Assembly (NCBI GenBank): GCA_022566315.1
Contig: JADFJC010000005.1
Span: forward strand, 18,361 to 82,360
Origin: Planctomycetota bacterium
GTDB taxonomy: Bacteria; Planctomycetota; Phycisphaerae; Sedimentisphaerales; Anaerobacaceae
Direction of reading: 5' to 3'
Length of the DNA: 64,000 nt
Under the pieces are notes generated by a model, which was given only the letters and a program-made list of their open reading frames with translations, was not told where the DNA came from and searched no databases. Shown one piece after another: positions 1 through 64,000 of the stretch (positions are counted from its first letter, which is position 1; the number at the start of each line of letters is the position of its first letter). The position numbers and the translations under genes are program-made.

Positions 1-80
1 AAGTGCCTAAAGTGAGTTAAAGTAAAAAAATAATCCATAACTTTAGGCACTCTAAACTTTAGACACTTTATGCACTTTCT
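1..80. repeat. Dispersed AAGTGCCTAAAGTGAG / CTTTAGGCACT repeat
   Basis: AAGTGCCTAAAGTGAGTTAAAGT ... ACTTTAGGCACTCTAAACTTTAGACACTTT; same family as 48920-49014 and 35398-35420. Confidence 0.8.
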
Positions 81-101
81 AATTTGGTATTTTGTAGCGT
101 G

Positions 102-632
102 ATGCGATACAGGAAAAAGATTGTTGTTTTTTTGATAACAGTTGTGTTGGGCAGCGGTGTGCTATTGGTCTGCTCGGTTCGATCGGCTACCGATGGAACA
201 GAATTGGAAAATTCAAAACCGAAAGGTTCGCTTCTAACAGGCGGATCCAAATCTAATTCTTTATTTGAAAATGACCCCAATTTTTCGACGAGGACGGGTG
301 ATAAACCAGGCATCCGAGAGTTGTTCTTTAAAATGATGTTTTCGGTTTTGTTCCTTGTTGTTCTGGGTGTAGCGGTGATTTATGTTTCAAAAAGGTTTCT
401 GCCAAAAATTACTAAGCTGTCGGGCAAAGAGATTCGTATTGCTGAAACAGTTCATCTCGGGCCGCGCAAGGCAGTACATCTGCTCGAGATAGGCAATCGA
501 CGGTTCCTTATAGGCAGTACAAATGAGAGCATCACAAGATTGGCCGACTTAACCAGTCCCGCTGCGGCCTCGGCCTTCGCTGAGACGAGTGCCTTAACGG
601 AGTTGTCAGTACAGGAAATGGATAATAATTGA
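102..632 (+). CDS. fliO: Flagellar biosynthesis protein FliO-like; ORF track start is TTG at 84, ATG at 102 preferred
   Basis: Single TM segment followed by basic region with 'IRIAETVHLGPRKAVHLLEIGNRRFLIGSTNESITRLADL', typical of FliO; directly upstream of fliP. Confidence 0.8.
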   Translation: MRYRKKIVVFLITVVLGSGVLLVCSVRSATDGTELENSKPKGSLLTGGSKSNSLFENDPNFSTRTGDKPGIRELFFKMMFSVLFLVVLGVAVIYVSKRFLPKITKLSGKEIRIAETVHLGPRKAVHLLEIGNRRFLIGSTNESITRLADLTSPAAASAFAETSALTELSVQEMDNN

Positions 633-640
633 GGATATAA

Positions 641-1480
641 ATGACCTGCAAGTTTATTAGAATGTTTTTTCTGGCGTTTTTTGTTTTGATACCAGCCGGA
701 TCCTCTTTTGGCCAGGATGTCAATGTGATCCCAGTGCTGCCTGGACAGCTTGGCGATACTTCCACGACAAGTGCCCCTGCAAACGGTATGCCAAGCATCA
801 CGGATTTGATGACGGTTATAGATAAGGCAACGGCCAGCGAGACCCAAGGCAAAGATTGGTCAACACCTGTCAAACTTGTAATCATCTTTAGCGGCCTGGC
901 GATTCTGCCGAGTCTTATGATGATGATGACTTCCTTTACAAGGATAGTTATCGTTTTGTCTTTTATTCGACGTGCTTTGACCACGCAGAACATACCTCCT
1001 ACTATTGCAATGATGGGTTTGGCTTTATTTCTGACGCTGTACACAATGGCTCCTACATTCGCCAAGGCCAACACAAGCGCCATACAGCCTTATCTTGCGA
1101 ACGAGATTGATTTTCAAACGGCGGGTACCAGGGCCGGGGATTGTATCAAGGAATTTATGCTTCGGCAGTGCCGCCAAGCGGATTTAGCTCTTTTTGTGCG
1201 GATGGCCAAGATAAAACCTCCAACAAGTCTGATGGGCATAGATTTGCATATAGTTATTCCGGCATTTATTATCAGTGAATTCCGCACTGCATTTGAAATA
1301 GGCTGTCTTTTGTTTATTCCTTTTCTACTGATGGATATTGTTATTGCAAGTGTTTTGCTTAGTGCGGGTATGATGATGCTGCCACCAATGATGATTTCAC
1401 TGCCTTTGAAGCTGATATTATTCATTCTTGTTGATGGCTGGGGATTACTTGCCGAGAGTCTTAGTATGAGTTTTAGATAA
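641..1480 (+). CDS. fliP: Flagellar export apparatus protein FliP
   Basis: 'LSFIRRALTTQNIPPTIAMMGLALFLTLYTMAP' and 'FIISEFRTAFEIGCLLFIPFLLMDIVIASVLLSAGMMMLPPMMISLPLKLILFILVDGW'. Confidence 0.97.
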   Translation: MTCKFIRMFFLAFFVLIPAGSSFGQDVNVIPVLPGQLGDTSTTSAPANGMPSITDLMTVIDKATASETQGKDWSTPVKLVIIFSGLAILPSLMMMMTSFTRIVIVLSFIRRALTTQNIPPTIAMMGLALFLTLYTMAPTFAKANTSAIQPYLANEIDFQTAGTRAGDCIKEFMLRQCRQADLALFVRMAKIKPPTSLMGIDLHIVIPAFIISEFRTAFEIGCLLFIPFLLMDIVIASVLLSAGMMMLPPMMISLPLKLILFILVDGWGLLAESLSMSFR

Positions 1481-1593
1481 CGTTGAGTGTGAAGTGCCTG
1501 TGATAAGTGGTTGACAATTGAATATTGACTATTGAGAGAAAAAACAGGATTTTAAATTCCAAACCAATAGTCAATAGAGAAGAGGTACAAGTT

Positions 1594-1863
1594 ATGGATA
1601 GTAGTTTCGTTCTTTACCTGGGCCGGCATACTCTCGAGACGGCTTTGCTTTTAGCTGCTCCGATTCTGCTGACATGTATAGTTGTAGGAGTGGTGATGAC
1701 ATTGTTTCAGGCAGTTACTTCCATACGTGATATGACCTTAACGATAGTTCCTAAGCTTTTGGCTGTCGGCATCGTTACGTTGATTTGTGGCGGTTGGACA
1801 CTGGAGGTGATACTTAGATTTACCAACGAAATGTTTGGCCATATCAGGAATATTGGACACTGA
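1594..1863 (+). CDS. fliQ: Flagellar export apparatus protein FliQ; start moved to internal ATG at 1594
   Basis: 'LGRHTLETALLLAAPILLTCIVVGVVMTLFQAVTSIRDMTLTIVPKLLAV'; order P-Q-R. Confidence 0.95.
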   Translation: MDSSFVLYLGRHTLETALLLAAPILLTCIVVGVVMTLFQAVTSIRDMTLTIVPKLLAVGIVTLICGGWTLEVILRFTNEMFGHIRNIGH

Positions 1864-1868
1864 AGGGG

Positions 1869-1931
1869 CAGATGTCAGAAGTCAGAAGTCAGAAATTCTG
1901 TCCTCTGTCCTCTGGCATCTGTTTTCTGTAG
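1869..1931. repeat. Heptad palindromic array (TCAGAAG / TCTGTCC)
   Basis: GTCAGAA GTCAGAA GTCAGAA ATTCTG TCCTCTG TCCTCTG GCATCTG TTTTCTG, just after fliQ stop. Confidence 0.9.
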
Positions 1932-1949
1932 TTCACTTTAGGCATTTTT

Positions 1950-2702
1950 ATGGAACTGATGACCGAAAAACTTCTTGGTTTTGTAATAGTGCTGACAAGG
2001 ATTTCAGCATTTTTTTTGGTACTTCCTATTTTTGGCTGGAAAAGCATTCCTGTCAGGATAAAGGTTGCGTTGACTATTCTGTTAACGATTTTTTTTTCGA
2101 TGATAACACCTGTCCCTATCGAGGCCAAGCAAATCTCTATCGTCAAGGCAGTATTGCTTCTGGCCAACGAAGCTACCTATGGGCTGGCTCTGGGCCTAAG
2201 CATTACTTTTGTATTTGCTGCGGTTAAATTCAGCGGGCGTATTATCGAACAGCAGATGGGTTTGAATATAGCCCAGATTTTGGACCCATTGACCGGTGAT
2301 AGCACTCAACCACTTGGCAGCTTGTTAGAGATGATATTTATACTCCTGTTTCTGAGCGCTAACGGGCATCATTTGTTTTTGTTGGTTATCTCGCGAAGTT
2401 ACGAGACGTTTCCTGCCGGCAGTATCCCAACAATCCACGTTTTGACCGTTGGGATAATTAAGGCTGGTTCGACACTGTTAATGGCCGGCCTGAAATTGGC
2501 CGCACCGATATTGGCGACATTCTTGGTGTTGATGGTTGTATTAGCTGTCTTTGCACGTATGATTCCGGAAATGAACATTCTATTTATCAGTTTGCCAATA
2601 CGTGTAGGTCTGGGATTGTTAATGGTGGCAATTTTTTTGCCATTTATAAATACGTTTGTGGCCGAATTCGCTGATTGGATGGGTAAACTTCTGCCCTTAT
2701 GA
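1950..2702 (+). CDS. fliR: Flagellar export apparatus protein FliR
   Basis: Polytopic membrane protein with FliR-like segments ('GRIIEQQMGLNIAQILDPLTG'; 'RMIPEMNILFISLPIRVGLGLLM'). Confidence 0.95.
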   Translation: MELMTEKLLGFVIVLTRISAFFLVLPIFGWKSIPVRIKVALTILLTIFFSMITPVPIEAKQISIVKAVLLLANEATYGLALGLSITFVFAAVKFSGRIIEQQMGLNIAQILDPLTGDSTQPLGSLLEMIFILLFLSANGHHLFLLVISRSYETFPAGSIPTIHVLTVGIIKAGSTLLMAGLKLAAPILATFLVLMVVLAVFARMIPEMNILFISLPIRVGLGLLMVAIFLPFINTFVAEFADWMGKLLPL

Positions 2703-2722
2703 ACTAAAATCGGGGACAGATT

Positions 2723-3799
2723 ATGCCAGAGCAAGCTGCCGAAAGGACGGAACAGCCAACAACCAGGAGATTGTCGAAAGCCAGAGGGAAAGGGCGGGTA
2801 CCACAGAGTCAAGAACTGACATCGATTGTAACACTTCTGGTGTTGGTGGCAATGATTACTCTGTTGGCACCGAACTTGCTGCAATTGTTCGTGATACAAA
2901 TTAGGCAGGGGATGTCGTGCGAAAATAGCATTTTTGCTGACAGCAGTGGATTTTTGGATTTCATCAATAGAAAAAGTATCGATTTGATACTTGTTATCTG
3001 CCCCATTCTCGCGGCACTTTGTGCGGGTTCTTTTATAGCCAGCGTCGCTGTCAGCGGACTGAATTATACGCCTGGGGCTTTAGAGCTTAGACTCGACCAG
3101 TTCAATCCCGTCACAGGATTACAGAAACTGGTAAACGCTCGTTCTCTGGTGAAGCTCTTATTGTCCGTGCTGAAACTGCTTTTAATCTCACTCATCGTTT
3201 GGTTCTATCTTCGGAGCAGGCTCGATATGCTTGCTGGGCTTCGATGGGCCTGGTCCACGCAAATACTTGCAGTTATCGCAAAGATAATACTTGGCCTGAT
3301 GATACGCATCGGCATTGTACTGTTGGCTATGGGTATTGCTGATGCCTTCTATCAGAAATGGAAATACATCCAGGAACTGAAGATGACGAAGCAGGAAGTA
3401 AAACTGGAACTCAGGGATACAATAGGTTCGCCTGAGGTCAAAAGTCGAATCCGGAAAATCCAGTTCCAAGCGGTCTTGAGGCGCATGTTGCAGGAAGTGC
3501 CCAAGGCCAGTGTGGTTCTTGTCAACCCAACACATGTAGCTGTTGCGCTGCGTTATGATGCCAAGACGATGGAATCGCCCGTGATGGTGGCCAAAGGGGC
3601 AGACCATTTGGCGGAAAAAATCAGGGAAATTGCACGGGCTTACGGTGTGCCCATTGTAAGAAGGCCGGAGTTGGCCAGAACAATATATTCAACGGTCAAA
3701 CCCGGCAATCCTATACCCGAGGCTTTGTATGTGGTGGTAGCAGAAGTGTTAGCTATGATTTATCGTTTACGTCATAGAAAAGCAAACTCCCAGGTGTAA
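2723..3799 (+). CDS. flhB: Flagellar export switch protein FlhB
   Basis: N-term 'ERTEQPTTRRLSKARGKGRVPQSQEL' and autocleavage motif NPTH ('VVLVNPTHVAVALRYD'). Confidence 0.98.
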   Translation: MPEQAAERTEQPTTRRLSKARGKGRVPQSQELTSIVTLLVLVAMITLLAPNLLQLFVIQIRQGMSCENSIFADSSGFLDFINRKSIDLILVICPILAALCAGSFIASVAVSGLNYTPGALELRLDQFNPVTGLQKLVNARSLVKLLLSVLKLLLISLIVWFYLRSRLDMLAGLRWAWSTQILAVIAKIILGLMIRIGIVLLAMGIADAFYQKWKYIQELKMTKQEVKLELRDTIGSPEVKSRIRKIQFQAVLRRMLQEVPKASVVLVNPTHVAVALRYDAKTMESPVMVAKGADHLAEKIREIARAYGVPIVRRPELARTIYSTVKPGNPIPEALYVVVAEVLAMIYRLRHRKANSQV

Positions 3800-3985
3800 A
3801 AGACACAAGACTCAAGAGACAAGACTCAGAAGTCAGAAGTCAGAAGATAATTAAGAATGAGTTCATTGTTCATAGTTCGTAGTTCATAGACTAAAAACTA
3901 CGAACGCATAACTACTAACTAAAAAAGTCAGAAGTCAAAGTCTGTCCTCTGTTTTCTGGAGTCTTGAGTCTGAAGTCTGTGTTGT
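3800..3985. repeat. Composite heptad palindromic array
   Basis: CAAGACTC/AGAAGTC units, GTTCATAG/TTCGTAG units, then TCTGTCC/TCTGTTT units between convergent flhB and fliD. Confidence 0.9.
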
Positions 3986-4037
3986 TCCCTCCAATAATTT
4001 ACCAGATGAAAACTCACACTACATTCTTGCCTTTATG

Positions 4038-6395
4038 TCATAGAGCGAAACCTAAGGCACCCATCTGTTGTTGTATCAAAGCTATATTTCTCTCAAGACG
4101 AGCAAATCGAGCTATCAGTCTTTCTTCTCTTTTAGTAAGGCGGTTTTCTTCGTATTCAATCTTATCCTGTAGGTATTCTATTTGTTTGTCCACATGTTTC
4201 TGGTCGATTTGGATGGTGCCCGTTGTTACCTTGAGCATATTATCCAGTGCGTCTTCTATTGTGCCGGTAAAACCCTGCTTTACTCTGACAGTGGCGGTGA
4301 AAGTGCCGTCCTGACTTAAGTCAACGCTGAGTTGAAGGGCGTTCTCGGGATACACAGGGTTACCGTTATCGTCAAAGGTGCTGTCGCCGGTAATTATATT
4401 GCCGCTGTATGTTGCATCGCGGTAGGTTGATTCGGTTGAGAGTTTGATTTTGGCGCTGGTGATTGCTCCGCCACTTACCACCACCTCAACGTCGTAGCTG
4501 CCTGCTGTGGTGTACTTGCTGTGGGCGCCGTAAAATTCGATAGTATTACTGTCGCTGCTGCCGGTCTTGTCTGCTCCGATTATGGCCAGTACGCCCATAT
4601 AATCTTCAGCTATTGCTTCATCAAAGACATTCATGTCAAGACTCAATACCCCTTCTCTGTCAAGCTTAAAGCCGAGATGTCCCGGCGTCAGGAACGTGTC
4701 GATATCCTCTATAAATCCATTGGTCCGGACGATAAGGGGTGTGCGAATCTGCTGCCTTATGGTCGAAACGACATAATCTCCCATCAAGAGACCGGCGGTT
4801 TTTAGAACGTCATTGAAGCCGGTCTTTTCCTTAATATACTCGACGGCAAAGTTATAGGCATCAACCATTTTGGTTAGTTTGTCTTTTACCGATTGGATAT
4901 CTCTGGTCAGAGTTAGCTGCTCCCCGTTGGCATCAGTCGTATCGTGCAGATGCAGAGTAACGCCGTAGATAACATCGTCCACGGTGTTAGAGCTTCTTTT
5001 GATCCACCAGTCTGTGTTGTCGCCTTTTGTCGTTTCCGAAAAAGTCCAACCGGAAGAGGGGGTTAGGTTACTCGTATCAATCGAAATCATGCTAACATCA
5101 CCAACAGTACTTCGGAATGTGAATATCGTATCACCATCGTCCCTCAACCTCGCACCACTCACCGTTATATCGCCAGCTTCGACGTTTGACAATGCCTCAA
5201 GTGCAGCTTGAATTTGGGCAGTTGAAGCACCACGGTCAATCGCGGCAGTCGTTTGTCCGTCATAAGTTAGGGTAAAGGTACCTCCCGTCGCCTTGTTGGT
5301 CTTAGACAGCGCCTGCACCTCGGCAATTCCTGGTCCTGTGGGGTAGCCATCGATCCTTATCTCACTATCCTGAGCTGATTGAGTTTCAATAAAGTCCGAG
5401 GCTGTGAAATTCGCCAGGTCCGCCGTTATTGAGCCACCTTCTGTCAAAACGGCCATCGTAGGCAATGTTAATGTGGCCGCGGAACCGTTGGCGTTGTACG
5501 TTAGGGTAATCGAAAGATTGCTTGCCCCGTATGTATCATCCGTCAAAACAATTTTGCCATTTTCAAGGACTGCTTTGGCAATGCCGTCAAAAGCATCGTT
5601 AATCTCAGCGATGAGATGACTAAGTTTGGTGTTGCTGGTGATGCTAAGGTCCACCTGGGTTATCGGATTACCATTGTGGTCTGTACCGGTTATTTCGATA
5701 ACTTCTCCGCCTTCGAGTGTCCCGCTGAATTGTTCAAGGTCTGTAACCTTCGTACTCAGCGTTGCGTTATTACTATTCTGTGTAAGTTCACTATCGGCCT
5801 GCCACACTTCCGTGCTGCTTGCATTGACCGAGATGGTATAATCGGAGCCGGCGTCATTGCCGTTCAACACCAGATGATATGCATCGTTGTAGTACAGCAG
5901 GTTGGCTGTAACACCGGGGTTGTTCGCGTCGTTGTTGATTAAGCCGACCAGGTCCTCCAGTGTTGTAGTCGCTGTGGTCGTTAAGGTTGTTTCCTTATGA
6001 TTGTATGAGTAGATAAAAGTGCCGGCTCCTACGTAATCCTCGGCGTATTCTTTGCCGGTCGTGTGAACCCATCGCTCGGCATTGGCCAACTGGTTGACTA
6101 CGATCGTATAATTGCCTTCAAAAGCGTTATAAGATGCCTCGGCGGTCAATTTGTCGGTATCGCTGGAGGTAACTGAAAAAGCGCGAAGTTCGTTGGCGTC
6201 GGAAAGAGCTCGAACGGAGTTTCTTAAGTTGCTGAGTTTGGTTTCCAGAGTGCTCAGAGCATCTTGTCTTTCCTCCCAAATACTTATGCGTTCTTTATAC
6301 ACATTAAGTGAACGGCGCTCGATAGCCATCAGTTGGGCGATGAGTTTGGTTGTATCTATCCCTGTTAAAAGCCCTGGGAGCTGTAAAGTTGGCAT
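4038..6395 (-). CDS. fliD: Flagellar cap / hook-associated protein 2 FliD with expanded variable region
   Basis: 'MPTLQLPGLLTGIDTTKLIAQLMAIERRSLNVYKERISIWEERQDALSTLETKLSNLRNSVRAL' N-term and coiled-coil C-term. Confidence 0.93.
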   Translation of the reverse strand: MPTLQLPGLLTGIDTTKLIAQLMAIERRSLNVYKERISIWEERQDALSTLETKLSNLRNSVRALSDANELRAFSVTSSDTDKLTAEASYNAFEGNYTIVVNQLANAERWVHTTGKEYAEDYVGAGTFIYSYNHKETTLTTTATTTLEDLVGLINNDANNPGVTANLLYYNDAYHLVLNGNDAGSDYTISVNASSTEVWQADSELTQNSNNATLSTKVTDLEQFSGTLEGGEVIEITGTDHNGNPITQVDLSITSNTKLSHLIAEINDAFDGIAKAVLENGKIVLTDDTYGASNLSITLTYNANGSAATLTLPTMAVLTEGGSITADLANFTASDFIETQSAQDSEIRIDGYPTGPGIAEVQALSKTNKATGGTFTLTYDGQTTAAIDRGASTAQIQAALEALSNVEAGDITVSGARLRDDGDTIFTFRSTVGDVSMISIDTSNLTPSSGWTFSETTKGDNTDWWIKRSSNTVDDVIYGVTLHLHDTTDANGEQLTLTRDIQSVKDKLTKMVDAYNFAVEYIKEKTGFNDVLKTAGLLMGDYVVSTIRQQIRTPLIVRTNGFIEDIDTFLTPGHLGFKLDREGVLSLDMNVFDEAIAEDYMGVLAIIGADKTGSSDSNTIEFYGAHSKYTTAGSYDVEVVVSGGAITSAKIKLSTESTYRDATYSGNIITGDSTFDDNGNPVYPENALQLSVDLSQDGTFTATVRVKQGFTGTIEDALDNMLKVTTGTIQIDQKHVDKQIEYLQDKIEYEENRLTKREERLIARFARLERNIALIQQQMGALGFAL

Positions 6396-6539
6396 CTTTG
6401 TCTGCCTTTTTGGTTTAAGTTTTCATACCTTCACGAAAATCTACAAGCACGGCTAACGCCCGCACCTACGTGATTTATTATCGTTCAAAAACACTTTTAG
6501 CTTAATTATTTATCTTATATTTGCCCACCGTATCTGTTT

Positions 6540-9500
6540 TCATTTAGAAACAACTTGCTGTGGCGCCTCGGTATATCTGGCTCGTATGAGTTTAGACTTT
6601 TGCAATAACTGCCGCAGACCCTGGTTTTCCGGGTCTATTTTTACACAGTCATTTAGCTCTGAACAGGCCCGGTCGAAAGCTGTTCTTGAACACTCAGGGG
6701 CGTTTGTCTTTACATATTCCTGCCCTATTGCAAGGTATGTCCCGGCAGTTAGGCATTTAGCGTGCAATTGCCTCATCTCAGGAGCTATCTTATCCCACTC
6801 AACGTCCGGAAACAGCTCGTCGTATGTGAACGTATCGGTAAATCGCTTGACAACATCAAAATGACTTTTTGCCTTTTGGGCGGAGCAATTTCTTGAAAGA
6901 CTGTCGCTGGTCATTCGGCGCAGATACATAGCACCCTTGAGATGATGTATTTTCAGACCGGCCTTTACGAACCGCCGCATCATATCGTAGTCTTCACCAA
7001 CCAGTAACTCCTCGTCAAAAAAGCCGATTTTATCGAAGACGCTTCTTCTGATACAGGTTCTGAACGGCACTACCGGAAAGCCACAGTGGAAAAGGTCTCT
7101 AATGAGCAATCTTCGGTCCGTGTATTCTGGTCTTTCAATCACTCGAATCGGTTTGGAGTTCTCATCAATAAGACAATCGTCACAATAAACCAGGTCAACA
7201 TCGGGATGTTTTTCAAATTCAGCCAGGTGCGCGGCAATAAAGTCCGCTGTCATCATATCATCGTGGTCAAGCTTTATTAGAAAAGAGCCTTCGGATTTTT
7301 CGATCCCGGTATTGTGCGTGGCAGCAAGCCCGGAATTTTCATGGTAGAAGTATTTTATTCTTTCATCTTTAAAACTGAATACTATGTCTTTGGTATCGTC
7401 TGTGGAGCCATCGTTAACAACAATCAGTTCGAGGTTTCGGTAGTTTTGAATTAGAACACTTTCAATTGCCTCTGCGATATGTTCAGCGGCATTGTAAGCC
7501 GGCATTATCACCGAAACCAGTGGCTCAGATTGTTTACAGCAAGAGCTTTGCCGGATACCTTTCTGCTCACTTTGCTGTTCAGAAACGTAAGGCTCGGAAA
7601 TATTATTGTTTTGCCGTTGTTGGCAACTTTCGTTCTCCAGATCAATCAACCGAAGGTCATAAAGCTTGCTGTTTTCCAGATACCAGTTCCGAACATCAGC
7701 CTCTATCTGATTTTCGAAATAATCAGATATGAACTGTCTTGCAGCGGCGTTGTTGTAGTTTTGTATTTCCCTGTTTAGATACCCTCGGCTCTCAGCCTTC
7801 ATGCTGACCGCAAAGTAGGCAAGTCCCCTAAGAAGGTCATAATTCCTGAAAATTCTCTCTACACCTTTAACTCTCTTACCTACGGTATTGAGAGTGATAA
7901 TACACGATATGTATTTTGAATTGACAAATTGTGCGAGGGCTCTGTCTGCAAATCTATAGAGCATCGTACGGTTAACAGGCCTGGTGTCAAACTCACGCTC
8001 CACAGATTCCTGCAACGCAAGCTCGGCATATTCATTTTGCTGTTCAGCCCGTGTGGCAGAAACAGCTCCCGGCCAGGACCTCAAGTTATATAGATATTCT
8101 CCCAGATTTCGTATCTCTCCGACTTCGGATAATCGTAACAACAGGTCATAGTCCTGGGCATATGTGTACTTTTCATTATATCCTCCGATTTCCACCAGAG
8201 AGGATCTTCGCAACATCATTGACCCATGGCCAACACAGTTTCCAATTGGCAAGTTCTTTTTAATATCTTCATATCCTATTGGTGTCTCCTTGCTACCCCA
8301 AACCTCGCCATTGGAATCAATTCTGCCATACCAAGAGCCCAGAGCTACACATTCCGGATTTTCGTTCAAAAATCCTACCTGTTTTTCAAACCGCTGAGGA
8401 TGAGAAATATCATCCGCATCCATCCGGGCAACATATTCACCTCTACATAACTTTAGCCCAATGTTTAAGGATTTTGTTAAGCCCTTATTTACAGAATTTC
8501 TACAAATGAACGTCCTTGGGTCTTTCATATTAACGAGTATCTCAGAGGTCCTATCGGTGCTTCCATCATCAACTATGATTACCTCAAAATCCTGATATGT
8601 CTGGTTGTATATGCTCTCCAGCGCTTGCTCGATATATTTTTCGGAATTATAAGCAGAAATTAACACGCTAACTTTAGGCCTATTAGTCATGTCCTTGTTC
8701 TTTTCCTGGTAAGGTATGAATGCGTTAAAGCCGCCATTATAGTAATGCTGAACTCTATCATTGTGCCCCTGCAAGTAAACCAGGCCTCTGTCATCAATGT
8801 ATTCATACAGTTTTTTATCCAATGTAAGGCGATATAATTTGCTGTCGGGTATGCCGACAAATACATTGAACCAGGTCACTGTGGGTTTGATTTCCTTTAA
8901 TAACTGGTTTGTTTGAAGGATATCCAATTCTGTCTCATCGGGAACTCCAACGATGACACTTGCCGCTGTCTTTACATCAAACTCATGACACCACTTAAAA
9001 ACATATCTAATTTGCTCGACAGTAATATCTTTTTGCGTCAAATCCAGCATTCTCTGGGAGCCGCTTTCTACGCCGAAATAAAATCCCCTTAAACCAGCAC
9101 GTGACATTAGTTCAACAATATCTCTGGTGAGGTTAGAGACTCTCGATTCGCAAACCCAGGATATCTTTATTCTTTTTTCTATCATCAGGTTGCAAAACTT
9201 TTTCAGCCTTTCTTTGTTAAGAGTAAAGTTATCTTCCCGGAAGTAGATTCCCTTTGTCCCATAATTCTTAATAAGATATTCGATGTCAGAGACAATCCGC
9301 TCAGCGCTAAAATATGTATACTTCTTTCCCCAGATGGAACCGACCGAGCAAAATTGGCATCTGAAGGGGCAGCCACGACTGGTGTTCATTGTGAATACAG
9401 GCTGGTCTTCAAAAAACCTTACATTCCAATTGTAGGGTAACTTGACAAAATAATCCCAGGCGGGCATTGGGAGCGCATCTAAATTCTCTATTCGAGGATA

Positions 9501-12500
9501 ACTTACGAGCCTCTGAGTTACCTTGCCTTCTACAATATCGAGAATTGCCTGTTCACCCTCTCCCTGCACGACATAATCAACAAAGTCAGGGATGGTATTT
9601 ACAGCTACTGTAGTATGTGGGCCTCCTACGATTATCTTTCCGTTCCATTTATTCGTTTGCCTTAAATGCTCGAGTTTGTGCATCATTCGTAGAGTATCGC
9701 GGAGGCAAATTGTATTAGCATAAATGCCCACGTAGTCTATTTCATTTTTCCAAAGATAGTCTGTATCGAGAAAGTCGTTCGGCTGTAAGTAGTTATCTAT
9801 GAAAAATACCTCATGACCGGCGTTACGCAGCACCGAAATAAGGAAACCAACTCCAATAGGCGGTCTTTTCTCCGAGGTCGAGAATGGAGACTGGGTCGGA
9901 GCAGCAGAGGTTGTCAGCAAAATTCTCATGGATTTCTTAAAATCACTTCCAGGAGTATGCCGGGGGAAGTACGTCGTTTCTTTGTCGTGCAGTTCTTCCG
10001 ATTTGCTGCAATTATGGTTATTATCAACACCTTGAGCTAAAAAAACTCTGCCGTATTTATTTCTAATTTCATCGATCTCTTTTAGTCTCTCTTTTTGTTT
10101 TCCGGGGCCGATTTCGAGGCCTTGCGGGTTTTTGTAATATAATCCGAGTAATTCAGGTATATGAGTAATCGTATAATCTGTGTCAAAAACTATTCGAAGC
10201 CAGAAGTCCCAATCTCCTGCAACTTCGTAGTGGGGCTTAAAATAACCAATAAGCTCGTGAAGTTTTTTCCTCCACATGACTTGAGGGCCACAAGGATTAC
10301 GCTGTGCTATAACCTCTTTGGAGAAATCAGGCCGTTCTATGAAACCGTTTGTATGGTGTTTTTCGAAAGTCTCGTTTGGATAATTCGTGACTATCTGGTC
10401 AATATATATCGCACCTATATGTTCGTTGGCTTCAAGGGTATCGGCTATTATTTCCAGAGCATCCTGCCTTAGCCTGTCATCGGTGTTTGTGTTTACGAGG
10501 TATTTGCCTGAAGCAGCCTGTGCCCCCCTGTTCCAGGACTTGTAAATTGTCTCACGTTTTTCAATTTTGATATACTTTATGTTATCGTATTGCTGCTGGA
10601 ATTGACGGACTACGGCATCTTCGTTTTGCTCAGAGCCGCTATTTACAACAACTATTTCCAATTTCCCCATTTTAAAAATTGTTTGGTTAATCAAACCTTC
10701 AAGACAGCCACGAATGAAGCGTTGAGAGTTGTACATCGAGACGATAGCTGAGACAAGATACTTTCTGCTTTCAACGTCTCCTTGGTTTTGCTGCATAACA
10801 ACGTGTTCAGCCCCTGCTATTAAGTCTTTTTTATACTCGGGTATAACATCGTCCCAACCTTCGATTCTTTTTTCACAGTTAAGGTTCTCCAATGCCTGTA
10901 TGACTTTATTATCGTTCGGATTTTCCTGCAAATAGGACATATACAGACTTCTTGCCTCTTGAACCAGGCCATGACTGGTTAGAACCTGACCACAATTCAG
11001 AACAGTCGCAAGATCGTAGGGGTTAATTTTGAGAGCATTTGTGAAATGTTTTAAGGCATTGGCCAGTTCTCCTTTCTGCAAATATGCTTTGCCGATATTA
11101 TTATGAGCGGCAATAAAGTGCGGAGCAACCTCAATGGCTTTCTTAAAGGCATTGAGGGCACCATCTATATCTTTCCTACCCAATAATTTCTCCCCTGACA
11201 GGTTGTACTTTTCCGCAGAGTTAATAACCGGATGTTCTACTTTTCCAGCAAGAAAATCTTTTGTGCCAAGCGCTAAACTATTTTCGGAAGAAACCGTTAT
11301 TGCCTGTTTGTCGGATAATCTCTGTATAATTTTCAATAAAGGAACAATCGTGTGGTTCAGATCTAATCTTTTTTCAAAAAACTCCAAGCAATTTAGCCTA
11401 AATTTCAACAACTGGCCATTTGTTAAAGGTGTGCTGAAATATCCATTATCATCTACAACCAATCCGAGACCATATTTTCTGACATAATCGCTCATCTGGC
11501 CGATTTCATTTATTATTATCGGCAGTCCATGCTGAAGATACGTCGCAATTTTGCCGGAAGCCATGCCAAGATATTTTATATTATTACCGGTATACTTAGA
11601 TTGATATGTAGGCTCATAGAAAGCAATACCGACATCAGCGGAATGTATTACGCAGTCCAACTGATTAGGGTCAGCGATCGGTTCTAATGAGAAATAAATG
11701 TTATCAAAACATTTGTATTTTGCATAATAAGGACGCACACCCTGGTCAAGCCCATGTCGGTTATGCACTACCAGCACCCAATCATCCGACCACTGCTTTG
11801 CACTTTCAAGTATATAGCCTGCCATAGACCATTGGGCGACAGTGCCCATAAACAGTGCGATCTTCTTATCTTTATTAATTCCCAGGGAATCATACAAATA
11901 AGAGTTCTTTTCCCCTTTTTTAATACCTCTTCCAGCTACGGGGATGTTAATTATTTTTTCTAAAGCGATTTTATTCTCAATTGATAAATACTTGGCACGA
12001 AGTGCATCCTGACAAACAATAAAATCCAGACACTTGCAAGCTTCTATTTCCTCTTGCTTAAATTCCTTGCTTGTTTCTTCTTCAAAGAATATTTCATAAG
12101 ATATCAGCCCACAAGGAATTTCGCGGTTTTGCGCAATTAAAGCCGCCTCAATTATTCCCCTGTCCACACCGATAACCAAATCATAGCTTTTAAAGTTTTC
12201 GTTTATATAGGAGATTATCTTTTCTTGAGAGTTGAGTTTCGGGTCTTCTAAAATAAAGGTACCATTTTCAACTGACTTCTCTGGCTTGTCTAACAAAAAC
12301 AGTGAAGCTCCAGCACACCGATAATGTTGTGGAGTGTAAAACCTTTTGAGGGAATAAATATCGACCTTATAGCCGTTTTCACACAATATCTCAACAATGC
12401 CGGTGAGATTTATATTACTATTAATATTGCCTTCCGGATGAACTATCAGGATCTTCCCGGAATTGGAAGAATTACGTTGTGAACTCGCCACAGTAACTGA

Positions 12501-13292
12501 TTTTATCTCTGTTTTTTCTCCGGACCATTTCTTCTTGAAGTGATTTATCTCATCTCCCGTATAAAAATGGCGACAGTAACGAGATTTATATATCCTTTCC
12601 AAATCACTATCTGGTATTGAAATAGAATCAAGCACGCGTCTATAAAGTCCCTGATACCACTTCTTCTCACTTACATTGTCTTTCACTATGGAAAAATCCG
12701 GTACCCCAAGAAATTCCCGGAATGCATCGTGACAACACCGTGACAGATCCTCAAGTCTTATCAGCAAAATATCTGCATCCTGGACTTTGTATATCTGATA
12801 ACCAGTCGATTTATTAAAATCATTTGCATATATATCAAAATTGAAGACATCTTTAATTTCCTTGTCAAACCAGGTACATGCATAATCAGTTGATTCATTA
12901 AAATCAGCAAATGTCTTAAGTATGTGAGAGTTTATATCATTAAAGGCGCTCTCTGGGTCAACATTAGTTACATGCGACAGGTCACGTTTTATATTATGAA
13001 AAACATCAGAAATGTCACGTGCGACGGGGTCGCGAACCAGAGTGATTATTTTCCACCGTATATTTCCTGCCGTACTGTCAATCAGGCTTCTTATGTCCTT
13101 ACAGTGGTCAAGACGTACATTCGTGCCGGGGATGCTTGAATAGTGATCTTCTATCTGTTTGATATTACTCCAGGACAAAAAGTGAGTGTGGTAAATTTTG
13201 TTCGGCAGGTTGAGTTTCTCAAGAGAGGCCTGAATCGTCTTGGAACCAACCTTACCCATTTGATAAATAACTATTGGATCAAATCGCTGCAT
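6540..13292 (-). CDS. Giant multidomain protein: capsule-synthesis/sulfotransferase-like + GT-B + TPR + GT2 + B12-binding radical SAM + GT2 + GT2
   Basis: 2250-aa ORF. 'IVIYQMGKVGSKTI' N-term; GT-B-like 'KILIVHPEGNINSN...IALFMGTVAQWSMAGYI'; TPR 'GDIDGALNAFKKAIEVAPHFIAAHNNIGKAY'-type repeats; GT2 starts 'VSAIVSMYNSQRFI', 'VSVLISAYNSEKYI', 'VSVIMPAYNAAEHI'; radical SAM 'SRGCPFRCQFCSVG' near 9338-9380. Confidence 0.85.
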   Translation of the reverse strand: MQRFDPIVIYQMGKVGSKTIQASLEKLNLPNKIYHTHFLSWSNIKQIEDHYSSIPGTNVRLDHCKDIRSLIDSTAGNIRWKIITLVRDPVARDISDVFHNIKRDLSHVTNVDPESAFNDINSHILKTFADFNESTDYACTWFDKEIKDVFNFDIYANDFNKSTGYQIYKVQDADILLIRLEDLSRCCHDAFREFLGVPDFSIVKDNVSEKKWYQGLYRRVLDSISIPDSDLERIYKSRYCRHFYTGDEINHFKKKWSGEKTEIKSVTVASSQRNSSNSGKILIVHPEGNINSNINLTGIVEILCENGYKVDIYSLKRFYTPQHYRCAGASLFLLDKPEKSVENGTFILEDPKLNSQEKIISYINENFKSYDLVIGVDRGIIEAALIAQNREIPCGLISYEIFFEEETSKEFKQEEIEACKCLDFIVCQDALRAKYLSIENKIALEKIINIPVAGRGIKKGEKNSYLYDSLGINKDKKIALFMGTVAQWSMAGYILESAKQWSDDWVLVVHNRHGLDQGVRPYYAKYKCFDNIYFSLEPIADPNQLDCVIHSADVGIAFYEPTYQSKYTGNNIKYLGMASGKIATYLQHGLPIIINEIGQMSDYVRKYGLGLVVDDNGYFSTPLTNGQLLKFRLNCLEFFEKRLDLNHTIVPLLKIIQRLSDKQAITVSSENSLALGTKDFLAGKVEHPVINSAEKYNLSGEKLLGRKDIDGALNAFKKAIEVAPHFIAAHNNIGKAYLQKGELANALKHFTNALKINPYDLATVLNCGQVLTSHGLVQEARSLYMSYLQENPNDNKVIQALENLNCEKRIEGWDDVIPEYKKDLIAGAEHVVMQQNQGDVESRKYLVSAIVSMYNSQRFIRGCLEGLINQTIFKMGKLEIVVVNSGSEQNEDAVVRQFQQQYDNIKYIKIEKRETIYKSWNRGAQAASGKYLVNTNTDDRLRQDALEIIADTLEANEHIGAIYIDQIVTNYPNETFEKHHTNGFIERPDFSKEVIAQRNPCGPQVMWRKKLHELIGYFKPHYEVAGDWDFWLRIVFDTDYTITHIPELLGLYYKNPQGLEIGPGKQKERLKEIDEIRNKYGRVFLAQGVDNNHNCSKSEELHDKETTYFPRHTPGSDFKKSMRILLTTSAAPTQSPFSTSEKRPPIGVGFLISVLRNAGHEVFFIDNYLQPNDFLDTDYLWKNEIDYVGIYANTICLRDTLRMMHKLEHLRQTNKWNGKIIVGGPHTTVAVNTIPDFVDYVVQGEGEQAILDIVEGKVTQRLVSYPRIENLDALPMPAWDYFVKLPYNWNVRFFEDQPVFTMNTSRGCPFRCQFCSVGSIWGKKYTYFSAERIVSDIEYLIKNYGTKGIYFREDNFTLNKERLKKFCNLMIEKRIKISWVCESRVSNLTRDIVELMSRAGLRGFYFGVESGSQRMLDLTQKDITVEQIRYVFKWCHEFDVKTAASVIVGVPDETELDILQTNQLLKEIKPTVTWFNVFVGIPDSKLYRLTLDKKLYEYIDDRGLVYLQGHNDRVQHYYNGGFNAFIPYQEKNKDMTNRPKVSVLISAYNSEKYIEQALESIYNQTYQDFEVIIVDDGSTDRTSEILVNMKDPRTFICRNSVNKGLTKSLNIGLKLCRGEYVARMDADDISHPQRFEKQVGFLNENPECVALGSWYGRIDSNGEVWGSKETPIGYEDIKKNLPIGNCVGHGSMMLRRSSLVEIGGYNEKYTYAQDYDLLLRLSEVGEIRNLGEYLYNLRSWPGAVSATRAEQQNEYAELALQESVEREFDTRPVNRTMLYRFADRALAQFVNSKYISCIITLNTVGKRVKGVERIFRNYDLLRGLAYFAVSMKAESRGYLNREIQNYNNAAARQFISDYFENQIEADVRNWYLENSKLYDLRLIDLENESCQQRQNNNISEPYVSEQQSEQKGIRQSSCCKQSEPLVSVIMPAYNAAEHIAEAIESVLIQNYRNLELIVVNDGSTDDTKDIVFSFKDERIKYFYHENSGLAATHNTGIEKSEGSFLIKLDHDDMMTADFIAAHLAEFEKHPDVDLVYCDDCLIDENSKPIRVIERPEYTDRRLLIRDLFHCGFPVVPFRTCIRRSVFDKIGFFDEELLVGEDYDMMRRFVKAGLKIHHLKGAMYLRRMTSDSLSRNCSAQKAKSHFDVVKRFTDTFTYDELFPDVEWDKIAPEMRQLHAKCLTAGTYLAIGQEYVKTNAPECSRTAFDRACSELNDCVKIDPENQGLRQLLQKSKLIRARYTEAPQQVVSK

Positions 13293-13619
13293 CTATCAGT
13301 CTTTCTTCGTTTACATTCTCAAAGCATTCATATTCTGTCTTGACAGATTATTCCCATAGACAAATTTTTCTATCAGAGTGTAAATTCCATACCTTTAACG
13401 GCTAATCCCTCTAACAGGCAAAATTTGTAAGCGCTTGCGAATATAAGAGTTACGTGCTTTTAAATAAAAAACAGTAAGTCCTATTACAATAAAGACTTAC
13501 GCATTTTAAACCCCGATATTCAACTAAAATGCCGGCTTAGCTGCCGGTATTGTGAAATTCTTCCGGAAAAATACCCACAGGCGTATAAATAATGCACAAA
13601 TCCCCCTTCTCAGAGATGC

Positions 13620-14396
13620 TCAGGTATTTGTAACAACAGCCCCGCAACAACCGCTCCAAGTGTCAGTTCCAGGCTTTTTTTCAGTCATCCATCCATATGA
13701 AAATACCAATTTCATCCCCGCCTGGCGCAAAAACTCTTCTATCTCCGGCATAAATAAGTATCTGACTCGATGGCATTCATTAAACTCCTCGATGTTACCG
13801 GTGGTTTTGTCATGAATTGTCATATCATAATTCACTTCCACACAATTGCTGTTCTCAAGCATTTTTGGCCTTGCAACTCTCTTAATTTCCATTGCCTGCT
13901 CGATTATTTTTTTCTCTCGCACCTCGGGTTTTTCAGCCAGTACAGCCGGTCCATACCAGAAATCAAAAATAAATATCCCTTCGGGCTCTAAGTGTTCGGC
14001 AACCACTTCAAACATAGCCTGCAAATCTTCATCAGTTGTCTGATAACTAAGAACATGAAAAAGCGAGACTATTACATCAAAATTTTTCCCGACGTTTAAC
14101 TTGCGAATATCGGCTACTTCAAAATTCACCTTTTGGCTGACTTGACTACTGAGTTGTGTCTTACGTTCCCCGGCCTTCGCTATCATCTTCTCACTCAAGT
14201 CAACCCCAAAAACATCAAATCCCTTCTCAGCAAGACTCACCGCATGTCTGCCCGTGCCACATCCCAGATCCAGAATGGATTTTGCACCGGGAGCAAATTT
14301 CTCCAAAAGGCCGCAGATATAATCCGTCTCACCTCTGTAATCTTTATCATGGTAAAGCAAATCATAATAATGGGCGTAATTGTCAAAGACCTTCAT
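13620..14396 (-). CDS. Class I SAM-dependent methyltransferase
   Basis: 'SILDLGCGTGRHAVSLAEKGFDVFGVDLSEKMI' motif I. Confidence 0.85.
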   Translation of the reverse strand: MKVFDNYAHYYDLLYHDKDYRGETDYICGLLEKFAPGAKSILDLGCGTGRHAVSLAEKGFDVFGVDLSEKMIAKAGERKTQLSSQVSQKVNFEVADIRKLNVGKNFDVIVSLFHVLSYQTTDEDLQAMFEVVAEHLEPEGIFIFDFWYGPAVLAEKPEVREKKIIEQAMEIKRVARPKMLENSNCVEVNYDMTIHDKTTGNIEEFNECHRVRYLFMPEIEEFLRQAGMKLVFSYGWMTEKKPGTDTWSGCCGAVVTNT

Positions 14397-15523
14397 TTAA
14401 GAATTTCCTTCAGACACTCCACCACATATTCAATCTGCAATTCGGTCAACGCCAATCCGCTGGGGACATAAAATCCCCGCCTTGCAAGCTTCTCAGCAAC
14501 AGGATAGTTTTCCTTCTCGAACATACCTGTCTTTTTAAACACAGGTTGCTCGTGTATCGGCCAGAAAAAGGGCCTTGTCCCTACCTGTTTGTCAGCCATA
14601 TATTTTCTTACATAGTCTGCATCATATCCAAAATCATCAGCCAGCAAAACTCCATAGACCCAGTAGATATTATCTGCGTATGTGATTCGGTCCTTCGGCA
14701 ACTGCAACTGTTCAATACCCGAAAGTAACTCAGTATACTTCTTGCCAACCTGATGTTTTTTTTCAATGAATCTATCAAGTTGCTCTAACTGCGCAACCCC
14801 CAACGCCGCCTGCAGATTAGTCATTCTGAAATTGTAGCCGAGTTCATCATGAATAAATCTTCTGTTCTTTTTGAAACATAAGTTCCGCAATTCTTTAGAC
14901 TTACGAGCAATCTGCTCATTGTCTGTAACTACCATTCCACCTTCACCTGTTGTCACCAGTTTATTCGGATAAAAACTGAAAATACTGATATCACCGAAAC
15001 TACCACAGGGTTTACCTTTATAAGTTAAGCCATGTGCTTGTGCAGCGTCTTCTATGATTTTCAAATCATATTTTTTCGCGATAGCGATAACTTGGTCCAT
15101 ATCCACCGGCAATCCATAAATATGAACTACCATAATCGCTTTTGTCTTTGGTGTGATTTTATCTTCAAGTTGTGAGACATCCATATTCCAGGTCACAGGG
15201 TCGCTATCAATCAGTACCGGGGATGCGCATGTCCGCACAATAGCTGCGGCACATGAGATAATAGTAAATGTCGGCATTATAACTTCATCACCCGGCCCAA
15301 TCCCTAATGCCGATACAGCCACCTGGAGTGCTGCGGTACCGCTGCTTACAGCAACACCAAACCTTCTACCTACCCGGGCAGCAAATTCCCTTTCGAATCT
15401 TTTGACAAATGGACCCTCCGAAGAAATCCAGCCACTTTCAATACACTCAAGCAGATACTTTTTTTCGTTGCCGCAAAGCAGCAGCTCATTAACCGGAACA
15501 AAAATGCTTTCAGCTGTTTTCAT
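14393..15523 (-). CDS. DegT/DnrJ/EryC1/StrS-family sugar aminotransferase
   Basis: 'GTAALQVAVSALGIGPGDEVIMPTFT' and 'IIEDAAQAHG...FSFYPNKLVTTGEGGMVV' PLP-lysine region. Confidence 0.92.
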   Translation of the reverse strand: MKTAESIFVPVNELLLCGNEKKYLLECIESGWISSEGPFVKRFEREFAARVGRRFGVAVSSGTAALQVAVSALGIGPGDEVIMPTFTIISCAAAIVRTCASPVLIDSDPVTWNMDVSQLEDKITPKTKAIMVVHIYGLPVDMDQVIAIAKKYDLKIIEDAAQAHGLTYKGKPCGSFGDISIFSFYPNKLVTTGEGGMVVTDNEQIARKSKELRNLCFKKNRRFIHDELGYNFRMTNLQAALGVAQLEQLDRFIEKKHQVGKKYTELLSGIEQLQLPKDRITYADNIYWVYGVLLADDFGYDADYVRKYMADKQVGTRPFFWPIHEQPVFKKTGMFEKENYPVAEKLARRGFYVPSGLALTELQIEYVVECLKEILK

Positions 15524-15574
15524 TAGAGACTCTTGTTTTTCGCTGTTCCTGTCTGGATTTTGAATTCGCTACCT

Positions 15575-16042
15575 TTATTGCGTAAGTAACCTTAAAAGGC
15601 AGTGTTTTAGCTCATCAGTTTCTTCAAATCTTTCTTTATCAACTTCAAAAGAGATATAAGGCCCTTGCTTGACCTCTATTAACTCTGATTCCTCAAGAAA
15701 AACAAAGCCGTGTCCTCCGCTGGCTAAAAGAATAACGTCACCTGCCACAAGTTCTTCACTTCTTATATATTTTTTTTCGTCCGAATAAAGATCCACTCGA
15801 ATCCTGCCTGACTTTACAAGTAGAGTCTCCTGTGTGTACTGGATTTGGCGAACAACTAATTTATGAGTATGGGGAAGAATTTTATGCCCTGCAGGATGTC
15901 TCATGTAACCTAACTGCTGGGAGAATTCTTTGGGCGTAAAAAACTCAACACTATTCGTATGAAAATCGTGAGGAATAATAATAGCTATTAGTTTGTCCCC
16001 CGAAGTAATTTCTTTAATCATAGCTAATCTGGAATTTCCCAT
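15575..16042 (-). CDS. Small cupin-like protein of sugar clusters
   Basis: 'HPAGHKILPHTHKLVVRQIQYTQETLLVKSGRIRVDLY' cupin-style His and beta-strand pattern. Confidence 0.55.
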   Translation of the reverse strand: MGNSRLAMIKEITSGDKLIAIIIPHDFHTNSVEFFTPKEFSQQLGYMRHPAGHKILPHTHKLVVRQIQYTQETLLVKSGRIRVDLYSDEKKYIRSEELVAGDVILLASGGHGFVFLEESELIEVKQGPYISFEVDKERFEETDELKHCLLRLLTQ

Positions 16043-16065
16043 TTATCTCTGCTCAGCTACGCTGC

Positions 16066-16196
16066 TGTGTCACTACTTACCGCAATACCAAACTTCCTGC
16101 CTATATGCGCAGAAAATTGCTCCTCAAACTTTTTAACAAACGGTCCCGCTGAAGGAATCTAACCGCTTTCAATACATTCGATTAGGTACTTCTTTG
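16066..16196 (-). pseudogene. Relic of the N-terminal part of a second DegT aminotransferase
   Basis: Reverse strand translates KYLIECIESG*IPSAGPFVKKFEEQFSAHIGRKFGIAVSSDTAA*, matching KKYLLECIESGWISSEGPFVKRFEREFAARVGRRFGVAVSSGTAA of the intact copy at 14393-15523, with in-frame stops. Confidence 0.9.
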
Positions 16197-17023
16197 ACCC
16201 CACCATTTATGGTTAATTCTTTTTTCTCACTATCGATTAAAGCTTTTAACTTTACCTTAACCTGCTGAAACTTCTCATATGCGGTAAGCGCCTTAAGCTT
16301 CTCAAGGGTAATCATATAATGATTCATTAGTGCCTCTGTGCCTGCATATTTGATTATTTCGTCTGCGTGTTTTTCTACAATCTGGTAATAGCCTTCCGCA
16401 TCCTTGTACTTATCATTCGATATGGTGTCTTCAGAATGGCAACGATGATAAATAAACAGAGGCTCGGACACAAACCCGAATTCATAATGCCTGGCAAGCC
16501 TAATCGATGTATCCCATTCTTGAAACGAAGTAATAGCTTCATCAAGATAGCCGATACGCTCAAGGCATTCACGTTTCACTAATAGCCCCTGGAACATTGG
16601 AAATGGACGCTTGAGAAGTTCCTTGTAGATATTACCTGATAGCGACAGAACGCCCATGTTTCGAGGAGTGATATCTTTTCCTTCTGTTATATAACATTCA
16701 GAATGAATCACCTTAAAGCCTTCTCTTTCTTGCAAATCGAAACCTGCTTGTAGTCGATTTGGCAACCATTCATCATCAGAATCGAGAAAAGCGATCCACT
16801 CGCCGGTTGCATTTCTGATACCTGTGTTCCTTGCTGCCTGGTCACCTTTATTTGTATTGTGGCAAATAAGCTTTACTCTGCTGTCCCGGCAAGCAAGCTT
16901 CTCAACAATCTGGACGGTATTATCAGTCGAACAGTCATCGACAACAATTATTTCATAGACAGGACAGATTTGCTTCAGTGTGCTGACTATAGCTCTTTCG
17001 ATAGTTTTCTCACGGTTGTACAC
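16169..17023 (-). CDS. GT2 family glycosyltransferase, GTG start, N-terminus apparently truncated by a frameshift
   Basis: 'YNREKTIERAIVSTLKQICPVYEIIVVDDCSTDNTVQIV...WIAFLDSDDEW' GT-A fold; first strand lies upstream in the neighbouring frame. Confidence 0.85.
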   Translation of the reverse strand: MYNREKTIERAIVSTLKQICPVYEIIVVDDCSTDNTVQIVEKLACRDSRVKLICHNTNKGDQAARNTGIRNATGEWIAFLDSDDEWLPNRLQAGFDLQEREGFKVIHSECYITEGKDITPRNMGVLSLSGNIYKELLKRPFPMFQGLLVKRECLERIGYLDEAITSFQEWDTSIRLARHYEFGFVSEPLFIYHRCHSEDTISNDKYKDAEGYYQIVEKHADEIIKYAGTEALMNHYMITLEKLKALTAYEKFQQVKVKLKALIDSEKKELTINGGVKEVPNRMY

Positions 17024-20000
17024 CGGAATTAATTGTGGCTACCCGCTCGATATGCCTGCTATCAGAGCGGTCTGCTCCCATGCGAGAAGGTACCGGCACG
17101 TTCTTGTATCCAAGATTATTTTGTCTAAAAGCGCACAATTCTTCAGACGCCTCTTTCTCTGTGGCAGAACGGTCGCTGACGCCATTTTTTCGACCAACAA
17201 AAATAAAATAACAATAAACTCTTTGGTCGGGATATGCTTGCTGTATTTCACCAATATTATTGACAAAATACAACTGACCTTTCAAGGTATTCAGCTTCGA
17301 GTATATCCTCTTGACAAATACCTCAGGAGAATAATGTCTGCTAAATGGTGCTTTGTATTTATCATCCCTCCATACTTTTTTGGCACCTGGGTCAATTATC
17401 ACTTCGCCCTGGTCACAATAAGGACTTGTGAGTATTAAGTAAATTGGGTCAAAATATAAAGGAACAATTGCGAATCTACCATTATTCTTCAATATTCTTT
17501 CAGCTTCCTTTATAAATAATCTGTCAGCGTCGCCCATAAAGCATTCATAAGCACAATGTAACGTTAGGACGCTTGCAAAATTATCAGGAAGTTTAGTGTC
17601 TGAAGCATCAGCTCCGATGTCCCTACCGTTTATTCCTCGTTCATAACTCAAATCCAGTCTATATGATTCTATTCCTCTTTCAGATAATATATCCGCCCAC
17701 GGACTGCCTGACGCAGCCACGTCGATGAAAACATCCCCTACTTTAATTTCCAAAAGAGTGTAAGTTAAATAATGTTCCAGCAACTTTTCTATGAAAGCAT
17801 CACCAAGCCGTTTATAACTGTTCTCCATTGTGGGGTTCATCTTCCTCCACATTTCAAAATCATTAATGTCAATTTCTATGTCCTTAACAGGAACGCCTAA
17901 TTCAATAAGACGCTCTTTAAACTCATAATAATTTCTATTTTCATCATAAAACGACTGTCTCTCCTCAGCAGAACAGTTCTCAAATTGCTTTAATTGAGCC
18001 TTTATCGAAGAATTCTCACTTTTAAAATATTCCTTTTTCAGAATCCACTTCAGTAACTCAGGGTCGGAGAGAACCTGCTCATGATGGTACGCCATACCCT
18101 TGTTGTAAGCATCTCTTATCTTCAACGTAATGGGGTTTTGGATGTTGCCGTCTTTGCGTATCTGGGCGAAAGAGTCAGATATCCCCTGACAAAACATTCG
18201 CTTGCAAAAATATTCAACCGTCAATCTCTCTTTGGGGATGTAATGGTAGACGCAGGCTTTTGGATTATAATAGGCCTTGTAACCCTTTTCTTTTATAGAC
18301 GCTGACAGTGCTATCTCACCGTTGCCTCTATATCTAATTAAATCAGACGGCATAGAATCAGGATGAAACCCTCCACATTCAAAGAGAACATCCTTTCTGA
18401 TAGAATAATTACAGCCCCAAACGAAACATGGGTCGATTTGTTTAAGCTCATTACCAAAATCTATCAGGCTAAGCTGTCCCAGGGATTTTCCTTCCGGCCT
18501 AACTGCTATAAACTGATTTATCCACTCTGGTGGTTCTGTCTCGTACTTGGGCAAAATCTTACCTCCAACAAGAACAGCATCAGTATTGGTAAATGTCTCT
18601 ATTACGCCTTGAAGCCAAAGTTTATCAACCACGACGTCATCATCCAAATAACATAAAATTTGACCTGTTGACTCTATCGCGCCGCGATGTCTACCGCAGT
18701 GCAGCCCCGGCTCCGGCTCATAGATATAGCGAATGTTATGTCCATTATGATTTAAAACAGCCGATTCAACAACTCCACGAGTCGAATCGGTCGAACCATT
18801 ATCAACAACAAGGATTTCATATTGATTCGCTTCAAAATCCTGATTGACCAAAGATCCAATAGCTCTCCCCAAAGAGGCACATCTGTTGTACGTTGGAATA
18901 ATTACCGAACATTCAATTTTTGTCAACGGGGTAGAAATCTGAGCCTTTTGGTTTGTCTCTCCGCACGGCTCAGATCGATCTTGACTTATCTGAACTAATG
19001 TGGAATTTTGTTTTCGGTTGTCTTTAGTTAGTTTTTCTATCAGGCTAAATTGCTTTTTTAGGATACCCTCGCTTACAACGGTCAGACGTTTAGCCTCTGG
19101 AAGTTCCTGATACTTGGAATAAAGGTTTTTCGCTTTTGGATTTCTTTCAAGATAATCGTGAGAAACAAACGTAGTGATATTCTGGCGATACCACCAACAC
19201 ACCCTGCCATCTGACCATAAAAGTGGTCTTAGAAAATCTATCTCAACATAGCCATAATGGTGAAATTTCTCCTGCCAATACCAATGTGGCTGCTCATTAA
19301 TGTGATGAGTGCTAGTTTGCCACGGAAAAGCTGCAGAGAAAATGACGACGGGTGCTATATTGACCAGGTTTTTGACCAATCCCGGCGCCGCCGCCTCTGG
19401 TAGATGCTCTGCCACCTCTAAACAAATAACGATGTCTACTTTGCTGGTGCAGACAAATTCTTGTGATGAAAAATCACAGGAAGTTTCTATATATTTTTTT
19501 TCAACACGATAATCATAAGGAGCAAGATCGCTAACATCAAAACCCCGGATTGTCCTGGCTCCGCAATCGACGAAAACCGAAAGCCACGTTCCATCACCGC
19601 ACCCAAGGTCAACTACAGACCCAGCAGGAAAAATATCCAGTATGAGTGGCACTATTACTTTCGCTGAGTACAGTGTCTCGTCCTTGTGCTCCTTGTAAAA
19701 ATCACTGTTATAAATATCCTGATGTGCTGTAACAGATGGACGAACAGGAGTGTGTGGGCCAGGCAAAGAATCAATTGTACTTTTTGTTTGTAATTGTGAA
19801 CCTATCTGTTTTTTGATTTTTGGGTCGTTAAGTAAGTCAATCTTAAGTTTCTTCAATTCCACACAATCAGGGTATTTCTCGGCCAAAGCCAATAAGTTGC
19901 AGGCTTGTGAAAATTGACCCTTTTCTATCGAGCCACGAATTATCGCCTCAATAATTACCGCTCCCACTCTCTCACTCATTTTCCCATCGAGCTTGCCGAA

Positions 20001-21206
20001 GAAATAACGGTAATTTTCTATCAGTTTCTCTGTACATACCCTTACATATCCATCTGAAAATGCCTTCTTCATAGACTCTTTTAGCTCGGAGACATCAGAA
20101 ATTGTCAGTACCCCAACAATATCTTTCATCATGGCACCATTAGAAAGTTTGAGCACAGTTACATAAGGGTCATTTTCAAGGCGGATAAGAATTGTGGGAA
20201 TCCCCAAAATAATAGATTCAAGCAATACCGTTGAATCTTTGCCCATGACTAAATCATATTTTTGAATAGCCTTGTAAGATTCTACGGAATTATCGTCAAA
20301 GTCAAACTTACAATCATTAAGTTCCTTTAGTATCTGGCTGTCAAGAAATGATTTGAGTACTTCACCGGGTTTCAATCTCAAAAATACGTCGTAATCATTC
20401 TGCAGCACCTTAATAGTATCTATCATAAATCTATAGCCGATTTTCGCACTGGTTATATGGTCGCCATGGAATTTTCCACGGCCGTCACTAATAATTAATA
20501 CTTTTTTTCTACCATTCGTTTTCGTTTTCACGTACTTACCCTTTTGCTCAAAAACCTTATCATAATAAGGAAATCCTGTGTCACGGATAATGGCTGGGTC
20601 AACACCATAATTAATTTGAAATTGTTTTAGCAAATCGGAAAATGAACATATCAGGTATTTACCGTTGCATCCGATAGGATTAACACATGGTAGGTGATAG
20701 TCCCTATTAACCCAGTCCTGAGCTTTTCTTTCTTTGATTTGAAATTTTTCCTTTGACAGGCAACCGAATGCTGGACCATGCTCCACAAATACAATTGGTA
20801 TTTTCCTGGATTCTAAATACTGCATAATAAAAACTTCTATTATACCCATGTCATCGGCGATAAGAAAAACGTCAGGTTCGAAGTCATAAAGCAACCTATC
20901 CATAAAATCTCTGATTGAAGACAAAGAATCCTCAAATTCCCTGGTGAGATCAGGCGTATACCATACTGATGTTCTAAAGCCGGAAATCCTGGGCAGATAA
21001 TAGCAGTCATAACCGAAGGATTCATAATTACTGACCCCAATATGGTTCTCAGGAGAACACCACAAGTCTGTAGATATTCCAATATGCCTGACCCTGATGC
21101 CCTTTGATTCAAAAGAGCGGACCACTTCGTCATATGCCACGATCACATAAAAGACCTCCCCCAAAGACATAATTGTAAAATCGTTGCTTCCTTTGCTCTC
21201 CGACAT
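17010..21206 (-). CDS. Multidomain glycan protein: GT-B/CDP-glycerophosphotransferase-like + methyltransferase + GT2 + methyltransferase
   Basis: 1398-aa ORF: GT-B-like N-term ('YDLVMGKDSTVLLESIILGIPTILIRLEN'); 'GSVVDLGCGDGTWLSVFVDCGARTIRGFDVSD'; 'CSVIIPTYNRCASLGRAIGSLVNQDFE...CYLDDDVVVD'; C-terminal type 11-like methyltransferase 'DVFIDVAASGSPWADILSERG'. Confidence 0.8.
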   Translation of the reverse strand: MSESKGSNDFTIMSLGEVFYVIVAYDEVVRSFESKGIRVRHIGISTDLWCSPENHIGVSNYESFGYDCYYLPRISGFRTSVWYTPDLTREFEDSLSSIRDFMDRLLYDFEPDVFLIADDMGIIEVFIMQYLESRKIPIVFVEHGPAFGCLSKEKFQIKERKAQDWVNRDYHLPCVNPIGCNGKYLICSFSDLLKQFQINYGVDPAIIRDTGFPYYDKVFEQKGKYVKTKTNGRKKVLIISDGRGKFHGDHITSAKIGYRFMIDTIKVLQNDYDVFLRLKPGEVLKSFLDSQILKELNDCKFDFDDNSVESYKAIQKYDLVMGKDSTVLLESIILGIPTILIRLENDPYVTVLKLSNGAMMKDIVGVLTISDVSELKESMKKAFSDGYVRVCTEKLIENYRYFFGKLDGKMSERVGAVIIEAIIRGSIEKGQFSQACNLLALAEKYPDCVELKKLKIDLLNDPKIKKQIGSQLQTKSTIDSLPGPHTPVRPSVTAHQDIYNSDFYKEHKDETLYSAKVIVPLILDIFPAGSVVDLGCGDGTWLSVFVDCGARTIRGFDVSDLAPYDYRVEKKYIETSCDFSSQEFVCTSKVDIVICLEVAEHLPEAAAPGLVKNLVNIAPVVIFSAAFPWQTSTHHINEQPHWYWQEKFHHYGYVEIDFLRPLLWSDGRVCWWYRQNITTFVSHDYLERNPKAKNLYSKYQELPEAKRLTVVSEGILKKQFSLIEKLTKDNRKQNSTLVQISQDRSEPCGETNQKAQISTPLTKIECSVIIPTYNRCASLGRAIGSLVNQDFEANQYEILVVDNGSTDSTRGVVESAVLNHNGHNIRYIYEPEPGLHCGRHRGAIESTGQILCYLDDDVVVDKLWLQGVIETFTNTDAVLVGGKILPKYETEPPEWINQFIAVRPEGKSLGQLSLIDFGNELKQIDPCFVWGCNYSIRKDVLFECGGFHPDSMPSDLIRYRGNGEIALSASIKEKGYKAYYNPKACVYHYIPKERLTVEYFCKRMFCQGISDSFAQIRKDGNIQNPITLKIRDAYNKGMAYHHEQVLSDPELLKWILKKEYFKSENSSIKAQLKQFENCSAEERQSFYDENRNYYEFKERLIELGVPVKDIEIDINDFEMWRKMNPTMENSYKRLGDAFIEKLLEHYLTYTLLEIKVGDVFIDVAASGSPWADILSERGIESYRLDLSYERGINGRDIGADASDTKLPDNFASVLTLHCAYECFMGDADRLFIKEAERILKNNGRFAIVPLYFDPIYLILTSPYCDQGEVIIDPGAKKVWRDDKYKAPFSRHYSPEVFVKRIYSKLNTLKGQLYFVNNIGEIQQAYPDQRVYCYFIFVGRKNGVSDRSATEKEASEELCAFRQNNLGYKNVPVPSRMGADRSDSRHIERVATINSGVQP

Positions 21207-21319
21207 TGTTAGTCCTTTTTTGGTACTATCTTAATATAAAACACATATCGAAATTGGCCATTGGTACATATTGTATCTTTGAACAAGACGAAGAAACGTT
21301 TACAGCCCCATTGCACCAG

Positions 21320-22708
21320 TCAATTAATTTGAAGTGCTTTTGCTGTGGGTTTTTGGTAAGTTGTGGTCTTAAAAACAGATTCCAGTTCCAGGCCCTGCTT
21401 GTGAGCCAATTCACGCAAGCCTTCTTCCGCAGTCCCGACAAGCTCTTCATCACTTATCTTCGTCAGGTTAATCTGTAAATCCTGCCTGTCTCCGATCTTT
21501 TCAAGATAAGCAACCTCATCTTCTATATACTTGTTTGCTCTCGCCCATTCGTATATAGGTGTGCCGGGAAGCGGGAGTAAAAAGCCAACACTGGGATAAA
21601 TATTACATTCCTCACAAACCTTTAAAGTCATTTTTATAGTCTCAGGTGTCTCCTGGGGATATCCGAAGATAACACTGGTAAGCGGTACGACACCGCCTGC
21701 CCACAATGCTTTGGCCTGTACTATGAACTGTTCAACACTCATTCGTTTATTTATTGCTCGGAGAATCTCAGGACTGGCGTTCTCCAGAGAAAATGAAATA
21801 CTTTCACATCCAATATCTCGCAACTCTCGAATCAATCCAATGTGCTCTTTCCTGAAGATTCCTCCGCGAGAAATAGCCCGCCACCCTATCTTGAAGTCTA
21901 ATGCTCCAATTCTTGCCGCTAAAGATTTAACCACTTTTATATTCGGCAAGGTTAATTCATCCCAAAAGCAAATAAAATCACAGTTATATCTGTAGTGTAA
22001 TCTCTCTATTTCTTTTATAATCAAGTTTTCGCTATACCTTCTATATTTTTCCCCCTTGAAGACGTGATAGCAAAAAGTACAGCTATATGGGCACCCCCTG
22101 GCAGAATTGAGAGGAAAAGACAAAACGTTATCTCGTGAAAAACAGTTCGCATTCACCTTGCCATATTCATTATATTTGTCTAAATCAAAAATGTCCCAGT
22201 TAGGAAAATCGAACGCATTGATATCGGTAACGACGGCTCGCTTATCTGTAAAAATAATTTCATCTCCCGATTTAAACGCGATACCTTTTACATCAGCCAG
22301 CCTTCCTTTTCGCTCCAACACACCCAAGAGCTTAACCATTGTAATATCTGCCTCTCCCAATACTGCAATGTCAACCTTCGTGTTATGGAGCAAGCTTTCA
22401 GGAATAGATGTGGCAACCGAATTGCCCGCGATTACCGTACACCTTGGATTTACGTTCTTTGCAATATCCGCAATCTGCTTTACAAATCTATACCCTGTTA
22501 CAATACATCCTAAAGCACAAATATCAAATTTGCTATGACCCAATATCTCCTCAAGGTCTTTCATGGACATATCGTTTATATCCATGTCAATCAATTCAAA
22601 CCCAAAGCCAGCCTTTCCTACCGCTGTCATCACATATGCGACTCCAACAGGTAACAGTCGGCGTTTCGCATTTGGACGTAACGAAGGATTGATAAAGATA
22701 ATTTTCAC
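21320..22708 (-). CDS. B12-binding-domain radical SAM protein
   Basis: 'FINPSLRPNAKRRLLPVGVAYVMTAV' B12-like N-term; 'SARGCPYSCTFCYHVFKG' CxxxCxxC. Confidence 0.9.
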   Translation of the reverse strand: MKIIFINPSLRPNAKRRLLPVGVAYVMTAVGKAGFGFELIDMDINDMSMKDLEEILGHSKFDICALGCIVTGYRFVKQIADIAKNVNPRCTVIAGNSVATSIPESLLHNTKVDIAVLGEADITMVKLLGVLERKGRLADVKGIAFKSGDEIIFTDKRAVVTDINAFDFPNWDIFDLDKYNEYGKVNANCFSRDNVLSFPLNSARGCPYSCTFCYHVFKGEKYRRYSENLIIKEIERLHYRYNCDFICFWDELTLPNIKVVKSLAARIGALDFKIGWRAISRGGIFRKEHIGLIRELRDIGCESISFSLENASPEILRAINKRMSVEQFIVQAKALWAGGVVPLTSVIFGYPQETPETIKMTLKVCEECNIYPSVGFLLPLPGTPIYEWARANKYIEDEVAYLEKIGDRQDLQINLTKISDEELVGTAEEGLRELAHKQGLELESVFKTTTYQKPTAKALQIN

Positions 22709-22845
22709 TTTACAGTCAACCTCATGACTTTATTATTTCCAGCAATGTATCCCGGCAGCAAATAAATCGTGTCTTGTTTTTATCTAACGTTATTGGCAGG
22801 GTCCAAAGTCAAAACGTTCCAAAGGGTTTCCTTTGACTGCCGGTT

Positions 22846-23553
22846 TCATAATAAACCTTTCTTTCGGCAAGCTTCATACATCAGTTCTGCAAATTCCCAA
22901 TCCTCAGGCGTATCAATATCCTGAACAAGATAACGAGGGAGAATGACAGGCTTAGCATCTTTAGCATACAACTGCTTATTTCGAAGGAATTTTGCAGAAT
23001 CAAACCAGTAAAACTGACCGGCGTCATGATATGCTCTCGGAAGATCCTGTGACCTGGTCAATTCATGTTCCGGCCAAAACATTTCCACAAAACCTTCGTC
23101 ATTAATTTTCAATCCCCTAAAAATCGTAAATTCAAATTCGGTAATACTAAAAACGCTTGAGATGTTTTTTTCGGTCAATAATTTATAGCCTTTTAACAAA
23201 TCTTCAGAACGAACAAAAGGAGCTGTCGGATAAATACAACATGAATACTTTACTGTTTCCCCTGTCGATTCAAACCATCTTATAGCATGTTCAAGTACTG
23301 GTGCAGTTGGTGTATGGTCATCAGAAAGCTCAGAGGGACGAATAAAAGGAACTTCCGCGCCGGCGGATTTTGCAACTTCGGCTATTCGCTTGCAATCAGT
23401 AGATACAATTATGCGATCAAAAACCTTACACTCCTGTGCAGCTTTAATTGAATAGGCAATGATTGGTTTGCCGGAAAATTTCCTGATGTTCTTGCCTGGA
23501 ATTCGTTTGCTTCCGCCACGAGCTGGTATAATTGCCACATTCAACTCAAACAT
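22846..23553 (-). CDS. pseF: CMP-pseudaminic acid-type cytidylyltransferase
   Basis: 'VAIIPARGGSKRIPGKNIRKFSGKPIIAYSIKAAQ'; next to PseI. Confidence 0.9.
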   Translation of the reverse strand: MFELNVAIIPARGGSKRIPGKNIRKFSGKPIIAYSIKAAQECKVFDRIIVSTDCKRIAEVAKSAGAEVPFIRPSELSDDHTPTAPVLEHAIRWFESTGETVKYSCCIYPTAPFVRSEDLLKGYKLLTEKNISSVFSITEFEFTIFRGLKINDEGFVEMFWPEHELTRSQDLPRAYHDAGQFYWFDSAKFLRNKQLYAKDAKPVILPRYLVQDIDTPEDWEFAELMYEACRKKGLL

Positions 23554-24631
23554 TCTCCGTCAAAAACTGGCTGTTACGTTCATAGCAATGCCAAACCAGC
23601 TCCCAGCTAAACGGTGTCCCTTTGTCGATATCACAACTGGCCGTTTTACCGATTACTTCATCAATAAACTTTGGCGCCAGCCCATAGCCCGGCCGAATAG
23701 ACCTGACATTATCCTCTGAAAACTTTTGCCCGGCCTTGATGTCCTCAACCACAAACAAAGACCGCCTGAAAACCATGTTTCTTTCTTCCTCGGCCGTGAT
23801 TCCATAGTGAACGCTGCCAATAGCTTTTTCAGCCACCCTGATATTTTCCACCAGACTTTTCAATTCCGCTGGCTCTATCGAAAAAAAGCTGTCCGGCGTG
23901 TTGTCTTGTCGTGATAAAGTGAAGTGCTTTTCAATCACATCGGCTCCCAGAGCCACCGCGCAAACCGACGCTCCAATTCCCAGACTATGGTCAGAAAGAC
24001 CCACAGGACAATTGAATTGCTCCTTCATGTCCTGAATCGTTCGCAAATTCATCTCTTCGGTCTTTGCCGGATAGCTTGAGACGCATTTTAATAAGATAAT
24101 ATCCTCCGCGCCTGACCGGTGTGCTGTGTCAACAGCATCCTGAATCTCACTGATATCACCCATCCCCGTAGATATTATCAAGCCCTTCCCGGTCTTTGCG
24201 GCATAGGCTATCAGAGGCAAATCAACCAGCTCAAACGAAGATATCTTATGAGCACAAATATCAAGCCCTTCGAGCATGTCAACGGCGGTCTTATCAAACG
24301 CTGTGCAAAGAAATATTATCCCCAAATCATCAGCTATCCTTTTCAGTTCACCAAACCATTCCCACGGCGTATAAGCCTTTTTATAAAGTTCGTACAATCT
24401 CTGACCACCCCACTGGGGATGCTCAACCTGAAAATATTTCCTGTTACAATCAATAGTCATAATATCCGGCGTATACGCCTGAAACTTAACAGCATCAGCG
24501 CCGCATTCCTTGGCCGCCTTTATCAAGGCAATTGCTTTTTCAAGACACTGACCGTGGTTCGCCGAAATCTCAGCGATTATGAATACAGAGCCATTTTCTA
24601 CAACCACTTTATCGCCGAATGCTACCTGCAT
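23546..24631 (-). CDS. pseI: Nonulosonate (pseudaminic acid-type) synthase, NeuB/SAF family
   Basis: 'FIIAEISANHGQCLEKAIALIKAAKECGADAVKFQAYTPDIMTID'; C-terminal SAF domain. Confidence 0.92.
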   Translation of the reverse strand: MQVAFGDKVVVENGSVFIIAEISANHGQCLEKAIALIKAAKECGADAVKFQAYTPDIMTIDCNRKYFQVEHPQWGGQRLYELYKKAYTPWEWFGELKRIADDLGIIFLCTAFDKTAVDMLEGLDICAHKISSFELVDLPLIAYAAKTGKGLIISTGMGDISEIQDAVDTAHRSGAEDIILLKCVSSYPAKTEEMNLRTIQDMKEQFNCPVGLSDHSLGIGASVCAVALGADVIEKHFTLSRQDNTPDSFFSIEPAELKSLVENIRVAEKAIGSVHYGITAEEERNMVFRRSLFVVEDIKAGQKFSEDNVRSIRPGYGLAPKFIDEVIGKTASCDIDKGTPFSWELVWHCYERNSQFLTENV

Positions 24632-25296
24632 TTTTCCTCTTTAGATATCTTCAGAATATGCTTGAAACCTTTATGATAGAAAAAGGCTGGAAATTCTTCA
24701 TTACTCACTATTCTTAAAAGATTAAATTGTTCACTTATGCTTTTATTCACATCCAGTTCACTGTCTTTCGCCCTTCTCCTGGCGTAAAACGTTTCTTTTC
24801 CCGTTTGTCTGACAGGCCTCAAATTCTTGTAGTTGTCCAAAAACTCCAGGCACAACTCGACAGACTTCTGCGCCTGCAAGTCCCTGATTTCGTCATGGAG
24901 TTCGTGGCCCTGCAAAACTATATAATCACTTATGTATATGTCACCGGCATCAACGTCTTCTGCCGCTTCAAACAAAACAATTGGAATCCTGTTTTCACCT
25001 TCCAATATCTGCCAAAACAACGGAGCCCATCCCTTACCCTGAGGCAACTGGCTTTCATGGACAACCAAGTTATGTTTATGCTTTTTTAAAAATTGCTTTT
25101 TTATTAGGTTGAAATAGCTGAGTATGAAGATCACCTGAAATGCTTCTTCGATATCTTGATGGTCATGAAACAGTTCTGACTGATAACCTTCTTCTCTAAG
25201 GATTTCGACTAATTTTTGAGCATAGGAGACAAACCAGCTTTCTTCAGATGTTAAAACAGCTACATTTTGAAATCTCATCTTATCCATCGTACGCAT
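24622..25296 (-). CDS. Formyltransferase-like protein
   Basis: 'HNLVVHESQLPQGKGWAPLFWQILEGENRIPIVLFEAAEDVDAGDIY' resembles formyltransferase core (HxSxLP, DxGDI). Confidence 0.75.
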   Translation of the reverse strand: MRTMDKMRFQNVAVLTSEESWFVSYAQKLVEILREEGYQSELFHDHQDIEEAFQVIFILSYFNLIKKQFLKKHKHNLVVHESQLPQGKGWAPLFWQILEGENRIPIVLFEAAEDVDAGDIYISDYIVLQGHELHDEIRDLQAQKSVELCLEFLDNYKNLRPVRQTGKETFYARRRAKDSELDVNKSISEQFNLLRIVSNEEFPAFFYHKGFKHILKISKEEKCR

Positions 25297-25955
25297 TCAA
25301 ACGCTTCGGCATATTTTAATCCCGCTTTCATGCCCCACACTTTAGCATTCGATTTCGCTCCCTCCAGCGACCGTGGGTGCGGAAACTCTCTAAGCTCTGA
25401 CTTGTATTGGCTCATAGCTTTCATTTTTGCCTCTATCACTCCGCTTATGTCAAAAAATACATTTGGTGAAAAACTCAGTGGATAATTCCATTCCGTCGAC
25501 GACAAAACTTCAAATGAATATATCTGTCTGACTGTTTCCTCCGACAAAGGCCTCGTTGCCGTCAACACCGCTTTGTATGTGATTTGATGGTCGATATTCA
25601 AATCACCGGCATAATGGGTAAACACAATGTCAGGCTTGATATCCTCTTTTGCCTGCTCTATTACCTTTACCAAATCAAGCAAAGCAACCGTATCAAACCT
25701 GTTGTCCGCGAAATTGTGGAAGAAAACCTCTTTTACGCCTATAATCTCGTTGGCTGCATGTGCCCGCTTTTTCAGTTTTTCAATTTCGCTCTTCACATTC
25801 TGGCTGTCAGCTTGGCCATATCTGGCGCCTATTCCTGTCCCCAGAATCAAAGTATATACTTCACAACCGTCATTTGTCAGCCGTGCTACCGTTCCGCCAC
25901 AACCAAGGACCTCATCGTCAGGATGGGCCGCAACCACTAAAACCTTATCCTTCAT
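25275..25955 (-). CDS. PIG-L/LmbE-family N-deacetylase
   Basis: 'VLVVAAHPDDEVLGCGGTVARL' zinc-binding AHPDDE motif. Confidence 0.93.
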   Translation of the reverse strand: MKDKVLVVAAHPDDEVLGCGGTVARLTNDGCEVYTLILGTGIGARYGQADSQNVKSEIEKLKKRAHAANEIIGVKEVFFHNFADNRFDTVALLDLVKVIEQAKEDIKPDIVFTHYAGDLNIDHQITYKAVLTATRPLSEETVRQIYSFEVLSSTEWNYPLSFSPNVFFDISGVIEAKMKAMSQYKSELREFPHPRSLEGAKSNAKVWGMKAGLKYAEAFECVRWIR

Positions 25956-26649
25956 CTTTTATCTTTATCTTAGCCTGCGCTAAAATATACTCACCCTCCT
26001 GCCTCGCATTACAAAATTCAATACTAAGTGTTCCTGTATCCACAAAAGCGGGAGGATAGCCCTCCGCATCAAGCATTCGTATATAATCATAAATCTTTGT
26101 GCTGCTTGCCAAATCCGCTATATTACTCTGCTCGCTTTTACGCCTCGTAAATGTTACCACCGTTCCCTCCTGTTCAATCGGCACCGGCTTATCGCGTATG
26201 ATGGCAGCTATCATATTCTCAAAAACAATCTCTGCGGCACGTGTGAATATTTCAGACGCCTTGCCGGCCAAATCCAAATCGCGTTTCATATATACAGGAC
26301 CGGCATCGACCTGGCTGACAACCCTCAAGGCCGATATCTTCGTCTTGTATATTCCTCGCTCTATTAAATTCTGCAGCGGACTCCCACCTCTGCCAAAGGG
26401 CAAATCAGTCATGTGAAAAACCACACATTCAAAATTATCGTAAATTTCCTGAGGAATAATCCAGGACCAATGCGGAAAAAATATGTATTCAGGGTCGAAT
26501 GCCTTGACCCTGTCAAAGCTAAGAGATTTTTTATCGGTTATTAATTCGATTTCAAACCCAGGATTGGCGGCAATAAACTTCTGCGTTGTCTCTATATTCC
26601 ACGATTTGATAGTAGCAATAATGTATTTGTTCGACTTTTTCATAATCAC
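25945..26649 (-). CDS. Second formyltransferase-like protein
   Basis: 'YIFFPHWSWIIPQEIYDNFECVVFHMTDLPFGRGGSPLQNLIERGIYKTKISALRVVSQVDAGPVY'. Confidence 0.75.
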   Translation of the reverse strand: MIMKKSNKYIIATIKSWNIETTQKFIAANPGFEIELITDKKSLSFDRVKAFDPEYIFFPHWSWIIPQEIYDNFECVVFHMTDLPFGRGGSPLQNLIERGIYKTKISALRVVSQVDAGPVYMKRDLDLAGKASEIFTRAAEIVFENMIAAIIRDKPVPIEQEGTVVTFTRRKSEQSNIADLASSTKIYDYIRMLDAEGYPPAFVDTGTLSIEFCNARQEGEYILAQAKIKIKDEG

Positions 26650-26663
26650 TTAAAGGTCTTCAA

Positions 26664-27332
26664 TCATTCGGTGCCGCGTTTTCTCATCAGAAACATCGTA
26701 TCTACGTTGTCATCTTCCAGATATTTCACCCGCTTTTCCTTGACAAGCTTCAGGCCATCAAACGAATCAAGATACAAACGCCCAAAGTCGGTCTTCCAAA
26801 GCAGCTCATCGTGCCCTCTGTACTTTACCTCGGTATATGTATCGGCATAATACTCAAATCCCCAGATATACTCATTAGTGCATCTGTGGATTTCCATGAG
26901 CACCTTTTGTATATCCGAAGGAACAATATGAATAAGTGTCCCGGAAGTAAACACAAGGTCAAAAAAACCGTCCTTAAAGGGAATATCAAACGCGCTGCCC
27001 TGAATAATATTAATGTCACAGGTATTGGCTTTGCTTCGCTGGACGGCATAGTTGTTTATCTCAATGCCGTACAGGTTTTCAAAGCCCATTTTTTGCAGCA
27101 ACAGCAATTGGTTTCCGATATTCGAGCCGACTTCGAGAATTCTAATCGACCGTTCAAAATCTCCTAAAAACGTCTCATTCAGTTCAGTTCTCATCACGCC
27201 ATAATGCCCTTGATACCTTTTGTCCATATCCTCCAGCGTAAGAGCATTTCGGTCGGTGTACTCTTTGCCGAACTTACCTTGCCAGTGCCGGAGCTGGGAT
27301 GTCATAGCTTTGAGCACTTTCTTCTCCTTCAA
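26664..27332 (-). CDS. SAM-dependent methyltransferase, pseudaminic-acid-cluster-associated type
   Basis: 'RILEVGSNIGNQLLLLQKMGFENLYGIEINNYAV', between PseC and formyltransferase. Confidence 0.8.
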   Translation of the reverse strand: MKEKKVLKAMTSQLRHWQGKFGKEYTDRNALTLEDMDKRYQGHYGVMRTELNETFLGDFERSIRILEVGSNIGNQLLLLQKMGFENLYGIEINNYAVQRSKANTCDINIIQGSAFDIPFKDGFFDLVFTSGTLIHIVPSDIQKVLMEIHRCTNEYIWGFEYYADTYTEVKYRGHDELLWKTDFGRLYLDSFDGLKLVKEKRVKYLEDDNVDTMFLMRKRGTE

Positions 27333-27372
27333 TTAAGTCTTTATCAGTCTTTTCATTTTCCTTTCACAAAAT

Positions 27373-28554
27373 TCAGGTTAAACAGTGCTCAACTATCGAT
27401 TCGACAATTTCCGCACCAACATATTCCATTTCTGTGTTTTCTAATGCCGGATAAATCGGAATCGATACCTCTCGTTTATAAAATTCTTCCGAGACTGGAA
27501 AATCCCCTTCCTTGAAACCAAAACGCCTGCGGTAATAAGGCTGCAAATGCACAGGAATATAATGCACCTGACAAAATATTTTCCTCTCCCCCAGGTGCTG
27601 AAAGAAAACATCTTTTGCCACCGAAATATCATCAAACTTTATCTGTAACGGATAAAGATGATATACATGCTCAGTCTCAGGAGTCGTTTGCGGTATAATA
27701 AATCTCTCATCTTCACCGAAAATACCATCGTAGTACGCCGCTATCTGCCGTCTCCTTTTAATGAATCTATCAAGCTTCTTCAACTGGCTCAATCCAAGAG
27801 CACACTGGATATCAGTTATTCGATAGTTAAATCCAAGTTCGTGCATTTCGTAGTACCACGGCCCGTCATTCCTGTCCAAAAGTGATTTATCCTTGGTGAT
27901 ACCGTGCATACGAAGCATTTTTATTTTTTCATCCAGTTCCCTGCTATCGGTAAGGACCGCTCCCCCTTCGCCGGTCGTGATATGCTTGACAGGGTGAAAA
28001 CTGAACACCGTTGCATCAGCATATTTCGACGAGCCAATCGGCACAGTTTTGTACTTGGCACCAATTGCATGGCAGCCATCGTCCACTAATTGAAATTCAT
28101 ACTTATTCGCAAGCCGGCGAAGCGATTCCCACTGACAGGGCTGACCGGCATAATCGACCGCGACAACCGCCTTTACTCTGTTTCCACAAGCATCATATTG
28201 CTTCAGCTTCGTTTCCAGTTTTTCGACGTCAATCGTATAAGAGCACGCATCAATATCCACAAAATCCGCTTTCGCTCCCGCATACAGAATACAATTGGCA
28301 CTGGCGAGAAAGGTTATCGGTGTCGTCAATACCACATCGCCGGCCTTCCAGCCGAGAGCCAAACCAGCCAAATGCAGCGACGCGGTCCCACTGCTGAGAA
28401 CCGTGGCGCATTCGGATTCAAATTTTTGACATAATGCTCTCTCGAAATCGCATACATTCGGTCCCTGAGTGAGCCAATCCGAACTTAAAACATCAACTAC
28501 AGACCGGATGTCGCTGTCGTCCACAAACTGCTTCCCGTAAGGAATAGGACGCAT
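27373..28554 (-). CDS. pseC: UDP-4-amino-4,6-dideoxy-AltNAc-type aminotransferase
   Basis: 'IPYGKQFVDDSDIRSVVDVLSSDWLTQGPNVCDFERAL' and 'FSFHPVKHITTGEGGAVLT'. Confidence 0.93.
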   Translation of the reverse strand: MRPIPYGKQFVDDSDIRSVVDVLSSDWLTQGPNVCDFERALCQKFESECATVLSSGTASLHLAGLALGWKAGDVVLTTPITFLASANCILYAGAKADFVDIDACSYTIDVEKLETKLKQYDACGNRVKAVVAVDYAGQPCQWESLRRLANKYEFQLVDDGCHAIGAKYKTVPIGSSKYADATVFSFHPVKHITTGEGGAVLTDSRELDEKIKMLRMHGITKDKSLLDRNDGPWYYEMHELGFNYRITDIQCALGLSQLKKLDRFIKRRRQIAAYYDGIFGEDERFIIPQTTPETEHVYHLYPLQIKFDDISVAKDVFFQHLGERKIFCQVHYIPVHLQPYYRRRFGFKEGDFPVSEEFYKREVSIPIYPALENTEMEYVGAEIVESIVEHCLT

Positions 28555-29536
28555 CGTCTTTCTCCTTATCTTCTACCATCTTCGCCAGGTCCTCCACTTC
28601 CAGCCAATGCTTATTATTATCACTTCTGTAACCGGCAAAACCTGTATTGAGCGGCTTACCGTCTCGCCGCTCAAAGTCACGCTCTACCACATGCGGATAA
28701 ATAACAAACTTGTCCTCAAACTCATAAGTGTGGATGCCGTCATCAGGAGAAACTAAGGTCTCATGAAGTTTTTCGCCAGGCCTTATACCAGTTACTATCT
28801 GTTCACATTCCGGGGCTACAGCTCTGGCCAAGTCCACTATTCTCATACTTGGTATCTTGGGAACGAATATCTCACCGCCGGCCATTTCCAAAAGTGACCT
28901 TAATACAAAACTAACGGCCTCCTCCAGAGTCATCCAAAAACGTGTCATTCGTTCGTCCGTTATGGGAATTTGTCCCTTTTGTCGACATTCCTTGAAAAAC
29001 GGCACAACACTCCCTCTGGAGCCAAAGACGTTGCCATACCTGACAACACTAAACTTTTTACCCTTAGGTGAATAATTATTTCCTGCAATAAAGAGTTTCT
29101 CGGCACATAGTTTTGTAGCGCCGTATAAATTCACAGGGTTTGCGGCTTTATCAGTGCTTAAAGCGATTACTTTTTTCACTCCATTATCAATGGCAGCATC
29201 AATAATATTCGCAGCTCCAAATACATTGGTTTTTACCACTTCAAACGGATTATATTCGGCGGAAGGAACTATCTTAAGCGCAGCTGCATGAATGACATAA
29301 TCAACACCGCTGAAAGCACGGTGCAATCTATTAGAATCACGCACATTGCCGATAAAATACCTCATACAGGGATCATTAAAGCACTTTTGCATTTCATACT
29401 GTTTCATCTCGTCTCGGCTGAAAATTATAAGCTTCCTGGGGCTAAATTTACTTAATACTATTTCGATGAACTTCTTACCGAACGACCCTGTCCCGCCAGT
29501 AACAAGTACAACCTTGTTGTTCAGTGAGTTTTCCAT
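28493..29536 (-). CDS. pseB: UDP-GlcNAc 4,6-dehydratase (inverting)
   Basis: 'KVVLVTGGTGSFGKKFIEIVL', 'ALSTDKAANPVNLYGATKLCAEKLF'. Confidence 0.95.
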   Translation of the reverse strand: MENSLNNKVVLVTGGTGSFGKKFIEIVLSKFSPRKLIIFSRDEMKQYEMQKCFNDPCMRYFIGNVRDSNRLHRAFSGVDYVIHAAALKIVPSAEYNPFEVVKTNVFGAANIIDAAIDNGVKKVIALSTDKAANPVNLYGATKLCAEKLFIAGNNYSPKGKKFSVVRYGNVFGSRGSVVPFFKECRQKGQIPITDERMTRFWMTLEEAVSFVLRSLLEMAGGEIFVPKIPSMRIVDLARAVAPECEQIVTGIRPGEKLHETLVSPDDGIHTYEFEDKFVIYPHVVERDFERRDGKPLNTGFAGYRSDNNKHWLEVEDLAKMVEDKEKDDASYSLREAVCGRQRHPVCS

Positions 29537-29539
29537 ATT

Positions 29540-29667
29540 AATTTCCCTTTGCTTACCAGAAAATACGAGGTCACCTTCTCTGGCTCTCTCGTTTCAACAC
29601 GGTCATTATAAAAATCCACCTCAAGAGCGCCCTTGCAGACGAACAAAACTCCAGGATGACCGCCAGC
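29540..29667 (-). pseudogene. Possible cupin gene remnant
   Basis: Stop-bounded reverse-strand reading AGGHPGVLFVCKGALEVDFYNDRVETREPEKVTSYF resembles the 15575-16042 cupin stretch TLLVKSGRIRVDLYSDEKKYIRSEEL. Confidence 0.3.
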
Positions 29668-29819
29668 TTACGTTACATTGGCTTGTAAACATGACGTACA
29701 AGCTCATATATAGGCAGACTCCGTCCCCGTGGGTGTACAAAGATGAAACTGACACCTACGAGGCGCTCTTTACAACAAAGTTATCATGCTTTGATTTTGC
29801 CTAAACTTGTTTTTTATAA

Positions 29820-30152
29820 CTAAATATTGTCACGATAAGTTGCGATGGTTTTTTTGCCCTTACGGACCCGGCTTAGCTCTTCGGCAGTCTCGGCTTGCTG
29901 AGCTGTAAGAGCAAGACATAGGTCCTGGTATAATTTTCGCAACTCCTCGCGCTGACTTTTAAATTCAGACGATTCAAGAACACCCGACCGGGCGATTTCC
30001 CCTACAAGAGAGCTGGCTTGCTTGCTTAAGACCTCGATTTCATTGATGTTGCCCTGCCGGGCGAGCTCTATTTGTTTTTCCAACAGGTTTTGTAGCTCGT
30101 CCAGCAGATGTATCTGTTCATCTGGAATAATCTCATCACTATCTGTGCTCAT
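29820..30152 (-). CDS. Small helical protein, possible flagellar chaperone (FliT/FlgN-like)
   Basis: 110 aa, predicted all-helical, overlaps next gene by 4 nt, within flagellar gene string. Confidence 0.45.
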   Translation of the reverse strand: MSTDSDEIIPDEQIHLLDELQNLLEKQIELARQGNINEIEVLSKQASSLVGEIARSGVLESSEFKSQREELRKLYQDLCLALTAQQAETAEELSRVRKGKKTIATYRDNI

Positions 30153-30796
30153 AGCATTCGAGCTCCTGTTTGGGTTCCTTGTTTTGCTTGAGCCAAACTA
30201 TGTTCGGCTTCTTCCAGGAGATTAGCTGCATCTTTGTGGTTCTCGTCCAGGCTTAACAGGTCCAGGAGAATTTTTTTAGACTCCTCGAACCTGCCATCTT
30301 TCATATATAGCGCTGCCAGAGGGAACATAACGGAGATATCGCCCGGGTGCATATTCAAATACATCTCCAGATAGTGGGTAACCTGTGCGAATGAACCCAT
30401 TTGGCAGGAGGCTTGAAACAGACCCAGAAGAGCTATCAGATTATCAGTGTCCAGCTCCAGGCTTTTGAGATACATCTCAAAGGCCCGCTTGTAATCGGCT
30501 CTTTCCTGTGCGATCATAGCGAAGCCCGCGTAGGCCTTGGCGCAATTAGCGTCCAGCCGACAGGCGACCCTGAACGCTATTTCAGCATCATCAAGAAGAT
30601 CCTTTTGCAGGGCCACTACTCCAAGCCCAACGTAAGGACCCGCTTCGTCAGGCGATAAGACGGCTGCTTTTTCGTAGTATTGTTGTGCCTGGGTGTAGTT
30701 GCCGACAGAGGTGTAACAGTCCCCCAGTTCCTGCAAAACTTCGTAATGCTGCGTCGAGTCGTGCTGTTCATCGACATTATTTTCTATTATGTCCAT
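30149..30796 (-). CDS. TPR-repeat protein
   Basis: 'ELGDCYTSVGNYTQAQQYYEKAAVLSPDEAGPYVGLGVVALQKDLLDDAEIAFRVACRLDANCAKAYAG'. Confidence 0.88.
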   Translation of the reverse strand: MDIIENNVDEQHDSTQHYEVLQELGDCYTSVGNYTQAQQYYEKAAVLSPDEAGPYVGLGVVALQKDLLDDAEIAFRVACRLDANCAKAYAGFAMIAQERADYKRAFEMYLKSLELDTDNLIALLGLFQASCQMGSFAQVTHYLEMYLNMHPGDISVMFPLAALYMKDGRFEESKKILLDLLSLDENHKDAANLLEEAEHSLAQAKQGTQTGARML

Positions 30797-32412
30797 TGCA
30801 ATTCTTTTCCTTCGAGTATTTGTTCCGCTTTTTCGAGTAATTTAATCGCCGAGTTAAAATCCTTTTCTTCGCGTTTGACCTTTGCCTCCAGCAGGAGTGT
30901 ATCCACCGTTGGCCGTTGACGGTTGACTTCACGGCTGAGTTCGGCTGCTCGAATGTGGCCGCCGGCTCTGAAAGATGCCTTTGCTGCTAACGTTTTCATC
31001 CACAGTTCGTTTTCATGATGCGCGGTGATATATTCAAACATTTCAGCAGCCTTTGACCAATTGCCGTTCTTTTCTGCTGACCTGGCTTTTTCAAGCAATT
31101 GGTCAAACTGAAACGGTATTTCTTCTGGTTGCAGCCGCCTTATCACAATGCCGGACGCATTCAGAGATTCACGCACCGATAAATTTGGAAACCTCCTCCG
31201 GGCATACTGTAAGTCATTTTTTCTGACCACTACCGCCCAGAGTCTATCTGTTGAATCTTCTAACTCAAATCCCTCGTTGTTGACGGAGCTGTTGACCAAA
31301 GCATGGAGCGAATCCTCTACCCAGAATTCTCTCATGGGAAATCCGCTTGGTACTATGGCAATATATTCACCCTCACATCTGGCTAAAGCTGCGTCTATTC
31401 GCTCGGCCCCAGAAAACAACGGATTAACGAGCACGGGGATTATGTTAGGCATATCGGTGTCAAGTTTTTCGAAATCCGCTGTCGGCAGTGGCATATAAAC
31501 CTCGTATGGATAGAAGGTACGCTGCCAGATAGAACCGAGGGTTGTGCCCGCCTGCTTGTTTAGCCTCTCTGTAATAAAAATGATGGACATATCTCCGAGT
31601 TTAGTCCAGGGTTTGGCGGGCCGGGTGGTTCGTATCGTTAGGATGTTCCTCGTATATTCCTTTTCCTTCTTGCGACACTGCACTGATATTCTGTCACAGT
31701 CACCGTCAGGCTGATAAAATTCACCGGTAATTTCAGGGACATGGTGAAAATCTGAGAAGAAAACCAACCGACGCGTCATATCCCAGTCTATTAAAACGTT
31801 GATGTCCTCGTTATATAAACCCGTTTTTTCAAGCAAATCCTTCCGATGCATAAGGCTTACGTGCAGGACATGATTATAGTACAACATAAAAAAGCGGTCG
31901 AAGTCCCTGCTGATTTCAACGACTTTGCTTAAAACCTTTCGGCTGCCGTCCGGGCAAACCTTACAATACACTTTATACAAATCACTGTATGCGACTTGGC
32001 AGTCGCTTTTGTTTTCAAGAGCATCGACCAGTGTTTCGATGTGATTAGGATAATATAGGTCATCGTCGTCAAGGTAGGCAACGTATTTGCCTTTGGCCCG
32101 AGATAATGCTTCATTAAGCGAATGGGCCTTGCCGCGATTCTCCTTTCTGTCGATAAACATTAACCGCTCGTCACCAAATGAATTAACTATATCGCTTACG
32201 TCTTCACCACCATCGTTTATTACGATTATCTGAAGATTTCGATAACTCTGGCGCACAACACTGGCCAGGGCCCCAGCTAAATATCGGCGCCGATTAAAAG
32301 TTGGAACAAGCACAGTAACGACCGGCCCGGCCTTTTTCTTAGACCACAAAGGCGCCTCATTGCTTTTTGGGGCACTCTCGTAGTTTTCTGACATTCCAGG
32401 AATATCTGACAT
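30787..32412 (-). CDS. GT2 glycosyltransferase with C-terminal TPR-like region
   Basis: 'VVTVLVPTFNRRRYLAGALASVVRQSYRNLQIIVINDGG...VAYLDDDDLYY'. Confidence 0.88.
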   Translation of the reverse strand: MSDIPGMSENYESAPKSNEAPLWSKKKAGPVVTVLVPTFNRRRYLAGALASVVRQSYRNLQIIVINDGGEDVSDIVNSFGDERLMFIDRKENRGKAHSLNEALSRAKGKYVAYLDDDDLYYPNHIETLVDALENKSDCQVAYSDLYKVYCKVCPDGSRKVLSKVVEISRDFDRFFMLYYNHVLHVSLMHRKDLLEKTGLYNEDINVLIDWDMTRRLVFFSDFHHVPEITGEFYQPDGDCDRISVQCRKKEKEYTRNILTIRTTRPAKPWTKLGDMSIIFITERLNKQAGTTLGSIWQRTFYPYEVYMPLPTADFEKLDTDMPNIIPVLVNPLFSGAERIDAALARCEGEYIAIVPSGFPMREFWVEDSLHALVNSSVNNEGFELEDSTDRLWAVVVRKNDLQYARRRFPNLSVRESLNASGIVIRRLQPEEIPFQFDQLLEKARSAEKNGNWSKAAEMFEYITAHHENELWMKTLAAKASFRAGGHIRAAELSREVNRQRPTVDTLLLEAKVKREEKDFNSAIKLLEKAEQILEGKELQWT

Positions 32413-32430
32413 TTTCTAAATAGCTAAAAA

Positions 32431-34008
32431 TTACACAGTCAAATTGCTCTTGAACTTCGGAACGGAAAATTCTGCCGGTAATCCAATATCTTCAAAACTC
32501 AATTTTTGCAAGTTATTGGAAAACGCGGGCACGACTTGGTGCGAATCTATCTCGCTTTCGAATTGGGTGAAAATGCTGTTGATTTCACTCAACTGTTTCT
32601 GTAACGGATAATTTTCTTCGACGAATCTGCGATACCCTTTGGGGTCATAAGTATCGGAAAGAATCTGCTCGCAGAATTCTTCCGAGATGTTAAATAAGAA
32701 CTCTGACGGAAATATCTCCTCTGCACCCGGGAAATTATGGATGACCGGCTTAAGACCGCAGGCCATTGCTTCTAAAAGTCCCATACCCTGGCTCTCAATG
32801 ATACTTGTCGAAACGATGTAATGTTTGTCCTCAAGCCAGGAACGGACATCTTCCTGCCAGCCGTCGAAGAACACCACATCGCGAAGCTCAAGAGCATCAA
32901 CCATATGCTTTAGGTATTGCTCAAGTGTTCTGTTCTGAAATATCCCCCCGAAGAACAGACGATACTCAGGGTCAATATAGTGCAGCTTTTGCAGGCACTG
33001 TAAAACGAAAGCGGGGTTCTTTACAGTTCTCAGATTGGACAAAAAAGCAATATTCTTGCCGTGCTGCCGCTCGGTAAAAGTAAATCTTTCAATATCTACG
33101 CCGCCGGGGATCGTAACTACCGATGTTTGACTTTCCAGGTTTGGAACCGTGTGGATAAGAGCATCTTTGACAAAGCTGTTGCCAACGGTAACAAGGATGT
33201 CGATATTAGCCCAGTTCATCTGCTCGGGCCATTGCGCATAGGCTTCGTAGCGGTGCAGTCTGACAATATTTTTGCAGACTTTCGGCTGCTTCGAGCCTAT
33301 TACTGCAAGATTTGTGCACCACTCGAACCACGAAATATCACTCCATTTCATTAATTCATACACTTCTTCTTCTGTTTGCTCTTCAAAAACGTGCACTTGA
33401 AAACGTTGCTCTGAAAATTTGATGATTTCATTGAGAAATCCCATACCATCACCACCACAGAAGAAAGCTATCTTAGGTCTTTTGCTGCGAATCACTTCAA
33501 GCATTGGCTTAAGAATCTCCTGGTTGGGCCAGCTTTGCAGTGAGCGGAGAAGTATTTCAATAGCGTTGGCCTTATTATTCTGCTCTAAGAATATATTGGC
33601 GGTTCTGTTTAGTACGTCCACATTCAATATGTCCATCTGCTCCATATTATCGAAAAGCTGCATAGCTTCGTTTGCTTTGCCGACAGCAAGATATGCTTCT
33701 ACAAGGTTCCACACTACTTCTGCGGAGTCCTCTTGGTGGCTCAGGGCTTTGACGAAATGCTCGATGGCTTCATCCGAACGGCCAAGGCAATGCAGAATTG
33801 CTCCTGTATCATTCAGCACTTGGGCGTTGCCGCTGGTCGTGCGAAGATATTCTTGCATACAGGCCAGAGATTCCTGGTACTTACCAGCTTCAGCTAATTC
33901 CAAACCTTTCTCGTAATAATTGGGCTTACAATACGCATTATTTTGCCTTTGCCCACTACTACTCTGCGAAGCACGAGCGGGCGGCTCCGGATTCATACTT
34001 ATTGCCAT
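32431..34008 (-). CDS. TPR + GT-B (GT4-like) glycosyltransferase, candidate flagellin glycosyltransferase
   Basis: N-terminal TPRs; 'NIAFLSNLRTVKNPAFVLQCLQKL...STSIIESQGMGLLEAMACGLKPVIHNFPGAEEIFP'. Confidence 0.88.
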   Translation of the reverse strand: MAISMNPEPPARASQSSSGQRQNNAYCKPNYYEKGLELAEAGKYQESLACMQEYLRTTSGNAQVLNDTGAILHCLGRSDEAIEHFVKALSHQEDSAEVVWNLVEAYLAVGKANEAMQLFDNMEQMDILNVDVLNRTANIFLEQNNKANAIEILLRSLQSWPNQEILKPMLEVIRSKRPKIAFFCGGDGMGFLNEIIKFSEQRFQVHVFEEQTEEEVYELMKWSDISWFEWCTNLAVIGSKQPKVCKNIVRLHRYEAYAQWPEQMNWANIDILVTVGNSFVKDALIHTVPNLESQTSVVTIPGGVDIERFTFTERQHGKNIAFLSNLRTVKNPAFVLQCLQKLHYIDPEYRLFFGGIFQNRTLEQYLKHMVDALELRDVVFFDGWQEDVRSWLEDKHYIVSTSIIESQGMGLLEAMACGLKPVIHNFPGAEEIFPSEFLFNISEEFCEQILSDTYDPKGYRRFVEENYPLQKQLSEINSIFTQFESEIDSHQVVPAFSNNLQKLSFEDIGLPAEFSVPKFKSNLTV

Positions 34009-34070
34009 CTGTTTTGCTCCTAATTCTTAGAAACCGACCATCCCACGGTCGTAACCTTGGTAAGAGTAAT

Positions 34071-34085
34071 GCAAATTCCGTGCCG
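34071..34085 (-). promoter_or_regulatory. Candidate sigma-54 promoter for TPR-glycosyltransferase operon
   Basis: Reverse strand CGGCAC-GGAAT-TTGC, one -24 mismatch, upstream of the 34008 start. Confidence 0.6.
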
Positions 34086-34170
34086 TTAACCTGTACCGGC
34101 GTATATTTGCAATTTCGCAGCCCCATGCGTAACACTTGTATAAATATCAAACATATTTGTTGTCAAATTA

Positions 34171-34209
34171 CCCAGAAGTCAGCTCTGTCCTCTGCCCTCT
34201 GTCCTATCA
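34171..34209. repeat. Short heptad palindromic array at flgL stop
   Basis: CAGAAGTCAG CTCTGTC CTCTGCC CTCTGTC CTATCA. Confidence 0.8.
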
Positions 34210-35379
34210 GATGAAATCCAGCAGCGACATAGACATAAGTCTTGCAGCCACTGCTAACGACATTTGATATAGAACCTCACGGCGAGAGAGGTCTATAACT
34301 ATTTGGGCGATATCTGCTTCCTGCAGGCGCGTCGCTTCATCTTCGGTATCGTACTTTAGACCTTTTAGACTATATTTGAGGCCATCTAAAAAGCCGATTT
34401 TAGACCCGATAGAGACTTGGGCTTGAACCAGAACTTTGCTTATCTCTTCTACTGAACTTGGTAAGTTGTTTAGCAGCTCTCGAACTTGAGCCTCGGAAAA
34501 CCCTTTTTCATTTTCCAATACGTCCCGAATAATAATGAGTGTGTTGAATATATCATAAGTGCCGGGTACGCTTACCAAATCAACCCCTGTGCTGGTTATC
34601 CCTGTGGTGTCAACGTATAGGACTTCTCCGGTTAGCGAATTCGTCACAGCTGTGTTGACACCTCCAGCAGCTATCCAAGTGGCCCCATCGTCGATAGAGA
34701 GTTCATAGCCACCACTGTCTCTTACTGTCAGCCACACCCCACCGCGAACACTCGATGTCCCCGTACCGGTTTTGGCACCGGTATCACCAATAAAAATAGG
34801 GTCACTGCGGTCGTTGGAGCGAAAAATATTATCGCCTATGTAGAAGGCCGATGATTCCAAACCGGGAGCTACTTCTATATCTCTGCTCTCGAGACTACCC
34901 TGATAAGTTACTTTGGTGATTTTTCCGTTCGTACGTTCTATCATATATGGCGCAGAGTCCGTATCGCTTCCACCAAAGAGGTATTGGTTCATGCGTTGAG
35001 TGTTAGCCAATGAGACTATCTGCTCTAATATATCGTCGATTCCTTCTGCTGTCCTTTTTCTTGCTGCTTCGTCATAGATGCCACTGGTAATTTGAGTTAG
35101 ACGTATTTGCATCTCCACAAGACCTGACGTTATATTATTGAGAATGGTGGAGGAAAACTCCAGGATGCTGGCGACTTCCGAGAGGTTGTTTATATAATTT
35201 CCCAGGGACTTTTCATTGCTATTGAGCCCTAAAACACGATAGGCGGCAGCAGGGTCATCAGAGACTCGATTTATCCGTGAGCCTGTAGATATTTGTTCCT
35301 GTAGCTTAGCCATCGCATTCGTATGAAGATACAATGCAAAGCTGACGTTATTATAAATATTATTCAGTGATCCACTCAT
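34207..35379 (-). CDS. flgL: Flagellar hook-associated protein 3 FlgL
   Basis: 'LQEQISTGSRINRVSDDPAAAYRVLGLNS' and 'TEGIDDILEQIVSLANTQRMNQYLFGGSDT'. Confidence 0.93.
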   Translation of the reverse strand: MSGSLNNIYNNVSFALYLHTNAMAKLQEQISTGSRINRVSDDPAAAYRVLGLNSNEKSLGNYINNLSEVASILEFSSTILNNITSGLVEMQIRLTQITSGIYDEAARKRTAEGIDDILEQIVSLANTQRMNQYLFGGSDTDSAPYMIERTNGKITKVTYQGSLESRDIEVAPGLESSAFYIGDNIFRSNDRSDPIFIGDTGAKTGTGTSSVRGGVWLTVRDSGGYELSIDDGATWIAAGGVNTAVTNSLTGEVLYVDTTGITSTGVDLVSVPGTYDIFNTLIIIRDVLENEKGFSEAQVRELLNNLPSSVEEISKVLVQAQVSIGSKIGFLDGLKYSLKGLKYDTEDEATRLQEADIAQIVIDLSRREVLYQMSLAVAARLMSMSLLDFI

Positions 35380-35414
35380 TTTTCGTATCTTATATAGTAG
35401 TGACTAAAGTGAGC

Positions 35415-35580
35415 TAAAGATTCAGGCTATCAGCGTATCAGGCCCCTAAGGGGTGGGTATCAGGGTTATCAGAACATCAGGCTCGTTTTTCCACCGTAAG
35501 GTGTCCTGTGAACTGATACCCTAATATACTGGTAACCTGCATCCTGATTTCCTGATATGCTGATATCCAAACTTTAGACG
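35415..35580. repeat. ATCAGG-family palindromic array with CCACCGTAAGGTGTCCT
   Basis: Repeated TATCAGG / CCTGATA motifs; similar composition at 63285-63500. Confidence 0.75.
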
Positions 35581-35591
35581 CTTTATGTTTT

Positions 35592-37550
35592 TCATAATAG
35601 TTCCATAAGAGTTGCCAACGATGATTGGATCGTGCTCAGATATTTGGCCATTGCCTTGAACATCTGCTCGAATATCAACATTTTGGCAGCTTCATCGTTT
35701 ATGTTCACACCGCTTATTTCGCCTTGTTGATTGCCCAGGTTTTGGACCATAGATTCGATATTGTCTTTGCGTGCCTGTTTAACAAAAAGCTGTTGACCGA
35801 TGTTCGTAACCATCTGGCGATAAAACTCTCCGGGCGTCATAGAGTTCAGACTGGTTACGGTCTGGTCCTTCAAGCCTGCCATCCGCGAAGCGTTGGTGTT
35901 GTCGGTCATATCCGCACCCAGGGCTGATGCTACACGGCCCGGAGTAGCAGCTATATCCGAGCGAACCGCTATATCCAAAGCGCTGCTGCCGGAAAAAAAG
36001 GTGTTGATTCCAATCGCTGCTAACACCCCCGAAGTATCGGTATCAGCAAAAGCGTCAACGTCGAAGGTCTCGCCTGCGTTTAAGTCGCCGGTGCTAAGAG
36101 ATATTTTGATTCCATTGCCTATATCGAGCTTATCACCTGCTGCGTAGCCGGAACCGACATTGAGAGTGCTAACAAGCTCGGCTGCTCCATTTCTCACTTC
36201 AAGCTGCAAGGTGCCGTTGCCTACTGAGCCGGTACCTACCACCGTAAACTGGAAGGTATCGTTTGCCGTGCCTGTATAAATACCCGACACAGATATACTT
36301 GGCGGTGAGCCGGTCAAGGTGCTGGCGGTGGGTTCCGGCAGCACGGCGGGAAGAAAATCAAATTTATAATTTGTGTCGGCCTGAATATGAAGCTTGGAAG
36401 AAACCACCGAAGCACTCAAACCGGTGATAGCCGTAATAGCAGTAGCTATGGTGGTTAACGAATCTGTTGATGCATTAATAGGAACAGCGGTTCGTGTTAC
36501 TGTCCCAGTGCTGGTATTGGTAACTCTTATATATATTGTGCCGTCGCTTACAGGTGGGTCGAAATCGGCCAAGTCTTCGCTCGTCACAGGCCAGCCGGTC
36601 AGGTCGGTAAATGACCCGGTTGAACCGACTCCCTGGACATGGTATTGATTTATCTGCTGTATCATTGCAGTTGCCAAATCGTCCAGGTCATCGTGAATAT
36701 CAGAGACCAGTTCGTTTCTTAACGACAATAATCCGCCTAATCGTCCGCCTTGTACGTTTATATTAAAATTGTTCGCGCCGGCGACTGAAATACCCAGTTT
36801 GCCCTCTTCTTTCAAACCAACCTCCAGGTCGATAGCGGTGGCACCTATTACAACAGAGGTTCCAGCTACATAGACATCTATCACACCATACTGTCGCGCC
36901 TGGGTCTCTATACCAACCAATTCGGACAGCTCTGTTATGCTCTGGTCTCTTTGGTCCCGTAAATTGTTGGCCTGGCCACCGCTTATTTCCTGCTTTTCTA
37001 TATTGTCGTTCAGTTCAGCTATTCTGTTTGTCAGGATATTGATCTGTTCGATGGTGTTCTTAGCTTCCAGTTCAATTTGATTTTTCAAGGATGTCAGGAA
37101 TTCTCCTAATGTTCTGAATTGACCGGCCATAGTCTTAGCGATGGTTACAATCTGGTTTTGCCAGATGATTTCTGTCGGATGAGCGGAAAGGTCCTGCAAT
37201 GCGTTGAAAAAATTGTCCATAGCTGTACTCAGACCGGTCCCCTCCAAAAATTCTCCAAATGCGTTTTCGACCGTCCGCAGCGTGGCAAATTCCTGTGAGA
37301 CCTGCCCTAATAACGACTTTTGACGGAGAATCTCCTGCTCCAGAAGACCATCAATTAATCTGGTAATACCGGCGACCTCGACACCTCCTCCTAAGAGAAT
37401 CGAACCGACTTGCCCCGAATAAGCAGGACGCAGTTCTATTCTCTGACGGTGGTAGCCGTCGGTAGCCGCGTTGGCAACATTATTGCCGATTATATCAAAG
37501 GCCTTCTGGGCTGCTTTAAGGCCGCTAATGCCTATGGAGAAACTATCCAT
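35592..37550 (-). CDS. flgK: Flagellar hook-associated protein 1 FlgK
   Basis: 'SIGISGLKAAQKAFDIIGNNVANAATDGYHRQRIEL' and C-term 'GVNINDEAAKMLIFEQMFKAMAKYLSTIQ'. Confidence 0.96.
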   Translation of the reverse strand: MDSFSIGISGLKAAQKAFDIIGNNVANAATDGYHRQRIELRPAYSGQVGSILLGGGVEVAGITRLIDGLLEQEILRQKSLLGQVSQEFATLRTVENAFGEFLEGTGLSTAMDNFFNALQDLSAHPTEIIWQNQIVTIAKTMAGQFRTLGEFLTSLKNQIELEAKNTIEQINILTNRIAELNDNIEKQEISGGQANNLRDQRDQSITELSELVGIETQARQYGVIDVYVAGTSVVIGATAIDLEVGLKEEGKLGISVAGANNFNINVQGGRLGGLLSLRNELVSDIHDDLDDLATAMIQQINQYHVQGVGSTGSFTDLTGWPVTSEDLADFDPPVSDGTIYIRVTNTSTGTVTRTAVPINASTDSLTTIATAITAITGLSASVVSSKLHIQADTNYKFDFLPAVLPEPTASTLTGSPPSISVSGIYTGTANDTFQFTVVGTGSVGNGTLQLEVRNGAAELVSTLNVGSGYAAGDKLDIGNGIKISLSTGDLNAGETFDVDAFADTDTSGVLAAIGINTFFSGSSALDIAVRSDIAATPGRVASALGADMTDNTNASRMAGLKDQTVTSLNSMTPGEFYRQMVTNIGQQLFVKQARKDNIESMVQNLGNQQGEISGVNINDEAAKMLIFEQMFKAMAKYLSTIQSSLATLMELL

Positions 37551-37613
37551 TTCTTAACTCTCTTTAGAACACACTTCTCACAGTTCTTATCCCGCACCTG
37601 TTGGGCATTAGCC

Positions 37614-37683
37614 CGTAGGGTGGGGCTTGCCCCACCGAAATCTTGCCTCTTAGTTCCTTTCGGTGGGCTAAAGCTCACCCTAC
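37614..37683. repeat. GTGGGGCTTGCCCCAC / GTGGGCTAAAGCTCAC double-hairpin repeat, intergenic copy
   Basis: CGTAGGGTGGGGCTTGCCCCACCGAAA...TTTCGGTGGGCTAAAGCTCACCCTACAA. Confidence 0.92.
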
Positions 37684-38225
37684 AACTGCAGGTTTACAAA
37701 AGCCATATCAGTTTGCTGTTTGGTTGCACCATTGGAGTTGTAGTAAACCGTCCCTGTCTTGCCGAGGTCGAAGATACTCTTCAAAAGCAGGTTATTGAAT
37801 CTGGTGCATTCAGACAAAAGCAAGGTCGTGCTTAAATATTCTTTCTTAAGTTCTTTAATCAATGACATTAACTCTGCTTTCTTCTTGGTTACCTGAGCTT
37901 TTTTCCCTTTTGGCAGACTTGCGCCGGAAGGCGTCCCCAAGTGGACTTCCAGTGCCGACAAAGTCATTTGCTTTATGTTACAACCAAGAGCACTCGCCAA
38001 TTCTTTTCGTATCGTTTGCCGTTTTGATTCATGGTTTCTGTAGCTGTCCGACTCGGTCTGGATAATCTTAAGTAGTGTGCCCAAACCGGCATCGTCACGC
38101 TTGATAACTAAGCTGCGCAATTTATTCAACTGCAACAAACTTTCCTGTATATGTCGGCTGTCTTTATCGAGACAAGCTAACAGCTCATCAACTTTATCTT
38201 CTATTTCAGTTGCCGTAGATTTCAT
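37680..38225 (-). CDS. flgN: FlgN-like flagellar chaperone
   Basis: Helical protein immediately upstream of flgK in the operon; FlgN-like N-term and C-term. Confidence 0.65.
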   Translation of the reverse strand: MKSTATEIEDKVDELLACLDKDSRHIQESLLQLNKLRSLVIKRDDAGLGTLLKIIQTESDSYRNHESKRQTIRKELASALGCNIKQMTLSALEVHLGTPSGASLPKGKKAQVTKKKAELMSLIKELKKEYLSTTLLLSECTRFNNLLLKSIFDLGKTGTVYYNSNGATKQQTDMAFVNLQL

Positions 38226-38237
38226 ACATGCCCATCT

Positions 38238-38396
38238 TTAGTCAGAAGTCAGAAAACGGAGGACGGAAGACATCTCTGTTATCTGTCTTCTGTTATCTGT
38301 CTTCTGTTTTCTGTCATCTGTCATCTGTTTTCTGTTATCTGTCCTCTGTTATCTGTCCTCTGTCATCTGTTTTCTGTCTTCTGTCTTCTGTACTGT
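38238..38396. repeat. Long heptad array (TCTGTNN units), overlaps flgJ 3' end
   Basis: TCTGTTA TCTGTCT TCTGTTA TCTGTCT TCTGTTT TCTGTCA TCTGTCA TCTGTTT ... Confidence 0.95.
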
Positions 38397-38714
38397 GTTG
38401 ACCTGCTCAGAATCGGATAAAAATTGATATATATCCTTCCACAATCCAAGACCGCCGCTGTTTGCAATATCACGGGCAAGGTATAGCCAGAATATTCCAT
38501 GAATCTGTTCGGAAGTCGCGTCTTTTTCAAGGCCCCAGTCCACAATACTATTTTTCATTTCGTCCAGCATCTTAGTTAGTAGAACTGATTCGAAATCCTT
38601 GGCTACTTGCGCCTTTTTCTTTTCCGAAATGCTGTTGGGTCTCGATTTGTCGAGTTGCTCTAACAGAGTCGGCGGTGAGATTGGTTCGGTTAATATCAAT
38701 TTAACGCTGTCCAT
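38349..38714 (-). CDS. flgJ: FlgJ N-terminal (rod-binding) domain protein, no hydrolase domain
   Basis: 'KAQVAKDFESVLLTKMLDEMKNSI', 'FWLYLARDIANSGGLGLWKDIY'; C-term tail is repeat-derived. Confidence 0.8.
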   Translation of the reverse strand: MDSVKLILTEPISPPTLLEQLDKSRPNSISEKKKAQVAKDFESVLLTKMLDEMKNSIVDWGLEKDATSEQIHGIFWLYLARDIANSGGLGLWKDIYQFLSDSEQVNTVQKTEDRKQMTEDR

Positions 38715-38724
38715 TAAATTACTC

Positions 38725-39867
38725 CTACATTATCACCAGCTTGGCTTGAAGGGCGCCGGCCTTTTTCAAAGCGTTAAATATCGCTATCAGGTCTGTTGGT
38801 GTTGCCCCTATGCCATTAAGACTTTTAGCTAACTCTGAGACGGTAACCGACCGGGACATAGGAATCAGATGTCCTTCGTCCTCTTCGACTCCTATCAACG
38901 TTTCTTGGACAACTTTGGTTTGCCCGGCATCAGAGAAAGGCGCCGTTGGCTGTGAAACGATTGGCATTTCCTTGATTTTTATAACAAGGCTGCCCTGTGA
39001 AATCGCCACCGCTGATATGCCCACGTTTTCACCGACCACAATAGTGCCCGTGCGCTCGTTGATAACCACCACCGCAGGAACATCAACCTTCACTTCGTGC
39101 TTTCTAATATCGACGATAAAGCCGGCTATATCTTCCTCACTAATTTCGCTTGGAACTTTAACTGTAACTGTACCGGCGTCAACTGCTACTGCGCTGTTCG
39201 CGTAATCACGGTTAATGGCTTTGCTGATTTGCTCTGCGGTTGAAAAGTCACTGTTTCTAAGATTAAGCGTGATAAGTCTATAGCCTCCAATGTATTCGAC
39301 GAATATAGCTATTTCTTCTTTTTCAACTACCGCACCGTCGGGAATTCGACCGACCGTCTGGTGGTTCTTTGTAATCGAAGCCTTATCGCCTGCTGCCGTC
39401 CAGCCGCCGATTGAAACTCCTCCATCCGCTATGGCGTAAACCTGACCATCAAGACCTTTCAGTGGTGTCGGCATCAGCTTTCCGCCCTGAAGGCTTTTGG
39501 CATCTCCTATAGCTGAGACGTCAACATCGATTCGTGAGCCTTCACGGGCAAATGGACCCAATTCCGCTGTAACCCAAACCACCGCAATATTACCGCCGGT
39601 CAAATCGGTAGGATTGAGAACCAGTCCTGAATCCCTCAGCATATTTGTAAGCATTTGTCGCGATAGCACACCGCTGTCGCCGGTGCCGGCCAGACCAATA
39701 ACTAAGCCGACACCTGTAAGTGGGTTGCTGCGAAGCCCTTGAATATCAACAATGTCCTTTATTCGCTCACATTGCCCAACGCCGGGCATAAGTGCGCAGG
39801 CTATAAGTGCACAAGTCATAAGGACTATTACGCTCTTTTGCTTTTTTGCTCGTATTGTTGATTTCAT
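38725..39867 (-). CDS. flgI: Flagellar P-ring protein FlgI
   Basis: 'RIKDIVDIQGLRSNPLTGVGLVIGLAGTGDSG', 'GGNIAVVWVTAELGPFAREGSRIDVDVSAIGDAKSLQGG'. Confidence 0.98.
   Translation of the reverse strand: MKSTIRAKKQKSVIVLMTCALIACALMPGVGQCERIKDIVDIQGLRSNPLTGVGLVIGLAGTGDSGVLSRQMLTNMLRDSGLVLNPTDLTGGNIAVVWVTAELGPFAREGSRIDVDVSAIGDAKSLQGGKLMPTPLKGLDGQVYAIADGGVSIGGWTAAGDKASITKNHQTVGRIPDGAVVEKEEIAIFVEYIGGYRLITLNLRNSDFSTAEQISKAINRDYANSAVAVDAGTVTVKVPSEISEEDIAGFIVDIRKHEVKVDVPAVVVINERTGTIVVGENVGISAVAISQGSLVIKIKEMPIVSQPTAPFSDAGQTKVVQETLIGVEEDEGHLIPMSRSVTVSELAKSLNGIGATPTDLIAIFNALKKAGALQAKLVIM
39785..39850. repeat. CACTTATR-type repeat in flgI signal peptide region
   Basis: Reverse strand CTTATGACTTGTGCACTTATAGCCTGCGCACTTATG, similar to flgA copy. 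Confidence 0.65.
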
Positions 39868-39909
39868 AAGCTATTACTCTCAAAAAATAAATCTGTGCAA
39901 ACGGTACAA

Positions 39910-40575
39910 TCAAAACGGCCAAATAATGTCAAATATCGTGCCGAGCCAGCCCGGTTTTGTGTAGGGTGCCGAGACGCCTGAATTTTTAGTAACAATACGA
40001 AAATCCGCCACCTGTTCACTCTTGACCGTGTTATCAAATGCAATATCGCTTGGCCTGACGATACCGCTTACCTCAATGGTTTGTATATCTCCTGCGATAT
40101 TACGGTTGCGAGTCCCCATAACCACAAGGTTGTGATTAGGCAGGATATCCATTACTACTACACTGACCTGGTCCACAAACTTGCGTTCGTCTTTGTAATC
40201 AGCCTTGCTTTTCAACTCATTACTCGATGTAGCAGTCATCGTGAAGCCAGGTATGCTGGGCAAGATGTGGTCGATTCCTAATTTCCCGTTAAATGTTGTT
40301 GACCGGTCGGTTTCTTTTTTCAAATCCCTTTTTGCTTTGTTATCGATCTTGCTGCTTTCATTGATCTTAATAGTCAGGATATCACCTATCTGGCGGGCCA
40401 CATCGTCGGCGTATAATTCCTTCATATTCTTGTCTCTCTTGGCCCAGATAGAACCTGCTTGCAGCCAGGTAGCCGGCAAGAGCATAAGAACTATCAAGAC
40501 AACCGTAGGGTGGGCTTTAGCCCACCGAGTCGTAGTTGGTGGGGCAAGCCCCACCCTGCTTTTTCTGTTATTCAT
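39910..40575 (-). CDS. flgH: Flagellar L-ring protein FlgH
   Basis: 'DVARQIGDILTIKINESSKIDNKAKRDLKKE', 'LVVMGTRNRNIAGDIQTIEVSGIVRPSDI'. Confidence 0.93.
   Translation of the reverse strand: MNNRKSRVGLAPPTTTRWAKAHPTVVLIVLMLLPATWLQAGSIWAKRDKNMKELYADDVARQIGDILTIKINESSKIDNKAKRDLKKETDRSTTFNGKLGIDHILPSIPGFTMTATSSNELKSKADYKDERKFVDQVSVVVMDILPNHNLVVMGTRNRNIAGDIQTIEVSGIVRPSDIAFDNTVKSEQVADFRIVTKNSGVSAPYTKPGWLGTIFDIIWPF
40504..40558. repeat. Same double-hairpin repeat, coding copy in flgH 5' end
   Basis: CGTAGGGTGGGCTTTAGCCCACCGAGTCGTAGTTGGTGGGGCAAGCCCCACC. Confidence 0.92.
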
Positions 40576-40587
40576 TTATTTCTCCTT

Positions 40588-41616
40588 CTAAAAAACAGGT
40601 TCCACGCTTCCGTCTTCCTTGATCTTGACTAAAATTATTCGTTGTGAGTCCACGTTCCGTACTTTTATATATTCACCGGCTCGGCCATCCTGCATAGCTT
40701 TTCCAAACACCGTAATCAGAAACCCAGGCCTGTCAATTCGAATAAGAACCTTTTGATTTCGCTTAGTAATGATTGGAGACATAACGGGACCCAAGATATT
40801 TGGACGAAGCACGGTGTTTGCCGGTATCTGACGTTTGGCAATAAGGCCGTAAGGAGGCTTCCAGTCGGCAGGTTCCGGATTGTTCGATGCCCTCTTTTCT
40901 ATCTTGACATTTTCAGGACTGATAATCGCACCTGTGGGAATATTAACCTTTGTTACTGCTTGCCGGAAATTGTATTTCAACCTGAAAATTACCTCTCGCA
41001 CCCCGATTTTTTTACCGCCTGAAAGTATGGTAATTTCAACCCTCGCCTGGTTTCTTGCTCTGTTTTGGACTAATCGAGGAGAAAATCTTATATCTTTGCC
41101 CGTCCCGGTGATGATGAAATCTTTGGGCTTCCGTATTGGATTGAATTCACAAACTGAAACGGCGGGAGGATTTTTTTCCAGAAAGGAACTTGCTAACTTA
41201 ACTAATTCACTGCTCCGGATAATTTGCTCTTGCTTTCTTACCGTTATTTTTTCTGCACCGGTGAATGTTACTTTCGATGCAGGGATGCCGTTGCAGACCA
41301 ATCTGCTTAGAACCATTGCCCTGTCGATAACAATCTTCTGCCCCGGTACTGAAAGCCGCCCTAATGCGATTTCACTCGCCTTGGCTACAAGAGACTCTTG
41401 GCCTCGGATTATACTGACCCGGCCAAGGCTTAAGTTACTGTCTTTGATTGTAACTTCTCTCGGCAGGTAAACTTGGATGCCGGAATCCTTCTTCGTGTTG
41501 TCGGCTTTGATGTTCGCCGACCCCTGGCAGAAAATCGCATAAATCATAAGTGTACAAGTTATAAGTGTTCTTATGCTCTTATGCCCTTGTGTTCTTGTGC
41601 TCTTTTTTTTACTCAT
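40588..41616 (-). CDS. flgA: Flagellar P-ring assembly chaperone FlgA (SAF domain)
   Basis: SAF-type C-term 'IPTGAIISPENVKIEKRASN...GLIAKRQIPANTVLRPN'. Confidence 0.88.
   Translation of the reverse strand: MSKKKSTRTQGHKSIRTLITCTLMIYAIFCQGSANIKADNTKKDSGIQVYLPREVTIKDSNLSLGRVSIIRGQESLVAKASEIALGRLSVPGQKIVIDRAMVLSRLVCNGIPASKVTFTGAEKITVRKQEQIIRSSELVKLASSFLEKNPPAVSVCEFNPIRKPKDFIITGTGKDIRFSPRLVQNRARNQARVEITILSGGKKIGVREVIFRLKYNFRQAVTKVNIPTGAIISPENVKIEKRASNNPEPADWKPPYGLIAKRQIPANTVLRPNILGPVMSPIITKRNQKVLIRIDRPGFLITVFGKAMQDGRAGEYIKVRNVDSQRIILVKIKEDGSVEPVF
41536..41612. repeat. Octad palindromic array in flgA signal peptide region
   Basis: CATAAGTG TACAAGTT ATAAGTGT TCTTATGC TCTTATGC CCTTGTGT TCTTGTGC. 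Confidence 0.85.
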
Positions 41617-41629
41617 AATCCTCTTTCAC

Positions 41630-42418
41630 TTAGAACCTTGCGATTTGATTTGCTTGTCTTAGCATTTCGTCTCCAGCTCTGATTGCACGGGAGTTCGTCT
41701 CGTATGCTCGTTGGGCGGTGATAAGGTTGATAAGTTCGGTTATCATCTGGACATTCGATTTTTCCAGAAATCCTGACTGGATAGTACCGAAACCACTATC
41801 CCCTGCTGTGCCGGTCGTAGCCGTGCCGCTTGCTAAAGTCTCTGCAAACAGATTACCGCCTTCACTGGAAAGACCCGATGGATTCGGAAAACGTGCCAGT
41901 TGAATAGTACCTACAACTGATTGTGTCCCCGCAGAGTCGGTAACATTAACGCCTCCGTCCTTGCCGATATCAATAGAAGTGGCGTCTATTGGAACGGTGA
42001 TGGCCGGCTCTATCTTGTATCCGGTAACGGTAACTAATTCACCGTTGGCATTTAGTTGCAGCGAGCCGTCGCGCGTGTATCTTATATCACCATTTGGCAT
42101 ACTTACCTGAAGAAAGCCTTCGCCTGAAATAGCTATATCGAGATTTCGGTTGGTATTCTCAAGCTCACCGCCGCTAAAAACTTTTATGGTAGCTGCAACT
42201 TGGACGCCGCTACCTATTTCCAGGCCTGTAGGAGTATTTGTGCCGGAAACCACTTCTGTGCCGGGTTCTCGTAGAACTATGTAAAGCAAATCCTGAAAAG
42301 CAACCTGGCTACGCTTGAAACCCGTGGTGTTGATGTTGGCAAGATTATTAGCAATCGTGTCCACCATTAACTGCTGGGCCGCCATACCCGTCGCTGAAGT
42401 GGAAAATGCTCTTAACAT
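41630..42418 (-). CDS. flgG: Flagellar distal rod protein FlgG
   Basis: 'MLRAFSTSATGMAAQQLMVDTIANNLANINTTGFKRSQVAFQDLLY'; C-term 'ELINLITAQRAYETNSRAIRAGDEMLRQANQI'. Confidence 0.97.
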   Translation of the reverse strand: MLRAFSTSATGMAAQQLMVDTIANNLANINTTGFKRSQVAFQDLLYIVLREPGTEVVSGTNTPTGLEIGSGVQVAATIKVFSGGELENTNRNLDIAISGEGFLQVSMPNGDIRYTRDGSLQLNANGELVTVTGYKIEPAITVPIDATSIDIGKDGGVNVTDSAGTQSVVGTIQLARFPNPSGLSSEGGNLFAETLASGTATTGTAGDSGFGTIQSGFLEKSNVQMITELINLITAQRAYETNSRAIRAGDEMLRQANQIARF

Positions 42419-42436
42419 AATATTGGTCTCCTTATC

Positions 42437-42499
42437 AAATGTCAGATGTCAGTTTTCTGTATTCTGTCCTCTGTCTTCTGTCCTCTGTCTTCTGTATCA
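42437..42499. repeat. Heptad array at flgF stop
   Basis: GTCAGATGTCAG TTTTCTG TATTCTG TCCTCTG TCTTCTG TCCTCTG TCTTCTG TATCA. Confidence 0.92.
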
Positions 42500-43231
42500 G
42501 GCCATAATTGCACTTATAAGAGTGTTGGTTACTTCCATACTGGCTGAAAAGAACTTCATATTTGCTTCGTATAGTCTGGACACCATTATCATATCCACTA
42601 ATTCATCTATGATCTTTACGTTGGAGGCCTCTTGGTAGCCCTGCTTTACAATTATATTTTCGGCTGCGACCGGTTGGATATTCTCATCCGGCATCCAGTA
42701 ACTGTTCTCTCCATATGGCACAAGTTTGTCTTCGTTGTCTCCGAAATCAACCAATCTGAATTTTCCGATGGCTATACCGCTGGCACTGATACTTCCGTCA
42801 CTTGAGACGCTCACTTGCGAGATTCCCACGTCATTCGGTATCGTGATTGGCCCTGCCTCACCTGCTACAATTCTTCCCTGAGAATCCGTTATTTGACCAC
42901 TTTGGTTTCTGAAGAGCGTGCCGTTGCGCCTGTAAAGAGGTCCTTGAGGTGTCTCTGTCACAAAGAATCCTTTACCGTGCAGAGCAAAATCCAAAGGCCG
43001 GCCTGTCTCGACCATATTGCCCTGGGAAAAATCAAATGCCGAGTTCAGTTCGATAATTCCGGGCGAATATGTCTCTGTCCCCGTCCCTTGTGCCTCAAGG
43101 TATTGTGAGAATGCGTTGCTTCTGCGCTTGAATCCGGCTGTGCTTACGTTGGCCAGATTGTGCGCTATTATTTCAAATTCCTTTGTTAACGCATCAATGC
43201 TTGAACTAACTTGGTCTGTAAGTTCTGACAT
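42497..43231 (-). CDS. flgF: Flagellar proximal rod protein FlgF
   Basis: 'IIAHNLANVSTAGFKRRSNAFSQYL'; 'ELVDMIMVSRLYEANMKFFSASMEVTNTLISAIM'. Confidence 0.9.
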   Translation of the reverse strand: MSELTDQVSSSIDALTKEFEIIAHNLANVSTAGFKRRSNAFSQYLEAQGTGTETYSPGIIELNSAFDFSQGNMVETGRPLDFALHGKGFFVTETPQGPLYRRNGTLFRNQSGQITDSQGRIVAGEAGPITIPNDVGISQVSVSSDGSISASGIAIGKFRLVDFGDNEDKLVPYGENSYWMPDENIQPVAAENIIVKQGYQEASNVKIIDELVDMIMVSRLYEANMKFFSASMEVTNTLISAIMA

Positions 43232-43232
43232 T

Positions 43233-44468
43233 TCAGATTCCTTGCAAAGACGCCGCCTCCGAAACGTTTTCTTCTGTGTTTACGGAACTCGGAGTATCTT
43301 GACGGTTGCTATTGGTTCTTATAGAAGCTGCGTTCGTAGCGCGAATTAGCTCGCTGACGTTTGAGTCGCTTAAGCCTGTCAATTCGACGGCTATTGAAAA
43401 ACCATCTTGTATAGCTTTGGTATGCCTGACCTCGCCAATATCTTCTACTATTCTCGATTCTCGACGAGTATCCGGTATCGACCCGCCAACGGCGGGTTTT
43501 AATCGGAACCCAGCGTTGCTGGGTCGAGCATCGATTGTTTCACTCAGATTAACTATTACCAATACTCTGTCACCTGCTTTTACTTCCAGCGGGGTCTCTA
43601 TGAGCAGGCCGGGACCGCCAAGCTCAGTAACAGTTGCAGGTATAAATTCCGGTGGTCCCCAACTGCTGTCGGAGGCATTTGCCGAACCTTGCTTTACCGC
43701 ACGACCCTTGTTGCTGCTGTTACTGTTTGGCGACAGCGTTCTTGAGAATGGAAAGCGTGCAATGAAGGCTGGCTTGTTTACTCGAACACGCAGGAAACGC
43801 CGGCGACTAATGAACCGCATATCATCACTATGATTCAAAACCAGAATGTCACCATTACAGCGAACTACAGAAGTGTCAAACTCCCAGACCGAGACACCAA
43901 AATAATAACGCGCACGCCAGAACTCGCCCAGCTTACTTTCCACCGGTGTTGTCAATTTGACAGTAAGTTCCATATTGTCATTTTTTATAACGGTGGACTC
44001 AATATCGCCTAAGTCGGGACTTTTACGACGGGTTATATGAAGTTGTTTACCTGCGGGAATTTGTCTGCTGCTCGGTTTCTTCAATTTCGTTGGCGGGCCT
44101 ATTGAGACTGAGGATTTTTTCTGAAAGCCAAGCTTTTCACGCAGAAAGGACAGTTCGGTTCTTAACCATTTGCTTTCTTCTGCTCCCTGCTGGGCAAGGC
44201 TTTCTTCTATCATTTTACCGGCCCCGTGGTCAAAGGCACCGACCATACTAAAAATGGCCTGGCTTCTCTTAAGTCCTGCCTTATTTGCTATCTCAAGCAA
44301 AATTTGTCGCTCCCGTCCGCTTAGACCCCTTTTTTCGGCATAATCAACAAATAGCTGCCCACTAACCTTATGTTTCTGTGTTGTTCGACGTAAGCTAATC
44401 ATCAACAGCAGCGCAGTTAATACGATTATGACAGCCACTCCTGTTAGAATAAGCCAGCGTTCGGTCAT
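43233..44468 (-). CDS. Membrane-anchored PilZ-like protein; start preferred at 44468 because the upstream 28 codons run into an intergenic repeat
   Basis: N-terminal TM, 'RRRFLRVRVNKPAFIARF' (PilZ RxxxR) and 'VTELGGPGLLIETPLEVKAGDRVLVIVNL' PilZ-like strand pattern. Confidence 0.65.
   Translation of the reverse strand: MTERWLILTGVAVIIVLTALLLMISLRRTTQKHKVSGQLFVDYAEKRGLSGRERQILLEIANKAGLKRSQAIFSMVGAFDHGAGKMIEESLAQQGAEESKWLRTELSFLREKLGFQKKSSVSIGPPTKLKKPSSRQIPAGKQLHITRRKSPDLGDIESTVIKNDNMELTVKLTTPVESKLGEFWRARYYFGVSVWEFDTSVVRCNGDILVLNHSDDMRFISRRRFLRVRVNKPAFIARFPFSRTLSPNSNSSNKGRAVKQGSANASDSSWGPPEFIPATVTELGGPGLLIETPLEVKAGDRVLVIVNLSETIDARPSNAGFRLKPAVGGSIPDTRRESRIVEDIGEVRHTKAIQDGFSIAVELTGLSDSNVSELIRATNAASIRTNSNRQDTPSSVNTEENVSEAASLQGI
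43479..43526 (-). repeat. Double-hairpin palindromic repeat, coding copy B
   Basis: Reverse strand CGACCCAGCAACGCTGGGTTCC-GATTA-AAACCCGCCGTTGGCGGG. Confidence 0.95.
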
Positions 44469-44527
44469 GCCGGTACCAAATCGCCCAGCGGCCTTCCACC
44501 GCTCCGTCGGTGTTAGTGCCAAAACAA

Positions 44528-44622
44528 CCATATTGCATAGTTCGTAGTTCATTGTTTTATAGTTCGTAGTTCATTGTTCATAGTTCGTAGTCTATGAACT
44601 CATAACAATGAACTTTGAACTG
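44528..44622. repeat. Heptad palindromic array (TAGTTCG / TGAACTN)
   Basis: TAGTTCG TAGTTCA TTGTTTT ATAGTTCG TAGTTCA TTGTTCA TAGTTCG TAGTCTA TGAACTC ATAACAA TGAACTT TGAACTG. Confidence 0.93.
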
Positions 44623-44623
44623 T

Positions 44624-46297
44624 CTATCTGATAAGGTTGCTCAGTTCTCGCAGTATGTCGTTGGCGACTCTGATGGTCCTCGCATTGGCCTGGAAACCGT
44701 TTTGGGCTTGAATCATAGCAACAAACTGGGTCGCCACGTCTGAGTTGGATTTTTCCAATGCCCCACCATGAATGGAGCCGGCACCGCCGGTCATCGCCTG
44801 GGTAGCTACCGGCTCTCCTGAGTTGGCCGAGGTAGTAAAGTACCCGCCGCCCACACTTTCCAGACCTGATGCATTCTGGAACAATGATATTTTTATGGCT
44901 CCAATGTCCTTCTTGATACCATTAGAGAAAGCACCGATAACTATGCCTTCCTTATTGATCGATACGGTGGAGAGGTTGCCTGCTTCGTAGCCGTCCTGGT
45001 CTTTTGTTACTGCCGTAGAGTTTCCAGCGAATTGGGTCAAGCCGTTTAGTTTGCCTATGGTGCCAAAGTCTATGTTAATGGTTTGTGGATTCGAGGGGTC
45101 TTGTGCAAAGTTTATTACAAACTCGGCTGGGTCGCTGCCGCCCAAACCGGTGTAATAGCCGTTCGTAGCGTCAAAGGTTATATCTTCGATACGCCGATTT
45201 GCTATAGTTATCTCATTGATATTGCCGGTGATTGAGGTCAGCACCATATCCCAGGTATTGGGGGTATCTGTCCGGACAAATGCGCCCGAGAAAACGTGTT
45301 TGCCCCCCTGAGAGTCGTAGGTCTTAATATTAACGCTTCTGACCTCATCGCCGCCAACGGTCAACATCTCGAAATACGCCGGCTCCGTCCAGTCGGCAGT
45401 GCCGCTGTTCGCGAACGCCAGCTTCACATCAGACCTGCTGTAGCCGCTGCTGACATCAGTTATACGTATTTGGCCGTTGTCTAAGGACGCAGTCGCGTTG
45501 GTAGCGCCGAGAACAGTATTTATATGGCTAACAAGGTCATCCAAAGTAGTAGTTCCATCGACAGTAAGAGGAGTGCCATCAACTAAAGCAGTACCATCGT
45601 GTTCATAACCGGAGACGGTAATTGTGGCAGAGCTGTACGTTCCACTGGTAGTCTGGTCGAGGTCATTGATTAATGTGGTCCCAACAGCCGTAGCGCCGCT
45701 GCTGGTGTAAGTTGCATTCGAGGACAGCAGTTGTGTTTGTACTGTCCCAAACGTCGAATCGACGCTTAGATTACCGGATACTACTATTTGTGAGGTAAGC
45801 CTTGCCGGCATTGGGACATCGTAAGGTACATGGAGGTCACTGTCACCGGCAGTCTGGAAGCCGTCACTTTCACCCAATGAGCCGATACGCTGGACGCGAT
45901 AGCCTGTGGAGGGGTCAACCATAATTGAGTCCGCATCCACGGCGAAGGCACCTGCACGAGTGTAGATGTCCTGCTGACCGTCACTGACTACAAAATAGCC
46001 TTTCCCTTCTAAGGCCAGATCCAGAGGATTACCTGTATTTACGATATTGCCCTGTGTTGTGTTTGGGGTTATACCGGCTACTCCAACACCAGTGCCCATC
46101 TGTTGGGGGTTGGTACCGCCGACGGTGCTTGTTGGTTGCGATGCCTTTTTTATCGTCTCACTCAGCAGTTCAGAGAAGGTTATTCTGCTGGCCTTAAAGG
46201 CAGTAGTATTGACATTGGCCAGGTTGTTGCCGGCAACGTCAATCATTTTCTGGTGGGCTTGCAGCCCGGTAACTCCAGCTGATAATGCGAAACTCAT
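44624..46297 (-). CDS. flgE: Flagellar hook protein FlgE
   Basis: 'MSFALSAGVTGLQAHQKMIDVAGNNLANVNTTAFKASRITFSELL'; C-term 'NSDVATQFVAMIQAQNGFQANARTIRVANDILRELSNLIR'. Confidence 0.97.
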   Translation of the reverse strand: MSFALSAGVTGLQAHQKMIDVAGNNLANVNTTAFKASRITFSELLSETIKKASQPTSTVGGTNPQQMGTGVGVAGITPNTTQGNIVNTGNPLDLALEGKGYFVVSDGQQDIYTRAGAFAVDADSIMVDPSTGYRVQRIGSLGESDGFQTAGDSDLHVPYDVPMPARLTSQIVVSGNLSVDSTFGTVQTQLLSSNATYTSSGATAVGTTLINDLDQTTSGTYSSATITVSGYEHDGTALVDGTPLTVDGTTTLDDLVSHINTVLGATNATASLDNGQIRITDVSSGYSRSDVKLAFANSGTADWTEPAYFEMLTVGGDEVRSVNIKTYDSQGGKHVFSGAFVRTDTPNTWDMVLTSITGNINEITIANRRIEDITFDATNGYYTGLGGSDPAEFVINFAQDPSNPQTINIDFGTIGKLNGLTQFAGNSTAVTKDQDGYEAGNLSTVSINKEGIVIGAFSNGIKKDIGAIKISLFQNASGLESVGGGYFTTSANSGEPVATQAMTGGAGSIHGGALEKSNSDVATQFVAMIQAQNGFQANARTIRVANDILRELSNLIR

Positions 46298-46336
46298 TTT
46301 TCTTTCTCCTTAGATATCGAAATTCTAAATCTAAAT

Positions 46337-46720
46337 TCAGTTTTTGACTGATATTATGTTTTTCAAACTAAGCGTAATATTTCCTGCTCTCAAAAATATT
46401 TCACCGTCAATGTTATTATAAACTTGCTCGACTACGCCGCTTGTGATATCTGCGGCACCTGTCGTGGTCTCCGGCGTAAATGTAACTTCCTTGCCTAACA
46501 ATGAATTGGCATAAGTAAGCTCAGTGGTGGCAAGCACCTTTGCAAAGCTTGTGTTCATTGATTCGAGCTGCTGTAGTTGTGAGAACTGTGCTAACTGGGA
46601 AGCCATCTCATTATTGTCTAACGGATCCAGCGGGTTCTGGTTTTGTAGTTGGACTATCAGAAGTTTCATATAATCCATTTGGAGGTTACTTGCTGAAATT
46701 GCTGCTGATGCTGTGGCCAT
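46337..46720 (-). CDS. flgD: Hook-capping protein FlgD, short form
   Basis: 'DYMKLLIVQLQNQNPLDPLDNNEMASQLAQFSQLQQLESMN'. Confidence 0.95.
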   Translation of the reverse strand: MATASAAISASNLQMDYMKLLIVQLQNQNPLDPLDNNEMASQLAQFSQLQQLESMNTSFAKVLATTELTYANSLLGKEVTFTPETTTGAADITSGVVEQVYNNIDGEIFLRAGNITLSLKNIISVKN

Positions 46721-46827
46721 AACTTTTCAACCTTTTTCGAAAGACAAAAAATAAAACTTCTTTTCAAATCCCGATGTTCTCGTTCGCGACTCGATGCCAT
46801 ACTGGTACGAGCGACAGACAAAAGAGA

Positions 46828-46842
46828 GCAATTGTTGTGCCA
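46828..46842 (-). promoter_or_regulatory. Sigma-54 (-24/-12) promoter for the flgD operon
   Basis: Reverse strand TGGCAC-AACAA-TTGC, exact -24/-12 spacing, upstream of flgD. Confidence 0.85.
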
Positions 46843-47065
46843 CATTACAATCGCCGCCACTCTTGTGATACACAACTTCCTGTCACAACAGGCATTACGG
46901 AAATTAAAAATTGAATAAAGGTAGAAATCACCTTTGTTAAAAGATTCTCTCAGAGGATAAATTTTCCTGTATCCCAGAAAATTTTGCCGCTTTGGGCTTG
47001 ACGGTTGTGCTGAAATTTTTTTTGCTTTGCTTTAGTTTGCTCGGTGGTGCTAAAGAGTCCCATAA

Positions 47066-47098
47066 AAAGCAATGCCTTCTCACTGTTGGCATTGCTTT
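47066..47098. terminator. Perfect 11-bp inverted repeat, terminator- or regulator-like
   Basis: AAAGCAATGCC - 11 nt - GGCATTGCTTT followed by CTTA, in the gap between divergent flgD and the sigma-54 activator gene. Confidence 0.5.
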
Positions 47099-47221
47099 CT
47101 TATCGGAAAAGCGTCCTATAAAATTATCACACAATCTCAGAGTGCCTTTGAGTCTAAAAGAATCAGTGACATTATTGGCCGGTCCCATAAAAAAGTTAAA
47201 GTTGCATTGGCTTCTCTGTCG

Positions 47222-47266
47222 ATTTATGGCTTTGTATTATCCACTATTTATGGCTTTGTATTATCA
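47222..47266 (+). repeat. Tandem duplication, about 25-bp unit
   Basis: ATTTATGGCTTTGTATTATC cacta TTTATGGCTTTGTATTATC just upstream of the activator gene. Confidence 0.85.
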
Positions 47267-47344
47267 ACTATCTGTGAAACACAAATGCCTGCATAATGAA
47301 AAAAGCAACATAACCACAGACAACGCTTATAGCTTTGGATAAGG

Positions 47345-48868
47345 ATGACTTTACGTAGAATTATTGCACTCAGTAGAGACCCCGAAGTTCAACAACTGGC
47401 TCAGAAGTATGGTCAGGAAGTATTTGGGGCTGACGACCTGGCCGATGCTCTGGATATCGTTCAAACGGTCAAGCCGGATTTAATTCTTTTTGACCATCGG
47501 TTCGGTACGGGTCATATTCGTGAATTCCTCGATAGGGCCGATAAATATTCAACCAATGTTCCCATCGTGGTGGTTGGGGACGATGATGATAACATCGACC
47601 CAGCAACGCTGGGTTCCATACAAAACCCGCCGTTGGCGGGGTCCACAGAGTTTATGCAGGCGGGGGCCTATGACTATCTGAAGGGAAGGCAGGATTACGC
47701 CGGCTTCGAGCAAATTATAAGCAGGATAAAGAATGAATCCGTGTCTCGTGACCCGTGCCTTGTGACCCGAGCAACGAGCGACGAGCGACAAGCGACGGAA
47801 TCAAGTCGTTTCTTTGCTGAGGACCTGGCTTGCTCTGTCTCTATGGTCGGATGCAGTAAAGCGACCCTCGATACTCTCAAAATGATTAAACTTGTGGCTG
47901 CCAGTAGATGCAATCCGATTTTGATACTTGGAGAAACAGGCACAGGCAAAGAGCTGGCTGCTAAGGCGATACATATTTTAAGGCATCCGAACGGGCAATT
48001 TGTAGCTGTAAATTGTGCAGCTCTGACGGCAAATCTGTTGGAAAGCGAGCTTTTCGGTCACGTGAAAGGTTCTTTTACCGGCGCCGACCGTGAGAAAACA
48101 GGACTTTTGGAACTGGCTGAGTCCGGAACACTCTTGCTTGATGAAATAAGTGAGATGCCGTTGGACCTGCAGGCTAAGTTGCTGCGTGTCCTCCAGGAAA
48201 AATGCTTCCGAAAGGTCGGAGGTATCAAAAGTATCGCCTGCAACGCCACGATAATGGCTTCGAGCAATCGCAATCTCAAAAGTGAAGTTCAGGCCAATCG
48301 CTTTCGACGAGACCTTTATTACCGTCTGAATATTTGTCCTATTACTCTCGCTCCTCTTAGGTCACAAGGGCGAAAGCAAGACATCCGGCTATTAACTGAG
48401 TACTTTCTCAAGACCTCAACTATCTGTCCGGACAAGTGCGGTAAGATAACATCACTGACTGAATTAGCTATTGAGGTACTGGAGAAACACGATTGGCCCG
48501 GCAATGTTCGTGAGTTGTGTAACGTCATCGAAAGGGCCATCCTCCTGGAGACAACAGACAAAATCGGGTTAAACGCCATCTATATTGAGCCGACTGAATG
48601 GAATGAGGTATCGAACAGCACAACACCTGGACTCATCAAAGATTTCTCATTGGCAAAGGCTGAGTGCGAGTTGATTGCTCGGGCTTTGCAGAAAACAGGC
48701 TGGCAAAAGACCAGGGCTGCTGCTCTTCTCGGCATAACCAGAGCAACTCTTTACGCCAAGGTCAAGCAGTACAATATCGAAAAAGATCCATATATCGCAG
48801 ACGGCCCCGCAAAACAAGAACAAAACGAAGTTTCATCATCCTTGTCTCAGCCGGTAGTAGCTTCCTGA
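47345..48868 (+). CDS. Sigma-54-dependent NtrC-family activator with degenerate receiver
   Basis: AAA+ 'GETGTGKELAAKAIH', 'ELFGHVKGSFTGADREKTG', C-terminal Fis-type HTH 'GWQKTRAAALLGITRATLYAKVKQY'. Confidence 0.93.
   Translation: MTLRRIIALSRDPEVQQLAQKYGQEVFGADDLADALDIVQTVKPDLILFDHRFGTGHIREFLDRADKYSTNVPIVVVGDDDDNIDPATLGSIQNPPLAGSTEFMQAGAYDYLKGRQDYAGFEQIISRIKNESVSRDPCLVTRATSDERQATESSRFFAEDLACSVSMVGCSKATLDTLKMIKLVAASRCNPILILGETGTGKELAAKAIHILRHPNGQFVAVNCAALTANLLESELFGHVKGSFTGADREKTGLLELAESGTLLLDEISEMPLDLQAKLLRVLQEKCFRKVGGIKSIACNATIMASSNRNLKSEVQANRFRRDLYYRLNICPITLAPLRSQGRKQDIRLLTEYFLKTSTICPDKCGKITSLTELAIEVLEKHDWPGNVRELCNVIERAILLETTDKIGLNAIYIEPTEWNEVSNSTTPGLIKDFSLAKAECELIARALQKTGWQKTRAAALLGITRATLYAKVKQYNIEKDPYIADGPAKQEQNEVSSSLSQPVVAS
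47596..47641 (+). repeat. Double-hairpin palindromic repeat, coding copy A
   Basis: CGACCCAGCAACGCTGGGTTCC-ATACA-AAACCCGCCGTTGGCGGG; near-identical reverse-strand copy at 43479-43526. Confidence 0.95.
47749..47803 (+). repeat. Heptad palindromic array within coding sequence
   Basis: GTGTCTC GTGACCC GTGCCTT GTGACCC GAGCAAC GAGCGAC GAGCGAC AAGCGAC. Confidence 0.9.
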
Positions 48869-48919
48869 TAAGCCGGCGCCTGTCAGAAAATCTGTCGATT
48901 CGTCTAAAATCCTGACATC

Positions 48920-49014
48920 TCAAAGTGCCTAAAGTTTGAAGTGCCTAAACTGTCTAAAGTTTGAAACTCAATTTAGTTCACTTTAGCTCACTTTAGCTCA
49001 CTTTAGGCACTTTT
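48920..49014. repeat. Periodic (about 10 bp) palindromic array, TTTAGNNCAC family
   Basis: AAGTGCCTAAAGTTTGAAGTGCCTAAAC...TTTAGTTCACTTTAGCTCACTTTAGCTCACTTTAGGCACTTTT; related to 1-80. Confidence 0.85.
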
Positions 49015-49035
49015 AATTATTTCTGTAGCCGTCTC

Positions 49036-49050
49036 TGGCACAGTTATTGC
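49036..49050 (+). promoter_or_regulatory. Sigma-54 (-24/-12) promoter
   Basis: TGGCAC-AGTTA-TTGC (then TA), upstream of the 881-codon TPR ORF. Confidence 0.88.
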
Positions 49051-49180
49051 TACTTTCTTAAAAAATGAGGTTATGAGATGCGCCCTCATCGTCTTGACCC
49101 CGCTGCTTCGTTTTGCGGCTCGGCTGAGTTCGCCGAAGTCGAAGCGAACGGCCGGGGCAGTGGGGGACAAATTGGAAACT

Positions 49181-51718
49181 ATGGCCACAGAAGAACAAAA
49201 AAATGTTCTCCAACAGGATATTTCCGAGGTGCCATCGGAAAGAGAATTATTTACAGGCGAAGTTCGAAGGGAACTCTCGGAGCGAGAAGTGTTTGTTGGA
49301 GACGAAGATTTTTACAAACTTTTGGCGGATTCCACGCCTGCTGATGCAGTTCAATCCGTCACCAGCCAGGCTGGTGCACGGACCAGCGCACGGCGCTCCC
49401 CGCGGGAGTCGATTCGGAATAAGCGTTTTTCGACCCTTCAAAAAGTCCTCATTACTGCCATTATTGTAATTGGTGCAATATTGCTGTATGTGCTGTTGGA
49501 ACCTTTGTTGCGGCCACTTAACAAAATTCCAACACCTGCCGCTCAACAAGCACATCCCTCTGAATTGCAGGTTGAAGATTCCACGCAGGCTGAAGGTTCC
49601 ACACAGGTGGTACAGGAACAAATCCAGGAGCCGGAGCCTTTGTTTCCACCAGCACAACCTCTGTCTTTGGAAGTTGCTCGGAACTTCTATCTGCAAAAGG
49701 ATTACGGTAAGGCTCATGCCGCTTATAACCAGCTTCATCAGAGTCTTCCAGCCGGTGCTAAAGAAGAGCTGCTGAGGGATTTTCTTCAGTTTAAAATGGC
49801 TTTGTGTTTGAGAAAGGCCGGCAATTCCGACCAGGCCGGCCGTTTATTCAGAACACTTTCACAAAGTCGTTCACTTGTCGTCAGAGTGGTTGCAAATTAC
49901 AACCTTAGTTTGCTTCAAGTCCAAAATAAGCAGTACCTCAAAGCGAGAACTAAAGCTTATCAGACGATTGCTTTGCTCAAAGCAGTGGATTTCGACAAGG
50001 ATTGGGCTTTGTCGTTGCAGCCTGATTGCCATTTCCTGGTTGCTGAGTCGATGACCAGAAATATCCTTTCGCTTTGCGATGCCGACACAGACCTTCCAGG
50101 CCGGTTGTGGAGTCACGATTTATCGGGATTCGATGTTGACCCTTTCATCAACTTAAACGATGCCCAATTGCGGGCCCTTTTGAATTCCGGCTCAAAGCAG
50201 TTAAAAGAAGGACTGCTCAGCCCTCGGATTCAGAAGCTCGAACATCAGGGTGTCCCGCCTCGTTGGTCTGTCGTTGCTTATGGGGCTTCGGTTGAAGAGC
50301 TGCTGGCAAGATTCGCTGCAAATGCCGGCCTTGATATTTCCTGGGTACACCACAAGACAACAGCCGCTGGACCAGCAGGGAATGCTATTCGCAAAAGGCC
50401 GGTGAGTTTGTATCTGCCGGCCGCAACCGCCCAGCAGGCAATCGAAGTGGCAGCCGGGCACGTGGGCTTAGTGGCACGTCTCGATGAAAATGGGCTTGTA
50501 AAAATTTCCAACCCGGCTGACTATTCATCATTATCAGAACACGTACATTTGCTTATACAGGACACTATTTCGCTTTGGAGAAAATTTCTACTTACATTCC
50601 ATAACGACCAGCGTATTCCAAACGCTCATTTTGCTCTGGGACTTTTGCACGCTCAGGAGAGCCAGATTATCAATGCTATTGCGGAGTACAAGTTAGTGGC
50701 CAATCACTTTTCACAAACATCTTTGGCGCCGTATGCACTGTTAAATTCGAGCAAACTCAAAGCTAATCTCCATGACTATTCCGGTGCACGAGAGGATTTG
50801 ACACAGCTTGTTGAGCAGTATCCTGATACCGAATTTTACGGCCAGGCATGTTTGAATCTTGCTGATGCAACAAGGAAAGCCGGGGTTTTGAATGGAGCTG
50901 AACGGCTCTATCGCAAAGTTTACAATCTTGGTTTGTCTTTGGAGATGCAGATTGCCTCTGCCCTCGGAGCAGGCAGATGTTCCTATCAGGCCCAGGACTA
51001 CGAAACTGCCGCCAAGTGGCTGACTCAATACCTCAATCTCGCCAAAGACCGCACAGATGCGGACTTCTACTTTGCCTACTTTCTCCTCGGCAAGACCAAC
51101 CTGGCATTAGGAAAGCCGCAGCAGGCTTCCCTTGCTTTTCAATACGCCCTAAGCGGACCGGCAGGGTGTCTTACCAGAGAAAGATATGTGGAGACAGTCT
51201 CAGCTTTAGTTGAGACACAGATACAACTGGAACATTTCGTCGAGGCTCTTGCATTATTAGAGGGTGTACACCCCTGGCAGTTCTCGAAGAAAGAATCTAT
51301 CGAGATATTACTACTCAAGGGCAGAGTTCTCCGTTTTATAGGTTTGTCCGATAAAGCTATTTCATTACTTGGTGACATTGCCGAATATCTGCCTGACTCT
51401 CAGTTGAAAACCAGGGTATCTTTTGAGTTAGTCAACTGCTATATCGCTAAAGGAGATTTGGAATTTGCCCACAAGAAGTTAGCGGAAATTCTTATTAGTG
51501 CTGCCCCCGGACCTTTGGCGCACGAAATGGCTCTCGAATTAGCTGAGGTTTGTTTGAAACTTGGTCAAAACTCTCAAACCGTCTCTGTTTGTTTGCAGCT
51601 TTTGGATTCGGCAGTATCAGCCCGGATAAAGCAAAAAGCCTTAAAGGTGCTGGCAGCCGCGTATAACCGGCAGAAAAAGTATGACGATGCAGCATTAGCT
51701 CTTTTGGGTCAATGGTAA
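49181..51718 (+). CDS. Large TPR membrane protein; ORF track start 49073, ATG at 49181 preferred because 49085-49160 looks like a repeat-filled 5' UTR
   Basis: TM segment 'VLITAIIVIGAILLYVLLEPLL' followed by many TPR-like helical pairs. Confidence 0.75.
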   Translation: MATEEQKNVLQQDISEVPSERELFTGEVRRELSEREVFVGDEDFYKLLADSTPADAVQSVTSQAGARTSARRSPRESIRNKRFSTLQKVLITAIIVIGAILLYVLLEPLLRPLNKIPTPAAQQAHPSELQVEDSTQAEGSTQVVQEQIQEPEPLFPPAQPLSLEVARNFYLQKDYGKAHAAYNQLHQSLPAGAKEELLRDFLQFKMALCLRKAGNSDQAGRLFRTLSQSRSLVVRVVANYNLSLLQVQNKQYLKARTKAYQTIALLKAVDFDKDWALSLQPDCHFLVAESMTRNILSLCDADTDLPGRLWSHDLSGFDVDPFINLNDAQLRALLNSGSKQLKEGLLSPRIQKLEHQGVPPRWSVVAYGASVEELLARFAANAGLDISWVHHKTTAAGPAGNAIRKRPVSLYLPAATAQQAIEVAAGHVGLVARLDENGLVKISNPADYSSLSEHVHLLIQDTISLWRKFLLTFHNDQRIPNAHFALGLLHAQESQIINAIAEYKLVANHFSQTSLAPYALLNSSKLKANLHDYSGAREDLTQLVEQYPDTEFYGQACLNLADATRKAGVLNGAERLYRKVYNLGLSLEMQIASALGAGRCSYQAQDYETAAKWLTQYLNLAKDRTDADFYFAYFLLGKTNLALGKPQQASLAFQYALSGPAGCLTRERYVETVSALVETQIQLEHFVEALALLEGVHPWQFSKKESIEILLLKGRVLRFIGLSDKAISLLGDIAEYLPDSQLKTRVSFELVNCYIAKGDLEFAHKKLAEILISAAPGPLAHEMALELAEVCLKLGQNSQTVSVCLQLLDSAVSARIKQKALKVLAAAYNRQKKYDDAALALLGQW
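49360..49408 (+). repeat. Double-hairpin palindrome in coding linker
   Basis: CACCAGCC-A-GGCTGGTG and CTCCC-CGC-GGGAG, encoding the Arg/Ser linker before the TM helix. Confidence 0.6.
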
Positions 51719-51723
51719 TGATA

Positions 51724-52500
51724 ATGAAAAATAAGAAGTCTATCGGTTATTGGTTATTGGAATTCAGATGTCAGATTTTCTGTCTTCTGTTTTCTGTCTT
51801 CTGTTTTCTGACTTACTCTGCTGCTGCGGTTGGCCAAAAATCGCCGCAGAGCGCTTTTCTTGCTCCGCCGGACCCAAATAATAACTTCAGACGACAATTG
51901 TGGCGGGCTGAGCTTAGCATTGCTAAAGACGAAAAGGATAAAGGAACAAAAAATGAGCTTAAGCGAATAATCGAACAAATTCGCTCTATTAAATTTGAGT
52001 CCCGGAAGGAAATCTTTGAGCCTGTTATTGTCCCCGAGGCGGTGCTGATAGATGAGCCTAATGAAGCTGTATCCGAGACGAAAGAACAAGAGAAAAACCA
52101 AATCGAACCCAAACTGCAATACGAGCCGATAACCGGCAAAACTTTACAATTAATCAAGAACCTCTCGCAGCATCTTGACAATCTGCGCAACTCTTTTGAG
52201 CTGGGAGAGACCTTGTTTCTCAGCGGAAATCTAAAGGAAGCTGCAATATTTTACCGGGAAGCTCTTAAACGTAAAAGTCCGGATGACGTCGGCTCAGCTC
52301 AGGACAGAGACTGGATCTTATTTCAGATAGGCAACTGCCTGCGGAATGACGACCCGCCCACGGCAATAAAGACGTACGGACAAGTAATTATAGGGTACCC
52401 CAATTCGCCGTGGAAGGAATTAGCCGAAGCCCGGAGCAAATTGCTCGATTGGTACTTAACAGACAAACCACGTGAGTTAATTGCAGAACACAAACGGTAG
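51724..52500 (+). CDS. Exported TPR-like protein; ATG at 51724 preferred, ORF track start 51712
   Basis: Signal peptide then helical repeat region 'LGETLFLSGNLKEAAIFYREALKR'. Confidence 0.65.
   Translation: MKNKKSIGYWLLEFRCQIFCLLFSVFCFLTYSAAAVGQKSPQSAFLAPPDPNNNFRRQLWRAELSIAKDEKDKGTKNELKRIIEQIRSIKFESRKEIFEPVIVPEAVLIDEPNEAVSETKEQEKNQIEPKLQYEPITGKTLQLIKNLSQHLDNLRNSFELGETLFLSGNLKEAAIFYREALKRKSPDDVGSAQDRDWILFQIGNCLRNDDPPTAIKTYGQVIIGYPNSPWKELAEARSKLLDWYLTDKPRELIAEHKR
51743..51812 (+). repeat. Heptad array inside coding sequence forming the signal peptide core
   Basis: GGTTATT GGTTATT GG... and TTCTGTC TTCTGTT TTCTGTC TTCTGTT TTCTGAC. Confidence 0.9.
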
Positions 52501-52521
52501 ATTGTAAGGAGTACGCTTCAA

Positions 52522-54042
52522 GTGAGTAAGGCCGAAATAAACAACCTCAGCAATGGCAAACAAGAAGATATCGCGAATGTATTGATAGCTGATAACGACT
52601 CTGAGCTGGCTCGGTTTATGCTTGAGATATTGGCTCGCAAAGGAATACGCGGGCATCTTGCCAACGATAAAGACAGTGCGATTGACTTTATTAACAAAGG
52701 TAGTTGCGACCTTGTATTCACCGGTGACAGAATAAACCGGCGGGCAAACTTGTCCAGACGACCGCAGGATGGTTTTGAACTGCTTGAGAAAATCAAGGCG
52801 AATTGGCCGGAACTACCGGTGATTATGATAACAGAGGCTAAAAACCGAAGCCCGAAAAACCAGCAGCGAACTATTGAGACAGCAGTCAGGGCCGTTCGAC
52901 AGGGCTGTTGTGATTTCCTAATCAAGCCGCTCGACTGTGAAAAAATAGAGACACTGTTGGATACTTTCCTGCCTAACCACAGCGTCTCAACGATAGATTC
53001 GGCTTACGAGGACACCCGCTGCCTTTATAGGATTGTGGGCAGAAGTGCGAAACTCGTTCAAACCGTCGAATTGGCTAAAAGAATCGCTCCCACCTCAGCA
53101 CCGGTTTTAATAAGTGGTGAAAGTGGGACAGGCAAGGAGCTGCTCTCTTATCTTGTCCATCAAAAAAGCAAAAGAGCACATGCTTCGTATATCAAAATCA
53201 ATTGTGCTGCATTAAGTGATTCGCTCCTCGAAAGCGAGCTGTTCGGTCATGAAAAAGGTGCCTTCACCGGTGCCTACACTCAGCGCAAAGGCCGATTCGA
53301 AATGGCGCACGGTGGAACTTTGCTCCTGGATGAGATTGCTGAAACACCCATAAGGTTTCAGGCCAAGCTGTTGCGAGTGCTCGAACAGCAGGATTTTGAA
53401 CGGGTTGGCGGAAATGAAATTGTTAAAGTCGATGTTCGAATAGTAAGTACTACAAATAAGGATTTATTACAGGAAGTTCAGCAGGGACGGTTCCGTCAGG
53501 ACCTTTATTATCGGTTAAGCGGCGTAAGATTAGTGGCCTGTCCTCTCAGAGAACGCAAAGATGACTTATATGACCTCGTGTGGTATTTTGTCAACCTTTA
53601 CGCTCGCGAAGTACAGCGTCGTATCACTAAGCTTGATTCTGCCATGATGGACATTTTTGCCAAATACCACTGGCCCGGAAATGTCCGCCAATTGCGAAAT
53701 GTTGTACGAACTTCGCTGATTTTGGGAGTTGGACAGACACTGTCATTAGCTGATGTCTCCTGGCTCTTTGATGAATTACAACCACTTCCACAGGAGAGTC
53801 CGTCGTCAGTCGTCAGTCGCCTGTCATCCGTCGAACAAGAGACGAGAGACGAGCGACGAGAGACGAAAACAGACCTCGGAGGAGTATCGCTTGAACAGGT
53901 GGAAAGGCGAGCAATTTTGGATACTTTACGCCAGACAGGAGGCAACCAGACCAAGGCCGCAAAGGTCTTGGGCATCAGTGACCGAACGTTGCGCGATAGG
54001 ATACATCGCTATCGCAGACAGGGTTGCCTGCAGTTGGCATAG
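52522..54042 (+). CDS. Sigma-54-dependent NtrC-family activator (FlrC/FleR-like role inferred)
   Basis: 'GESGTGKELLSYLVH', 'ELFGHEKGAFTGAYTQRKG', C-term HTH 'GGNQTKAAKVLGISDRTLRDRIHRYRRQG'. Confidence 0.94.
   Translation: MSKAEINNLSNGKQEDIANVLIADNDSELARFMLEILARKGIRGHLANDKDSAIDFINKGSCDLVFTGDRINRRANLSRRPQDGFELLEKIKANWPELPVIMITEAKNRSPKNQQRTIETAVRAVRQGCCDFLIKPLDCEKIETLLDTFLPNHSVSTIDSAYEDTRCLYRIVGRSAKLVQTVELAKRIAPTSAPVLISGESGTGKELLSYLVHQKSKRAHASYIKINCAALSDSLLESELFGHEKGAFTGAYTQRKGRFEMAHGGTLLLDEIAETPIRFQAKLLRVLEQQDFERVGGNEIVKVDVRIVSTTNKDLLQEVQQGRFRQDLYYRLSGVRLVACPLRERKDDLYDLVWYFVNLYAREVQRRITKLDSAMMDIFAKYHWPGNVRQLRNVVRTSLILGVGQTLSLADVSWLFDELQPLPQESPSSVVSRLSSVEQETRDERRETKTDLGGVSLEQVERRAILDTLRQTGGNQTKAAKVLGISDRTLRDRIHRYRRQGCLQLA
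53800..53873 (+). repeat. Heptad palindromic array in coding linker
   Basis: GTCGTCA GTCGTCA GTCGCCT GTCATCC GTCGAAC | AAGAGAC GAGAGAC GAGCGAC GAGAGAC GAAAACA. Confidence 0.92.
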
Positions 54043-54044
54043 GA

Positions 54045-54097
54045 CCCCACACTTATGTGTGGGGAAATAGAAGGATACCACACATGTAAATGTGTGG
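54045..54097 (+). promoter_or_regulatory. Double perfect hairpin at the fliL ribosome-binding region
   Basis: CCCCACAC-TTAT-GTGTGGGG (54045-54064) and CCACACAT-GTAA-ATGTGTGG (54078-54097), second abuts AGGAAAGG upstream of ATG 54117. Confidence 0.7.
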
Positions 54098-54116
54098 AGG
54101 AAAGGAAAGAAAGAAA

Positions 54117-54710
54117 ATGGCAGATGCAGATGAAACAAAACAGCCGGAAAAGCCGGAAAAACAAGAAGCCACAAAGTCCGAAGCGGGTGATAAGAAGTCT
54201 TTGATAGGTCGGCTCCTGCCGAAGATAATATTAGCTGTTGTATTGTTGGTTTTCGCCGGTGCCGGTTTCACTCTCGGTCGATTGTTTGCCGGCTCCGGCA
54301 CATCTCAAACGTCCGGTGCTTCCGAACAGGACCAGTCCGCTCAGGTAGAGAAGCTGGAAGCGAAGGGTTCGGCAGATGGTTCTCAAAAAAGCTGGTATTA
54401 TCATTTGGAGCCTGTTATAGCAAATCTCGATGTGGCCGACGTAACACGCTATGTTCGGGCCTCTTTAACACTTGAAGTAAGTTCCGAGGTGGATGAAAAG
54501 AAAGGCACTGCTTTTCTTGATGAGAAAAAACCCATCTTGAGAAACTGGCTTACTGTTTACCTGGCGAGTTTAGGTCTTGATGATATCAGAGGCGAAAGTA
54601 GCCTCAAGCGTATCCAGTCACAGGTACTCGATGCTTTTAACGAAAAGCTTTTTCCTGATTCCAAACCCAAAATCAAGCGCATTCTATTTAAGGAATTCGC
54701 AGTCCAATGA
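54117..54710 (+). CDS. fliL: Flagellar basal body protein FliL; ATG at 54117 preferred
   Basis: TM 'IILAVVLLVFAGAGFTLGRLF' then 'YYHLEPVIANLDVADVTRYVRASLTLEV'. Confidence 0.85.
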   Translation: MADADETKQPEKPEKQEATKSEAGDKKSLIGRLLPKIILAVVLLVFAGAGFTLGRLFAGSGTSQTSGASEQDQSAQVEKLEAKGSADGSQKSWYYHLEPVIANLDVADVTRYVRASLTLEVSSEVDEKKGTAFLDEKKPILRNWLTVYLASLGLDDIRGESSLKRIQSQVLDAFNEKLFPDSKPKIKRILFKEFAVQ

Positions 54711-55666
54711 GCAGAGCAGCTAACAATTTAAGCAAGGAAAAAATACAACAGCTCCTGATTGCCGTTGGGTCAGGCCCAATGGAAGATACTACAGGTATAG
54801 AGGCGACGGAGTACAATTGGAACAAGCCTCACTGTTTTGATCGCAAGCAGTTCAATAAACTCGACAATTTCACAAAAAAGGTAGCCAAAGCGATGACTGT
54901 AAAATTCGTTGACTTTTGCCACAGCCAGTTCGATGTCACAGTTGTTTCGACAAAGCAGCACTTTGCTACTAAGCTTGTTGACCAGGCTATGGAGAGCAGG
55001 CAGGATGATTATTATCTTGCTTTCGGCACCGACCAGGACCATCCCTGTGGACTCATTAGCATACCCATCAAAACGGCATTCATCTGGGCTACACAATTGC
55101 TCGGCGACCCTGAATCTGAAGAAAATTCAGGTAGAGATTTGTCGCAATTGGAAGAATCGCTTTTGTTGGACCTGCTCTCTGCCCTTATTGAGGCATTTTC
55201 TCAGAATATTGGGGACTTCCAGCCGGCAAAGAATATTATCCGAGGACTCTTTCCTCTCGAACTGAAAGGCACAGAAGAACTCTGTAAAATTACTCTTGAC
55301 GTCAAGAAAAAAAACCAGGAAAGCGGTTCTGAAGCTTACATCTTAGTACTATGCAGCAAGCTGGAATCTGTTGTGGGTAAAGCCGCTGAAACTGTTGGTG
55401 GCTTCTCAGCCGAGGATACCTCAAAAGCAATCCTTGGCCATATACAGCAAATGCCGGTGTGTATTACAGCCCAACTGGCTTCTACGGTGCTTACTCTTGA
55501 AGAGATAATGAGTCTTGAGGTGGGCGACATATTGTTACTTGATAAAAAGGTTAATGAATCGATCGAGTTGGTAGTTAGCGGTCAAACTGCTTTTCGCGGT
55601 CGGCCTGCAAAATCAGCGGGCAAGCACGCTGTGCTAATTACAGAACTGTCGTGTGATGCAGGGTAA
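54707..55666 (+). CDS. fliM: Flagellar motor switch protein FliM
   Basis: 'LSKEKIQQLL', 'YNWNKPHCFDRKQFNKLDNFTKKVAKAM', C-term SpoA-like 'STVLTLEEIMSLEVGDILLLDK'. Confidence 0.9.
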   Translation: MSRAANNLSKEKIQQLLIAVGSGPMEDTTGIEATEYNWNKPHCFDRKQFNKLDNFTKKVAKAMTVKFVDFCHSQFDVTVVSTKQHFATKLVDQAMESRQDDYYLAFGTDQDHPCGLISIPIKTAFIWATQLLGDPESEENSGRDLSQLEESLLLDLLSALIEAFSQNIGDFQPAKNIIRGLFPLELKGTEELCKITLDVKKKNQESGSEAYILVLCSKLESVVGKAAETVGGFSAEDTSKAILGHIQQMPVCITAQLASTVLTLEEIMSLEVGDILLLDKKVNESIELVVSGQTAFRGRPAKSAGKHAVLITELSCDAG

Positions 55667-55730
55667 ATAGTGAGTGGTGAGTGGTAAATAGTAAGTAGTT
55701 AATTGACCAATTAACCAATCACCAATTTTG
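55667..55730. repeat. Heptad palindromic array (TGAGTGG / CCAATTA)
   Basis: TGAGTGG TGAGTGG TAAATAG TAAGTAG TTAATTGA CCAATTA ACCAATC ACCAATT after fliM stop. Confidence 0.9.
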
Positions 55731-55746
55731 TAAAGGAAATCAAAAT

Positions 55747-56127
55747 ATGGCAGAAACAACTGAAGCTGTGGAAGAAAAACAGGAAAGCGGTACGGCACAA
55801 GAAGACTCAAAGACACAGGCGCAATCTGCTGAATTTCCTGAAGTTAATGCAACCGACGACACAGGTGCCGGCGGTAGTATCGACCTCTTACTGGATGTGA
55901 ATATAGCTGTTACTGTTTCTATTGGACAAACAGAGATACCTGTCCGGCGGCTTTTACGGCTTGGACCTGGCTCAGTATTGGAACTCGATAAATCTATTGG
56001 TGAACCCGCAGACTTGTATCTCAGGGATACTCGGTTTGCCACGGGAAGCGTTGTGGTCGTGGACGGCCGGTTCGCCGTCAAAATAAAACAGATTCTTGGC
56101 CTTGGTGATGCTGCTGCCGAGGGATGA
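55747..56127 (+). CDS. fliN: Flagellar motor switch protein FliN
   Basis: 'LLLDVNIAVTVSIGQTEIPVRRLLRLGPGSVLELDKSIGEPADLYLRDTRFATGSVVVVDGRFAVKIKQIL'. Confidence 0.97.
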   Translation: MAETTEAVEEKQESGTAQEDSKTQAQSAEFPEVNATDDTGAGGSIDLLLDVNIAVTVSIGQTEIPVRRLLRLGPGSVLELDKSIGEPADLYLRDTRFATGSVVVVDGRFAVKIKQILGLGDAAAEG

Positions 56128-56170
56128 GATTGAGAAGAAAGGGACCCCCGCTTCGCGGGAAACAATTGTG

Positions 56171-58336
56171 ATGGCAGGTTCTGTACAATCAAATACATCA
56201 AAAGCACTGGAGTCAGACGCACTCAATACGCCTTTTGCGGCTTACAGCAATATTATTTTAGCTATTGGTCTGGTAACCGTTCTTGCAACACTTCTTATTC
56301 CTCTGCCAACAGCATTGTTGGATATACTTTTAGCCGGCAGCATCTCATTATCGGTGGCTGTTTTAATAATTACACTCACGTCAAAAGAGGCGCTCGAATT
56401 ATCCACCTTTCCTTCGCTGCTTCTTTTCGTAACACTGTATCGACTTTCTATTAATGTGGCCTCAACAAGATTGATACTCTTACAGGGCAACGCAGGGAAA
56501 ATTATACAGACCTTCGGAATGTTCGTTGCCGGTGGTAGTCTCGTTGTCGGACTGGTGATTTTCTTAATACTTGTCGTTATTCAATTCATAGTAATTACAA
56601 AAGGTGCCGGACGCGTAAGTGAAGTGGCTGCTCGTTTTACACTTGATGCTATGCCCGGAAAGCAGATGGCAATTGACGCAGACCTTAACGCAGGGACGAT
56701 TACAGAAAAACAGGCAAACGAACGAAGGGCTAAAATTGTCAGAGAAAGTGAATTCTACGGTGCTATGGATGGTGCCAGTAAATTCATTGTCGGAGATGCA
56801 AAAGCAGGGCTTATAATCACCGCTATTAACCTCATCGGAGGTATAGCTATGGGCTACTCACGCGGGATGACGATTGCCGGTGCCGTAAGGACTTATTCCA
56901 TTCTTTCAATTGGTGACGGACTTGTCAGCCAGATACCATCAATGATAATCTCCATAAGTGCGGGTTTTCTGGTAACTAAAATCTCCTCGAAACATAGCGT
57001 TGGCCAGGACCTTAGCATGCAGTTTCTTAAGACCAGCGAGCCACTGATAATAGCATCCTTCATCATTGCTTCGCTGGCCCTTGTGCCGGGCCTGCCTCCA
57101 ATACCATTTCTGTTGCTGGCGGCAGGTACCGCTTTGACCGGAAGAGCCGTGGCTAAGTCTGAAAAATCCCGTTCCGGAAAGCTCGAAGACTCGGGAGCTG
57201 CTCCGGCAAAAGCCGAGAAACAACCGGTTGAAGACTTGCTGGACATTGACAGAGTTTCTGTACAGGTCGGTGTGAGATTGATTACTATGGTGGACCCTCG
57301 CAAAGACAGTGCTATTTTCGATAGAATCGGTGCCTTGAGGAGAAAATTTGCTCAGGAGCTTGGCATCGTTATTCCTCTGGTTAGACTGCGGGATAATATC
57401 AACCTTGAACCCACTACTTATGTGATTAAGATTCTCGACCATATAGTAGCGAAGGGGCAATTAGAACCGAATATGTTCCTCGCAATGGATGCCGGTAATG
57501 TTCAGAAAAAAGTAGAGGGCATAGAAACCGCTGAACCTGTCTATGGATTGCCTGCTTTGTGGATTGCACCGGACGACAAAGAAAAGGCTGAACTAAACGG
57601 ATATACTGTAATCGACCCGGAATCCGTTTTCATTACTCATTTATCTGAAACGCTGAAAAAACACGCAGACGAATTATTGACTCGCGAAGACGTTCAGCTT
57701 CTTGTTGACCGGCTTCGAAAAACTCAGCCCTCTTTGGTCGGAGAGGTTGTTGGGGCCGATGGAGGAGTACCTATTGGACTGCTTCAGCGAGTGCTTAAGA
57801 ACCTTCTGACAGATGCAATACCGATCCGCGAGCTGACTGTCATACTTGAATCCTTGGGAGAGAACGCTTCAAAAACTAAAAACGCCGATGTTTTAACTGA
57901 GATGGTTCGTAAAGCCTTAAGCAGGACCATTACCGAGTTGTATAAGAACGAGGCTGGGAAAATTTTGGCCATAACATTGAACCCGGCGATCGAACATCAA
58001 ATGGTCTCAACCTTACGCCAGGAGGCCGATGGAATAAACCTCGCTTTATCCACCGAAATGGCAATGGATATAAGTAAAAAAAGTGCACAAGCCTGGAAGG
58101 CGGCAATGGACAAAGGCAGAGACAAGGTGGTTTTGTTATGTGATTCAAGGTTACGTTCACCACTGGCGGCAATGTTATCAAGAACAGTCGCACTCTTGCC
58201 GGTCATAGCTTATGACGAAATTGTGCTTGGAACCGAAGTAGAATCGATAGAAACAATATCCATCCAGCAAAATGAGATGACAGCACCCGAAGGACAAGGA
58301 CAGCTTACCCCTGCTTTAGCAGGGACGACAATGTGA
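56171..58336 (+). CDS. flhA: Flagellar export protein FlhA; ATG at 56171 preferred
   Basis: 'FTLDAMPGKQMAIDADLNAGTITEKQANERRAKIVRESEFYGAMDGASKFIVGDAKAGLIITAINLIGG'. Confidence 0.98.
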   Translation: MAGSVQSNTSKALESDALNTPFAAYSNIILAIGLVTVLATLLIPLPTALLDILLAGSISLSVAVLIITLTSKEALELSTFPSLLLFVTLYRLSINVASTRLILLQGNAGKIIQTFGMFVAGGSLVVGLVIFLILVVIQFIVITKGAGRVSEVAARFTLDAMPGKQMAIDADLNAGTITEKQANERRAKIVRESEFYGAMDGASKFIVGDAKAGLIITAINLIGGIAMGYSRGMTIAGAVRTYSILSIGDGLVSQIPSMIISISAGFLVTKISSKHSVGQDLSMQFLKTSEPLIIASFIIASLALVPGLPPIPFLLLAAGTALTGRAVAKSEKSRSGKLEDSGAAPAKAEKQPVEDLLDIDRVSVQVGVRLITMVDPRKDSAIFDRIGALRRKFAQELGIVIPLVRLRDNINLEPTTYVIKILDHIVAKGQLEPNMFLAMDAGNVQKKVEGIETAEPVYGLPALWIAPDDKEKAELNGYTVIDPESVFITHLSETLKKHADELLTREDVQLLVDRLRKTQPSLVGEVVGADGGVPIGLLQRVLKNLLTDAIPIRELTVILESLGENASKTKNADVLTEMVRKALSRTITELYKNEAGKILAITLNPAIEHQMVSTLRQEADGINLALSTEMAMDISKKSAQAWKAAMDKGRDKVVLLCDSRLRSPLAAMLSRTVALLPVIAYDEIVLGTEVESIETISIQQNEMTAPEGQGQLTPALAGTTM

Positions 58337-58411
58337 TAAAGTCAGAAAACAGAAGACAGAAAACAGAGGACAGAAAACAGACATCTGACTTCTGACTTCT
58401 GACCTCTGACA
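58337..58411. repeat. Heptad palindromic array (AAACAGA / CTTCTGA)
   Basis: AGTCAGA AAACAGA AGACAGA AAACAGA GGACAGA AAACAGA | CATCTGA CTTCTGA CTTCTGA CCTCTGA CATCTAA after flhA stop. Confidence 0.95.
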
Positions 58412-58435
58412 TCTAATTAATATGGGATACGAATT

Positions 58436-58681
58436 ATGCCGTTACACGTTAAGTCGATTGCAGTAAGCATTGCCGTGATATGTTTTTTCGGCTTGAGCCT
58501 AATCGGTTGGATTAGCGGCCTTTCGCCGTTTACCTGTTGCAAAAGGGCAATGGTCGGCGCCGTGCTTGCCTATATAGCAGGCACTTTGGTTCTAAAGGCG
58601 GTAAACGCTATTTTGATAAGTGCGATGATTACAAACCAGATGAATCAACAAAAGGAAAAGAATAGTGGCGCTAAAGACTGA
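58436..58681 (+). CDS. Small two-TM membrane protein of unknown function
   Basis: 81-aa ORF between flhA and fliA, overlapping fliA start. Confidence 0.55.
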   Translation: MPLHVKSIAVSIAVICFFGLSLIGWISGLSPFTCCKRAMVGAVLAYIAGTLVLKAVNAILISAMITNQMNQQKEKNSGAKD

Positions 58682-59519
58682 AAACATCTCTGAAGAGCAG
58701 CTCATTAGCGACACCAAAGCCGATTTATTGACTTTGGGAACACCTGAAGATAGCCGAAAGCATCTAAATACGGTTGCCCTGCGAGCATACTCAGGCCAGA
58801 AAAGATCCGACAAAGACGGAATCGAAGATGGGCGGATAGCCGAGCTTTTGCCTATGGTTCACGGGATAGTCAGGCAGGTCGTAACGTATCTAAGGCCTCC
58901 GTTATCATTTGAAGATATGGTCTCCGCAGGAGCTGTTGGATTGGTTAAAGCTGCACGCGATTTTGACCCGTCACACCATGCCGAGTTCAAAACCTATGCC
59001 TATATTAGAATCAAAGGGGCCGTTCTTGATGAGCTAAGAGGCTCATCTTTGCTGCCTGCAAATCTCAGCAAGCGGGTTCGCAGCGCCAGGCAGCTCAGCC
59101 GCAAGATTCTTGAGCAGACAGGCACAGCCCCTACCGATGCCGAATTAGCCGAAAAACTTGGAATAACTATTGATGAGCTTTTTGAAACATTCGGAAACGC
59201 TCGTGCACAGTATTTTGTCTCACTCGATGGCTTTGGAGAGGATGCGCCTGCACTGAGTAATCTTTTAGCCGCAGCTCATACAATCGCTCCGGATAAGCAA
59301 ATCGAACGGGCAGAGCTTATAGATAAGTTAGCCGAGGCGATACAACAGTTGTCCAAGAGGCAGAGGCAGCTCATCTTGCTTTATTACCAACAGCACCTGA
59401 CAATGAAGCAAATCGCTGAGATTTTCGAAATTACAGAATCGCGTGTCAGCCAGTTGCACGCAAGTGCTATATTTAACTTGTCGGTAAAATTGAGGCAATG
59501 GAAAGATGGCAGATTATGA
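58665..59519 (+). CDS. fliA: Sigma-28 (FliA/WhiG) sigma factor
   Basis: 'SFEDMVSAGAVGLVKAARDFDPSHHAEFKTYAYIRIKGAVLDELRG', sigma-4 'QRQLILLYYQQHLTMKQIAEIFEITESRVSQLHASAI'. Confidence 0.97.
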   Translation: MALKTENISEEQLISDTKADLLTLGTPEDSRKHLNTVALRAYSGQKRSDKDGIEDGRIAELLPMVHGIVRQVVTYLRPPLSFEDMVSAGAVGLVKAARDFDPSHHAEFKTYAYIRIKGAVLDELRGSSLLPANLSKRVRSARQLSRKILEQTGTAPTDAELAEKLGITIDELFETFGNARAQYFVSLDGFGEDAPALSNLLAAAHTIAPDKQIERAELIDKLAEAIQQLSKRQRQLILLYYQQHLTMKQIAEIFEITESRVSQLHASAIFNLSVKLRQWKDGRL

Positions 59520-59754
59520 TACCAATACGATAAAACCGGTCGAAGGTTTGCAAAGTATCACTGGTTTGACTCCCGCAAAACGCAGTGAAGAAAGAAAACG
59601 ACGTCGGCAGTTACACCAGGAAAATGAGGAAGAAGGAGAACAACAGTTGGATGAGTCGGTTGAGGAACAGGATATGGCCGATTCACCAGAAAAGCAGACT
59701 GAAAACCGAGGTAACCGGAACCCCGACGATGCCAGAATTGATTACTGCGCTTGA
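59506..59754 (+). CDS. Small charged protein, overlaps fliA end
   Basis: ATG inside fliA 3' end; 'PAKRSEERKRRRQLHQENEEEGEQQ'. Confidence 0.45.
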   Translation: MADYDTNTIKPVEGLQSITGLTPAKRSEERKRRRQLHQENEEEGEQQLDESVEEQDMADSPEKQTENRGNRNPDDARIDYCA

Positions 59755-59783
59755 CGGACAGAAGTCGGAAGACAGGAGTTTAG

Positions 59784-59804
59784 CCCCCACCCCTGTGGTG
59801 GGGG
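59784..59804. repeat. GC-rich perfect hairpin
   Basis: CCCCCACC-CCTGT-GGTGGGGG. Confidence 0.7.
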
Positions 59805-59842
59805 GGGAAAGTCAGAAATTTGAAGAAGGACTAAGATAGAAA

Positions 59843-60130
59843 ATGACAAAGGTAGCAAGGCGAATTATAAAGAAGAGCAACGTAAAACTTGAAGGAAAGT
59901 TCACTCTTGATATTGTACAGCCTGAACCGGGCCAGCCGAAACAGCCGGGCACAGCCTTAGTTGAGCCACAGGTGCGTATCGTGGAAAACCAGCCTGAATT
60001 CGCTGTTATAGAAATAACCTGTTCCTGCGGCACAGGAATGTGTTTAAGATGTGAATATGCCGGTGCCAAAGCGCCGGAGGTCTCCCAAAAGCAAAATGGT
60101 GCGCCTGAAGTACCTGACCAAACAAAATAA
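59843..60130 (+). CDS. Small protein with Cys cluster
   Basis: 'ITCSCGTGMCLRCEYAG' CxCx4CxxC. Confidence 0.5.
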   Translation: MTKVARRIIKKSNVKLEGKFTLDIVQPEPGQPKQPGTALVEPQVRIVENQPEFAVIEITCSCGTGMCLRCEYAGAKAPEVSQKQNGAPEVPDQTK

Positions 60131-60145
60131 ATGGAGAAAAGTACA

Positions 60146-60724
60146 ATGAAAACTAACAAAAAAACAATCCTTATACTGATTTCATTAATGCCGATATTTT
60201 TGTTATCGAACTGTGTATCTGTCCAGGAACTGCCGAAGGTTGCCGCCCGATCCGACCCTGCTGAAATACAGCAGAGTGCTTCCGTAGCAAAAAGGTTCCA
60301 GGAATCTGCTTCACAGATACAGAACCCAACTGTCATAGAGTCCGCGATGGAATTGTCGAAAAAGCATGTCATACTTTCTGAAGAAGTGGCTGTACTACGG
60401 CAGGAAAACAAGGAACTTATTGTTCAAAAACAGCAGCTTAAAGACCAGGTCGTTGCTCTTGAGGCTCAATTACAGCAGACGCAAAAGGAATTAACCGAAG
60501 CAAATGACGTTTTGATTACAATGCGTATTGAGTTGAATAATTGGAAAGTCGATATCCTTGGTTTTCGTGATGAAATACGTAACGCCGAAACAGCCCAGCT
60601 GGAAGCTTTGCTTAAGATACTTAAAGTTCTTGGCGGAGAGGTCAGGACGAAATCGGCCAAGGGTGAGGACACAAGCTCGACCGCCGTCGCATCGTTAGGT
60701 AAAACCGACCAGTCTGAAAATTAG
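60146..60724 (+). CDS. Coiled-coil lipoprotein
   Basis: 'ILISLMPIFLLSNC' lipobox, long heptad-type helix. Confidence 0.7.
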   Translation: MKTNKKTILILISLMPIFLLSNCVSVQELPKVAARSDPAEIQQSASVAKRFQESASQIQNPTVIESAMELSKKHVILSEEVAVLRQENKELIVQKQQLKDQVVALEAQLQQTQKELTEANDVLITMRIELNNWKVDILGFRDEIRNAETAQLEALLKILKVLGGEVRTKSAKGEDTSSTAVASLGKTDQSEN

Positions 60725-60740
60725 AAAACACTGACATTAG

Positions 60741-61523
60741 GTGAATCGAATGAATAGCTCAAGAACGGTGTTATCATATCTGGTAGCTCGTTGCTCATCG
60801 CTTCCCCGCTTTCGCGGGGACAATTCCTGCTTTCGAAGGAATGACGTCACCCCCGCGAAAGCGGGGGGTGCCCCTGCAGAAGCACGGGCTTGTAGTTTGA
60901 GTTACATCTCACGAGTCGCAATATTGTTATTGCCGGCAGCTCTTTTATCAGGCTGCATTACTTATTATAGAGCTTCGGCTCCGGCAGCCAACTACTATTA
61001 TCTGAATCCGAATAAGAGCTTAACTACGGTTGGAAGGGTTGCTATTGTTGAGTTGGACAACGATTCGAGTTATCCCAAAATCTCCGCTGATGTAACCGAA
61101 AAACTTTATCAGTCATTGCAGAAGAAGCAGATTTTCGGTTTAACTATTGTCCGTCAGAATGACACTTCGTGGCGAAGCTTGCAGTTGGAACTGGACTCGA
61201 AATATGCCCTTGAACAGTTATTGGCAATCCGTGAGACGTTAAAGTGCGATGCGGTATTGCTCGGAACCATTACTGAATTCAGACCTTATCCTCATATGAT
61301 TATTGGACTTCGCTTGAAGCTTATTGACCTCAGAGATGGACAGTTGTTATGGGCACTTGAGCAGATTTGGGACAGCGCCGATAAAACAACCGAGTATCGC
61401 ATAAAAGACTATTTTCACTCACAAAAGCGCTCGGGTTATGCGCCTTTGTATGAACAGTTAGCGGCTGTCAGCTCGCTTGAATTTATAAAGTTTGTAAGTT
61501 ATGAGGTGGCTGAAACGCTATAG
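60741..61523 (+). CDS. Lipoprotein with TolB-N/FlgO/LpoB-like pattern; N-terminal part carries a palindromic repeat
   Basis: 'VAILLLPAALLSGC' lipobox; 'GRVAIVELDNDSSYPKISADVTEKLYQSLQKK...CDAVLLGTITEFR'. Confidence 0.65.
   Translation: MNRMNSSRTVLSYLVARCSSLPRFRGDNSCFRRNDVTPAKAGGAPAEARACSLSYISRVAILLLPAALLSGCITYYRASAPAANYYYLNPNKSLTTVGRVAIVELDNDSSYPKISADVTEKLYQSLQKKQIFGLTIVRQNDTSWRSLQLELDSKYALEQLLAIRETLKCDAVLLGTITEFRPYPHMIIGLRLKLIDLRDGQLLWALEQIWDSADKTTEYRIKDYFHSQKRSGYAPLYEQLAAVSSLEFIKFVSYEVAETL
60804..60867. repeat. Pair of complementary GC hairpins inside coding region
   Basis: CCCCGC-TTTC-GCGGGG (60804-60819) and CCCCCGC-GAAA-GCGGGGG (60850-60867), mutually inverted. Confidence 0.88.
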
Positions 61524-61641
61524 CCGGGACTCAAAATGTAAAAATGTGTTTGAAAAAAAAAGAAGAAATGTTCACAAACGAATAAACTCGTCCAAAAAAG
61601 ACGTTAACTTTAGAAAAAAATGAAAAATTCGGTAAAAATGT

Positions 61642-61668
61642 TAAAGTTTTGTCAAAAATGTGCGAAAA
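61642..61668 (+). promoter_or_regulatory. Candidate sigma-28 promoter for flgM
   Basis: TAAAGTTT-N11-TGCGAAAA, close to TAAAGTTT-N11-GCCGATAA, upstream of flgM. Confidence 0.55.
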
Positions 61669-61707
61669 GAATCATAGATAGGAAATTCTGGAAAGAACTA
61701 TTGTGCA

Positions 61708-61977
61708 ATGATTGAAAAAGTAAATACCAATCAAATTCAGGGCTTCCTGGAAAAATCGTCATCCAGACAGCCCAACTCTGCGGCAGCTCTTACAGCTAAC
61801 GATGCGGATGTATCTGTGCAGGTCGATTATGCTTCTTTTATTGACAGGGCAATGCAAACCCCACAAACGGACACCCAGGCTGTCCAGAGGGCAGGAGAGC
61901 TTCTGTTGTCAGGTCAGCTTGAAAGTCCGGAAAACATCCTAAAAGCCGCAAAAAACATCATAGAGTTTGGTATATAG
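61708..61977 (+). CDS. flgM: Anti-sigma-28 factor FlgM
   Basis: 'DYASFIDRAMQTPQTDTQAVQRAGELLLSGQLESPENILKAAKNIIEFGI' fits FlgM C-term. Confidence 0.8.
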   Translation: MIEKVNTNQIQGFLEKSSSRQPNSAAALTANDADVSVQVDYASFIDRAMQTPQTDTQAVQRAGELLLSGQLESPENILKAAKNIIEFGI

Positions 61978-62005
61978 AGGCTTTAGAAAAAAGTGTTGAA
62001 TCACA

Positions 62006-62113
62006 AGGCTGACCACGGATGGTCTAATAAGAAGCCTGAACGGATTTTATGAACTCGGCGAGGAAATGTGTACGCTTAGCCCTCTAAGGTTACCCATCCC
62101 TCGCCGTTCTTTT
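62006..62113 (+). ncRNA. Candidate structured RNA / complex terminator between flgM and the HPP gene
   Basis: AGGCT[GACCA-CGGA-TGGTC]..AGCCT, then CGGCGAGG ... [CTTAG-CCCT-CTAAG] ... CCTCGCCG followed by TTCTTTTG. Confidence 0.4.
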
Positions 62114-62230
62114 GTTTGTAACGTGGTGGCTGCTGCATATTAAAGCGGCCACATTTTGTTCTGCACCAATACAGCTTAGGCTTGCGCCTGATTGGGGCAG
62201 GTTCGCAAAGTGGGAACACAAAAAATTGCG

Positions 62231-62716
62231 ATGGAGCTACATCATATAACACTGCATACGCCGATTGGGGAGAAATTCAAAAAGCTTTGGAAATATTACC
62301 TCTGCCAGAGCTGTTTGGCCGCCGTTGCTCTGTGTATCATTGTCTTAATTCTGGGCAAGGACAAAATGGTCGTAATCAGTGCAATGGGCGCCACCGCTTT
62401 TATCGTATTCGCAATGCCAACCGCTGCCTCCGCGCAAACAAGAAACGTCATTGGCGGCCATCTGGTTGGCTTAGCCTTGGGAACTATATTCTACTTCGTC
62501 GCACTGCCATATTTTCTTGAGTATCCCCTCGTAGTGGGAATTGCTATTTTTATTATGGTAGCGTTGGACGTCGAGCACCCTCCCGCGGCAGGTACAGCCT
62601 TGGCTGTCGTGATGAATGAAGTCTCACCTGATGTCTTCGTCACCATAATGGCATCTGCGGTAATACTATCACAATGCCGTTATTACCTGAGACATTACTT
62701 AAAAGATTTGATATAG
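62231..62716 (+). CDS. HPP-family integral membrane protein; ATG at 62231 preferred
   Basis: 'VISAMGATAFIVFAMPTAASAQTRNVIGGHLVGLALG' and 'DVEHPPAAGTALAVV' (HPP motif). Confidence 0.9.
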   Translation: MELHHITLHTPIGEKFKKLWKYYLCQSCLAAVALCIIVLILGKDKMVVISAMGATAFIVFAMPTAASAQTRNVIGGHLVGLALGTIFYFVALPYFLEYPLVVGIAIFIMVALDVEHPPAAGTALAVVMNEVSPDVFVTIMASAVILSQCRYYLRHYLKDLI

Positions 62717-63284
62717 ACTGCCTACTCGGCCTCGATGCCTGCTGCTCATAAAGCAGAAAGCCGAGTGTTAAACATAACAATCGAGTATCTGTGCTGTCAG
62801 ACCATTGTCGATGGACACTCTTGCTATGTCCAACCGGTCTGTATAGGTAAGGGTTCCCAAAGCCGGCTTATAGGCTTTGGGGTCTCTAACCGGGTTACCG
62901 GAGTGTTTGACCTGGGCGTTTGCAGCCGGTTCCCAAACGTACTTTTTTGTATCTGGCGTTCTGGCAGCATCGCTCATTTTATGGGACTTATCGTTTGACC
63001 TGCTTGTATGGCGCAGTTCGCAACTACTTTTGCTAAGAGGAATAGTTCTAATAACTCTGCATGAAATTCTTTTTCTCATTCCACCCCCCGACAACAATCA
63101 TTTTAGCAGATTCGAGCAGTTAAATCAAGGAAAATCTCATCGACCTCAGCCACAGACCCTGCTTTTTTGTGTCCAAGGCGATACCGTTTGTGCTCAGGCG
63201 ATATTATAGGGCAGGAAGGAAATTTGTGATGGATAACTATTGAATTCGTGAGTAGAATGTTTTGGGTTTAAGTTAGTTCCGGAC

Positions 63285-63500
63285 AGCGTCTATCAGGTAG
63301 TGGGTATCAGGTTACCAGAATATAAGGTTAACTGCACAGCATGAATTTGTCTTTTCCTGGTATCCTGATTTTCTGATATTCTTCACCCTGGTTTCCTGGT
63401 GGTCTGATTTCCGAATTATTTAGTATTCGGCTCCACCATAAGGTGTCCTCCGTAAGTCCGCTTGGGGACGCCTTACGGCGGAGTCCCAAGGACTGCGGAT
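63285..63500. repeat. ATCAGG-family palindromic array with CCACCATAAGGTGTCCT
   Basis: GTATCAGGTTACCAG ... CCTGGTATCCTGATTTTCTGATA; shares CCACC[GA]TAAGGTGTCCT with 35415-35580. Confidence 0.75.
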
Positions 63501-63519
63501 TGACATAAGGAATATACCG

Positions 63520-63720
63520 ATGCAGATTATCGCTCAATGCCCATCTTGTGGCAGTACCTGGCTGCTTGGTAGTAGTGCCGCTGACCGAAGGATAAACTGC
63601 CGCAAGTGTGGCAAATTATTCAAGGTCCCAAAGTTGGATGAGGTACCGAAGGCAACCAATGTGATAAAACAGGCAAAGGGCACTATTTACGTGGATGAAA
63701 CCGGAAAAACCTATGGCTAA
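63520..63720 (+). CDS. Zinc-ribbon (MJ0042-type) protein
   Basis: 'IAQCPSCGSTWLLGSSAADRRINCRKCGKLFKVPK' CxxC..CxxC. Confidence 0.75.
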   Translation: MQIIAQCPSCGSTWLLGSSAADRRINCRKCGKLFKVPKLDEVPKATNVIKQAKGTIYVDETGKTYG

Positions 63721-63825
63721 AGCCCGGTGGTTATGGAGGATTATTCGTTAGCAGAGAGGGGAGTTATTTTGTGATAAGATGGGGGTGGGGTGGGCATGTA
63801 AACTTGCGGAGTTTGGGTAGTATAG

Positions 63826-63950
63826 GTAAGAAAAATGCGTCAAAAAACGCGTAAAAATGAGTAAAAATTGGCAAAAATTTCAATAAATTCATAAAAATGC
63901 GCGCCTTTTGAGCAAAAATGAGTAAAAATTCACACTTTTTTCAAATTAAC
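63826..63950. repeat. Phased A-tract region, likely intrinsically curved DNA
   Basis: AAAAAT blocks every about 10-11 bp; 17-bp direct repeat AAAAATGAGTAAAAATT at 63853 and 63914. Confidence 0.75.
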
Positions 63951-64000
63951 ATTTTGTTAGTTTAGGGGATATGGGTGGTTTTTGAGCCACAGATACCAGT

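Follow-up and report, generated by a model that had tools for sequence, protein, structure and literature searches.

The window analysed here, a stretch of 64,000 nucleotides, comes from the metagenome-assembled genome of an uncultured planctomycete, 4.2 Mb in size (G000:C150:18361-82360; this genome is G000 in the following), and the assemblies with which it was compared are also metagenomic. A flagellar cluster in the window has the order TPR protein, small TPR protein, sigma-54 regulator, FliL and FliM/FliN. The small TPR-like protein is encoded at 51724–52500 on the forward strand; its TPR matches are weak and lie under the Pfam cut-offs, and the name "TPR protein" for this product is fair but weak. 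The reading frame is open from an ATG at 51712, and further in-frame ATGs are found at 51718 and 51724. Because the last of these, in the context ATG-AAA-AAT, is the ATG present in all five congeners compared, the probable signal peptide MKNKKSIGYWLLEFRCQIFCLLFSVFCFLTYSAAA was assigned to 51724–51828 (+), based on its sequence, its hydropathy and the hydrophobic N-terminus of the orthologues described below. In composition, this segment matches what is expected of a Sec signal peptide, which has a positive n-region, some 10–15 hydrophobic residues as its core and small residues at -3 and -1: it starts with MKNKK, contains the core IFCLLFSVFCFL with a mean hydropathy of 2.96, and carries SAAA directly ahead of the inferred cleavage point. 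The best 12-residue hydropathy is likewise 2.96, six residues ahead of that point, and the n-region is long, with one Glu. From composition and conservation, residues 1–35 are predicted to act as a Sec signal.

An earlier note on this DNA had claimed that the N-terminus is encoded by heptad repeats, and the sequence and peptide that it quoted were found as described; Tandem Repeats Finder and codon nulls agree with it. Codons 7–29 lie largely on heptad DNA, which runs from 2.9 copies of TATTGGT through TCAGATGTCAGA to about 4.6 copies of TCTGTCT/TCTGTTT. The TATTGGT heptads, of the TTGGTTA family, occupy 51741–51760 (+), where Tandem Repeats Finder also reports them (2.9 copies); they encode IGYWLL, and related heptads are present in all five congeners. 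The left arm of a two-armed heptad element, TCAGATGTCAGA, follows at 51764–51775 (+) and encodes FRCQ, so that the less hydrophobic stretch EFRCQ of the peptide corresponds to this arm. The right arm, TCTGTCTTCTGTTTTCTGTCTTCTGTTTTCTG, belongs to the TCTGTNN family, occupies 51779–51810 (+) and encodes the hydrophobic core FCLLFSVFCFL; Tandem Repeats Finder reports TTTTCTGTCTTCTG here, with 2.8 copies and 96% matches, at 51776–51814. The two arms stand in the order TCAGATGTCAGA-TTT-TCTGTCT at 51764–51785. The signal-peptide codons thus hold a tandem repeat whose unit is not a triplet, and its TCTGTNN units belong to a family that is amplified in this genome. Moreover, another array, located on contig C5, contains an identical copy of the stretch TCAGATGTCAGATTTTCTGTC.

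In the codon null, the protein was held fixed and its codons were redrawn 20,000 times from genome usage, each draw being scored at lags 7 and 14. The observed score of 22 was reached in 0 of the 20,000 draws, and in 4 of 20,000 when codon usage was taken from N-terminal hydrophobic segments only. This null is conservative because the peptide is already heptad-periodic. At the control lags 5, 6, 8–13, 15 and 16, the score of the same stretch was at most 4.

The TCTGTNN family is distributed unevenly among the genomes, with 437 overlapping matches (231+206) in G000 and 55 (25+30) in the closest congener, G003, and it is nearly absent from G001, G002, G004 and G005 (0–3 matches); this agrees with which species use TCTGTNN in the signal peptide. 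A CAGA-type arm lies no more than 30 nt upstream of 24 of 41 TCTG arrays and downstream of none of the 41, against a background probability of 0.025. Given this strict CAGA-then-TCTG polarity, pairing between the arms would give a hairpin that is imperfect, each heptad holding one mismatch. When whole genomes were searched for the two-armed pattern (GTCAGA, 1–16 nt, TCTGTNNTCTGT), overlapping matches were obtained in G000 (45+57), G003 (16+20) and G028 (2+2), the signal-peptide copies of both G000 and G003 being among them. The same whole-genome search gave no match in G001, G004, G005, G006 or G026, and the reversed control pattern gave none either. The signal peptide of G000 and G003 thus holds one copy of a dispersed element, which is more than a local microsatellite.

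Heptads are abundant in G000 beyond this family. Lag-7 and lag-14 segments reach 5–6 per 100 kb, compared with 0–0.84 at lags that are not multiples of 7 and 2.77 at lag 21. In 831 kb of G000, 74 arrays with many unit families were found, most of them outside predicted genes, though 85% of this sample is called coding. The heptad excess is much weaker in the samples of G005 and G006, and heptad density is near background in the congeners G004 and G005. As a separate observation, a sample of G028 (L139-L158) holds 10.5 lag-7 segments per 100 kb, as high as G000, mostly of other unit families.

Several further arrays lie in the window. The array that the earlier note had placed at 38238 and assigned to the same TCTGTNN family is indeed of that family: it is an intergenic two-armed array at 38240–38391 (+), with a CAGA-type arm at 38240–38254 followed by TCTGTNN units at 38275–38391. 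It constitutes extra DNA relative to congener G005, with about 162 nt against about 20 nt between the flanking matches. A second two-armed array of this family, also intergenic, lies in the opposite orientation at 58339–58414 and is 28 nt (four units) longer in congener G003. Turnover of the heptad family at this 58.3 kb site was suspected by eye; the lag-7 identity in the congeners is slightly raised (shuffling p 0.03–0.13), and turnover is not claimed. Additional heptad arrays are found at 1869–1928, 3800–3889, 34183–34205, 42435–42495, 44536–44591 and 47768–47797, with units of the CAGAAGT/TCTGTCC, AAGACAC, AGTTCAT and CGAGCGA families; that at 47768 lies inside a predicted gene and is read as RATSDERQAT.

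Heptads also occur inside the neighbouring sigma-54 regulator gene, at 53798–53866 (+), where they encode the charged linker SPSSVVSR...QETRDERRETK. Part of this linker, which precedes the HTH, is heptad-coded in both G000 and G003; in the other congeners the linker differs. In G003, the regulator (L031) carries an extra in-frame stretch, CGTGFQPVKTRPRWPCHT, within the heptad-bearing linker and, close to the N-terminus, GKTPFVAGAGKQ in place of the GKQ of G000; both look like small in-frame insertions.

To place the signal peptide among its relatives, orthologues within and beyond the genus were compared. A hydrophobic N-terminal segment, with an 11-residue hydropathy of about 2 or more, is present in all 29 orthologues examined. 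The signal looks older than the repeat, because these orthologues include members of genera without heptads, and the element appears to have rebuilt the signal peptide rather than created it. De novo birth of the signal from the repeat was rejected on the same observation. The earlier note's view that the signal peptide as such was made from the repeat is therefore not supported; its narrower statement, that the hydrophobic core is repeat-born, holds insofar as the codons of the core belong to one copy of a dispersed heptad family specific to the genome.

Within the genus, all five orthologues found (G000, G003, G004, G005 and G001) carry heptads, three of them from other families, so that relatives sharing the peptide without repeat-like codons, which the note had named as evidence against it, were not encountered there. 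The signal peptides of G000 and G003 both use TCTGTNN, are of equal length and differ by the two exchanges F to S and T to A. In G004, G005 and G001, the TTGGTTR array is longer, and CCATTTT-like units come after it (p 0.0015–0.005, hydrophobic-window test). Between G000/G003 and the congeners with other heptads, the length of the region differs by only 3 nt; simple net insertion is thus not seen, and replacement or conversion would be needed, in a comparison that is unrooted within the genus. Strict searches for TTGGTTA and CCATTTT arrays gave almost none elsewhere in G001, G004 and G005, and for this reason no dispersed source is claimed for these three.

In other genera, the core of the same protein is encoded by a TTACTTC array in G026 (4 of 20,000 draws) and by a CGCTTTT array in G028 (1 of 20,000). 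TTACTTC also occurs at several other G026 loci, while the strict CGCTTTT pattern is found in G028 only at the signal peptide, though G028 is heptad-rich overall. Three further orthologues, L014, L007 and L008, are heptad-like by look and fail p<0.01 in the hydrophobic-window test. At this threshold, heptad coding was found in 7 of 29 orthologues, or about 4 of 26 lineages. Other hydrophobic N-termini are rarely heptad-coded, with 1/190 in G000, 0/88 in G005, 0/109 in G006, 0/82 in G028 and 0/49 in G004. The contrast between about 4/26 lineages and about 1/517 other N-termini gives a Fisher p of ~2e-5, with a base rate that is underestimated, perhaps twofold, as the survey sampled the G004 and G005 orthologues without flagging them; start miscalls by the simple gene finder or stricter sampling are the probable cause. 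The presence of different heptad families at the same site in several lineages is, to us, the most interesting point, and it is beyond the reach of a single-sequence reading.

The arithmetic of a seven-base unit bears on how such repeats can be read. As computed for 16 units, a perfect heptad array gives the same cyclic heptapeptide in all three frames, because 7 = 1 mod 3 and the triplet reading returns every 21 bases. The mean hydropathies of these heptapeptides are 2.2 for TCTGTCT (SVFCLLS), 2.6 for TCTGTTT (SVFCFLF), 2.5 for TTGGTTG (LVVGCWL) and 1.6 for TTACTTC (LLLTSYF), whereas the reverse strand of TCTGTCT encodes the charged RQKTEDR, with a mean hydropathy of -3.4. Whatever the frame, a T-rich array thus yields a hydrophobic core and an A-rich array yields a charged linker. 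The linker of the sigma-54 regulator fits the A-rich case. The same arithmetic offers a possible reason why arrays of heptads can be taken up into genes irrespective of frame, with the property of the product set by the strand alone.

Based on these observations, we consider it likely that a copy of a dispersed two-armed element lies in pre-existing signal-peptide codons and supplies their hydrophobic core in whatever frame it is read. The element, (GTCAGAN)n-(TCTGTNN)m, would have multiplied in the lineage of G000 and its closest congener, and one copy would have landed in, or overwritten, the codons of the older signal with the T-rich strand as sense. Such an insertion would bring a ready-made hydrophobic core in any frame, since SVFCLLS and SVFCFLF are strongly hydrophobic and contain no stops, and the only task left to selection would have been to retain a number of copies that preserves the reading frame downstream. 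Direct observation covers the repeat with its family and its distribution, the conservation of the start codon, the hydrophobic N-terminus of all orthologues examined and the presence of other heptads at this site in some relatives; the Sec role of the peptide, insertion or conversion as the mechanism and selection on copy number are what we infer from them.

An alternative is that the array grew in place by slippage, starting from the T-rich codons of the ancestral signal peptide and without any contribution from a dispersed element. Hydrophobic codons rich in T could readily seed slippage, and in G001, G004 and G005 the strict forms of CCATTTT and TTGGTTA are almost absent away from the signal peptide, in keeping with local growth. 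Nevertheless, the signal peptide of G000 and G003 has the left as well as the right arm of the dispersed element, and 21 nt of it recur at another locus, which makes slippage unlikely here; this case is confined to G000/G003 and does not reach the other congeners or G028.

The heptads could also be kept as a phase-variation switch in which slipped-strand mispairing turns the protein on and off. In Neisseria opa, CTCTT repeats in the leader-peptide codons drive high-frequency phase variation (PMC3960869, PMC5354566), and the present array is likewise a tandem repeat inside signal (leader) peptide codons whose unit is not a multiple of three. By computation, gain or loss of one or two heptads in the signal peptide cuts the protein at 26–54 aa, and three restore the frame. 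However, unlike the opa pentamer, the heptad belongs to a dispersed genome family, its array is short and imperfect, with TCTGTCT and TCTGTTT units alternating, and its length is the same in G000 and G003, while the intergenic 58339–58414 array changed by four units between them. A switch of this kind is accordingly improbable. The constant length fits purifying selection on the heptad copy number, because changes of one or two heptads truncate the protein, although this support is thin, coming from one species pair.

Composition and chance form a third reading, in which T-rich Phe, Leu, Cys and Ser codons happen to look heptad-like. Signal peptides are rich in T-rich codons, and two weaker orthologues, L004 and L005, reach only p ~0.006–0.012 in the signal-peptide codon null, so that chance is possible for single weaker orthologues. 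For G000/G003 it is disfavoured: the 0–4 of 20,000 draws under the codon nulls, the match to a genome-specific dispersed family in two-armed form and the rarity of heptad coding in other hydrophobic N-termini leave it a very small probability. That the true start lies downstream, leaving the array as a 5′ untranslated element, is scarcely credible, since the ATG-AAA-AAT upstream of the array is conserved in five congeners, the next in-frame start past it is a TTG within the conserved RRQLW motif, and every orthologue keeps an open, hydrophobic N-terminus, even though other bacteria, Beggiatoaceae among them, are known to have heptamer arrays ahead of genes (PMC4679880). Translation very probably starts upstream of the array.

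The dispersed heptad element preferred here can be set beside other small repeats. Rickettsia palindromic elements, likewise small and dispersed, have inserted into protein-coding genes without breaking the frame; they are longer and palindromic, unlike the heptad arrays, and we know of no report of them as signal-peptide cores. A parallel is provided by the TAACTGA heptamers of Beggiatoaceae, cyanobacteria and Bacteroidetes, which form dispersed 7-bp arrays that are mostly intergenic, with some inside ORFs near protein ends, and of which one strand encodes the repeating heptapeptide LSVISYQ while the other gives stops (MacGregor 2015, PMC4679880). The arrays of G000 are similarly dispersed, mostly intergenic and in some cases in ORFs. 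In contrast, the unit TAACTGA is absent at the signal peptide, where the units are TCTGTNN, GTCAGAN and TATTGGT; the part of that source covered here describes neither a two-armed form nor a signal-peptide core, and it reports related heptamers as rare, whereas G000 has many heptad families (PMC4679880). The heptameric repeats of Xanthomonas and Nostoc (a cyanobacterium) are scattered 7-bp tandems that are under-represented in coding DNA, but their units differ, being G-rich and quadruplex-forming with four copies preferred (PMC4692102).

Tandem repeats in DNA are also known to create new protein segments, as the heptads do here. The coding repeats of Borgs have units divisible by three, unlike the heptad, and mostly give disordered regions (PMC9879509), and expansion of lysine-rich repeats in Plasmodium can create new localisation signals that act in the host cell (PMC5207086). 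In the literature covered, which is partial, neither heptads in planctomycetes nor the supply of a signal-peptide core by a dispersed heptad element was found described. The locus offers a concrete case of dispersed repeats becoming what is probably a functional part of a protein, and in sister species this site is found in alternative states; the different heptads in some relatives make it appear that dispersed repeats have supplied a working protein part more than once. As a more tentative reading, which we hold somewhat short of even confidence, non-triplet heptads may repeatedly and independently have rebuilt the signal peptide of the same protein in a planctomycete family, with a different heptad family in each lineage; frame-blind coding would then make heptads a recurrent source of hydrophobic targeting segments, the opposite orientation supplying charged linkers.

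Two further observations were made alongside. At L035:7775-12097, a predicted protein of 1441 aa starts with MSNTALVARRSSLVARVTGHESRVTEKLLGFLMLFVVCSVGIAEA; provided that this start is correct, the n-region of what looks like its signal peptide is coded by heptads of the CTCGTCG and CACGAGT types. Furthermore, the G028 orthologue of the small TPR protein (L157:16502-17719) has an extra segment in the TPR region, at residues ~313–345, whose matches at other places in G028, G026, G098, G099 and G070 are open frames that are short or frames that contain stops; it is a further type of dispersed repeat, distinct from the heptads, that has entered this gene in frame.
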